64,000 bases of DNA from contig OY540819.1 in the NCBI GenBank assembly GCA_961205875.1, forward strand, positions 7,194,501 to 7,258,500. The letters run 5' to 3'. This document shows positions 1 to 64,000 of the stretch, in pieces (positions within the stretch are counted from its first letter, which is position 1; each line of letters opens with the position of its first letter). The position numbers and the translations under genes were made by a program. Source of the DNA: Sialis fuliginosa (taxonomy: Eukaryota > Arthropoda > Insecta > Megaloptera > Sialidae). The notes beneath the pieces are model-generated. The model was not told where the DNA came from, did not search any database, and was given only the letters and a program-made list of their open reading frames with translations.

Positions 1-63
1 CTACAGATTGGGTCGTGTATAGGCAAATCGAGACGATTATTCCGCAAATAGACGACCCGAAAG

Positions 64-157
64 CTCAATTTAAAATTTTGAAATTAGAGAACAATTTTTT
101 TGTCTCATTCTAAAACAATCACAAAGCTTCTCGTATCTTCGATATTGCGAGGAAGCA
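64..157 (+). repeat. Copy of a dispersed repeat also at 34588-34684
   Basis: Shares aaaattttgaaat, agaacaatttttttgtctca and caaagcttctcgtatcttcg with the second copy in the same orientation; only a few bases differ. Confidence 0.7.
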
Positions 158-363
158 AAAATCATCTTTGATAAATAAATACATGTTTCATGTTTCTATT
201 GAATTAAATCAATGGTTTAATTAATAAAAATTTATATATTTAGCAATATTTTTAGTCGTTAAAATGAGATTTCCTTCTTAAGAGTTTTCAAAACGTTGGC
301 AACCCTTCTGTTATATCCCTGACCTCGCCTTTACTTTTTTTCAAGAGCCTCATTACTATCAGG

Positions 364-610
364 TTGCCAGACCATGCTCCATACACACACAAACACGCAC
401 GCACACAAATGCACGGGTTACGGCCCGGCGTTTGCAGCGTCCGTTGCCACGGTTACGACGGCGCGTGTGTCGTCATGCCGTCTACAGCGCTGTGGCAACG
501 GCGCACTGTGTGTGTGTGTGTGTGTGCAAGAGAGAGAGGGGAGGGGGGTCGCACGCACACGTCCGCCGCCCCAGCCCCCGCGTGTAGGGTGAGGCCGGTT
601 GCGGTAATTC
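364..610. promoter_or_regulatory. GC-rich island with CA/TG repeats
   Basis: Sharp rise in GC in an AT-rich setting, with a (CA)-rich start, a (TG) run near 505-525 and CCGCCGCC. It contains an RFX-like X-box variant, gttgccacggttac near 443-456, and several GGCAAC/GTTGCC cores. It lies more than 4 kb past the Shaker stop. It could be the promoter of a neighbouring gene; short open frames across it are composition effects. Confidence 0.35.
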
Positions 611-832
611 TACCGGCTGATGGGATTTTATTTGTTTTTATTTTTATCAGAATCGGGCCAATTTTAGACCCCCGTTAAAATTTTGTATTGAATACAGTGA
701 AACATCTGATTGTTTAAAAAAACTCTTTTTCGGTTTTGAGAAGTTTCACAATATAGTTATAAATACATTAGATTCATGAAAGAAGATCGTGAACATATGT
801 AGAAGGTTTTAATATGTAATTAATGGTACCTA

Positions 833-1062
833 CAGGGCGGTAACTACCACAGGGGCAGCCGGGGCAGTGCCCTGGGGCGTAGGGGCCCCCGCAGCAGCGT
901 AAAAATTTGAGGAACAAAAAAAATCATTAAAATTAGTAACAAGCAAAAATTGTACATTGAGGTAACAACGAAAAAAAAAGGTCTTCAATTTTTTTTGCAT
1001 ATAGTGAGGGCCTCTGGGTTACATGCTGCTCCGGGGCCCCAGAGCCTCTAGTTACGGCCCTG
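833..1062. mobile_element. Non-autonomous hAT-type element (MITE)
   Basis: 230 bp with terminal inverted repeats cagggcggtaacta and tagttacggccctg. It is flanked by an exact 8-bp target duplication ggtaccta (825-832 and 1063-1070), diagnostic of hAT. No coding capacity. It shares ends and the ggggcag/ctggggc subterminal blocks with the element at 32011-32788. Confidence 0.88.
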
Positions 1063-1996
1063 GGTACCTACTAAAACTAGCAGGAAGGGGTAAACTTTAC
1101 GTCAATATTTCATTAAAAAAAAAAGATCACATAAATTCAATCTTCTATGAATTCATTCAATAACTTGTATCGATTTTGTTTTCATTACCTTCAGAATTAA
1201 TATTTTTTTAAGGTAAAAAAAGTCGGAATAGGGGAAGTTCATGTTATATTTTGTTTGATGTTTTATACTTATGAACTATAGGAATTGAAATATTGTATGC
1301 ATGCACAAATTTTGTTAGTAACAAAGCCATTTGTACTCTTAAATTAAGTGCTAATAATTAAACTTGTGTCGGATAAGAAGCGATTTGATAATTCAGATTA
1401 TTTTGATTAGTTAATGCAAAAAAACATTTTTAAAATAAATTCTGACAATTCTACAGTCACACAATTATGAAAAGTGCAGAGATATTATTATTAACTAGAT
1501 AATTAGTAACTGGAGGAAGTTGATTATCCGTACCCTGCCTTGAATCTCCTCCACTGACATCGAGAACTTATAGCATTCATAATAAATTGTGAGATCTAGT
1601 CAACGTTATAAATTATATTTTTTTTCTAGAGTAAATCAGTCAGTAACGTGATCTTGCATGTTGATTCATACGATGTACTAAAACTATTCAAAAAAGAAAC
1701 AAGTCTCCAAATAAAATGAAATAATGTCAGAAGTCATTAATGACTGTATTTAATCTTGGCATATAGTTCCCCCCAAAAAAGTTAAAAAAACGCATAAAAT
1801 CAACAGCAGATCCGGTAAAATAAAACAGAAAAATAAATCAACAAAATTAATTCATTACAACAGGAAACCATCAAATCCACTACAGACGCAGATGCGTGTG
1901 TGAGAGAGTGAGAGAGCGCTATAATGTGTTGCATATATTAAAGAGAGACGTAGCGTGCGCGATCAATAAAGCGGGAGGGTTTAGTGCAACTTGTGC

Positions 1997-2012
1997 GCGG
2001 CTAGAGGGCAGC
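1997..2012 (+). promoter_or_regulatory. CTCF-like motif
   Basis: gcggctagagggcagc holds the core AGAGGGCAGC. It lies in a GC-rich patch 2.6 kb past the Shaker stop. Confidence 0.3.
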
Positions 2013-3089
2013 ACCACAGTGTATGCTTTTCAACAGTGATTTGTCCGCATGTCCCTGATAATAAATTCTTTGTTTCTTTCCCATCGATTCTTCGCGATTG
2101 TCTCTTCTCTCTGAAGATTATATTTTTTACAGCTATTGTACAAGTGTCTTCCAAGTTTTGTCACTGAATTTTAACAGTTTAACCTATTAAACTGCCGCAA
2201 GCTGCAATAACATGTTTTCTCTTTTTGAAGAAAATTAATTATGAATAGTTTCTTCCTCTTGATAGTATACTTTTGGTACTATTTTGAGTAAACATTCCGA
2301 ATAAATAAAAACGTCTTCTGTTTGACCTCATAGTACTCTGGAATTATAAATCATAGAAACCTTAGAATTGTCTTAAATGTTTGATATATAGTCTAGATGT
2401 TGACATTAAAATTTTAAATTATTAAGATAATTACTTTTTTATTTACAGTCTTTTAAGTAAACTACAAAAAAAACTATCCGAAGAGCAAGTGGGGTAATTT
2501 ACTGGGTCGATGTTAATTTGCAACTGATTTTAAGTACACAAGATCGATATGAATGAATTAAACATTTAAAACGTAATCTACTTGATTATTTAATTTGGTA
2601 TGAATCTGAAATGTACCAAAAGCGGTAGTCTTTTAATTTTATTAAGTCGTCAGACTTTTACAGTTTTCAGTAAAAATAAAATTAATGTATTTGCAGGAAC
2701 CTATTATTTACAAATAAAAAATTAAATTAATAATTATTCTAAAAAATATACTATTTGAATTTTAATACGTAAAACTAGACTATACAATAAATATTTTAAG
2801 ACGAATTCGAATTTGTGAGATTTATATTTCTGAAGTACTAGGAAACGTTTTTCTATCCACCCTGTACATTAACAATTATATGAATGAAATAACTATTAAT
2901 ATCTTTGAAAAAATCTGGAAAATTAGAATATCGCGATTGTATACATGGATTAGTATGTTTTATTAGTGGTAATTTTCCCAGTAACGCTTGAAGATGTCCA
3001 TTGCAATCTTTAATAAAACGCTGACCAAGAAAATCACGTGAAGTGTTTTAGTACTATGCATTATTATTGGGAGAACACGATTTCTTTAA

Positions 3090-3346
3090 CCCTCGGAGCC
3101 TCCTATGGGTTAATATGACCCATATACCGACTTTGACCGAGAATAGCGCTCAGGTATTTTAAAAAAGGGCGGTACCACAGTACCACAAGGTAACATTTTT
3201 TTAATGAAATTAAATTTAAAAATTTGTTTTTTTGAATACTTCAAAGTAATACTTGGTAAGTCAAAAGGTTCAATAGTTGCGGAATTATAGGCGGATTGAC
3301 CCAGATAGTACGCGATGATCGAAAAAATAGGCGTGTACTCCGAGGG
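3090..3346. mobile_element. piggyBac-type MITE
   Basis: Flanked by ttaa at 3086-3089 and 3347-3350. Termini ccctcggagcc and actccgaggg are inverted repeats. TTAA target plus CCC/GGG ends is the piggyBac hallmark. 257 bp, no transposase frame. Confidence 0.82.
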
Positions 3347-3890
3347 TTAATAATAAGAATCGATGGTACGAAACCAATATCGATAATAGCGCGCTATTGT
3401 TATAAGCGAATAAATAAACAACATTTACCAGTATATTATCGGGGAAGACAAGTAAAGAGCCGAGTATGCAGAGCGCGCGTCAGGCTTGTTCATTTTTAAT
3501 CAAGACCATTGGAAGAAGTGCTCTGTAAAGAAGATCACTCAAGGGCTCTCGAACGGTAACGGCTGACTCGGCGCGACCAAAGTAGTAGTCGATACGAGAA
3601 TGTCAAACGGTGGTCGTCAAGTGATTATATCAATTTCATTTATCGTTTGTTTGTGTATATACATTCGGTCCATTCTTTACAGGAATTCAAAAGGATATTT
3701 TTTTTGCATTTAAAACAGGGGTCTCCAACATTTTCAAAGGCTACATAATTTTATTACAATCAGTTAAGTTACTATTGAATTTTATGATTTGAAATTTTTA
3801 TGAGCCGTATTTTTGGAGACCTCTGATTTAAGACTTTCACTAAAGTTCCAAAACAGGGTATTTTCGTATTTTGTTATATTTTATGTTGTC

Positions 3891-3925
3891 GATTTCCGGG
3901 AATTTTTTGCGGTTCCCGGGAAATC
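3891..3925. repeat. GC-rich hairpin, possibly in the Shaker 3'UTR
   Basis: gatttccgggaa pairs with ttcccgggaaatc around a short loop. It lies just 3' (in minus orientation) to the first AATAAA after the Shaker stop. Confidence 0.6.
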
Positions 3926-4658
3926 TGTAATATAAGAAAAATAGGATTTATTATTTGTTTGCATTACTAGATTTTGGTTTCTCAATTAAATACGATCTGA
4001 AATTGATTCCTTGAAACAACCAACTCACACAGAAATAACTCTTTTGCATATTTGTAAATATAGAAACATAAGGATTAAATATAAGCAAATTCTGGTGCGA
4101 AAGAAAACAATAAACATTATTGTGACGTAAAATAATAGTAATAGTAATTTAAAAATTTTCATCGGACTTAATTGCCCGCGTTTTTAGGATAGTAAAATTG
4201 CTATGATGCGATTATTAATATACGTATGTCATTATTATACAAAAAATATCAGTAATAACAAAATAAATTGTATATCAGAATAGATTTTTCGAAGAAATTT
4301 TAGATAATTCATATTTTAATCATTTCATTTGTAAAATTCATTTTAATAAGTTTTTCATTATTAATTATTTACTTCAGAAAATCACTTCGAAAATAGACCA
4401 CACGTGATGTAGGTAGAAACGTCATGTGTAATAAAATTTAAATAATTAAAACATCGCGAAAGTCTACATAGGATCAAAAATCCCACAATATATTTTCTCC
4501 ATCTTCTTTCCTTTTGATTTGATATTTAAAATGGGAACCTCCATTTTGACGTGGTTGCAGTTTTGAAAAATAAGGAGTTTTGGGTTGAAGGTTCCTTTAG
4601 GGTTTGAGATTCAGTTTTTCGTAGATATTAAACTGTGTGTTTGATGCTTACCGAATAG

Positions 4659-4819
4659 TCAGACGTCGGTTTCAATGCTCATGGCGTTGATGTTATTGTT
4701 GTGGCGCGGATTGCAATTCTGTTTCTTGGACAACTGCTCTCTCGTCAGCAAGATGCCCTCCTCTAGCTCCATGATGTCAGACGACGACTCTGACAGGGAA
4801 CTCTTCTTCATATGTTGAC
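4659..4819 (-). CDS. Sh: Shaker exon: C-terminal tail with PDZ ligand ETDV and stop
   Basis: 161 nt: two bases finishing Gly452, 52 codons and TGA at 4659-4661. It starts [20 protein letters not shown], as in Drosophila ([20 protein letters not shown]), and ends [18 protein letters not shown] is the class I PDZ ligand by which Shaker binds Discs-large at synapses. Between these, about 20 residues ([13 protein letters not shown]...) replace the long, Gln-rich tail of the fly protein, so the tail is far shorter. The SLSESSS run offers several possible phosphorylation sites. The acceptor is ttcccag. A donor-like ggtaagc sits seven bases past the stop. I found no coding exon further downstream. 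Confidence 0.95.
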
Positions 4820-7800
4820 CTGGGAAAATACATTAACCACGATTATAAATCAGTAAAAATAGTAGCTATTTAGAGATTGTTTAAGTTAAAATAATTCGGT
4901 CAAGATATACACGGGTGTATGCCATTAGGGTTCCAAAGTACTTACTACGTGGACAGTTTGAGTTAGAAAATAATATACAAATAGGCTCATTTTATACTAA
5001 TTGAGATCTACATTTTTACACCCTACATGCCTCTCCCCATTTATCCAAAATTTGAAATAATATTGTTGACTTGAGTGTAAATATTATTTACTGTAAATAT
5101 CCCAAAAAATAATATTTTTATGTTTTAGTCGAATTTTTTTTTAGAATTTATATGTTTGTTTCCTTTATTGTTCTGACTTGATAAAAAAAAACTATTGAAC
5201 TGATTTTGATGGAACTTTGACTGTAAAAAAGCCGGAGACTCTACATATAATTAGTTTATGTTACATTACGTTAATAAAAATGTGTAAAAAATGATATGGA
5301 ATTTGATATTAAATATATACGTCAGCACACATTAACACATTGCGTGCCATGTCATACATATATGTATGAATTCATGTATGAATGACGAGCATAGTTTGTC
5401 AAAAGGTCATGTCATTCATCTATGAGCGACGCGAGTACAATTTTCTATGAGGACTTTTGCAGTGGCTCATGAAGAATCTATACACATGTTTGTGGCTTGG
5501 GCTGTCTAGTGGAAAATGCAAAACGTAACACATTACAAAAATATAATAGTCAATTTTACTTTCGTACGAAATAAGGTACTGGCACTAGTCCTGGATATGA
5601 CCCCAGTAGTTTTTTATTTTTATTTTTAAATTAAATGCACTGATTTAGAAACATTTGTTGATATTTGATTACTACCATTTCTGAATATTAATCTACATAC
5701 ATTTAATTGTGTTACAGCGTGATTTGATGATAATCGGCCAATAGGTGTCAAAATGGTGGACATTTAAAATAATTGTTAGTATAATTTATTTAAAATTATT
5801 ATATTATCATAGAAACTGCATTATTTAAAATTTGATGATCTTTCTTTTATGTCTTTTGTGTCGTAGTACTTATTATTTTGTAATCATTAGCAAGTGTCCA
5901 TTACTGCTTTTACTTTATCCATTACAGGAGAAAATACAAACAAAATAAAAGGTTATAATTTAAAAAACAAACTATATTTGCGGACTTTGGCAATTAAATA
6001 AATTAAATAAAGAGTTACTTGTTTTATTAGTAACATGAGTTCGTGAGAATTATAAAAAAGAAGCACGTCAATCAAAAACAGTAAACCTTGTTCTTATATC
6101 AGCCATAACTGGTGCCAGTACCTTATACCGTGATTTGTAATTTGTTAAGAAAAATATCTGCCAAATCTTAACATACCTTACACATGGGTATAATTTTTGA
6201 TCAAGTCTATACCCAAAGCCGTCTATACAGATTATTATAAACACAATCATACTATGAATATATTTTCTTTATTTTATGACTAAACGCTTCGACAGATTTT
6301 GATAAAAAACTACTAAACATTAAAGGGTTATTATTCTGATATGTGATAAAAAATTAAAAATGTTTGACCGTTTTGTTTTTGAAATATAATTAAATTTCAA
6401 ATACGATACGGTCAATCATTTTGTTTTTGAAATACAAGGTCAATCATTTGGAATTTTTTATCGCATATCAGAATAATAAACCTTTACTATTTGATAGTTT
6501 TTTATCAAAATCTGTGGAAGTTTTTAGTCATGAGAATGGACGAACTTGATATAGTGGATACGTACAAAAGTGACAACTTTGATGACTATTATCTCGAGTT
6601 TAAAACGGTCGATCTCTTTAAAAATTCACGTTTGGATAGATATCATTATTCTTTTTATGCCCTGATTTTTTTTTTAAATTCTATCGAAATGACGTTTGCA
6701 CGAGAACTACCTTAAATGAATCATTTAAGGACTAATAATTTTTATGAACCCTTTTAAGAAAATATCAAAAACGAAATATTGCTGTACAATATGGTTGATG
6801 ATATTTTCTACTCGCACAGAACATGTGAAAGTGAAAACATCTCAGTAAAGAGAAGAAACGCTGTCCACTCGAACGAAAGACATATTGCAACGCTAGTCCC
6901 ATATTATATATTTATTTTTACTGTCTATTTAATAAATAATATACATATACTATTCTGGGCAGCAGGTACCCGTATATATTATAAATTATGTATATATGCG
7001 TAGGTATATTTTCTTTTAAGGAAAAAAAACACGACCCTGATCGTAGTCATTTTACTAAAAATAAATACCTAATTTAGTATCATACATAATTATTGCAATT
7101 TACTTGATCACTGAAAAGTAAATATATTAGTTTTGAATGTTTGTTAGTTAGTGTAATAAGTCTATTAGTTGGATGAAACAAAAGCAATAAAATTTACACA
7201 AAATCTAAACTATGTAATTAATTACAAAATATTGGCGCCAGAAGATGTAGTTAAATACCATTTTATTTCAAATTTAAGATCTTTCAATTGAGATGTTGTT
7301 CTATTTTGAACAAGTGTTATTGTCATACAATGTAATATATTTGTTGATTATTTGGAAACAAATTCTTTGATCTTTGATTTATATATACTTTCTTCAATTA
7401 AAAAAAGAAATCCAATACGAGTGTATGAAGATATTTTAAAAACATTATTAAATTGAAATATAATATGTGTATAGTCGGAAACCAAGAATTTTAGAATAAT
7501 AAAATATTTGTTTAAATAAAATAGGACTGAAGGAATTTAGGGGGGGGGGGGGGGGTACTACCTTGTGAGCGCAACATCGAGATTAATTTTCTCGTTTTTT
7601 TAAAGACATTTATTGAATATTTTTATATATTATTGTACATTGTACAATATTGTACATGTATTAATGTATTCAAAATTGTTATTTATTATTTAAAAACAAA
7701 ATGGTGCTGCTGCAGCTACCGCAAATATTTTTTTTGATTTCCCTGGCAGTACTCCTATAGGTAGCAATTTTTCATTTAGAACAAAAAACACAAAAGATTT

Positions 7801-10800
7801 TTAATATATAGACTAAAATTTGAAAGAATCTGCCGAAAATCGGGTATAAAATCGGTTATACTAAATCAATCAAAAAAATCTTACGTTCTTTACTAGAAAA
7901 TGTTATTATGAAGCTACAGTCAATCCGTTAAAGACTGAAGGCGCTAGGAGTGCAGGCAGTTAAAAAAACATGTTTAAAAAGAATGCTATTAAGTTTGAAA
8001 GCCACACCGGCGCTGACTTCGTTCGGAAAATTGACTTTTTCGGACATATTATAATTTTTTTCCTTCATTCTCCTTTTGTAGATAATTCTTGAATAGTTAA
8101 GTGATCATTTAAACCAATAAAAAAAATGGTCAATTTTTTTTACAAAGTAGTACCTCCTTTATAAAAATGCTTGTTTCTACTGCCATGGGTACGGGTTTCT
8201 TAAAATGTAAAGAGTTTCACACAATAGATTGCCCGTAGATATAAAATGTACCATTTATCATAATCAATAATTTTTGAAACCATCTTATACAGTTAGAAAA
8301 GAATTTTTTTATGACAGAACAAATATGAGAAGATTATATGAATATTAAATATTTAAATTAGATATCGATACTTACTAATTGTATACAGCTGGTAAAAAAA
8401 GGTTTATTTTTAGAAGAGTTTATTTTTATTTCTGTAATCAATATTCTTATTTTGCATTATTTTTAACACGAATGCTACGTTTTGAATTTCATTCATACTA
8501 AGATTTCTGTTTTTAATATTTCCTTTAGTTAAGAAGTCAATAATACAACAAGTGGCTAGGTATTTTTTGGGTTAACTTATTTTGATATAAAAATATTTCA
8601 GTTAACAGTTAATATAAGACATTCATAGCTGGATTGGCCCAGCGAGATACTGTAAATTTCTCGGATGCCCGTACCCTAGCAATAAAATAGAAAAAAAAAT
8701 AGATAAACTTAGATATTATATGTATATTATGAATGCCTTTTTAGAGTTCCGAAGAAACCCTATTAATCTTACTTTGTCGTCCGTCCGTCCGTACTTAAGA
8801 AACTTTAAAGAAAAATATTGTCGTACTTAATGAACTGTCTGGTCCCAGTACTGGATTTTAAAAGTGGGGAGCTCCTTGTGACCAACTTAAAAAAAAACCA
8901 CATCACTTTTTTTGTCTACACTCTATACTGCTTGACCCGTACTTTGACCGGTACTTGTCTATTATATCCCCGGCGATTTGAAAAAAATAAAATCACTCGG
9001 AACATAAAATAACTAGTTCTACAGATAGGCAAGTGTCATGTAGGTGTAACGTTAATTAGCGCCAATGTGAGTAAAGTGTGTACTATTAATTTGAATATTT
9101 TTAAATAGGTAATTAATGGGTAATTATTATACATATACATAGGTATTCTGTAACTAATTACATTATAAAAAGGCGAAGATTTATTTGTTTTGTGTTTTTA
9201 TTATGAATATAAATCATATTAATGTATTTTATTATGTATATATGCTTTATTGTACTTTTGGTTAATACGGAAAACATGGGCGGTCGCTGTCAGAATTGTC
9301 AATAATTACGTATATTTATATAGTTATTCAGAATAGAGTTTATTTAATTTGATAGAATTATTTAAAAACAGTTTGTTGCGGCGGTGACAGAATACCCGTT
9401 TTTAACCTAACGAAAAGTAATCAATTCGATTTCGCTCCAATAGATTGCCCTAATCAAGGATAGTTAGAAGTTATCATTCAAAAATAATGAAAAATATAAT
9501 ATGAATATTTAAACTAATAATACAAACTACATGACAGTTGTCTATCTGTAGAACTGGTTATTTTATGTTCCTAGTGATTTTGGTTTTTTCAAACCGCCGG
9601 GGATATAATAGACAAGTACCTTTTCCGGTACTTAACCCGGAGGCATTCATTAAAATAACAATATCATTATCACAATCATCAATCTTTACCCCGAAAAATT
9701 TAACAATATATAAACCACTCTCACTTTACCACTCTTGTCAACATAACAGCAATTGGTAGAGTGTTAACAACGCAAAGGCATGTGCCCTATCATAGTTGGC
9801 GCCGCATTTGCTAATTGTAAGTGGTGGTTGGCAACACTGGTTTCATTGTTTTGATCACGTGCCAGGATCACTTGGCAACCTCGCCTTAACCGTACACTGT
9901 GTTAACAATTAATATAACGCTGTTATTTCGACCGATGTATGTATTGTTGCAACAGCAACAAGTTCTGACATGTTGTCGGTAATTGAAAACAAGTTTCAAC
10001 ATGTTCGAGACGAAAATTTCACGTGTTCGATGATGATGTATGTAATTTTGTTGTTGTTGATTGCATTTAGTGAAAATTATGAGTGTACATGTGGGAGAGA
10101 GAGATGGGGATTTATTGGTTTTTTATGTGCAAAAATAAAATAGTAAACTATTAACCAATATATAATTCTGGTGTTATTACACAGTTTAAGTAAATTGAGT
10201 TAGTGATGATGTCTGCAACTTATACAAGATATTCTGTAATAATTCGGTTACTTTTTTTCTATTAATTTTTTTTTTCAAATTCCATGTGTTGATAAAAAAA
10301 CACAGTATTTGACTTGTTTACGACCAAAACATATGAAACACAATTTATCTGATTTTTAATGATAGTAAACACAATATAAAAAAGTATCAAGTTTTTTTAA
10401 GGTTTTGATAATATTAAACTGATTCAGAAATAATCCATACTTATTAATTGTATTAACAAATACATATATTTTGTACGTATCTGCCTTTGTACTAGTCCCG
10501 TCTCGTTTGAAAAACCGAAACAAGATCGCTTAAATTTTGACGAGACAAAATTTAAAGCCCTAAAAGCTCAGCACGATATAACAAAGATCTTACCTAACGT
10601 GCCGGGAAGGTACGGACAACTCGTCACGTGGTTAAAGTTCTGCGACTGCATCTCCTCCTGGTCGGTCTCGCGGTGGTAGAAGTAGTTGAAGTTGGACACG
10701 ATTACAGGCACCGGCAAGGCGATGGTCAGTACACCGGCGATGGCGCACAAAGACCCAACGATCTTACCCCACACTCCCACGGGCCTGTGTCGAGAGAGGA

Positions 10801-13800
10801 AAAGCAGAACACAAAATGTCAGTAAACCACCCGATATTATCGTCTTACATATCTCCGTACGTCACTGATTACCAGTAGCGTATTATGGAGAAGAAAATTA
10901 TTTTGTGTGCCCCTTTATGGTCTTAATTAGAGGAGGATCAGATACAATTTGCCCCTCTTTTAATTGTTAAGTAAGGTTTGTACATTATGTTGTAAAAAGG
11001 GCAACATCAAAAATTAAGCTGCATGCAATTTAAAAGCTCAAAATTGAATTGTATTTTCGTGTGTCTAGTTTCTTGATTTTTGAATTGCATTCGACATCAT
11101 AGCGTCAAAAATAAAGAAACATTAATAAATTTTGAATATGAAATAAATTATTGAATGAAACAATCGAATTGAACACAGCAAGGCTGGAAAAATGCAGCCA
11201 AAATTAAGCAAGCCATTAAACAATTCTGCAAATATTTAACTAAATAATGTTTCCAATTTTTTTATATATATAAAATATGATATTTTCTTCATTAAATTTG
11301 TTTTATTATTTAGTTAAATAAATACAAATTAAATCATGCATTATAAGGTATTAATTTTGTACGAATATATTGTTAAAAGTTTAAAAAATTAATATATTGT
11401 TAAGAAATGCATTTGTTATAAAAGAACTTACAATAAAATATACAAATATTCGTACATAATAATAAACATGAGATGTAAAGAAATGTTTTAAGTTAAAAAT
11501 AGAAATACAATTTGTCAAGTAAATGAATATATTTTTAGAACAATCTAAAAAATATACATTTCTATACATTGATGGAAAGGTGCCAGCATAGACGTCGACT
11601 TTCAACTTTTTTTGAGGGCAGAATAAACATAGTTATAAATATGTAATTATTTAAATTATTTATTAAAAATATATAACACAATTTGCATAGTGAATGTCGT
11701 AAGTAATTTTTAATAGTATTTATTTTATGTCCGGTATATATTTATGAATTAAAATAAAATTGTGCTTTCTAAAAACCCGGAAGTGAAAAAACTTGTGAGA
11801 TCTGCCCTCATTATAATTGTTAAGTTGACGCCTATGGGTGTCAAAATACAATTAAATGGTTCTAACAGATCATAAACTGAAAGCAAAATCTGTTAGAACT
11901 ACCGTTATTTAATTAATAAAAGCAAAATAAAGAAACTATTAAAAATGCAATATGTGAATGTGTCTTAGAACATACCATTTAGAAAATTCTTTGTTCCATA
12001 TTGATAACATTTTGAAATAGATAATGTTGGACATATTATGTCCAATAATATGTTTTTATGTGAATTATGAAAAATAAATAGAACATAATTTTAAGTATCC
12101 ATTTATATACAGATACAACATAAAAACGGGTGAAATTAACAATAATCACGACACGAATACCAACATCGAAAAGAGACAAAAATGTTAGAGTGGTTCATAA
12201 TTAATTTACCTCTTTATTTACCGAAATGAAAAATGTTAATTTATGACCAATCATTTATGTAATCATAAATATTTTACTTATGTAACAGATATAACGACAA
12301 TTTAAAAGTGATTATATAAACTTTTGGTCGAACAATTTACAAATTTATATTTGATAAATAAAAAGCAACATAACTTATGAACCATTCTATAAGATAGAGA
12401 AGAAGAAAGAAGAAATAAAGGAGTCAAATTATTGGCCACACGTACAAAAATTAGCAATATTTTTGTATAAATTTTTGCCACAATATACACATTTTACGAT
12501 ATATAAGGCTGATCACAACAGCTAAATAAAATAAATAAAAATAAAGAGGGCGGTAAATAAATAATAAAATAAATATACAGATATACATTACGACATAAAA
12601 TCAATACATGGATGCAATATTTTTTTTATTATTAGTCTTTTTTATATATGTAATTTTGTGGTAAAAAATTTCGGGGCGTTAACAATGGGGCATAATAAAA
12701 TAATTACTTAAAAATTTTAACAATGTCAAAAATTTTGCTTATTTTTTGAATGTACTTAAAAAGACGATAATGCCAAAATTGTAATATAAAAATATGGAGA
12801 AATTATAAAGGAGTAGTGGTCATGTTGTAAATCATAAATTCCGATTAAATTTGTTAAAATTTTTAAGTTCTATTAAATACTTTTAAATCAGATAGTTATT
12901 AAATTTGACATAATTGTAGACAGCTGCATCTCGAAGCGCCTGTTATCTAGTTTAGAAAAATTTAACATCAATAAGGATCGTCACGCAAAGCCTTATTAGC
13001 CCGTCTGGTAACTCTGTCAGCTCTGAAGGACAGAAAAGTTAAAAAGAACATAATTTGTATCAAATTATCGCATAGTTATGTATAATATTTTCGATAAGAA
13101 ATTACATACATAAGATTTATTTATGAACAACTGCACCAATATTTAATATTTACATTAAGATAGTTCTTAGAATTTGGTAAGGCCAGGAAAATATATATAA
13201 AATATTTTTACGTATATAGACAATATTTTTAGGTCAAAAAAAAATAAAGATAAATTATATCAACAAATGTATATTATATCAATAAGAAATAAGAGCGAAT
13301 TTTAAGAATTCTTTCTATTTCGTGACAGCATAATATGACGTCATGAAACATTTTTCTAAATGACAATATAGGTCATATTCAATATCATTAGAAATACACA
13401 CATAAAATTTGTCTTCAGAAAAAGGCTTCATGACGTTATAACTATGTAGTTATGAAGAAGAAAATACTGCTTAAAAATGCGCTTGAATTTTCTATCGAAT
13501 ATTTTGTAATGTACAGGCTGTCCAAAGTAAGCGTGAAATGCATGGGGATTTCTTAAATGGTACGAGATACAGATTCGGTTAAATGAGATTAATTATTTGT
13601 AAGGAAAGGGCGAGTATACCCAAAAAACTGAAAATTCGATATTTCTTTAAATGGCTATAACTTTGGCACTTTTTGTGTAAATTTGATTGGTGTATTTAAA
13701 ATTTTTATATCACATCTAGTTTCCGAGTTACAAAGCCCTAACTTTATTTCTTATGGGCCACTAAGTTGGCTATAGTGTATTTAAACATGTTTTTTACTCT

Positions 13801-16800
13801 ACTTTACAACGATATGTAACTTCTCATACTTTTTATTGAAAAATATAACATTTGTTTTTGTAATAGTTTATTGTTTACAAATATTCATTTGTTATTTTGG
13901 TTGTTGTTATTGTGATTTTTTTTCATGACCTATTTAAATGTTTGTAATAAAATACTTTACAAATATCACTATTTAGTATTTCGACATATTTTCGAAAATA
14001 AATATTTTAAATATACTATAGTGACTCGTAAGTTAGGGCTTGTAAATTGGAAAATAAAAGTGATATAAAAATTCTAAATACACCAATCAATTCTACACAA
14101 AAAGTGCTTTAAGAAACCGCAAACCAAAAGTACCTATCTACTTTGACAAAAAAGTTACAACTATTTAAAGAAATTCCGAATTTTCAGTTTCTTGGGTATA
14201 CTACCTAAACGACAGAATTATTAATATTTTTTGATGAAGTAATACTCACCCCTTCCCTACAAATAATTAATCTCCTTAATAGGAAATCCCTATGCATTTC
14301 ACGTTTATCTTGGACACCCTGTATATAAATATTATAATTTTTTTTGTAATGGTAATTTTAGATACAAAAAAGAATGCCAGTATGTGAAGTCCGAATTGAA
14401 TTATGAATCAATAAAGAATAATGAATGTATTTTTAGAAATGGAAAGTATAATAAGTTGATTTCTACAAGTTAGAATAAAATGATTCGTGTTTCGTTTAAA
14501 AAGTGCAATTGTTGTAAAGTATACACCGCGTTATAATTTTAGACACAGTTAAGACAACGAATAGACCTTATTATCCAATACTACGTAAAACAACAATATA
14601 ATGTGATGGATATTAGAGGAACCCGTTCGATAAAACGAATTAGCCAGACAAGGATAACGCTTTGCGTGAACTACGTAGGAGTGAGGGAGAGAGTGGGACA
14701 GAGATGGATATCTTGGCGATAGCTCTGACTGTAGCAGTCGGTACGACGCATCGTTGATAGAAGAAAAAAATATAAAATAATAATAATAAAATGAAGTAAA
14801 AGTGATAGAGACGTATTATTATTGCTTATTGTGTTTTTAACTCACGTGGTCGTTGAATAATCTGCACAGTCAACAAAGAATTTTCTTGAAACTCAAAAAA
14901 TTGTAATATATAAATATAAATATAAATAATGAATCAATCTTGACTACTATGGAAATGTGAGTGTAAAATAATTATATTCTCATCATTCGAATTGTAAAAA
15001 TAAGAATATATAATATATGCACTGTAAACTACGGTGAAATAAATATTACAAGGATGCTCCAATATTGTTAGTTCTCATTCAATAGCAAGCCTGCAAAATG
15101 CGAAATTTCAGCATCAGAAACAAATAAGTAAAAAGAAAACGTTTTTAATATATATTAATGAGTGTAAGATTTCAACTGAATGGACGCATTTATTTATCTT
15201 AAATAAATGGTGTAGGTGCAATGTAAAAATTGAAAACTGAAAAATACGATTGTTTCGATTGGAAAAATAGTATACATTAATTTTGATTCAAAAAAGAAAT
15301 AATTTATCAATTAATTATGAATTGAGAAAATCAGATATATTTGTTTGGAAAAATAGAAATACAAAATAGATATGATTGATTTACTTATGAAAAGATTTCA
15401 ATATATTTTTATGCATATAGATATTTTATTTAAATAATACAAATATATATCTGATAGTTTCATCCAACTTTGAAGAACTAACAACAACTGATTAAATGTT
15501 AATATTAGTTTTCTTTTTGAATAACTGTTATAAATAAATATTTAATGTAAGCGTCAAATAGTAACTTGAAATTCTAAAGTTGTACTACGAATACATTATA
15601 TGGTAAATATATAAATAGTAATAAAATGCAGAACTAAATTATTATAAGCAGAATAAGAAATCACTACTAATTAGGCATGAAATGAAATAAAGTAAGGTTA
15701 ACACGTTAATCGCTATCAGTTAGATTTAAGAAACATACTTTCATTATTTGTTAAGTTTCAGTAATTTCAATACAGGACCGTTCTTTTCTATTAGACAACA
15801 AATCTAGGCAGCTATCTTGGGGTCAATTTTTTTTATAGGACAGACGTTTCATATTAAAGAAGAATTCAAAAACAGTTACATTTGCAGTTTTTAATTATAT
15901 TTAATTTTTGTAAATAAAGCATAAAACGGACATTTTTATATAAATAATGTAGTTTCACTATTGATTAAGTTAAATTTATGATAGAATAGCAGCAGCGAAA
16001 CGTTTTACATTTAATTTAAAACAGTGGCGTCGCTAAGGGGGGTGACACCCGGGGCGTAAATCGAGAAAGTCACCCCTCCCCTCTCGCCAAAAGTCAATAG
16101 GTTTTATTTTTTATACTTTAGGCAAGTGTCACCCCTGTGATTTTTAATGACAGAAAAAATATCCATTTTTTTAAATAAATGGGATGGTTATCACACCTCT
16201 TATAGACTTTCAATGACAACAATTTTTTGTGCACATTTTACTCCCTGGAAGCTTAAAATAACCTTTGAGGGTGACACCCTAGCCCCACCCCCCTTAGCGA
16301 CGCTGAGGATTTAAATTTGAAAGATTTCGTATTTTTATATTAATTGTAAAATTATCTGTCTCCATATCCCACTGCCGCTGTGATAGAATATATATTTGTA
16401 TAAATATTTTAGCGATTAACGTGTTAAAAGCATGCAACTCATATAGATAGATAGTGTGTAAAATACTTTAGTGCATAACAATGTAAATAAATTAAAATTT
16501 CGCATTTTGATATAAACGTATTTAAATTTGAAAGTAATGCAAGTGTTTGTATTAAAATTGAAAAGCAATGGAGCACCCTATCAAAGATATGAGCGAATTA
16601 AGAAACGCAAACGAAAATTGAATCCAAAACGAGCTATTGAAATAGTGAGATAAAACAAAACCAGTAATAAAAAAACCAAACCAAAAAATCATTAAGTAAA
16701 TAAATAATAAATGAAAATAAAAATCATTATTATCATCATCATTAATTTGTTCGTACGTCATGTCGCCGTATCCGACTGTGGTCATCGTAACAACCGCCCA

Positions 16801-19800
16801 CCAGAACGCGTCGGGGATGGACTTGAAGAACGAGTTCTCGCTGCCTGCTTCGGCGAAGTAGACTGCGCTCGAGAACAGCACGACACCTGCAAGCGAAGCG
16901 AGACATTCGTCAGAGAGCTAGGGTATGCGTACCTCATGTCGCCGTAGCCGACAGTTGTCATGGTGACCACTGCCCACCAGAACGCGTCCGGGATAGACTT
17001 GAAGAACGACTGCTCGCTGCCGGCTTCCGCGAAGTACACCGCGCTCGAGAACAGGATCACCCCTGCAACACGTCACCGCGACATCGCACGTCATCGCCAC
17101 ACGCGCGCGCGACAAGCGTTAGTACTCTCGTCGTACTATCGTATGTACCGCACTACACCAGTCAACGTGCAGCGGTTCACACGCATCTATCAAATATTTG
17201 CCTCTCTCCCTATACTTCCCACTGTGACTTGTACAATGTACATTCAAACAAACATTATCAACTGTAAAACTAGTCAAGATAATGGTTTCAATTTTAAACA
17301 AATATGTATTCTAAATACATCGTGGGCATCTGCAGGAAAGGGCAAATAGGGTATTACTCTCTTCAATATTATAAGTAATACCTAAACGTACAATTTTACT
17401 AATTTATATGTTTAGAACCGCTGCTTTATTCACTGATATAATGATAAATACACACATACAATTAGTACATCTTATTGAATAATAAAAAATATTTTTTTAC
17501 ATCAACAGACGTACTAACTATATAAATAATATAGCAAGGGTAAAAAAAAAAAACTTATTGTGTTAATTACTAAAAAAATTGCTATGAACTAATTTTTGTA
17601 AAAAAGGATTTTATCTCTGTGCGTCACTTATTAGCCCCGATATTATAAAGAATATCCTTCAGGTTAAAGTGGAAATTTTTCTACGATGTTTGTGATTTGA
17701 AAATAGCCATAGACAATATAACACAATTGTTGGCATTTCGTAGAAAGAATTTTTGTATAATATCGGACCTTATAAAGAAAGTGTAAGAACTAATGTAAAA
17801 GTATTTTACGCTAATAAGTTTAAAGTTACTAAAGCAAAATAAATAAAGATACTAAGCAATAGATTATGGCGTAAAATATAAAATAGATATGGTAGAGTTC
17901 TGATCGATCCGATTAGAAAATTTTTAAGTCGATGAGAGTAAAGGAAAAAGTATTAATAAATATTGTTTTCATTAAAATGGGGAAAACTATTGAAATAAAA
18001 TTTTCTGTAGATTAGAATGACAATAGTTAATATACTTATTGATCATATGTTTTAATTATATTTACAATGACATTTATAATTTTTTAGTAAAAACCATATT
18101 TATGATACTTTCCGAACTTATATTAAACGAAATATTTTTGTTTTGTTCGATAAATATGGTGGCTCGGACAATAGGTGTCAAACACATTTATTTTTAAAAT
18201 AGATTTAAAATAAATATTGAGCAGACGTTAAACGGGAAATGAACCTATATATTTTGGCACACGAGAAGAATGCCAATGGTAAATTAGATACGAAAACAAA
18301 ACCGCGTTATTTTGTTTCTTCGACAAAACAACTGACAATTGTATTTTTGTTTTCTCATTACTTTTTATTTGAACTTTATCATATGTCAAATAGTTCGTGA
18401 AATTGTTCAAGTCAACATAGATGAAAATTAATTGCATTAATTGACTCGCAACTGTCATAAGATTATGAAAATATATTTTTTTATTAATGTTGATTTTCCT
18501 AAATGACTAAAAGACGCTTAGCATTCAAATGAAGTTTAAAAATATATACTTTTAAATCCCCCTCCCCCCACCTGCACTAAAGATTTTTCTATTCAATCTA
18601 TTGGTTATGAAAATACTAAAAATAATAATCACACAATTCAAAACAAACTGTTAAAATATCAAAGAATAATAATACATATTTGCAATATTATAATTTAGAA
18701 AATCGTATAATTAGCAGGAAAACTAATGGATTTATAATTCCATTATTAAAAACTAATTAGCACACTAACTATTTATATCAGCGAATAATTTTGAGAAACA
18801 GTTTTAAAGATGAAAATAGATTTGTTCATACATCTTCCTATTTATTAAATAAGTCGACCAGAAGCCAAAATACGATTAATTCTTTCTTGTACAGGATAAA
18901 AAAACGTCCACTCTTTGTCGACATAATACTTTGTAACTATAAAATATAGAAATATCGGAAGGATTATAAAATGTTAGCTTAAAAAAACAAAAATTTTAAA
19001 TCAGTTCCGACGAATCATTTATTAGTTGTAACCCTTAAAATATAATATATTTCTTAATTATAATTTCTAAAACTTATTAAAAACCGTTAATGATACATTT
19101 TTGTATTACTTGACTTTTTATAAGATTCGTAAGTCATTTTTATATTTAACGTAATCATTAATTGTAAACACAATATTCGAATAAATTATGACGTTTTATC
19201 TGATTGGGAAAACACTCTTTTGTTTTTGTCTACTGAAAACAATTGCAATATTAACATCCAATTAGTAAATTAGCTCACTTGTATTTCAGAAACCATTGTT
19301 TTTTTTACTTAAAGGGTTACATCTACTTAACGATTCATAGAAATGATTTGAAATTTTAATACCCAAAATTAAACTTTATAATAAACATTTTAAGATAATT
19401 TTAAAGTTTCTATGATTATTTGTATCAGAATACTGTCACTAAACACAGAGCCGGTCTTAGCAAGTCTGATGCCCTGGGCGAGATTTACTTCCCTTTCCCC
19501 CCAAAAATTCTCAAAAATCACCGAAAATGTCATTTTTATATCATCTCGCACATTTTTTGATACATTACAAACAAAATGAGCCCAAATTGAACTCTCTACC
19601 ACTAATAGAATCGGATATATGTCGTCATGAAATTGGGTCTCTCACTATTGTAATCCAATAACAGAAAAAAAATAATTTCGAAAAAGACGCCCCCAAAGAT
19701 CTAGCGCCCAGAGCAACTGCTCTGACTAAACAGAATACATTTATGTAGTTATTAGGTTTGGCATTGGAACGGACACATTGTGCAATTTACAAGCTATATC

Positions 19801-22800
19801 ATACCTAACATTTCTTCCGTATCGCATTAAGCGATTAATTTACAATTATAAAAGTCGGTACATTAATTTTAAACTGACACCAATTTAATATCTAAATTGC
19901 TACGTTTTGAGTTACAGAGTGCCATTAACTGATTCAGTGCTGGCGTTACAGTCTATTAGATTTATTGTTATTTATCAATTAACTTTGACATCGCGCTATT
20001 TGTAAAGTTTACGGCCTTGATTGTAATGTATAGTCTTTATTGATAAGTGCATTTGACCTGTTTTCTATATCTATTGGAAATGGTCGTTTAAATAAATTTT
20101 GTCATTATTACTACTACGCAAAATAAAATATTCTTAAGTAAAATTCATTGTTTTTCGTTTTTTATAATTTCGATGTTGAAGTATTAAAAGAGGTTTTTAC
20201 GAGAAAATGAATTAATTAATTTTCCTTAATTGGGGAAGTACCAATTTTTAATTCAACAAAAAAATTATTATTAGTGTCTACATCATAATATGTGTCTTCA
20301 TTTTAATTGATTCCGAATTAACGAAAAGAATAATGGCACCATATGGTTCCATTTGCAAAATGTGTGAAGTCAATTTTCACTTATATAATTTTCGAAAATA
20401 TTTTTATATATTAATTCCACTTTCTGGTTATGATCCTGGACAAATAAATCTGACTATATTGACTCATCAACCTTATATAAGAACCTTTTTTTTATAAAAA
20501 GGACATTGGTATTTAATAATTAAATTATTATTTTTAATAAAAATAATATCTGCTCAGTATTTATAAAATATTTCAACCGATCCAATTGTTTATTTATCAT
20601 TCAGTAGAATTTTTCCTCACAATTATTGTGCACCGTTCGGTGCATGTGCGTTTGGCAACGCCGCACTAGCGTTGTCTTGGTGGCTGCTGACGTCACCGTC
20701 GAGCCAATCAATGCGCGCGGTAACTGTAACCATGACAACCGAGATGCTGCAGCGGCGTTGCCAGCGTGCGCGTCGGGCCGGCACGCTTACCAAATTATTA
20801 CATTTGAATATTTGCAGTAAAAAAAAAAATACAATGCATCGAATCGTACCAAAACTCTATTAGATAGAGATAGAGAGATGATGATAAACAGAAACAAGGA
20901 GAGAAAGATATAAAATAGATATCCTGAAAGTGAGAGATGATGATGCTGAATTTTCCGCTACTCCTGAAACGTGTAATATTTAAATGATACCGTGAGTGTA
21001 ATCCTTTGGCAATCACAAGTTTCACTGATTCAAAGCACTCACATCACAATAATACAATGCGGCACATATCGATTCACTTTTCTGGTTATCGTCACAAACT
21101 TACCGATAAACAAGAAAAATATGAGCAATCCGAGTTCTCGCATAGACGCTTTGAGCGTCCTGCCGAGAATCTGGAGCCCTTTGGAGTGGCGGGAGAGTTT
21201 GAATATCCTAAAGACCCGGACCAGTCTGATGACCCTGAGGATGGCCAGTGACATCGCCTGGTTGGTACTCTTGTCCTGCGGACTGACGGGCGCCCGCGGC
21301 AAGTTGAGGGTATCCTCCTCTTCGGCCACTACAGTCGCGAGGGTGATGAAGTAGGGAATGATAGCGATTATATCTATGATGTTCATCACATCCCTGAAGA
21401 AGTTGAGCTTGTTGGGACACGCGAGAAATCGTACCGACAGTTCGAATGTAAACCAAATTATGCATATCGTCTCTATGAGGAAGAACGGATCGGTTATGTC
21501 GGGCACCTCGTCCTCCTCGATCTTGGTGCCGTTTGTGGTCGTGTTGAACACCTTGTAGTGCTTGAACTCGGGAAGCGTCTCTAGGCAGAATATTACGATC
21601 GAGAGGAGGATCACGAACACGCTGATGATGGCCACCACTCGCGCCGCCTGCGAACTCTCCGGGTACTCGAATAGCAGCCACACCTTCCGCTGAAACTCGT
21701 GTGACGGCAACGGTTTCTCCTCCTCCTTGATGAAGCCCTCATCCTCTCTGAAAACACACACATATCATTAATTATGTGACTGTGATATAACTAACCTTTG
21801 ATTATGAATACGTAACAAGCTACCTTTACTGTTTCCAAAAATTTTCACCAAATGTCATTTTTTTAAGTTGTTTAAATTTCTTTTCAGTATAAGATCATAG
21901 TTTTATCATTATCATGTTTTGGTTTGTGACATCCCATAGACTTTCGTTGATTTTTTTCAATACAAATGAATAATACGTCACTTCTAGTCGGAGCTAAGCG
22001 GTAACAGTTTTAGGTAGTGTGTTAGGAGTCAATTTTCCTTATCTAAGGTACTAATTGTGGCGTAACTAGAGAATACTTTAATGCAATCACAGGTATTCAA
22101 AAGACATTGATAATACTCCTTTATATTTGAGTCAAATATTTTTTATATGAGCAAGGACCTGAATTTATTTATATATTAATATATTTAAGTGGTTATTAGA
22201 CAAAGGTAGATAAATATAATTTTTTTTAATGAAACGTTTGTATCTGAAAAAAATCGTTTACGAAGTTATATTATTTATTTATTAAAATAAAAAATCTCGT
22301 AGTTACGCCACTGTATACTACATCTCACACACACACGCTTGATTAGCACACACTCGTCAAAAATAAACGCATGTTAAAACAACTGGTGTATTAGGGATAC
22401 AATAAAAAAAAATCACACCAGATATATGGAGATTAAATACAAATACATTCTGGATTCTTTCATATCATATTTTAAAATTCTAAAGATAGCCATCTTAATT
22501 TAAATGTCTATATCGAATAACGATATAAAAATAATTATAACTACGTCCGTAATGAAAGGGTAAAGAGAGGTAAATTTGAAACGATAATTTTCATTCAATA
22601 ATGTTCAAAATAAACTGAAGCTGATGGTTAATGTTCTAATTAATAGGGCACTTTAGGGCACACAGTAATTAATTTTAAGAACTAAATAACTGTAATTATG
22701 ATTCAATTTAGTAATTATTTAATGATACATGGCGAAATATATCACATTCCAAATTTCCTATTACGCAAATATCGGGGTTAAATAGAAGAGGCTAATATAA

Positions 22801-25800
22801 TAGATATTATATTTTTAGTAGAAAAGATAATATTATGTGCAAAAAATATTTATTTTGGTTTTTTAAATTTTTAACAATTGATTTTTAATACCGTTAAGAG
22901 TTTTTCAAAATTTGAATAAAAATTAAATGTTTTTTTATTATAATTCTTTGAAATATAGGCCTTTATTTTTACTCATCCTTTTAGGATTTTTAAAGATATT
23001 GTTTAGTATCCGAGGTAGTATATATTTTATTTCCATAAGAATAAGCATGTATGGTATGATACCTATTATAAATACTAACACAAATTCAACCATACTATAT
23101 ATAGTAAAACTACATTCGTTATAAGTTGAATATTTTATACCAAACGTGTATTTTTTTTGTTAAAATTCAGAAGAATGAATTTTGATTATTCAAATATTAG
23201 TCGAAATTAAGGCGAAAACAAAATTACAACAGTAAAAAATTCATTTAGCCTTCACTATGTTTGTCTCTCTCGTTGCCCTTTCGCGTATAAGCGGTGTAAT
23301 ATGAGTTTGTTAATTAAAAAAGAGGGAATTTTCCGGATTGACTCCGGGTAAACGATCTCCGTATAATTGAGATTATGTAATAGCAACTATTAAATACATG
23401 TGTCTTCAAGTATTGATTATTAATAAATTTCAAAACTAAACCGTACTGAAATGGCTACTTAGAAACCAATTTCTGTTGATTGAATTTGCTAATACATACA
23501 GTAGAATTCTAGCTTTAGAACTTTCAAGAAATTAAAAATTTCTATTTAGGAACATTTTTGTTAGTAATATTTTTTAAATAAATTACAGAAATGGCCAAAA
23601 ATAATCTGATTATGTACAATTGTACATATCTGATACAGTAAAATCCTAACAACAAATTCAATAAATAAATAATAATAATAGTAAACTATACTACAATAGC
23701 TACTAAAAAAATAACAAGCAATAAAACCTTTATAAAAAGTCAAGAACCGATATATTGGTATTATAAATTTACGAATACGTATTAAGGGATTCACCTGTAT
23801 ATAAAAGAAACTGTTAACAAATTAACAGCTGGCAAAAGAATGATTTATAATGAGTAGAAGCATTTTGTGTAAACTTAATCAGTTGTTAAATTAAATTTCG
23901 TTCGCTTTGTTACATTTCTTTGACAGAGAGTTTAAGACAGCTTAAAAAACTACTAATTCTCGTTTTAGATGATTTTCTAGCAACGATGTGTTAAATAGTT
24001 CCAAATTGTGTACTTGGTGCCAAAAATATTGCAAAACATTGATTTAGTTAAATATTGTTGTAAATTTTAACTATTAAAATTTAACAGTTCTAGAATTTGT
24101 TTTCGATGCTTTAAATTTTGCTATATATAAATTAATTTTTATTATACAAATTAAAAGAGAGGCCAATTAAAAAAAAACTTTTTTGATTGGTAAATAAAAA
24201 TTTCTTTTACTAGATTTTTTTTCAAATGGGCTTCATTTTTCATTTGCACCTCGGCCCTGAAGATGTGTAAGTACGGCCCTGAATTTATACATATATAATA
24301 AATGCATACCTATATGTAGTTCGAAACGATTATAACTATCGTTTATGAAACTGATCAAATTAAATAATTTTGTATATTCAAATATAAAATGCATATATTC
24401 ATTAGTTAGTCAAAGCAATTATCAATTAGAAAAAATAAATACCAAGGACATGTTTTTTAATGTAAACATTTAACCTCATCTAAAATTTCAATACCCTAAT
24501 CCTTGTCTTGACTACCAAAATACCGATTAAGAAGGACAATCTAATTACATTTATGATGATAATATAGAGACACACAGAACAAGAGAGAAAGATAGAGATA
24601 GCAAGTGTGTTACATCGAGATTCAGTACTGCAGTGCGCAAATTATCAAAACGTAAGAAGGAAGTTGTTGAGAAATGATTTGAACGTTTCTGCAGCCAGGA
24701 AAAATGAAAAATGCTAATATTTTCAGAGAATGGTATAGAGTTGTATTCTCAGAAATAATCGATATGAGGTCGTTTCTAAGAACGCATTGTTTTTATTGAT
24801 TTTGGTGAATATTTTGATTGTTTTCAGAGACCTTGGACTATTATTTTTTTTTAAATTAATGATATGTCAGTATTTTAGATATTGAAATCATTCGATTTTA
24901 TTATTATATAATTTGTATTTCTATAATTTTTTATTTTCATCAGTTTTTTTTGAATGAATTTATTATGAAATGAAAATTTACTGAAATATTTCATAGTTAC
25001 ATTTATTGGAAACTTTGATTATTAAGTCTTTAGTCTCTTAAAAAATTCAGGAAAAATCCCTAATTGTTAAAAACAATATTTTATAAATAAAATGTACAAA
25101 ACCATATTATAAACAATTTATGATAATAATATAGCCTTAAATTTCATACAATCAGTTTTAGTAAGTAAAATAAGTATTGTAAGAACAGGTATAAATTTAA
25201 CGAAAAGGTAACCTAAACTTGTCTAATTGATATTAATTAAAATTTACTAATTAATCTAATATAATTTAAACTTTCAACATTTTTTTTCATTCCTGCGTTC
25301 TACTACTATGCAATGGCCTTTCAAACCACGCCATTGTCCATTTTAATGTTCTGTTATTCTTCCATTCTCTCTTTTTACTTTTGATACAATAAACAATTAA
25401 GAATCTTTAAAATTAATATCATAAAATATTTATTTTTTCCTTATTAAAACTAAACAATAATACTGTTATATAATTACTTTAAGATAATATGAAATTGCAC
25501 ACCCCAAGCTATGCTGGGAAGTGTGTTTTATTCTCGTCCTAAAATATTTTTTGATTAAATGAGTATTATATCTTATATTTTTTTAGTAACCCACATAAAA
25601 GTTTACATTTTCTGAAAAAGAACATTACAGTCTTCATATTTACTTAGTTTAATATCGATTGGTTTTAATTTTCTGTTATAAAAATATAAACAAAGTTCCA
25701 TTTGTCGAGAAATTGACATTTTTAAGTTACGGCAACACGCTTCAGATCGCAAAACGTAATAAATTAACAGAAATTCTTTTGAATTAACTTCATTATTATC

Positions 25801-28800
25801 AGAATAGAACCCTATGAAAACCCAGCCAAATGGGATAACTAGAAGTAAGGAATTTTTCAGTTTATTTAAAAGAAAAACGATATTTCTAAAAAAAATGGAT
25901 CGTGAAGTATTAATTAGTCTGATAGTTAAAAAAATATATTATTACTAAAATTGACAAAGTTGACAACCTTATTAATTAACACATTTTAAAAGGTTTAAGG
26001 GGTGTGCATTGTACGGCTAAGCCATGCTATTTAATATAATTTATCAATTTTCACAAAATATTTTTAGCAAGATAATCAAACAGTTATCAAGAAAACATGT
26101 AAATATGCATATTTAGTTATTCAAACTTGTACTTACGCAATTTTTATAATTTATCATGTTTGCTTGAAACACCTTCGTGAACAACAAGGATTATTGTGTA
26201 TATGTATTTATGTACATTTTTACCTTCACATATTTTAAGAGAGATGAAAGTGAAAGTGCTCAATGAAAGTTAAGAGTTTATTGAATTTCTATTAATAAAT
26301 TTGCGTCACGTATTTATATTGTATCTATATATTTTTAACTTATTATATATTTATTTATATATTTATTATTTCTTCATTTGTCACGTAGAAAAAATTATGA
26401 ATATTTATGTTTCTATAATCATAATTTTTTCACTAGTATTATTTTTCATTTCGATTTTTACATTTAAAAGAAAAAAATACCTATACTTATATAGCAATAG
26501 TCTTTACATCCTTTGTTATGAAGTTACAATAAGCTATTTAGTAGCCAAAGCAATAAACTGAATTTAAAAAAACTTTGCGAAAATTAATGTTTTTTATAAA
26601 GTCTGCCAAGAATAAAAAGTTATTTTGTAGGACACTAATAATAAATGTAAGATGAACAATGATCAATTCTGGTGGAAGTAATGCATTCACCAAAATTTTA
26701 TAAAAATATTCATACTAAAGAATTATTTTTTAAATTTAAAAGACTGTACCAGATTATAAAAAATAACACAAAAACAGGATAGTTGGGCCAAACTTGTCAG
26801 TCTAATGCCGTATTTAGACAAAAAAAATACAGCAACACGGTATTTTAAAACAGTTCGTTTTTAAAAATGTATAGGGTTTGTTGTACTTTTGTCAAAAAGA
26901 CACGATGTTACTGTTTTGTTTTTTCGGTCTAAACACGCCATAACGATAAAACTCATGTGGTCTAGGGCCCGTAAAATTTATAAGACAGCACTAATAAATA
27001 AAACATTGTACTAAGATTATTAAATGAGAAAAACGACACAAAATGGCTTTTGAATGGATTAATCATCACTAAACCTACAACTGTTTCTAGAAAAATAACA
27101 CTAATCAAAATCGCCGAAACAGTACCTTATCCAAGTATAAAATACGGACTACCTAGTCATAATATCGGATTTATTCTTAGTACCACTACAAATCCATTTC
27201 ACAAAATGTTTTAAAACATCCAATCCGAAACAACAATCACTTAAATGACTCAAAAGATTTAGGAGAGCGTTTCAGAATCTATCCCGACTTCCCTGTCATT
27301 GTTAAAGATATGATCTGAGGAAATGTTTAGGCTAGAATTCAGGATATTTATATGTGCTGATACGTTGAACATATTTCATGACTTCTTAATGGGATATTGA
27401 TGATAACAACTCGACGCCACCCCCATGAGCTTTTTGAGGGATGATGTGTATTTTATTAATATGACTTTATCTACTGTCTCATATCAGCAATCTTTTAGGA
27501 AATTTGATTTTTGATATTTTAGTATTGCCAACATGTATAATCGATTTTACTGTTCATGTCAGTTTTGTACAATGTTCCGATACTTTTTTGTGATGGTATA
27601 TTATGAGTGGAAGCCATGTTATACTCAGGGCTGTATTTACTCACAGGCTACCTAAACTGTAGCCCATGGGCCTGCACCACAAAAATAACTATTTAAACAA
27701 TTTAATTTTTAATAGATTAATATAAAAAAAAATACATAGGTACTGTACGTATATGTTATTTTAAAAATTGAAATACTGATTTTTGCATATAGACATGAAT
27801 CGCAACTTTTTTTTTAAATAATAGTTGTACATATCATTGTTATAGTTAGTTAGTTTTAAATCGCCTTTCTTAATAATTATAATTAATATACAGTAAAGCC
27901 AATAAAACAAAATATACCTACGTTTATACAGACTGCTCACCGCGTTTTTACAAAACATTATTCCATAAAACAATATTTTTTATCGTGCATTAGTTTAAAT
28001 GAACTATTCATAATATTTTAGACGATGAGACTTAGGTTGTTCATAGTTAATGACAGAAGGGATAGTTCAAATATTAGACCAATTAACCTAGGCTGGTTTT
28101 TCATAGCAATGTTAATAAATTGTATTAAATAATGATTTTCAATTCTTTCTATTTTTATTATATCGTCAGTTTATAGTAAAAAAATTCTACAATTTTTGCA
28201 GATTTTCAAATAAAATCCCTTCTCCGTAGGGCCCGCACCATAGATTCAGCTAAGGGGTCTACAGTTCCTAAATACGGTCCTGATCATACTGCAGTAAAGT
28301 TAATGTAAATGTATAAATTTAACAAAATATTTATTATACTCGATTAACAGTCAAAACTTAGTCATTTCAATATAGTTGGCAAGAAGTTGTTTTTAATAAA
28401 AACGACGCTGGTTTATGAAATTTATGGAAGTTACGAGTCTTCTATGGATACTTTGCCAATATAATAAAACAAATAATAAAATGTACTTATATACATAAAG
28501 TACTCTTCGCAATAACGAAATATACTTTTCTTAAATTAAATTTTAGATATGTATATTAAAATAAAAAATATATATAAAATGAATCGTTTAAATTATTTGC
28601 TAGTTTTACTAAAGTACCACCCAATTTTACATAGGCAAGTTGGGGTGATTATACATATATAAAAAACACTACATACTATAACAGTACCCGATCTACCCCC
28701 ACTTTACCTCCCTACAAATCGACCCTTTATGATTGAAAATTTGACCAACAATATTTAAAAATTTTATCGTGAAGAGATTTTAAATAATCATGTAGCTGAT

Positions 28801-31800
28801 CTAACATATTTAAGCTAGAACTCCTAGTTGAAAAATGAATTAATATCTTTATATACCAGTTATATAAATGCTCGGTTTCACGAAAGATAGATATAATATA
28901 TCTATAGCTTACATCAAACTGTTCAGTTACTTTGGATCTAATAAATTAAAAGTGTGAGACAACTCTTTAAAAATGAGAGAGATATTGAGAAACAAAACAG
29001 TTTCTCTATTTAGAAAATAGTGAAAATTTGACCATCTAAATAAATATAGTTTAATTTTTAAATTTCCAATAAATTTATACCAAATTATATGAAAATCATT
29101 AAAATTAAATAAAACCATCTGTTTCTTGAAGATTATAAAATTTTTAATCTAATTAAAACTTGTGAAAGTGCATTAAAAAATTGATAAACAGATATTTTTT
29201 TTAACTACAGAAAAATCGAAAATAGTAGGTGGTGTGGGTTTAATCATAACCTCTCCAACTATACTACAAGTATAGTTTTTCTAAACATTATCTATACTAC
29301 TATAATCGCGGCAGGCTGTGGTGTTGGCGCATGCGCATTGCGTATCTCGCGTGCCAGCAACGGAGTAGGAGAAAGCGAATGCCTAGTGGTGGGGATAGAG
29401 CCGCGTTCATCATGCCGAACGATCAATATTAGGGGAGATAAGGGGAATGCTATTCGAACACAACGATAGGAAAATCTTTTACCTACGGAACACTCCAGTG
29501 TCCGTCTAAAAAACCGTGTGTGGGTTAAATGATAAATTTTTAATAGGTGGGAGTTGCAGTTTAATTTATTTTGGTCCTTGAAGTTCTGCTAAAGATTCTC
29601 GTTATAAGGGGTATTTTTGGTTTTTGGAAATATATCTTTATGCTTGAATGTTCGTAATGGATAGTCAAATACTGTTTGTTATCATTGCGTCAAAAAATAT
29701 CTCTTATTAAGAATAAAATATTGTATGTGATGTATTTCTTTACATTGTAGTAGGTACTTAAATCATTTTTTGGTATGTAGTTAAACATAGCATATGTTAA
29801 CAATTTTAAGGAACTCCAATTCGCTCTACAAAAAATATAGCAACTAAAGTTAAAACAGTGCAATTTTTTATAAATTTTGAAATTAAACAATTGTTGCTTT
29901 ATCAAAAACATTGTATATTTACTAAAAAAAATTAATCGAAATCGATTTTGTATATTTCGAAATTAAAGGTCAACAGAAGGTTTTTATCACCACTTCTTCC
30001 TCAAGCTATATTTTTAAATATACTAGTATTCTGTTTCTACATATTACTGTTAACAATAAAAATCTTGATATAATTACAAAAATTGTGATAGTAAGCTAAA
30101 TTGAATTTCAGAAACTTTTCAAAATTCAAGAGACTAAAGGATAATGATATACAAAATATACTTTGACCTGAATGTAATATTACAAGTATTCTTAAAAACG
30201 AAATCAACAGAGGAACAATAAAAGTGCACTCGAAAAATATTTAAATCAGCTTGATTAAAATTTTTAATTTGAAAAAAAATTAACAAAAAAGTAATATTTT
30301 ATATAAAATAATTTGGTTTGGTGACATATTAAATGTTTATAAAACAGAAACAGCGAAATTGCATGGAAGATAACAGTAATAGGTACATTTGGATGTACTT
30401 CACATGCAAGTTAAATAACATGATTTAAACATGTGTACAGGTAGAGTACTAATTTAGCTACACCAGTGGTCCTCAATTTGTTTCAACTGCTTATTTAACT
30501 ACCGCTTCAAAATGTAGATAATAAAGACGATTGATTATTTTAAAGAAATATCACTAACTCTGCAAAATGTGAAATTTGTTGTAGCTATATTATTTTTAGA
30601 TAAATTAAATATCGGTATGGAGAACCATACATGACTTCCATGTTATTTAATATCTTTTTAAATAATTTTTAAAATATGAAAAATTTCAATGGGATTTGTC
30701 AGAAATAAAACTCACCTTTGTATTATAAATATTAGTTTTCTAATGTCCTAATGTCAAAAACATAATACACATTCGTAGAATAACTAATTTGAATTTAGTT
30801 GCATTTGTTTCATAGGCAACATGAATTAGTGACGTATTAATTAGTATTTAAAATTAAAATTTTGAGGGTGGTTTTCACCCCTTTAATAGTTGTATAGGCA
30901 TGTACAAATAATAAATGTCCCGTAGGTTCAATTGAAATACAAATTTATCAAGTCTTATCAAAATTAATGAGATAAAACTCGCAACTTTCTAGACGATAAA
31001 AGTTATAAATTTTCGAATATTTCTAAAACCCTTAATCTGATTAACACCAAAATCAATAGGTCTAAAGTACTTATTTTTATAGCAGTTATCGTGAACAAAA
31101 GAAAATTCTACATCCAGGCACACGCATAGCCGCCGCCATGCGGAAATCAACTTTTCTTTAGATTTTGAAAATAGTACAATCAGAATCTACTCTTATCTCG
31201 GACATGATTTTTCGACGGTATAACTTTTCTTTCAGAACATGAAAGTAAAAATGAACATTCTATGAATTTTTTTCTAAAATATCAAAAATACACAAAAAAA
31301 AATTCTTACTTTGACAACTGTAGACATTAAGAATACATAGGTATGTGTTATTTACAATTCGATTAAAACATTATAAAGGAATATTAAATAAAGTTGAAAA
31401 CACTTTGCAAAAATACTTCAATGCACAATAAATGATTGTAATTTTATGGTACGATATAAATCAAAGATATTAGTCAGAAATTACAGTAATATTCAGCGAG
31501 CATTGAGCACCGTTCGATGCAAATGAAACTGTTAAATCACAACATAAAGATAACAAATCTTGTTGTGTACACTTACTCAATTTGCGAACTTCCCATAGGA
31601 AGTAATTTAATATCTACATTAAAATCTCGAGCATAACTGAAACATTGGATGTATTTGTCAGAGTACTGAGTAACTATTGATGATAAGTATTTTAAAATGA
31701 CGAGTATATTAGGAATGTGATAACTGATAACCAAATGGACTGCGAGTAGTATTCTGAAAACAATGTGGTGAATAAAAATAGATTTTAATAACTCACGGAT

Positions 31801-34800
31801 AGTATTTTGTTTTCAATGATTTTATAGTAAATTCTTAATATGCATTAATCAAGTTTTATTTATAGGTATGTGCAATGCACAAACGTAGCCGTTCAAAAAG
31901 TTTCCGAAAAATTTAAGTGAGTAAATTTTGGAAATGAATTAGAGTTAAATCTGGACTCTAGCAATAAGATGGGAATAGCAACGATTTTCTCATTAATATT
32001 TTCGTAGGATCAGGGCCGTAACACCGGGGCAGCTGAGGCAATGCCCCGAAGTCCCCGAACAATGAGGATTTTTTTTTTTTTTTTGAAATCAGAATAACAT
32101 TTTTTTTTTAGTCAAACTCATTTTGTTTCAACACGGTACCATGTTGCCTGCAAGTTATCAACGAGTAATTTTTATTTTTAAACGTGTTTTTAGCCGTTTT
32201 GAATACATTTTTGAATTGGAACTTGGCACACTAATGGTTTTAGTTTTTATTTTCTTTAGGTTATGTAATAAAATTATAAGATTTTAAAATATTTAGTTTT
32301 ATAGGGAAATTCATAACGAAAAAAAAATGCAATCACTTTGGTGTCCGTCCGTTCGTCTGTCACAGACAATTTTCTCTGAAACTATTCGACGTAAAAATTT
32401 GAAATTTAACACAAAGGTAGTTTTGTTTACTTTTTTAAAATGAAATAATAAATTAAAAACACTAAAATCATTGTTTTCTTTTCAAAAATTTAATTTACTG
32501 GTGTAGTTTTGATTGTTCATAAAAAAATATAAATAACTAAAATTTGAAAGTTTTCACACTTTTATTGAAAAACTTTTTTTCGAAAAAAGTTACATACATG
32601 AAAATTGTTCAACAAAATTGTTATAAGGGGCCCCTCGATGACTTGCTACCCTGGGACCACAGAGATAGATAGATAAAGGGGGGGTGGAGCGAGGCTCCTG
32701 CACTTAGGCCGCTAGGGCCCATTGTGCCCCCTTGAGGTTACCAAGACTTCACTCTTTGAACAAGTCCGTTGCTTTAGTTACGGCCCTGGTAGGATAGCTC
32801 TTGAAGCATTGTCAGTGCGCAACACTAGTTGATTTTTGCGCAATAGTTTCGTTATCCAACGTGTTAAAAACTTCCTCAAGTATAGTTTATCTTTTGAATT
32901 TTTTTTAATTAATCGAATTGATATTTTTAACTTTTGGGTCATTGTAAGATATCCTATTAATATATTAAATAAGCTTTTATAAAACGATTCAGAACAAACG
33001 TGTTTCATTTTGCGCGCGAGTATGAAGAAGTTAATACCAACCTGAATTTGTTGGTGGCAAGTTCTCCTAACTCGTAGAACTTGATTTCTTCGGAGAAGAC
33101 GTCGAGCGGTACGTTGACGGGCCTCCGCAATCGGCCGCCGCTCTGATAGTAGTAGAGGATGGCGTCGAAGCTCGGCCGGTTGCGGTCGAAGAAGTACTCG
33201 TTGCGCAGCGGGTCGAAGTACCGGATGCGGCGCGCGGGGTCGCCCAGGAGCGTGTCCGGGAACTGGTTCAGCGTGCGCAGCTGCGTTTCGAAACGCAGAC
33301 CGCTCACCTGGAAACAAAAATCACAAAATTGTCAATCACGATTTGATTTGATCAAAATATACAACTACTAAACCATTGGATTATGTACAAAAAGAGAAAG
33401 TGGAATAAAACGGGTAAGTGCGTGTTGGGCACATGATAGGGTTCCGTAGGAATTCTCACTACGATTTATAAAAAATAGTTATTTCAAAATTTTTCATTGA
33501 AAGTATTAATTAAAAGCTACATTTTGTAATTTTTTCAGATTTTTTTGCATCGATATATAGTACATCGCAAGGCACATACAAAGTCTTAATTACGTCAATA
33601 TTGCGAGGTGCTACTGTAATGGTTGTTGGTGCGAGCAAATACAAAATTGTTTAAATGCAACGATTGAAACGTATGTAGGGAGTTATCTATTAAAATCTGT
33701 CGCAAACATTTCTCTATGTACTAATCGAACCCTACATTAATTTTATATATATCTTATAGTTTTGCCAGACGTATTTCATGCCGTCAGTTCTTTAGAAGCT
33801 TAAGGATAATAAAAATATATACATATAGTACGAAAAACAAGTTTCAATGCAAGATTTCGTCGCCATATCACTTGCAGTTATGCCTGCAGCCAGAAAAGGT
33901 TCACATGATAAAAAATAAAACTGTACAAAAGTTTCTTAGAAACCCTGGAGCGATTAGGACAAATCACATTCGAAGGACTTTTTATTTTAAAACATTCAGA
34001 TGTTAAAATGATTAGGTCCATTTAACAGTTGAGACAAGTGACATCTTGTCAATTTATTAAAAGAAAGTACTTCAATAATAATACCCAAATGTTGACTAAA
34101 TATTTGTACATGAATTTAATAAAATATAATTAATAGTTAGAAACAAAAAAAACATCTGCCAAGTAAATGCACAGTGCTTCCTCGTGCTAAATTCAAAGGT
34201 AGTTAATTATTGAACACACCTGATTATTTTTTATGTAAGTATACAAAAACAAAACACTATTTTTTAAAGCAAATTGAGATAAATCTTTGTAACGGAATAT
34301 TTCACAACAAACGTTGTAGATCTATATTATAGGAAATTGAATTCTCTACAAAAAAGATTCTATAAAATTTTTACGTAACATATGTCATTCTTGAGATATC
34401 TTGAAAAAAATAAATATTTTGGGATGTCACCCCTGCCCCTTACACACGATTTTGAAATGGGAGAGTCATCAAGCTAGACCCAACCATCTAACTAAGTTTC
34501 ATTAATATCGGTTCAGTGGCTCATGAGTTATGTGTGTGACAAGGATTCAGGGATCAGACACACAGACAGACACTGACCTGAAATGGAAAGATCAATTAAA
34601 ATTTTGAAATCGGAGAACAATTTTTTTGTCTCATTTTAAAACGATCACAAAGCTTCTCGTATCTTCGATATTACGAGGAAGCAACAACTGAAAGTTTGTA
34701 AACGAGTCTGTAGACTGTTTGTCACGGTTTTCGATATTCGTTGTCTGGCTATGTTTCCCAAAAGTCCAATAAACCAATAACAGAAATCCCCGCCGCCTTA

Positions 34801-37800
34801 ATGCAACGAAACTCATTCAAACAAAACAACCACATCGGATCTGTGAATCAGATTCAAGGCACTCTACTATACCTAGTGAAATAACTCAGGATTGTACTTC
34901 TTTTACGTTTACGTGATACATATGGAATAGAATTTAGAAAAGAAAGAAATAACGTTTCAGTTTTGGTTTAGTTTTTAAGGATGTATGGCAGGTACAGTCT
35001 GAGCCAAAAATAATGTAAATCTAGATGCAATAACGATCAAAATCAAATTATGAATTATTCACTTTAAGTCAAAATTGCTTAATAAACTACTAAATTTATA
35101 CTTTTTTGTTAACTGTTATTTTGGAATTTTAGCCAAAATAAACAAGTATTTTATTATTATAAATGACATTTATGAAAAAATATATACATAATAAAAAAAA
35201 ATATATTTTAGTACGCCATTTTTTTTCTTTTTTTTAATATTTTCATTAGATATGAGAACATAACATTATAGGATATAAAATAAAAATAAATATCATTTTT
35301 AATATACGGAACCATTTTTACAAAAAGTATTACCATATGCGTGTTGTATCTTAAAAATTTCCTTAAAATCTTAGAACGCATTCAGGTGTGAACATTTAAA
35401 CGCATTTTTGTTTGTATTCATTTCGGTAAAATCATATTGAATAATTTTGTTGACAGAGCAAACAATTTGTTTTATAAATATTATGGAATCAAAAAATTTC
35501 ACTTAAAAGGAAATATATTTTACGTACGTTGGTTAAAATTGAATATTGATTTAAATATTTTTTATTTTCTTCGACAAAATGTACATTGAAATAAGTTTAT
35601 AATTAAAGAATTTCCATTAGAAATGTTTATTGATTAATTATACCATAAAACACTTAAAAAAATGGTACAAGTACTGTACAAAAAGTTTTCAAATACTGAA
35701 TAATTTATAAAAATATATTATTTCAATAATACTATATATGTATATATCGATATTTGCTCACTCACATTCATAAATATAAATGAATGCATTCACTGATAAA
35801 AATATAGGTTAGAACGTTTAAAACGTGAATGTATTGGTGTACCTATACATATGTTTGTTACAATGAGACAGGGGTAGAATATCCAGCTTACGAATAAAGA
35901 TATGACTTCACTTTTATTAAATACTAGCGCATTGGCCCGGTGTTACCCGGAGATATTAATTTAACTAAACATAAAGTAATCATGTCCACACAACATGCCC
36001 ACCCAACATGCCCACTCAACATGCTAACAACGCACGGTTCACCACAAATTGTTTTTTCCGGCTTCATGAAATTTACCCAAAATATCCACAAATTATACAC
36101 CTAAACTTAACCTATCCATTAGTGAAAACCGGAATAAAATCCATTCAGTAGTTATTGAAAAAATCGTGTGAAATTATATTTTCTCCCAGGAAACACCAGG
36201 TTTTATCTTATAATTTGTATGAAAATCAAAAATAAATAAATAGGTTACCTTTCTTGGAAGTTCTTTATTGTAATTTATAAAAATCCGTTTATTTATATTG
36301 TAAAATGCATATTTTTTCATTCAAACTCATGGTGGAAAGATATATATTTGTAGGTATCATGATTCAAACTGACATTCACATATAGTAATTGTTTTCAGCG
36401 TCTTATATTCTATAGCTACTGTGTGTTTATATAAATGACAGTTCTATGCTCTGACATCATAGAAACAAAAGACACTGTGCAAAAGATTTTGTTTAATCAT
36501 TTGATGTTAAATCTTAGATTTTCATAAAATATTATTATCCACGATACTGCTCGTAAAAATTATCTGACTATTGGTGAAAACCGCATTGAAATCGGTTCAG
36601 TAACTCCCGAGTCTATAAGCCACACACAAACGAACATTCATTTTTATATATACATATATAGATACATTATTCGTGATTATTGGTTTCTAGGTATATATGC
36701 GTTTTTTTCTTCTAAAGGTATGTGAAGATCGTCAAAGTGACACATACTAAGAAGATCACCGCGGAAGCCTTATAGTACTTTTCAAATATCATTGTTTTTA
36801 ATAAATAATCATTTTTGATAGTTGACAAATATGATTTTTATTGAAAAATAAACGCTTTGATAAATAAATAAAATATAATATTATTGTCCTAATAATCTTG
36901 AATTATTAAATATTATACATACATGCATTAAAATTTAATAAACATCAACCCAAAATGTATAATGTGATAATTAGAGATTGGAAAAATAGTTGTTATTTTC
37001 AAATAGTTTTAAAATAGTTGGAAAGGTAGTTGCAAATAGTTGATTTCAAATTGTGTTCAATCAAACCAGTTTTCTGAAAACGGTGGAGATATGTAATAAA
37101 AATTACAATAAATGCATTTTTACGCAATAGTTGAAAAACTATTTTTCCAATCTCTAGTGATAATGCATAAAAACGAAAGTCCGTTATTTGTTTGTATAAT
37201 AATAATAGAGACCAAAATTATTAAAAATGCAAATAGTAATAGATACATATAATATATGGTTATATGTATTATTTAAAATGAAGGACTTATATATATTACA
37301 TAATTAGATAGAATAAATATAACGCAACACTATGGGTAACAAGCTTAATGTCAACTATAAATTAAATGAGTATAGCTTATGTACATATATCGATTTAACA
37401 CATTACTACTGTACAATATAAAATCTCTACTGAATTCGATAAAAGTCGTTCTCGTCCGTCTTCATTAACCCTAAAATGCCAATGAGTCATAAAATTTACG
37501 GCTGGGTCTCTTGATATCGATATGAATCATAGCCCATTACTATTCCAGGGTTAAGATAAAGTTTCAGTAATCATTAAACCTTTTCTTGCAAAAATTTTTT
37601 GCAACACGTCAAAAAATGTATAATGTTAAAAAATATTGGCATATGCAAAATAGTTTTATCGTTCCAAGGAATTATATTATAAACGTTAAGAGAAATTAAA
37701 TCAAGTATGATATTTAATATTTTTCACATGTCGTTTTTTGTTTGTTTGAATATATTTTTTATAGTTAATCGGAATTATATGCATATTTTTTTATATTTTA

Positions 37801-40800
37801 TCAGAAAATATGAAGTGATTAAGTATTTTAATACAGAAAAACTATATAAAAAATGTTTATTTGATTTATACACATAGTATTTATTTTACACATAGTATGG
37901 TGAAATATAAAATGAAAATATAATTCAAATGTCGAATAGATTAGTTTAAATCGAATCAAATGAGCTAACGAATAGTTAATTTTTTAAATTAAATATTTAG
38001 TTTATATTCTACACGGGTAGAAAAGTTGACTTGGGCCAAGAAATTCTTGAATTTTGTATAACGAAAAAAATATTTTTTTAATTTAAGAATATACTCTTAA
38101 TCCAGAAAATTGTTGTTTCCATTTAAAGAAATATTGTTGAACGAAAACAATAATATACTTGGATTAAGAATACATTCTTATATTAAGAAAATATTGTTTT
38201 TGTTATATATAAAACAAGATTTTCTTGGCCCAAGTCACTTTTCTACCTGTGTACTAAAAACACCATACCCATTCCATTTTGAGGCGGTTTTCTACCAAAA
38301 TCAACAAAATTGCAACTTTTTAAATAATGACTAGATAAGATCAAATTGATTTCAGAAAATTTTCCGTTTAGTAGAAATGCCGAATAGTAAAAGCAACTTA
38401 TTTATACAAGTGTAAAGTAGACATTTTGACATTGGTAGTGAATGTGCTAAAGGTTTGCATATTAGCAAGCAGAAAACATTACTAAAATAATTTCTATACC
38501 GTCGTATAACCGCACAGTAGAGTGGAGAAAAAAAACTATTTTTTTCGAATCTATGTACACCTATTTGCACAATATTTACCTTTTCTTATCTTAAAAACAC
38601 TCACCAAAAGAATGTCATAATTGGTTATTATTTCCAGATTTTTTTTATAAGAAAAAAATATAATATTTAAGGGCATTATATCTTTCATTTTAAGGGCGTT
38701 TATAAAACGATTAACTGTTTTAAATCTTTAACTGTTATATATCATTTTAAAGCCACTGGATTGCTCTTTAGTTTAAATTATTTTGTATTTGAAAATCTCT
38801 CATCGTTACCGAGATATAAAGTCCTAAAATGTTTTTTTTTTAATATAAATATCATTTAGGAACAAAATCCTTTGGTAAGTGTTATTAGGATATTATTACC
38901 TATATTTTTATTGTTAATAAATAACAATTATTGTTATCAATTTAATTATGCTTGTTTGGTTTCAGAATCGGAATCTAGAGAACCCGCACGACCACTTCAA
39001 CTTGCTGTTACTCTCGGAAACTAAACTCTATTGGTTTATAAAGTACTGGCACCAGTTATGGCCGCTATAAGAGCAAGGTTTACTGTTTTTGTGATTGACG
39101 GGCTTCTTTTTTGTAATTCTCATAAACGCATGTTACTAAAAACACCATTTAATGTAAGTAATAAGCACGCAGTGATGGACATTTGCTAATGATTACAAAA
39201 TGATAAGTACCACGATACAAAAAATATAAAAGAAAGAGTCGTCAAATTTGAAACAATGTAAAGCAATTTCTATGATAATATAATAATTAATAAATAAATT
39301 ATACTAATAATTAGTTTAAATATCCACCATTTTGACATCTACTGGCCGATTATCATCAAATCACGCTGTAAGACAGTTAAATGTATATAGATTAATATTC
39401 AGAGATGGTAGTAATCAAATATCAACAAATATTTCTAATTCAGTACATTTAATTTAAAAATACCCATTACTGGGGTCATATCCAAGACTGGTGCCAGTAC
39501 TTCATATCAAATTACTATTACAACATAAAGTTTCCACCACTTTCACCCCAATAACTATAATCATATTTCTTTCAATTCCAAGCCCTGTTTTAAACATTAA
39601 TTTCTTATATATGTGATTGCATGAACCAACGTGAACCGCCACTAGTAAAGTGTGTGTGGGGTGGGAGGTTGTGGTGCGTGTGTGTTATCACCACGTGTAA
39701 ATGGCCACATTGACGGGCAGGTCACGTGACACAGGCTACGTCACCACCGGCTTGCATCTGTGGTCAACCTAAATAATAATATGTATGTACTTGAAATTAG
39801 TAGTGTACGTAGGGGAAGTTCGGTGTAGATGATTGGTTATTAAATTTTGAACGAGGGATTTCTTAATATGCTATTAGAATAATATGTATGTTCTACTACT
39901 CGAAACATTTTTTTTTCGATTCGTTAAATGCGTATATTAGAGGTATAAGATTGGTATCGTAAGTAGGTGACATTTGTTGCAGATGCATATTAATGGCAGA
40001 ATTTTTATTCTAGAAGATTAATTAAATTATTCAATATTATTTAATATTAATAGTATTATTAGGAGAGTATTCTAAATGTATATGAGGAGATTAGTATCAA
40101 AACGCAATATCTGCACAAAGTTTCATTTTTCATCTAAAGGTGGAATCAGATGCACCTTTGCAGCCTCTTTTACGTTGATAAATAATTATGGGTTAAAATG
40201 TAATGCGTTCTATAGTTAAGCTACTTTAAGTGTTAATTTTGTTTCAAAACGCAATATCTGTGCAAAATAAATATATTAAAAATTACATATTTTACTAAAT
40301 TCACGTTTAAAAAAATGTAATAATTTGTTTATTTTGTAAATATGTTATATTAATCAAAAGAATAATCTTGTATACAAATCATACTCTTTGATAATCAAAA
40401 TTGGTTTCAAAAAGCAATATGTACCTTATTTTGGTTCAAAAAGCAATAAGTAAAAAGCAAAAACTTTATAAAAAAATTTCCAATTATTTTTTTTCTTTTT
40501 TGTTTTACTAGATTGATTACCGACGTCCAATCTTCTAGTAGTGAAAATTTGAATACTGTCGTCCGCTTATCTTACCAGTTATCAGTTTTCACCATTTTGT
40601 CTTATGTCAGATATTGCGTTTTGATACTAACCTCCTCATACATATGTTATGGTAACAACAAAATAACTGTTCGTTTTGTAAACAAATATTTTTTAATAAA
40701 TAGTTATATACCTAAATATATATGTATAATTATATAATTTTCAAATGCTTTTTGCATCACTTTCTTAAAGTGAAAAGTAAACAAACCAAATCCATTTCCT

Positions 40801-43800
40801 GTCTAATGCTTAATTTGGAGCTGTGTGTATTTGTACAATTTACTCAAACTATGATTCTTGAACCAGCAGTCTTTGTTTTGTATTTTTTTAAAATAAATAA
40901 TAAATGCACCTAAACTACGTATTGTCCGTTTTAAATTTAACTTCACAAAAACACATTGGATAAAATGAAAAATACAAATCCGTGCAAACAGAAAGTTTGA
41001 AAATCATTTCTAGCAGTATCAATTATATCAATTATCAAAATTTTCAATACAATAAGCAACGAACAACTAAGTTTATGTAATGTGATTTTTGAAGTTTTCT
41101 TAGTCGAATAATTATTTTTGGTTCAGTATCATTTTCAGCATTAAGTAATATTAATTTCAAAATTGAGATACGAATATATTTTCATTTTGATTAACCAGGC
41201 GACGAGTATATATTATTAAACAGAAACTGAATACATTTATTATAAAAATGACAGATGTTTTTATTATAAATGCATTTTATTATAGACGCAGGTTGTTTAT
41301 TTTGTACGCGCAACATTTGCATTTATTGATTGTGTGTTGTTTTTACATAATAGAAAATGTAATATTCATGAAAATGTTCAACTAATAAAAGAATTTTACC
41401 TCGTTTATATATTATACATGTATGTATATAAATATATATGTATATAACATGAACTTGTGCCATGTGAAAAGTTAAATAATAATTAGCGTAAATGTTTACT
41501 AAATATGCATCGTACAATAATTACAATTTTTTCGCAAAAATAGATACATTTTTTTTGTAAATTGATGTTTTTATAAATATTTGGTATATTTCCCGTCATG
41601 TTTAGACATATTTCTAAATATTTTTTTTCTAAAAACTTTCATATTTTCAGTGTTATGATTTGAAACTATGTCAATAAATTCAATCAATAGATTAAAATGA
41701 ATTAGTAACATTTTTCTTATATTCGCACCGTTTCAAAAATAATTAAAAAATTGATTTAAGATCATTTTCAAAAATAGTAGGTTTTCTTCCCAGACGTAAA
41801 TTAATCCTAAATATAAAATTTTCCCCTCCTATGTTATGTCATTTTTCAGTCACAGTGTCTATAGACAGACCAATAAACATTCTGACCATTTCAAGAATAC
41901 ATTCGTTCTATTATGATGTTAAAATATTGTACATATTATTTTCAATTAATTGAAAAATAAATTAAATATTGAGTATTTTTTAATATAAAAAGTTATTAAA
42001 AATTCATCAAGAAATGGAGTCAACCCTTTTAGCTTCCAAATGACATTATTTACTCCATCTTATTCAACTTCTATGCCCCAAAAATTCAACCAAAATGATA
42101 TAAAAACATCAAAATTAAATAATGAACGTTATCAAGTCAACTCAATAACTACACAATTAAGGGGTAGCATTATATCATACATTAAAATATTTCAACGACG
42201 AATCTTACAAGTACATGAAACAGCAAGCAACGTTTCCTTTTCAAATCAGATTCAGTAGAATCGCGAAGTATATTTGTGCTGTTTATTTAATTATAACTCC
42301 ACTCATAATTTAGTTAGAGGCCGTAACACTAGCATAGAAGCCGTAACAATTGTTACGTTCTTATAAGTACAGGTGTCATACAATCTATGTAGACATCGAT
42401 ATTTTGAAACTAGGTAATGTGTAGCAGGTACCAAGTACAGTCGCCTGCATTAATGATCTTGCAGTTTGTATTCATTTTCGTTTATCACAAACTTCGTAGG
42501 CTCCTCCCATTTGATTATTATAATATTTAAATCATTTATTTATGTATCAAACAAAGACAGATATTTAGAAATTCATTTGCTAGATAAAGAACTACTCTTC
42601 GTTTATAGTACTCATATACATTTGTGCAATTAAATTATTATGTAATCTATTGAAAATTGTATACGTAAATTTTGTGGCAATAAATATTTGATATTCCCAA
42701 TTTTAGTATTTAAATATATTAAACTTGATAGAAAAAGATAACCGATGATGTTTGTTTTTAAATTTGGAATCTGTTGTAAGCGATTCTAGCCTTTAGGGTG
42801 CCAGACGAGTTCTGCAGGTGACTGTACATATTACATTTATGATTTAAATGGAATCATACATGTAATTAAGTAACAATTCATCTTCATAGTACTATAAAAA
42901 ATAAAAGTTTGAAACCTATATTACTTATTTGGTAAGATATAAAGCTTAATTAGGAGACATAAAGTTTATAAATATAATGTTATTTTAGACATAGATAAGT
43001 ATATGCATTTACTGATATTCCCAAGTTATTATTTACGACAAACTCAAACGCAGTTTTTTTTCTTGTTTTGAAGCTTGTTTCAAATCTTTCATTAAGGTCA
43101 TTCCATGGTGACGGGTAGGACGTTTTGACACATTTTTTGATAAACATTCTATTATTTAAAGGTGTAAAGAAGGCCTTATGATAGCATTCCTAGATATATT
43201 TTTTTAAGATATGGTAAAGTGAAAAACGTGAATATCTGTCCTAACCTTTTTAAATTATTATATTTATATGTGTGACGGGTGGGACAGGAAATACCCTCCT
43301 CTCTTTAGATACTTGTACTTGACGTTGAAATTCAAATCAAATAGGTCATCTAAAGCCTTATTTTAATTTTTGTACCCTACTTGAATAATGTCGCTAATTG
43401 TTTTCTAAAAAGAGGTGGGTGAAAAATTAACAGGTAAGAAATTGGAATTGTTAATAATTTGTAAAAAGTGTGCTTATGACAAAAATTGGGGACCACTAAG
43501 CGGGGACCTCGCAAGGACAGAAACATCGTGAGTGACAGTGGCGTGTATTTTTTTTTTAAGTTAAATAATTTTTATTTTTTTTCTTTATAAAAATATTTTT
43601 CAATGGGATTTTTTTGTGCTCAGACCTCAATATGTATAAGAACAGCCCTGTTGAAGATGAAATTTAAGGTAAAATAATAGTTAATTTGGAGACTTATTTT
43701 TTTATTTTTTATTAATCAATAGCTTAGACCCTGAAAGTCTTGAAACCAAAAAAAATATTAAACATAACATCATATACATATTAGGGTGTTTTTTAAATTT

Positions 43801-46800
43801 TAAATTTTTTTTATTTTTTCGGTCCCGCAGACCTGTTTTAGCTTTGGATCAAAAATTAATTGTCCTAAAATTTCAGACTCATATGTAGATCAAACCTGTG
43901 GACGGCGCAAACAGAGTCTTTTTCCCATTTGATTAACATAGGAAAAATTACTTTTTTACTTATGCGTGAATATCTCGTTGAAAAATTTATTTATTTTAAT
44001 TTATTACAGCAGCATATCATAGAGAATTAAAGTTCATACAAAAAACATCCTAAGTGTTCAATTCATAAATCGAATATTTTTAAAGATATGTTCGTTTAAA
44101 CATTATCATAAAAAGTAAAATCCAATTTTTATGATAATTTTTAAACAAACATTTCTTAAAATTTATTGGATTTATAAATTGATTACTTAATTCTCTATAA
44201 AATATTCCCATAAGAAATTAAAAAAAAAAAATTTCAACGAGATATTCACGCGTAAGTAAAAAAGTAATTTTTCCCATGTTAATCAAATAGGAAAAAGACT
44301 CGGTTTGCGCCGTCCACAGGTTTGATCTATGAGTCTGAAATTTTGATCCAAAGCTAAAACATAGGCCTGCGGGACCGATAAAATAAAAATAAAAAAAACA
44401 CCGTAATACATATGTGTTACAATAATTTTAATAGGGAACAATTATTTGTGCATATCTGAAAAAATATTGAAATCCCTATGTACTGTAGTTAAAATACACA
44501 ACCATATGAAAACCATATTCAACAATAAAACCCCTCATTACACTTACGCACAGATTATACCACACACACACGCGCATGATGATAATTTCAAAGATTTTTC
44601 AAAGTTCAATTGCGCGTAAACTTCAGGCATCAGCAGCCGTTGCCGTCGAGAGTAAAAAGCAACGGCGGCTGCGATCGAGGAGGCGTTCATTTGTTCGTGT
44701 GCCGTTTGACACCTGTTGTGGCATCACCGCAACACACGCGGTGGCGCCATCTTGCGGAACAGTTCGGAGTCGATTGCGACGATCAAAACATCTCCAATCG
44801 TTCATCTGATACTGTTGTGCGGATTTCACGAAGGAGGTGGGATTTTATGGGGTTATGAAAAATGTGTTTTTGTGCTGATGCGGTTGGATTTTTGTTATTG
44901 TGTGTTACTAAGACCGTTCTATTTTTTATGGTTAACAGGGCATAATTTATTATTTTATTATTTTTTTACTAGAAATTCACCGCGGGTTCGACCGTGTTTA
45001 TTTCGAAATATTTTTATTATACCAACTTCACAATTACCATTTTACTTATCATTCTTATAAGATACTGGCACCAGTTTTGGCCGCGATACGAGCAAGGTTT
45101 ACTGTTTTTGTGATTGACGGGCTTATTTTTTGTAACTGTCATGAACTCATCTTACTAATAAAACAAATAACTCTTTATTTAATCAATTTAATTCCTAAAG
45201 TCCGCAAATATAGTTTGTTTTTTAATTATAGCCTTTTATTTTGTTTATGTTTTTTCTCCAGTAATGGATTAAGTAAAACCAGTAATTAGCATGCAGTGAT
45301 GGACACTTGCTAATGATTACAGTTGCTATGATAATATAATAATTAATAAATAAATTATACTAATAATTATTTTAAATGTCCATCAAATTGTCATCAAATC
45401 ACGCTGTAAGACAGTTAAATGTATATAGATTAATATTCAGAAATGGTAGAAATCAAATACCAACAAATATTTTTAATTCAGTACATTTAATTAAAAAATA
45501 GCCATTACTGGGGTCATATCAAAGACTGGTACCAGTACCTTATATTTTTATTAGAATTATCGATTATAAATTTTACATAATACGAGCATGCCTTAATTCT
45601 AGGTTTTTAGTGAAAGTCCCATCAAAATCGGTTCAGTAGTAGGAACAAACAAACAGATAAGACCAGACAAAAATTCTAAATGAATCAATATTTTAAAACG
45701 ACCGGAATTTATAGATAAAAGTATTTTTTTAAATTTACAGACCTCTCAAAGTTTCTGATCGGAGGTTAAGAACTTCTGGTCTTACTGAACCACATTAATT
45801 TATGTAAAGGGCAGGTATAGAACTAATTCCTATAAACTATAAGGTAAATGTCATTCTCCATATCTATTTTTACTAATGATTTCCCCTTAAGCTAGTAAAG
45901 GTTAATATGTAACTACATGTTTTAAAATGTATATTGACTGTCATACTAGTGTTTGATTTTGGAGTGTAATTAGTTGTATTATTTAAACGTTTCATCTAAC
46001 ATTGGAGTGAACTTCTTCACATTTCTTTTAAGAAGAAATAAACGATACTATGATAAAAACATGTAAAAGTAAATAAAATAAATTGTACCCTTTTCACTGA
46101 TTATATGTGGGTGGTTGGTTATATATTTTAGTAAATGTCAGAGACGCCTACATATGGGTATTTCAGAAGCCAAAACGAATAAACTCGTTTAACGAATTGT
46201 CGACAAACTCTATGACTTTATATTCATACATTTTTTTAATTTATTGACAAAACATTTATCTTAATTTCAAGAAAATATAATAAAAAATTGTAAATACAAA
46301 CATATTTTTTTTGATTGATTAAAAATTTAAAAAATCGAACGTTTTCGAACTGTATTTGATGACGTCACGCGTTTGAATAGACTATTTGGAATTCCAATGT
46401 GATACGTTAATTCAATTATTGAAAATTAAATGGGTAAAAAAAGAAATTAAAAATTAAAAATACTAATAATAATTAAACTCGTATGGGGGACGAATAGCGC
46501 CTAACTTGTCATATTTAAAATTTGGCACCGTTTTAAAAATTGATTATTTACTGAAAAAATGTTTTTAACTAATTTGATTCACGCAAATAATAAAAGAATA
46601 TAATTTTTTAGTATCTACTAAAATTAGTAAATAATAAAGTAAGCGAACAATCTTTTTGATTAAACATTATATTTCGTATCATTATATACTCGTTAGGACA
46701 TTTGATAACTATATAAGTTTTAGAAAATTTACATAAATATAACTCCAGCTTTTCACAATTCTTAACATAAAATTCATTCGAAGTTAATAATATATGTATT

Positions 46801-47991
46801 TCCTGATATATAAACGTATGTACAAACAGTTTCGTGACATGGATGCGGTTTACTAACCGCAGTTTTATACGTTTTGTTTGATCTACAAACCTATCAATTG
46901 TTTTTCTTTCAGATGTTTCACATTTTAATTGAAACCGTATTTATTTTCTTTTGCTGAAATTGTTTATACAAGATTTTTTTAATCAATTGTCTTTTATATA
47001 AATGTAGTTCTTGAGAATGTTAATTTATTTAGGACTGTTTATATTTTGGCTCGAAGATCGGTTATATTTTTTAAAATTTGAAGATTAAATATTATCTATG
47101 TGTATACACGCAGAGAAAAAACATGGTTGCGACAATAATGTTTTGAGAGCATAATAATATGATTGTAATCTTTATTGCAGGAATCATAATTATAACCATT
47201 TAATGATAACTTCTCTTTTGTGACTACCATACACTATTAGTGTCGAGAACATAATATGTTTGATGCAACCATATTGTTTCGTTGACGAGAACATAATATT
47301 TTGGATGCAACCATATTGTTTCGTTGACGAGAACATAATATTTTGGATGCAACCATGTTGTTTTATTGCCGAGAACATAATATGTTGAATGCAACCATCT
47401 TGTTTAGAGGACGATAACATAATATGTTGAATACAACAATCATGTTGTTTCGATTCATTTTTTTATTTGTTATTAATAAAGTTCTGCTTCCGTATTTAAA
47501 GTAGATTGACACAAAACAAAGCTGTTTTTAGACAAACTCATAACAAAAATATAATTCACTCACTTTAGGTGTAATATGCAGTATTTAAAACACTGTGCAT
47601 ATATCTTTCACTTTGCAAACTTTACTGTAGGAACAATTTACCAGCGTATTTAATTAATAGAATATAAAATAAGAACTGAAAAAAAATGAAAGAATTCCGC
47701 CTCTATAAACTCACACTGCACATGACCACGTTACACTTAAAAAATAACTTTGAACATATTACTTGGTATAGTGAGCGGGACTGAAAAAAAACAAAAAACA
47801 CCCTAATGTAAATGCATATCCCCTCAAAAAAATCTGATAACTATTTGATAGTGCTATTTCTACTTACGTTGATAACGACCCTCTCACAAAAGTCGTGATC
47901 GTGTGGGATGGGCTCGAAGTGAGCGACGCCGGTGAACTGCGTGTGGGGATTTGGCCCATCTTCGTCTTGACTGCTCAATTTGGGCAGCGAT
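4659..47991 (-). CDS. Sh: Shaker voltage-gated K+ channel alpha subunit, gene model (5' partial)
   Basis: Model: join, on the minus strand, of 47991-47868, 33307-33042, 21747-21104, one of 17062-16933 or 16886-16757, 10784-10594 and 4819-4659. Every junction has AG/GT and compatible phase, giving 1516 nt: one base finishing a codon from an upstream exon, then 504 residues and TGA. The protein is a tetrameric, six-transmembrane delayed/A-type K+ channel of excitable membranes. Seen in order: linker, T1 domain, S1-S4 with six S4 charges, S5, pore with TVGYGD, S6 with PVP, and a short tail ending ETDV. Residue n here equals Drosophila ShakerB n+61 from S1 through the S6 gate, with no gap. The first exon(s), which set N-type inactivation in Drosophila, are not in the model. 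Family assignment is certain from the sequence; the 5' end is unresolved. Confidence 0.96.
5574..6123 (+). mobile_element. TA-flanked MITE, family A, copy 1
   Basis: Ends aggtactggcactagtcc and actggtgccagtacct, flanked by ta on both sides as in Tc1/mariner insertions. 550 bp, same orientation as the copy at 59281. Chance open frames inside it are shared between copies and are not genes. Confidence 0.85.
6276..6531. repeat. 256-bp hairpin
   Basis: atgactaaacgcttc pairs with gaagtttttagtcat. Arms of about 85 bases run through gacagattttgataaaaaac and ttattattctgatatg. The middle contains two copies of ggtcaatcatttt… Possibly a MITE without clear target duplication. Confidence 0.7.
7540..7555 (+). 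repeat. 16-base G run
   Basis: Uninterrupted G16 on the plus strand, so C16 in the Shaker pre-mRNA. A likely unstable mononucleotide tract and an assembly risk. Confidence 0.8.
8938..9645. repeat. Inverted duplication with about 480-nt spacer
   Basis: The arm at 8938-9045 reappears inverted at 9527-9645. Matching blocks include cttgtctattatatccccgg, ggaacataaaataac and ttctacagatag. Divergence is roughly one base in ten by eye. Confidence 0.75.
10594..10784 (-). CDS. Sh: Shaker exon: S6 gate and proximal C-terminus (ShB-like)
   Basis: 191 nt: one base finishing Thr/Arg388, 63 codons (residues 389-451), and one base of Gly452. It encodes [20 protein letters not shown], the S6 hinge and the PVP gate motif (P412 and P414, Shaker 473 and 475), then [18 protein letters not shown] and [17 protein letters not shown] with CAIAG resembles the Drosophila ShB version rather than the second S6 version, which as I recall it has GFWGK and CVVAG. 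Only this one version was found in the window. The acceptor is gacacag, the donor gtaaga. The first base decides the third position of the pore-switch codon for both upstream exons. Confidence 0.97.
11579..11842. mobile_element. Degenerate inverted-repeat element
   Basis: Left ggtgccagcatagacgtcga and right ttgacgcctatgggtgtc are imperfect inverted repeats; gagggcaga and tctgccctc pair further in. Old, family uncertain. Confidence 0.5.
13336..13343. promoter_or_regulatory. Perfect CRE palindrome
   Basis: tgacgtca in an AT-rich intron; no surrounding GC island. Confidence 0.3.
13512..14323. mobile_element. Foldback element with tacaggctgtcc ends
   Basis: Left tacaggctgtccaaagtaag and right ttggacaccctgta pair. 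Arms of about 300 bases continue (gtgaaatgcatggggatttc with gaaatccctatgcatttcac; gggcttt/gccctaac blocks), with a loop of roughly 200 bases and TA at each end. It lies wholly within the intron before the S6 exon. Confidence 0.82.
16022..16308. mobile_element. hAT-type MITE near the pore exons
   Basis: Left end cagtggcgtcgctaaggggg and right end ccccccttagcgacgctg are inverted repeats that differ by a two-base gap. atttaaa is found on both sides as a likely target duplication. It lies about 450 bp downstream (in transcription) of the Thr pore exon. Confidence 0.75.
16757..16886 (-). CDS. Sh: Shaker alternative pore exon, threonine form (TVGYGDM-T)
   Basis: 130 nt, same phases as its twin: two bases completing Gly345, 42 codons ([20 protein letters not shown] to TVGYGDM), then AC, which with the G of the S6 exon gives Thr388 (Shaker T449). 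Its protein equals the standard Drosophila sequence over this whole segment, so it is the ancestral or canonical pore. The acceptor is cgcttgcag, preceded by ctctgac as a possible branch point. The donor is gtacga, weak in the same way as the twin's. About 20 of the 130 bases differ from the twin, and roughly 15 of these leave the protein unchanged, which points to an old duplication kept by purifying selection. Confidence 0.95.
16887..16932 (-). other. 46-nt spacer between the two pore exons
   Basis: Begins gtacgc (donor of the Arg exon) and ends cgcttgcag (acceptor of the Thr exon). A branch-point-like ctctgac puts the branch A about 23 nt from the donor and a similar distance from the acceptor. 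This is shorter than nearly all spliced insect introns, so the two exons are unlikely to be joined to each other. Confidence 0.85.
16933..17062 (-). CDS. Sh: Shaker alternative pore exon, arginine form (TVGYGDM-R)
   Basis: 130 nt: two bases finishing Gly345, 42 codons ([20 protein letters not shown] onward to TVGYGDM), then AG, which joins the G of the S6 exon to give Arg388. It encodes the rest of S5, the turret, pore helix and selectivity filter. It differs from its neighbour 16757-16886 at three residues: Ile for Val347 (Shaker 408), Gln for Asn362 (Shaker 423, turret) and Arg for Thr388 (Shaker 449). The acceptor is ttgcag without a pyrimidine tract, the donor a weak gtacgc. It comes first in transcription order. 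From Shaker mutagenesis, a basic residue at 449 abolishes external TEA block and speeds C-type inactivation; that this exon has this effect is inferred. It should be used only instead of the other exon. Confidence 0.93.
19446..19735. mobile_element. Truncated hAT-like element
   Basis: Left end cagagccggtcttag and internal gccctgggcgagat, with an inverted counterpart near the right (agcgcccagagc). The right terminus is not clean. Assignment rests on resemblance of the left end to CAGRGCCGG-type hAT termini. Confidence 0.45.
20626..20800. promoter_or_regulatory. GC-rich intronic island with full CRE palindrome
   Basis: GC-rich block about 0.3-0.5 kb inside the intron after the S1-S5 exon. It has tgacgtca at 20688-20695, ggcaac near 20654 and gttgcc near 20757. 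No splice-flanked coding frame was found, so an enhancer or internal promoter is the better reading. Confidence 0.4.
20688..20695. promoter_or_regulatory. Perfect CRE palindrome
   Basis: tgacgtca, the CREB/ATF full site, inside a GC-rich island. Confidence 0.45.
21104..21747 (-). CDS. Sh: Shaker exon: voltage sensor S1-S4, S4-S5 linker and start of S5
   Basis: 644 nt, residues 130-344 plus the first base of Gly345. S1 spans about residues 167-188, S2 217-239, S3 250-270, S4 297-316. S4 charges R301, R304, R307, R310, K313 and R316 correspond to R362, R365, R368, R371, K374 and R377 of ShakerB. The S1-S2 loop has two N-glycosylation sequons, N198-T-T and N202-G-T, at the positions used in Drosophila (N259, N263). 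The S4-S5 linker [13 protein letters not shown] and the first part of S5, LLIFFLFI, close the exon. The acceptor is ttttcag, the donor gtaagt in phase 1. No change at a known gating residue is visible. Confidence 0.98.
27626..28282. mobile_element. Non-autonomous hAT-type element
   Basis: Ends cagggctgtattta and taaatacggtcctg form an inverted repeat. Flanks gttatact and atcatact are a decayed 8-bp duplication. Interior has gtagcccatgggcc and its counterpart gtagggcccg near the right end. No coding capacity. Confidence 0.72.
29305..29420. promoter_or_regulatory. GC-rich island with NRF-1-like palindrome
   Basis: Contains gcgcatgcgc at 29327-29336, the core of the NRF-1/Ewg site, followed by more CpG-rich sequence. 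It may be an internal promoter or a remnant of a dispersed repeat. Confidence 0.35.
32011..32788. mobile_element. Non-autonomous hAT-type element, longer relative of 833-1062
   Basis: Begins cagggccgtaac and ends gttacggccctg. It is flanked by gtaggat on both sides (32004-32010 and 32789-32795), with the eighth base of the duplication changed. Interior AT-rich, no transposase frame. It ends about 250 bp past the T1 exon in transcription order. Confidence 0.8.
33042..33307 (-). CDS. Sh: Shaker exon: T1 tetramerisation domain
   Basis: 266 nt, 88 codons plus two bases (residues 42-129 of the model). It starts [13 protein letters not shown] and ends ELATNKF, with an Arg codon split AG|A across the next junction. 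It holds nearly the whole BTB-like T1 domain that makes Shaker-family subunits assemble only with their own kind: [27 protein letters not shown] and [31 protein letters not shown] are all visible. The acceptor is gtttccag, the donor gttggt. The exon is strikingly GC-rich against its introns, typical of conserved coding exons in an AT-rich genome. The start codon seen by simple ORF calling is the GTG (Val) at the acceptor and is not a translation start. Confidence 0.97.
34380..34690 (+). repeat. LINE-tail-like repeat fragment
   Basis: Contains ttaatatcggttcagtggct and a cagacagaca-type stretch. It is followed by a block of about 97 bases (34588-34684) nearly identical to 64-157. Confidence 0.45.
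35923..36663 (+). repeat. Dispersed repeat with LINE-like tail
   Basis: Opens actagcgcattggcccggtg and closes with atcggttcagtaactcc and an AT-repeat run ending tatatag. This is the pattern of a very common insect dispersed repeat. A 13-bp unit with core caacatg is repeated three times at 35985-36023. No long frame. Confidence 0.5.
36972..37156. mobile_element. 185-bp hAT-type MITE
   Basis: Terminal inverted repeats tagagattggaaaaatagtt and aactatttttccaatctcta. Exact 8-bp target duplication gtgataat at 36964-36971 and 37157-37164. Intact ends and duplication suggest a fairly recent insertion. Confidence 0.9.
38010..38253. mobile_element. Foldback MITE with tacacgggtagaaaag ends
   Basis: Left tacacgggtagaaaagttga and right tcacttttctacctgtgta pair, and pairing continues through gacttgggccaagaaa into the interior, so most of the 244 bp can fold back. 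TA at both ends suggests a Tc1/mariner-type target. Confidence 0.75.
39041..39502 (-). mobile_element. TA-flanked MITE, family A, copy 2
   Basis: Inverted relative to copy 1: starts agtactggcaccagttatgg, ends actggtgccagtact. The right-hand ta is lost. 462 bp. Shares tttactgtttttgtgattga and ggggtcatatc blocks with the other copies. Confidence 0.83.
39650..39775. promoter_or_regulatory. Intronic island with E-box palindromes and a CRE-like site
   Basis: Has cacgtg at 39692-39697, the ten-base palindrome gtcacgtgac at 39721-39730 and ctacgtcacc (CRE-like) shortly after, all in a locally GC-rich stretch of the T1-proximal intron. Confidence 0.4.
39721..39730. promoter_or_regulatory. CLEAR-type E-box palindrome
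   Basis: gtcacgtgac is the exact MITF/TFE (insect Mitf) consensus palindrome. Confidence 0.4.
42438..42824. mobile_element. TA-flanked MITE with cagtcgcctgca ends
   Basis: Left cagtcgcctgca and right tgcaggtgactg are inverted repeats flanked by ta. 387 bp of non-coding AT-rich sequence; mariner-type by its ends. Confidence 0.68.
43781..44406. mobile_element. Near-complete foldback element (626-bp hairpin)
   Basis: Ends ttagggtgttttttaa and aaaaaaacaccgtaa. The two arms of about 305 bases pair along nearly their whole length: cggtcccgcagacctg with its counterpart, gtggacggcgcaaac with gtttgcgccgtccac, and onward to attatcataaaaa / tttttatgataat around a loop of about 11 bases. No coding capacity. 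Confidence 0.85.
44600..44860. promoter_or_regulatory. GC-rich island, possible internal promoter
   Basis: CpG-rich block about 3 kb into the first intron seen here. On the minus strand it has caagatggcgcc (44745-44756), close to the YY1/TISU element found just after some start sites. It also has a 31-codon frame from an ATG at 44805 to a phase-0 cag|gtgtca at 44713. No transcript evidence is available. Confidence 0.35.
45060..45540 (-). mobile_element. TA-flanked MITE, family A, copy 3
   Basis: Starts agatactggcaccagttttg, ends actggtaccagtacct, flanked by ta. 481 bp, same orientation as copy 2 and closely similar to it throughout. Confidence 0.85.
46360..46367. promoter_or_regulatory. Perfect CRE palindrome
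   Basis: tgacgtca followed by cgcg, 1.5 kb downstream (in transcription) of the N-terminal exon. Confidence 0.35.
47245..47452. repeat. 42-bp minisatellite, about five units
   Basis: Units start gagaacataatat at 47245, 47287, 47329 and 47371, with a weaker one at 47413. The core is tgcaaccatattgtt. It lies about 420 bp inside the intron after the N-terminal exon. It gives a repetitive 14-residue open frame on the minus strand, which is not a gene. An inverted relative of the unit occurs at about 47,121-47,160. Confidence 0.85.
47868..47991 (-). CDS. Sh: Shaker exon: common N-terminal linker before T1
   Basis: 124 nt, one base completing an upstream Gly codon, then 41 codons starting [12 protein letters not shown] and ending [17 protein letters not shown] and [18 protein letters not shown] match the constant region that follows all alternative N-termini in Drosophila Shaker. 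The last seven residues begin the first strand of T1. The acceptor reads ttttcag and the donor gtaagt (phase 0). The stretch between ([12 protein letters not shown], residues 12-23) differs from the Gly-rich Drosophila spacer. Because the exon starts mid-codon, it cannot be the first coding exon. An open frame continues upstream to an ATG at 48053, but that segment holds the splice acceptor and reads as intron. Confidence 0.95.
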
Positions 47992-50900
47992 CTGAAAACA
48001 AACAACACATCAGTAAAGTCCATTAAAATATTAACTGGTAACAATGTGTACATCTAACAATGATTTCGGTTGGGTAAAAGAGCTTTATAAACTGAAAGTA
48101 GTAAGTATACACGGAGAAAACTGGGACTTAAATTTTAGGAAAAATTACAATTCTTAAATAGAATTTTTTTAATCATTCCGGTAGTTACTTTAGCCTGTAA
48201 AGAGTTAAGTAACATACAAATAAATTATTCGTTCTCTTATGTATTTCTTATGCCACTGTAAATACTTAATTTCTTTTATATTTAAAAAAACTTGAACGTT
48301 GTGAAATCGCTGTTTTAACATTAATGTCGATCAAGTAGTTTTTGGTACACCATTAAATCATATGTATTAAGGTTTAAATAAATTTCATTTTGTGTGGGCT
48401 CAAAAACAATTGCAATATTAATAACATCGACCTAGTAAATTGGTCTACTTTCTCTATTCTGAAAGAGGAATTATTTGAAATTTTAATTGATAAATATGGA
48501 TTATAATATAACAAAAATTTAAAGACTGAAATTATAAATCACACAAATGATTTATTTTTATTTTTGTTTTGTATTATTTCTATTAATATACAACGCTTCT
48601 GTTATGTCCATAGTTTCTCTGTTTATACGGATTTGAATTTATCAAAATTAAATAAATAATTTTTCTAAATACCTATTAAAATAATGAAATAAAATTAAAA
48701 ATAAATAAAAACAAAAACCTACTTATTGGCGTTCGGTTTAGGAAAAATAGGTCCAAATATAAACTCACAGCAACTTAACATATTACATAAAACAAATTAA
48801 AAACATTTAAATTAAAAAAAACACACACTAAAACAACAGAACGTATTAAAACAATGTTAAAATCTTCACAAAAATTAAAAACAAAAACAAGTATCGTCAA
48901 GTTATAAATAAAAGCACTCAACTGAAATTTACATTTGTAAATTTATATAACGTAATCATTTCCATCAACGATCTTGATAAAACAGACAAATTACAAAGAA
49001 AAGGTTTATGTAAACATGGTTACATGTTTAACACTACTGCAGTACTGCATGATAAATATATTAGAACATACTAAATTATATGTATTTTGTAAGTACACTT
49101 ATATTAACTGACTTAACCCGACAGTCGGCACGCGGTGTCTCGTAATCAGTCTATAATTGTTTTAAAATCTGAAACAGTTTACTACGTTTATATGCAACAT
49201 TTAAAATGCCTTATTTTGATTAAACATATATTAGAATTAAACTTTTCGGAAGCCAAAACGATTTTTGATTTTATTGTTTTATTTCTATTTTCTGTAATTA
49301 ATTAACGTAAAAGAGAGAGAAAGAGATTTAAAATAATCAAGTCGCTTAAAAGTCAAAAGAAACTAACTATGTTTGTTGCCAATTTTTAATATTAATTTAA
49401 AAATACTTAAACAAATAAAAATCTAGATTAAAATAATTTATACCAGTAGTGGTTATAATGTTATAAATCATTTAGAAGTCGCGGAACACTATCAGTAATA
49501 ATAAAAATTAGCCAATCTAAAAAATAACAGTAGAAATTAAATAATACATTAGGAACTTTTTGTACCTTTGGTTCTTAGACAACATAAATAAATATAAAAA
49601 ATATAAAAAAAGAATTTAAACCGCATTTTTGCAACAATAGGAATTGTTATCTGTTATTTCATAATTTAAATCTTGACTTATATGTATGGGGGTACAGTTA
49701 GTTCGTGAACGCCCCTCAAATATGATTATCTAGCCCTCATATTATCTCAAGAAAAAAACCTATATTATCTTCATGGGCCATATAATATGTACATTTATAA
49801 TGAACCTGTTAATTTTTAATCAAAAAATTATTTATATACCTTTATATTAAATATTAATAAAAAATACTCCATAACTTTCTGATTGTACTAAAAAAAACTT
49901 TATTATTATTACATAAATAAAATATTACAAAAAAAAAAATGTTTTGTTAAAAATGAACCCAAGATAGTTTGATTATTAATAAAAGAAACTATTTTAAAAT
50001 TCAAAAATATGCACAAATCAGTATTAATTAATTATACGCCTGATTAAAGATTAAACTATTGTCAAAAAAGGCTGAGGTTAAAACAATAGCGAAATAATAT
50101 TATAGGGTGAAATTGAACCCTCCTTATTTGGCATCAAAAATACGACAAAATAACAATTATATTTATAATTTCACAGAACCTTAATTAAAAAAAAAAATTT
50201 AAAATAATAATAATAAAATTATTTAAAAAACAAAACTCTATTCAACAACGCGATAATACATGTCATAATATTGCACGCCCAGTCCCGGGTTAATAGCGAA
50301 AATTTGTAGCAAAAAGAGATAGAGGATAATTTGATATATGAGACATATTATGATGAGAGCTTTATTTGTTGAAGTCAATCAGTTTAGGTTTTCATTATGA
50401 TGTATGTAAGAGCTGTTGACACATTGACGGTCATTATCATTGTAAATATACAAACATATTGATTAAGTTTTGTTTGATCATTATTGCGAATTTTCTTTGC
50501 TGAATGCTTTTAAATAAAATTAATACTGATATAGTTAATCCAAGTAAACTATAAATAACGTTTTATTGTGGACCAACGTTTCATTATGAATTTCAGTGGA
50601 TTTTTTTCACAAAATTTCGGTTTACATACAAAACGATTAAGTCAGTATAATAGTATAATTTTGATACATAAATGGTTTAATATTGAATTTATTTATGCTA
50701 ATAACGGAAAACTGTAAAAGAATCTTTCGCTCTGCTTAAGTTTTTTTATTTATGAACTTTTGCAATAATATTTCTTTTAATTAATATATTAAGAAATCGC
50801 GAATAAATTAAAATATATACATATATAATCAAAATTTCTAATCACGAAAAAAGTTATGTATTTGAATCTAATTGTAGACTATTCAAAAGCTAGAACTATT

Positions 50901-52877
50901 ACCTCCAATATTCGATCGATTTGTTAATTTTGCTACCAAATCACACACTTATACTGATTGTGAGTTTCGGCTCTTCGATTTACGTCGCTTTGCATTTACG
51001 TACATTTTTATTTATTATTATTCCCCGAAATTACGGCGTTTACTTCGTATTTACGTCTATTTGGTGCCATGATGTTACCACTCAATTTTTAATTTAGTGA
51101 TTTTAACAAGTTCTTAATTTTAAACCAACATTGATTGAACTAAAAGTAGGTAGTAAGAAAGACAATCAAAACAACAAATTTATAAAAAAATACTTTATAA
51201 AAATGCAATGTGTGACGAAACGTTGGTCGATAACAAGACCAAACCGATGCGGCGTATACCCAGAAGTCAAGATCCGTATCAAAATCACCGCGGAAGCCTC
51301 AAGACTTGTATACTTTATATAAAAGTGCCTTTTAGGAATGTTTAAATCATTTTAATATAGTTAGTCGTTTTGACTTCCGAATTGATGTTCCGTCATTACT
51401 CGGTTACGGTAGACGTGTTTATAAAAACATATCACATTTTCATGAGTATCTGGTAACCAGTTTTCATAAAATGATGTAAACGTTTTCATTGTTTTAACGA
51501 GAAACATCCTAATTTTTTTTAATAACTGTTAATTGCACTCATCGTTACGTCACACGACAATTATTATATTGACATTTAAATGTCCACACATCTTTGATCT
51601 AAGCGATAATTATTTGTTACACTAATAGCTATTCTTTTTAAATGACAAGTGAGTTTACTATACGAATAAAAAAAAATTCTTGGTTTTCAACAGACGCCAG
51701 ATATGTATATCACAGTAATTGACTTCATATTAATGATTGGAATCTAACATACTTATATTTCATACTTGTATTTATAAATATGTAGATCATTGTCTTACTT
51801 ATCAAGGCCAAGTTCAAATTTTTGAATGTATATTAACATTTAAATGCAAAGTGTGTTAATGACATTATCAACGATAGATAGAAACGTACACTGTAATAGT
51901 GTCCGAAAATATGTAAAATAAGATACTACTTATACCCAGAAATACATAACAATAAAATTTTATTCTTAGAATAAATAGTTGAAAAAACTGAGTAACTTGT
52001 AAGATTTTTGTTGAAATTTAAAAAAATTGATATACATATATTTGATTGTAGATATAAATATGGTCTTTATTTTTTTTTTCCTTTTTCGGCATATTTAACC
52101 AAGATGCTGCTACAGAAGTCTTAATAATATAAAAAAAAACATATTACATTCTTAACATTGTTTTAACGTTTCTATTTTACTGTACTATCCAATCTAATAA
52201 ATATTCAAAATATTTATCAAATATTATTACGTCGTACACTGTCATATTAATATATCCATAAACTAAATTATTTAAAGCACGAAAATGAATTTATATATAA
52301 TAAATAACAATTATAATAATAGCAAATCAAGGTCACCAATTGATTGGGTATATCGTTATCATTGCCATTATAATTAATATTATTATTGTATCACTAGATT
52401 TGTTAACTACAATACATTAAGACCAATTTAACTTCACTGACAAAGATATAAATTCTGATTGTATCAGTTGAATTTTCCGACAGTTTGTTTGATAGAGAGA
52501 GATAAGACTGTGAGACAGCTGGCGAAGTAACCATTTTGAGTTTAACATAAAGAGGAAAGAAATATATTACTTCCACTTAAATGCACAGAGTACCTATGTG
52601 TTTACTGAAGATAAGAAATAATATAGTACCGATATTGTTTAAGACCTTGAAATCTTCAACCCGTTGTATTCAAAATGTTATTTAAGGTGAGAGCAGTTTT
52701 ATAGCTAGATCCATAGATAATAGTGCAGAATTATTGTAACCCTACATGTATAAATCTATAATTTATGTTTGTACAATATAAATATTATAGATTTTGTATT
52801 AATTATAAAAACAGTAGTTTTATATGGAGAACTTTTTAGATTTTCATTTTAATTTTTGTTGTATTTCGATATGCATG

Positions 52878-53087
52878 TTAAGAGTCGACTATCGTGCTGG
52901 TCCCGGTCAGTCTCGGTCCGGTTTCGCTCCAATAAAATATAAATATACAATAAACAATGAAATCATTCCACTATAATTATCGTGCCAGTCTCGGTCAAAT
53001 CACGCTCCGATACAGTATTATTTTACTGAATATTTGATTGGAGTGAGACCGGACCGAGACCGGCACGATAGTCTGGATCGACCCTAA
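52878..53087. mobile_element. Short foldback MITE
   Basis: Left gtcgactatcgtgctggtcc and right ggcacgatagtctggatcga are inverted repeats, with ttaag/ccctaa outer ends. A third internal copy of the motif starts at about 52,979 (atcgtgccagtctcggtc). GC-rich arms, AT-rich middle. Confidence 0.7.
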
Positions 53088-56000
53088 TTCTGAAATAGTT
53101 GACTAAAAAATAAATAAATGAAGAAACATACAATAATGAGTATATAATGATTTTAATATCCAGAAAAAATATTGAGACTTTCAAATAAATGAACAATATA
53201 GTATATTGAGACAATTATTTGCATTTTTTATTACAAAGTAATTCTATGTGTAAAATTAATTTAATTATAAAAATAACCCCTAATTTTCAAAAAATTCTCA
53301 AAATTTGAAAATTTGTGAAAATGACACTTTTCAAAGATAGATAACTTCGTTGGGGAGCCTTACAAAAATCTGATATTTTAGTCCATAATTATTGTACTAC
53401 ATAATGATATTCTGTACCAAAAAATTTAGAACAAATATGGTAACCACGCGATAACAAAAAATAATAAAATTAAAATAATGAGCATTTCGAACTAACTACC
53501 AACATGTTAGGGTAATAACACAAAAAAAAAAATTTTTTTAGAATGATCGAGCAACCAGTGCTGGACCACTTTATAAGGATTGACCCTTACACGATTTTTT
53601 TTTAAATTGTGGAACCCTGACCATATTTATATTTTACAGACTACTCACGTAATTTTCATTATACCTACATTAAATAAACAGAAAAAAATGTTATTGATAG
53701 ATATATTCAAATGAAGTTTACCGATTGTATACAATTTAGCGGTGTGATTTAAACGTTGAAAAAAAAAGTAAACTAATGCCAAAAAACAGTTGTAGAGAAT
53801 GAGACGAAGGCGAAAAATAGATTATTATACTTAAGAGAGTTTATTGTATGGAATACAAAAGTTCTGAATTTTATAGATAAGAAATTAAATATTTTCTGAA
53901 AAGTAATCCTGATCAAAAAATTAATTTATAAATTTACTTCTATATTTTAATAATTTTTATTTGCTTTTTTTTAAATTTTATCGTTATGTCTCCATGAGTA
54001 AATAAAAAAAGACTTATACTTGAGTTAAGACAGTCTTGTAATGTAATATTATTTCACGTCCATATATAAAAATAAAAATATACTATGTACAATTGTACAA
54101 TCTACAATAATGTACATACATATGTACGAAGAAAATAACGATATTTATATTGAATGCATTCTTAGAATGCATATTATTCGATATGTTTATTTATATATCA
54201 GTAGATTTCAATATAAATAACGAAGAAGAATTTGTATTATAATAATATTGCAACTTTTATATACCATTCGTTATACTTCAAATATACTAGTATTGTCTCA
54301 AATAGCGACATATCATGAAAATTGTACCAAAACCTTGAAAAATATCATACATAACGAAAAGAACAACGATACTTTAGTGTCAGTATTGTTGAACTATGTA
54401 CTTCTTCATGAGAAATGTCTTAATATTTTTCTTATTTGTTGACCTACATTTAGTTTTACTGCATATTTCATTGTTAGGAATATTTGGAATGAAAATTTCA
54501 ACTTATAATTCTAGCTATTTTTCTCTGTTCACATATTTTTATTAAATTAACAAATGTCTTATAGTAATAGGTTTAATTTCAAAGCTTGTTTCAACGTTTG
54601 TATTTTTAATTAAAAACATCACAACTACCATTGACTTTTCGCCATTTTGATATACTTATTTTTATTAGAAAAATCAATTGTGAATTTTCCTTAATTCAAT
54701 TATCATTAGTATTCGGCCAAAATCAGGCCAAAAAGTGTTTATTGTAGTTACATATGACTAAAAAATTAGAGTGTAGAGTACTGTAGAGTATAGACACAAA
54801 AAATACAAATAAAAATACTATCCCAATATAATTGCAAAATGCATTCAGTTAAAAATACTTATTTTCCATGACTTCTTAAGCATTATACACTTCCATCGGC
54901 TTCGACTTTGGCCGAAGGTAGCAAAAACAAACGTAGTTTAGCTTCAGCATATTTTGAATATGATTCAAACAGACAAAACCTATTTTCATAAGTATTTATA
55001 TCATTGCCCTAATTTTTTTTCCCGAAAAATATATTTTTTTCGTAATAGCAAAAAATTTAATCACATTAAAAATGACGGCGAATTTGATTTATAATATATA
55101 AAATATATCTTAGATACAGTTTAAAAAGCACGGCGTCGGATAAAAAGTTCACTGTTCAGTGTTGCACGACGGGTCTTGGACTCTTCCCAAAATTCAACAG
55201 TTGATTACACGATAATTTTTTACGTTTATATCAGCCCGTTAAATGACATAGTACGGATGTAGTAAACATTCTAACCAATGTTACACAGAACTGAATCGAG
55301 GTAGTCAATCAAAAATTTACTCTGAAGGGTCATTTCATGTTAAATCAATGTATGTAGAATATAAAAGTAAAAATAATGACTTTTTAAGACCTTTGTGATG
55401 AATATATTGGGGGCAGTTATCAAGATTTATTAACCTACAGTGAAATTTTGATGTATAGATAAAATTATTTTCTGTGGAGAGGCAAGTTATGAAAAATTAC
55501 TCTTTTAAATTGGTCAAGTAAAATGTATGTACCTACAGTAGCGTTCGTAAAAATTATTTAGAACCGAATTTTTCTAGCGCCTCGTTCAAAACGTTTTTCT
55601 GTAGTAAGTAACCATCTATTTGATAATTCAAATACTAATTAATTTTTGGTACAGATAATTGGCTTACTTGTGACAGCAAAAGCTTGCCCTCTCGATTAGT
55701 TTTTCCTCGACGATTCTGTTTTTTTTTTAAATAAAAATAAAAAATTCTTAAATATTTTAAATCTATTTTTGCTATTGGAAAATAAATACAATTCTGACAG
55801 TACATATACAGTAATTACAAACATGAAAAATGCCATGAGACAAATATCTGAGAGCTTAATTCGAAATATAATCAAAAAAAAATTTCGTTCCAATATTAAT
55901 TTGTACTGGATATAAAAAATCGAAAGATTTGTACGGGTTAAATGGTTTTTTGTATGCTCACTTAATTTATTTACTGCTTAGCTCTTTTGAATGATAGTGT

Positions 56001-59000
56001 GTGAATATGCAATTTATACCATTTCTGAGAAAATAATAATTAAGTAGATTCAATAAATGCATCCAAACACCGGAGAAAAGTCCCAAAAAGCCTCACAAAT
56101 TTATTCTAGTTTACATTTTTCCCTACCGCGCGTAAAGATGTTTAAACATATGAAAAATAACGAGTTACAGTTTGGGAGTCGCAGACCTAAATAATTTTTC
56201 TTCTACAGAACAGTTTTCATTTCATTACAATATGATAAGTTTTTGATTGAACGGTGCTATCAGTAATATCAAGATAGTCACGTTTTCTTTATGTCTCTCA
56301 AGCCTTCAAATTATTTTCTTTAATAGTAATTTTAAGAAATATGTATTTTCTGTGATATTAAAATAACTATAAAGATCCCCTATATTCCATATCTAGAACA
56401 AAAACAAATATTGAGCCAACCTAGGGAGGATTAAAATATTGCAGACTTGTAAGGCTTCAGTTTCAAGTTCTAAATAAATACCTTTAAATCATGGAGCTTC
56501 GTAGGGATAAAGAAAAGATTATATTTAACCAATCGGTATTAAATGATTATCAGTTTTATGCATAAAATATGCTCTATAATATCTCCAAGTTCCGCTTTTA
56601 AAGAAATGTCGGTTATATTTAAAAATTAAATTTTAAATATTATATATTACTAAAAGACGGAATTTTTTTTTTCATGAATATATTTCCTAATAACTGGACA
56701 ATGAAAATATTTTGTATTTTTTGAGGTTTTTTTTATAGGTGATTTGAAATAAGTACAGCGTTTTAAAAATATTTTTGACTACCTGCTTCCGATTTGAAAT
56801 GAAAAATCCACAAACAGTTTGAAATAAAACTGTAAGTTGATGTAATAAACCAAACAAGCCCCTCTGCTAGTTACGCCCATGGTCGTGCGCGTATTCGCCA
56901 ATTTAGAAATACACGCGGGCGAAGCCGCGGAGAAATTCTAGTGAACAATAAGTATTAAAGTTTTTAATTTATATGTATGTTATATATAGTTCTACTTTTA
57001 ACCTATGTTTCGTCGTAAATTACAGTAGATAATCGGAGTTCTAGGTTCTAAAAAAAATAATACAATTTTTATATTTTATTTGTATAAAATTAATTTTACA
57101 TGAAGTTTTGGTTTTTGGGTGCAAGCTGTATTATTCTGGTAATTATTGGATTAAAAAATTATTTAAAAAATTGCTAAGTATTATTAATTTAATTTGTTTA
57201 AATTATCACATTAAATTAAAATAGTAAAAAATAATAATATAAATAATAAATCAACCTTATATAAACATCCGATTCAGGCATTTCATAGAAAAATCGGAAG
57301 AGTTATTATCAAACAAACCAATTGTCCAAAAGACTCACTGTTACCAACATAACACAAATTAAAATGTCCAGAAACGAACCCGAGCACTATCTATGCAAAT
57401 GCACAACGCTAAATTTTGTTTTAAAAAATAATTTCGTCTCATTATGTTTGCACGTACAGACGTTATTTATACCCGGGGTTAATCTTATCGCGCATTCGCC
57501 TTACACATACCCGCCTGGCGGTTATTAATTACCGCTAATTGTATCTAGAATTGATTGTTTTTTAATCAGTCCATTTGTATAAGTTTCAATGCGATTAATT
57601 AATATTAGTTCAATATCTTACATGGTGAAAATAACAAATGTATAAACCTATGTATACTAATATGTCTGCACAATGTAAATATTTTGTAACTTTTAGAGTT
57701 TTTGTCGGTCTGTTTGTCCCGAATTTTCACGAAAACTACTGAATCGATTTTGATAAAAGTTTCATTGTTAGAATCCCTAGATTAAATTAGTTGATTGTTA
57801 ATGATTTCAAAATTACGGCAGGACCGTATTAAATAAAATTTACAGTTGGAAATATTAAATAAAAATACGTTTATTAAAATAAAATAAAAATTATAATAAA
57901 TAATTATATAGTCAGGCACGTATTAAGAAAAAATTAATTAAACTAAAAGTTTATATTGACTAACTAGGACGCTTCGTGCCTCAACCCATAATCGCGTCAT
58001 ATTTAGATACTCAAATTTACTCGGGTCTTAGTTTTTGTATGTATATAGGGTGACCAGATTTTAGTTTTTGTAAATCCTGAGATGTAAATGAAGACCTTTT
58101 TTATTTATTTTTCGTTAACACCTAAAAATCTCTACACCTTAATCCTCACTTTTGTTCCCCTGCTATTTTTGATGACCTTTTTTTCTTTTCGTTGTTATCA
58201 TTATTACAAAACCCGGAGAAACAGTATACATATCCTGAGACTCCGGGTGAAAATCCGAAATAAAAACAAAATACTATTTTAATTTAAAAACTCATTCGCA
58301 GCTATGTTCATGCGTTATACGACAAACACAAGTTTTATTATAAAATACATGAAAATGAAATTCGAAATAATTTCGATTATAGGTGCATTTTTACGGAAAC
58401 GTAAATTGAAGTGTTTGAATTTTCTATCAATAAATTGAAAAGATATTTTCTATCTCTCATTGAATCTAATATTTATTTTTACTTCACAAATGTGCATCAT
58501 TAATTTAGAAATAACCGTCTGAATTTTCAAAAAAACTGATCAATAATTTTAATACCTCAAAGGAAATTTACATACAATAAAATATATAATTTGCATTCAT
58601 CAGGTAAAAATAAATAAACAATTTATCTGAAGAATTTAGATTCGTCATAATAAACTACAAGAGTTTGTTTATTTAAAAAAAATCAGGAATGAAAAATTTA
58701 TAAATACATAAACCAGAAATCACGTCATCGACATGTTTTTATTAAATATGTTGAATGTTTGTATTAATGTAATTTTATTTTCGGAAGTTTTTAAATCAAA
58801 TAAACATTTAAAGTGAATATAAAACCGTTGCCAAGTCATAAGAATCAATCATCACCTAATAATGAAATGATAATTAATTTAAATGACCATTTTAAAAAGC
58901 TCTCGTTGTTTTTATGAAAATTTCATATTTAATCGTGTTTTTAAAATAACAAAATTCCACAGATCTATTATATATGAAACAGTGTAAAGGTTGATGATCT

Positions 59001-59280
59001 AATTCTAACATAAGATAAAACAACTGAAACAAGTTAGATCAGAAAAATACGATTTGGGTTATATTCTTTTATTATTTTGCCGACAATGACAATATAAAAT
59101 AATTTCTTCTGAGCTGCGGTAATTCTTTTGAAGTAAGACCATATTTAATATTTATATGTTACTATTTTTAAATATGTTTAGTAACACATCACATTTTTTT
59201 GTTTCATTAAAACTGTAAATTAAAAATGAAAGTATATTATGAGAATAGAATTTAGACATCAATAGTTACCAATTAAAATA

Positions 59281-59772
59281 AGGTACTGGCACCAGTCTTG
59301 AACAATGCCCCAGTGTTCTTTTTAAATTAAATGTAATGAAATAGAAATATTTATTGATATTTGATTACTGCCATTACTGGATATTAATCTTTATACATTT
59401 AACTGTCTTATAGCTTGTTTGATGATAATTGATCATTTAATTATTTCAAAACAGTGGACAAATAAATTATTGCGATTCGGTAGACTCAAAAAAAGTGTAT
59501 TTTCTTATGTAAATGCTTTACATTGTTTTAAATTGTACGACTCTTTATTTTATAACGTTTGTGTAGTGTTCATTACTGGAGGAAAAACATATACAAAATA
59601 AAAGGCTATAAAAAAAACTATATTTGCGGGTGTTGATAATTAAATTGATTTAATAAAAAGGTATTTGTTTAATTAGTAACATGAGTTCATGAGAATTACA
59701 AAAAAGTAACCCATTAATCTCAAAAAGCAATATACTTTGCTCTTAAAGCGTTCAAGACTGGTACCAGTACCT
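59281..59772 (+). mobile_element. TA-flanked MITE, family A, copy 4
   Basis: Starts aggtactggcaccagtcttg, ends actggtaccagtacct, flanked by ta on both sides. 492 bp. Somewhat more diverged inside than copies 2 and 3. Confidence 0.85.
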
Positions 59773-61738
59773 TACATAGGCATAAAAACTTAGACTCTGA
59801 GAAATAAAAAAATTGTAGCTGTAAGAATTTTTATAAGAAGCTCACAATAAATAAATAATGCACTGTTCATCAAAATTTGGAAATTATTTATTAATTTTGA
59901 GATAAGATAACTGTCGATAATTCATAAGCACTAAAGAAGATGGAGTGCTTGTTCTTAGAATAAAAAAATCATTTCCCTGAACTATAACCTATTATCATAA
60001 ATATTTTATGTAACCAAATTGTTTTTGTTTCCTTCTTTAGTTATTTTATTTACAAACATTTTGAACAATATATGTTTTTATTAAAAAATCTTTATCGAGA
60101 TTTCTTGGGAAATTTAAATTGAGAAGAGAAAGAAAACGCTATAATATATAGTTTTACCCATAACTTATGTTAAAATATAAAATTACGAACTTATGCCGTT
60201 TGAGTTTTAAACATTTTTGACATTACTAAAGTAAAATTCATATGTATGTCCAGTGTAATGTTAAATTGTTATGTTAAATTAAGATACAATATAGATATCT
60301 ATGTATCTACCATTAAACAATAATGTTGCTAATGATTCATATAAATAACAAACATCATTTATTATTTTATTATTACACATAAATGTATAATGATATATCT
60401 AGTATATGTACAATGTACAACAATTATGGAATGTAAAGAATTATGGATAATTTTACCATCAAAATGAATTCTATTTATATATATTAATTCATTTAATGCA
60501 AGTTTTATTACTTCAGAATACTTAGTTTTATCAAGATACTAGTTGAATTATTACCGGGGTAGTGTACTTAACATAAAAGTACTGGATCAATTAATAAATC
60601 AATCACTGCTTTGATTTATTGAGTATAAAAATCTATAAATAAATATGTTTATGTTAATGTAAAATCAATTTACATATTTAACTCCTTGTTTGTTTAAAAA
60701 GCATCAATTTGAATCTAAAAATAAAAATCCTTAAAGATTTTTTCTTATGTTTTATATAGTTGGTAGTCACATACATATATAGATAAATGAGGAAAAATGT
60801 TTAAATTGTGAAATTCTACGGAAAATTATCAAAAAAAAAAAAAAAAAACATGAAACATACCGCGATTTTAATTTATTTATTTATGCCTTACTAGGGCTTA
60901 ATTCACACGAGTCAAGAATCGGATTTTGAACTGAGTATCTTGTCTCATTCAAACATTCTTTTAATTTAACATTTTAAGGACGTGAGTGGTCGAAATATCG
61001 ACCACCCATAGGACAAAAAAATATTCGATGTTTTCCTACGTAATTTGATGCGCTGAATACGAAAAAAATAGTAAAAAAATTCAGGGGGCACCCTTTATCT
61101 TGAAATTCGCATTTTCAGGTAAAATTTTTTTTCAATTAGACATATAAATAAAGTTGGTATCGACTTGATCTCACGCATCAGTGGTAGTCAGGATATTTTT
61201 AGGGGTAGGGAATTTTTTATAGGGGGACCATTGACATATAAATATATAGATAGATTTTTTATTTCGTATAGACTGTTCGTACAGTGTGAAATATGTTTTA
61301 TAAAGAAATTAAACTTATAAAGCAAAAACAAAATACAGTATTGTACAAATTTATCATATATGTTACCACAAATATGGTACCTATAACCATCTTGTTGATT
61401 ACAACACTTGGGGGGGAGGCAGACATCTCCCCTCCACTGATTACACTTGTCTTTATCTTAAAATATAAATGTTATATTTTGATGTAATAGTTGTTACCAA
61501 CGTTTTAATTTATAAAAAATCCAATTACCGACTAAACATTAAACGACCCACGAGTTGGGAATCGCTGCTGCATAGTTTTCATTTTTTGTTAAAAGCATTT
61601 TACAGCAGCTCTGTTTTGTTTTGCAACGCTCAACACTGAAGTGAAATCCACTCACTAAGTCGGTATGTATGATAAATGCACACATGTATGTATGTGTGTA
61701 TATGCAGATTACATAGTACTTAGGCATTTCACGATGTG

Positions 61739-61753
61739 CCAATAGATGGCACT
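61739..61753 (+). promoter_or_regulatory. CTCF-like motif
   Basis: ccaatagatggcact fits the consensus CCASYAGRKGGCRSY with one mismatch, judged by eye. Confidence 0.3.
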
Positions 61754-64000
61754 GACCTTCGCGCGCAAACACGCACGTATTCAAAATAGGTTTGTAACTT
61801 TTCTACACGCATCCTTGGAATTTACGCCAGTATTTATAATACAGAGAGGTCGAGCGAAACTAAAAGTGGGTGAATCGCGTTAAGTGGTTAATTATTTATG
61901 TAGGAACAGGGTTGGCAATACCTGGCCAACAAATATTACCGCTTTGAAATATTGATCAAACTACATCAGCGGTATTTAACATTTTAGTGTTTCAGGACCA
62001 ACCCTGATGAAAATTTTGTGAATTCCTTAATAATTCCTTTTTAGTTGATATATTTGGATTCTATTGATTACGATACGTTGGTCGAAACATTAAGTTTATT
62101 ATCAAAGTGTTACTTGAACCAAAACTGAAAAATATCAAATTAAATCATTAAGGATTGTACTATAAGGCCCTCTCAATTATTTTGTTGTGGGCTTTTTGAT
62201 TTAATTCCTTACAAGATTATAATTTAGCTAGGATTATGATTGTATTGATCGATGTAGTCTAATTTTTTTTAACATTTTTTTCACTGCTTAACCTCCTGTT
62301 GAGATAACGTGATTATACATATCTACGAGTACTTCCAGAATATCAAGAGATTCTGACGTTAAAGATTAATTAAAATCGATTATTATAATTGTGAAAATAC
62401 AATAAAATTCACAATATCTACCTCTTTAAAATAGATTAGAGATAAAGAGCATAAGCAATTCTATGATAAATGCCCAGTTACAGTAATGAAAGTTATCTAC
62501 TGTATGGTGTGTATATTTAACTATTTATTTATATTCCGCAATGTTTTACCAATTAATAAAAAAATCCCAATGCCAAAAATAGAGAACATTATATCAGAAA
62601 GTAATTTAATGATAAGATGAAAACAAATATACATATATAATAATTATTTTTATAAAAACATAAAATAATAAGTACGGGCTTAGATCCAGAAGCCAACCAT
62701 CAAGAGTAATTTAATTGTTGTTTCTGTTTTTCATTTTCCGCAGTCTCAATATCCTCCAGCAGTTTGTTGGGTTATTGACCGTCAGATGACGACGCCACTA
62801 AAAGTGGCGCTAAGAATCGAGTGGGTGAGAAACGTATCAATATAAATAACCGAACTAAACTAGTTCCTTCCGTTATTGCTATTTTTTTCTTATAAGATTT
62901 CGGTAACGATGCGGCATTTTCAAAACATTATGAACCATTTGTCCGAACTAATCTATCTAAATTTGAAGTAGATCATTTTATTTCTTTCTAAAAAGTATAT
63001 CAATGGAAAGTACTTAATGTTTACATATGTATGAAGTAATTATTATCTATATTAATGCATTATAATTATTGTTTTATAATATAAATAAAATAATTATAAT
63101 TTCAAGGAAAGGAAACATCCAAAAAATGGGGTAAAAGTGAAACAAGCTTGCAACTAAAAAACTAATTTGTTTAAAGGAGAATTATAAAAACTGACATCGT
63201 CATTAAAGGTTTGTTAAAACGACCTGAAAATATGAATCGCCTAATAAGTGATGTGTCACTCCTACAGATTTACCTGTTAGTCGATGTTAAAACGTGTGAA
63301 TTAAATTTTAATTCTTAGCACATAACTTTCTGTATAGCTAAGATATTAATTAAAGTTACAATTTCACATTGATATGCCACAAAAAAGATAAATCAAAGTT
63401 GCCTTTGTAGCTTTTCTTTTAATTTTTCGAAAAATATTTTCCATTAGAGACCTGTTTCACTTTTTCCCAAATTAGAGGTTAAAAATGAAACACACTTTTT
63501 TCATTTTTAAAGTCCGTGTTGTATCGTACAGTTTAAATGACGTAAGTATTTAAAATCGTTATTCATAAGCGCATCTAGTAGAAAAAATTAAAGTATGAAT
63601 TTGTATCGTTAATTGTCAAAAAACATGAAAGATTTGTACTTATTTTGTTTCACTTTTCCTCAGTTGACTCTACAATTTTAAAATCTACGTACAAACGAAA
63701 TATTTTAACATGGAGTCTTATGGAAGAATGCAGTACGTACTAAAACACAACGTTCTAAAGAGGTTCCACTGTATTTATATAGTAGGTATGATATATCTAA
63801 TATTAAAGTACCTGTACCAACAAAAATATACTAAAATTAGATTTAATTATTTATATCTTATTTCCTCATTAATTATAAGAATAATAAATTATTAATAATA
63901 ATATTAACAACATAAACTTTTTCTTCAGATTTAGTAATAGTCGTAAATACTGAAATAACAAGAGTATAAATTAAGAAGTTTTGAAAACTTTAAAACCAAA

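Follow-up and report, generated by a model that had tools for sequence, protein, structure and literature searches.

The window analyzed here, the whole stretch of 64,000 nucleotides (64 kb) from Sialis fuliginosa (contig OY540819.1, positions 7,194,501 to 7,258,500), carried most of one Shaker gene on its minus strand. Seven exons were placed, two of which were copies of the pore exon; all of them lie on the minus strand, and positions are those of the window. The N-terminal cytoplasmic exon (47868..47991), which ended in ERVVIN, had AG/GT borders, joined the T1 exon in frame and aligned to fly Shaker. The T1 (BTB) exon (33042..33307) was also bordered by AG and GT, and the open reading frame containing it matched Pfam BTB_2 (3.6e-25). 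The S1-S5 exon (21104..21747), recognized by its borders and a match to Pfam Ion_trans (8.3e-31), had the G of codon 406 at its 3′ end and was the upstream partner common to the two pore exons. The S6 exon (10594..10784), placed by its borders and frame, was the downstream partner of both and gave the G of codon 449. The C-terminal exon (4659..4819), with AG/GT borders and an in-frame join, ended in SIETDV and a stop codon.

The joined exons formed an open frame of 504 residues, ending in ETDV, with either pore copy. The product with the first pore copy (exon A) matched the solved fly Shaker chains over residues 1–477 (E about 1e-302). The protein comprised the T1/BTB domain, S1-S6 and the TVGYGD filter of Shaker (Kv1) channels, and its best match was Shaker, among solved structures only. 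The gene had been named Shaker in the original prediction, and the analysis bore this out; both pore exons were intact and exchangeable. The first coding exon or exons were not located in the 64-kb window, and a search for a ball-peptide motif gave zero matches. At 47244–47437, some 430 bases past the 3′ end of the N-terminal exon in the orientation of the gene, a 42-base unit was repeated in tandem (4.6 copies, with 89% matches). The strongest GC island of the window, with up to 69% GC in 150 bases, was located at 273–713, beyond the C-terminal exon.

The two pore exons, A (16933..17062) and B (16757..16886), were 130 nt each, had AG on their 5′ side and GT on their 3′ side, and shared the same phase and frame, each comprising 2 + 126 + 2 nt relative to the codons. 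They were 84.6% identical, and 17 of the 20 differing bases (out of 130) fell at third codon positions. Eighteen of the 44 codons differed, silently in 15. The remaining three gave the residue changes V408I, N423Q, and T449R from B to A in Shaker numbering, so that exon A encoded I408, Q423, and R449 and exon B encoded V408, N423, and T449. The numbering was checked on the fly chain 9nes_A, in which position 407 fell on the Val that opens the exon peptide; the other chains in that alignment were offset constructs. The peptide of exon B was identical to fly Shaker across the whole pore exon, and three aligned fly chains showed the T449 form. The two adjacent, same-phase 130-nt exons of the original prediction were confirmed with exact coordinates, frames and AG/GT borders, and translation and alignment to 9nes_A returned the same three residue differences.

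The similarity between the copies fell off quickly outside the exons. Upstream, the flanks were 60% identical over 10 nt, 40% over 20 nt and 27.5% over 40 nt; downstream, the corresponding values were 70, 50, and 37.5%. Since the flanks were alike only beside the splice sites, the duplicated unit was exon-sized. The duplicate was flagged independently by Tandem Repeats Finder (16752–17068, period 176). No third pore exon or degenerate intronic copy was found in the 64-kb window by blastn and tblastn with E up to 10, which gave matches only at E of at least 3.

When both pore exons were joined, or both were skipped, the frame shifted and stops appeared inside the S6 exon. Homologous neighboring exons in the same phase, with a frame that is open with either one but not with both or neither, are the sequence pattern of a tandem mutually exclusive pair. 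The spacer between A and B was 46 nt long (16887..16932, −). It contained a candidate branch-point A at 16910 in CTGAC, the only spacer match to the branch pattern scanned, lying 23 nt from the donor of A and 24 nt from the acceptor of B. Upstream of exon A, the motif scan placed a second putative branch-point A in TACTAAC (17119, −), 57 nt before the exon, and no AG occurred between this motif and the acceptor AG. The pyrimidine tract before exon A was the poorest of the five acceptors scored (45%, vs. 65% for exon B). The donor of A scored 7.9 and that of B 3.6, the weakest of the five scored, with an approximate matrix that makes these values rough. The frame break with both or neither, together with the 46-nt spacer and its tight branch point, indicated that A and B are probably mutually exclusive. 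A spacing of 23–24 nt is probably too tight for the simultaneous use of a donor and a branch point, and steric exclusion would therefore be the simplest mechanism.

RNA pairing was also considered as a mechanism of exclusion. The local RNA fold of 16740–17200 was ordinary (z −0.23; 43 of 100 shuffles equally good). For long-range pairing, six duplex scans of the spacer and of the 60 nt on either side of the exon pair were made against both introns, with 15 simple shuffles each. One candidate, in which the 60 nt upstream of A paired with the GC-rich segment 20654–20753, stood ~3 sd beyond the shuffles; it was rejected as an effect of GC content, since its strength was reached by 21 of 300 targets shuffled by dinucleotide and, with self-folding taken into account, by 76 of 100. 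The 46-nt spacer was compatible with the steric model, and no RNA pairing went beyond the dinucleotide shuffles. The segment belongs to a GC-rich island at 20640–20790 (−) in the S5-pore intron, with 55–63% GC in a window of 28.5% GC and no recognizable coding frame. The island contained TGACGTCA (20695), ATTGG (20708), and the RFX-like GTTGTCATGGTTAC (20739). Judged by these motifs, the island may be a promoter or enhancer.

We consider it quite probable that the pore exon of Shaker was duplicated in tandem and that the two copies became mutually exclusive exons, B for the standard T449 pore and A for an outer mouth with R449 and Q423. The spacer would be too short for U1 at the donor of A and U2 at the branch point of B to sit together. 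Any mRNA with both or neither of the exons would be frameshifted and presumably degraded, so that leaks would be removed. In a tetramer of the A form, four Arg449 would ring the outer vestibule and the contact between T449 and D447 would be lost. Judging from published mutants, this would weaken external block by TEA and cationic peptides and alter C-type inactivation, probably making it faster. Tetramers containing both A and B subunits would be intermediate in their properties. One gene apparently yields two channels that differ at a key outer-mouth residue.

The control of C-type inactivation by residue 449, assumed in the original prediction, agreed with published work, in which this residue was called critical for the process (PMC9271579), T449A, T449E, and T449K were listed as inactivation-enhanced Shaker mutants (PMC7943188), and T449K showed fast P/C-type inactivation (PMC4977472). 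In a modeled complex, as tabulated in an excerpt of PMC3705375, the peptide κ-PVIIA lay near T449 (4.4) and N423 (5.0 and 6.2), and T449Y was stated there to render Shaker insensitive to this peptide. Two of the three A/B substitutions are thus on or near the blocker surface. The third, V408I, is probably neutral: I408 was the residue of the aligned Kv1.2 and Kv1.3 chains and of a vertebrate-like Kv1 found on a contig filed under the bacterium Epulopiscium (locus L001), so the switch is probably not about this residue.

The differences in inactivation, TEA block and peptide block between the two forms are inferred from the published mutants, and they should not be predicted with equal confidence. 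Kv1.5 has a natural Arg, R487, at a site that presumably aligns with Shaker position 449, and this channel inactivates slowly. Loss of TEA and peptide block is therefore predicted more confidently for Arg449 than faster inactivation, since the direction of the effect on inactivation is uncertain. In an excerpt of PMC8293965, R487 at the external entryway of Kv1.5 was said to determine external TEA sensitivity. Among the literature matches listed, there was no report on T449R itself. A natural T/R pair produced by splicing would test in vivo what residue 449, much studied in the model potassium channel, does for neurons. It would also mean that the blocker and inactivation data of fly Shaker are not transferable to all insects.

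Codon 449 spans the splice junction, which the original prediction did not mention. The pore exon ends in AG (A) or AC (B) and the S6 exon begins with G at 10784, which gave AGG (Arg) with exon A and ACG (Thr) with exon B. The last base of the pore exon, G in A and C in B, thus decides between Arg and Thr and also occupies donor position −1, and because the same base sets both, the Arg form was paired with the stronger donor. On this sequence, the shared base could couple splice choice with channel type, or Arg could simply follow from the strength of the donor. The latter leads to a different explanation, namely that the switch serves splicing: G at donor −1 in A gives the consensus AG/GT and Arg449 is a tolerated by-product, while C in B gives Thr and a weak donor. 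The split codon fits this idea, as do the rough donor scores (7.9 vs. 3.6) alongside the less pyrimidine-rich tract of A (45 vs. 65%). However, residue 423 differs too, and N423 was near the peptide blocker in the published model (PMC3705375, in excerpt); moreover, Arg takes the place of a residue to which PMC9271579 ascribes a critical role in inactivation, and is unlikely to be neutral. An explanation by splicing needs only is thus considered improbable.

The substitution pattern between the two exons was examined for signs of selection. By the NG86 method, dN was 0.045 and dS was 0.89; the maximum likelihood estimates were 0.037 and 2.7, respectively, all of them rough with 44 codons. When 20 random substitutions were simulated in the exon, the mean was 14.0 residue changes and the minimum was 7, and three or fewer were reached in 0 of 20,000 trials. 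When drift was simulated in one copy only, three or fewer residue changes were left in 0.15% of the trials with 10 neutral changes, in 2.1% with 8 and in 35% with 5. The low dN relative to dS by NG86 (0.045 vs. 0.89) argues against a dead copy, and the pattern suggests that both exons have been kept by selection. Prolonged neglect of one copy is unlikely. Constraint on one copy may have been relaxed briefly during part of its history, since five neutral changes passed in 35% of the trials. The NG86 dS, which is below saturation, mildly favors a younger duplication or gene conversion, and the maximum likelihood dS of 2.7 does not favor these.

These results bear on the explanation that one of the exons, A (or B), is silent and never spliced into mRNA in the animal. 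The acceptor of A, whose pyrimidine tract was poorer than those of the other four scored, would be in keeping with it, as would the brief neutrality allowed by the simulation with five changes. Against this, the borders, phase and reading frame of the copies are intact, no random trial of the 20,000 was as conservative as the observed pattern, in which third positions held 17 of the 20 differences, and A has retained TACTAAC with no AG between the motif and the acceptor. We regard a silent copy as very unlikely. That two alleles or loci were collapsed into a false tandem is scarcely credible. Assemblies are known to go wrong at tandem duplicates, but alleles would share their flanks and be far closer in the exon, and here the exons are 84.6% identical and their flanks show no relation once past the splice sites. 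The A/B pair is real and is likely to be functional.

The S6 exon and its acceptor also matched the Rfam family K_chan_RES (RF00485, potassium channel RNA editing signal) at 10691–10794 (−), scoring 60 bits where the cut-off was 51. Sixteen hairpin positions of this match were marked as non-standard pairs, and the match may be plain coding similarity. Recoding of Sh has been reported in a bug (excerpt of PMC10937787). A-to-I editing in S6 would adjoin the pore-exon choice if the RF00485 match is real.

Relatives were also searched for among sequence records. Viral contigs gave 0, and genome contigs gave 10 loci, nine of which were weak (23–33% identity) and came from records titled as bacterial; the potassium-filter motif was present in eight of these nine. 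The tenth was the vertebrate-like Kv1 on the Epulopiscium contig, a single-exon gene with 60% identity around 9151–9900, which is probably contaminating DNA of the host fish in a single-cell assembly. None of the ten loci informs on insect pore exons. Pore-exon splicing of insect Shaker was not reported among the matches listed from open-licence PMC articles (titles and abstract starts), which is weak evidence of absence, and the excerpts of PMC5096308 and PMC4034351 held nothing bearing on pore exons. Both isoforms may well be present already in automated genome annotations.

Alternative splicing of the pore exon is on record for shaker of the spiny lobster Panulirus interruptus (Kim et al., 1997, J Neurosci 17:8213), and this precedent, invoked in the original prediction, was traced as a title in the reference list of PMC2727049. 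A pair such as A/B would make it possible to ask if Shaker acquired its pore-exon switch a single time in Pancrustacea or on several occasions. By description, the insect pair looks like an example of the kind on record in lobster, as each exon covers shaker from the end of S5 to the filter, which the lobster exons reportedly do too. The lobster pore forms reportedly differ in activation, inactivation, rectification and block by κ-conotoxin PVIIA, and the form without the pore exon is said to be non-functional. Drosophila Shaker (solved chains such as 7sip, 8teo, and 9nec) is the same type of channel, with a peptide identical to that of exon B. It is conceivable, although rather doubtful, that the pair dates from the ancestor of insects and crustaceans as an old switch of C-type inactivation and blocker resistance, with one base setting both residue 449 and donor strength and thereby both channel physiology and splice choice, and was lost in flies; to our knowledge, fly Shaker has no second pore exon. 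In the Kv1 paralogs listed in an excerpt of PMC3705375, position 449 is Y in Kv1.1, V in Kv1.2, and H in Kv1.3. The diversity at this position thus comes from separate genes in vertebrate Kv1, whereas here it comes from two exons of one gene.
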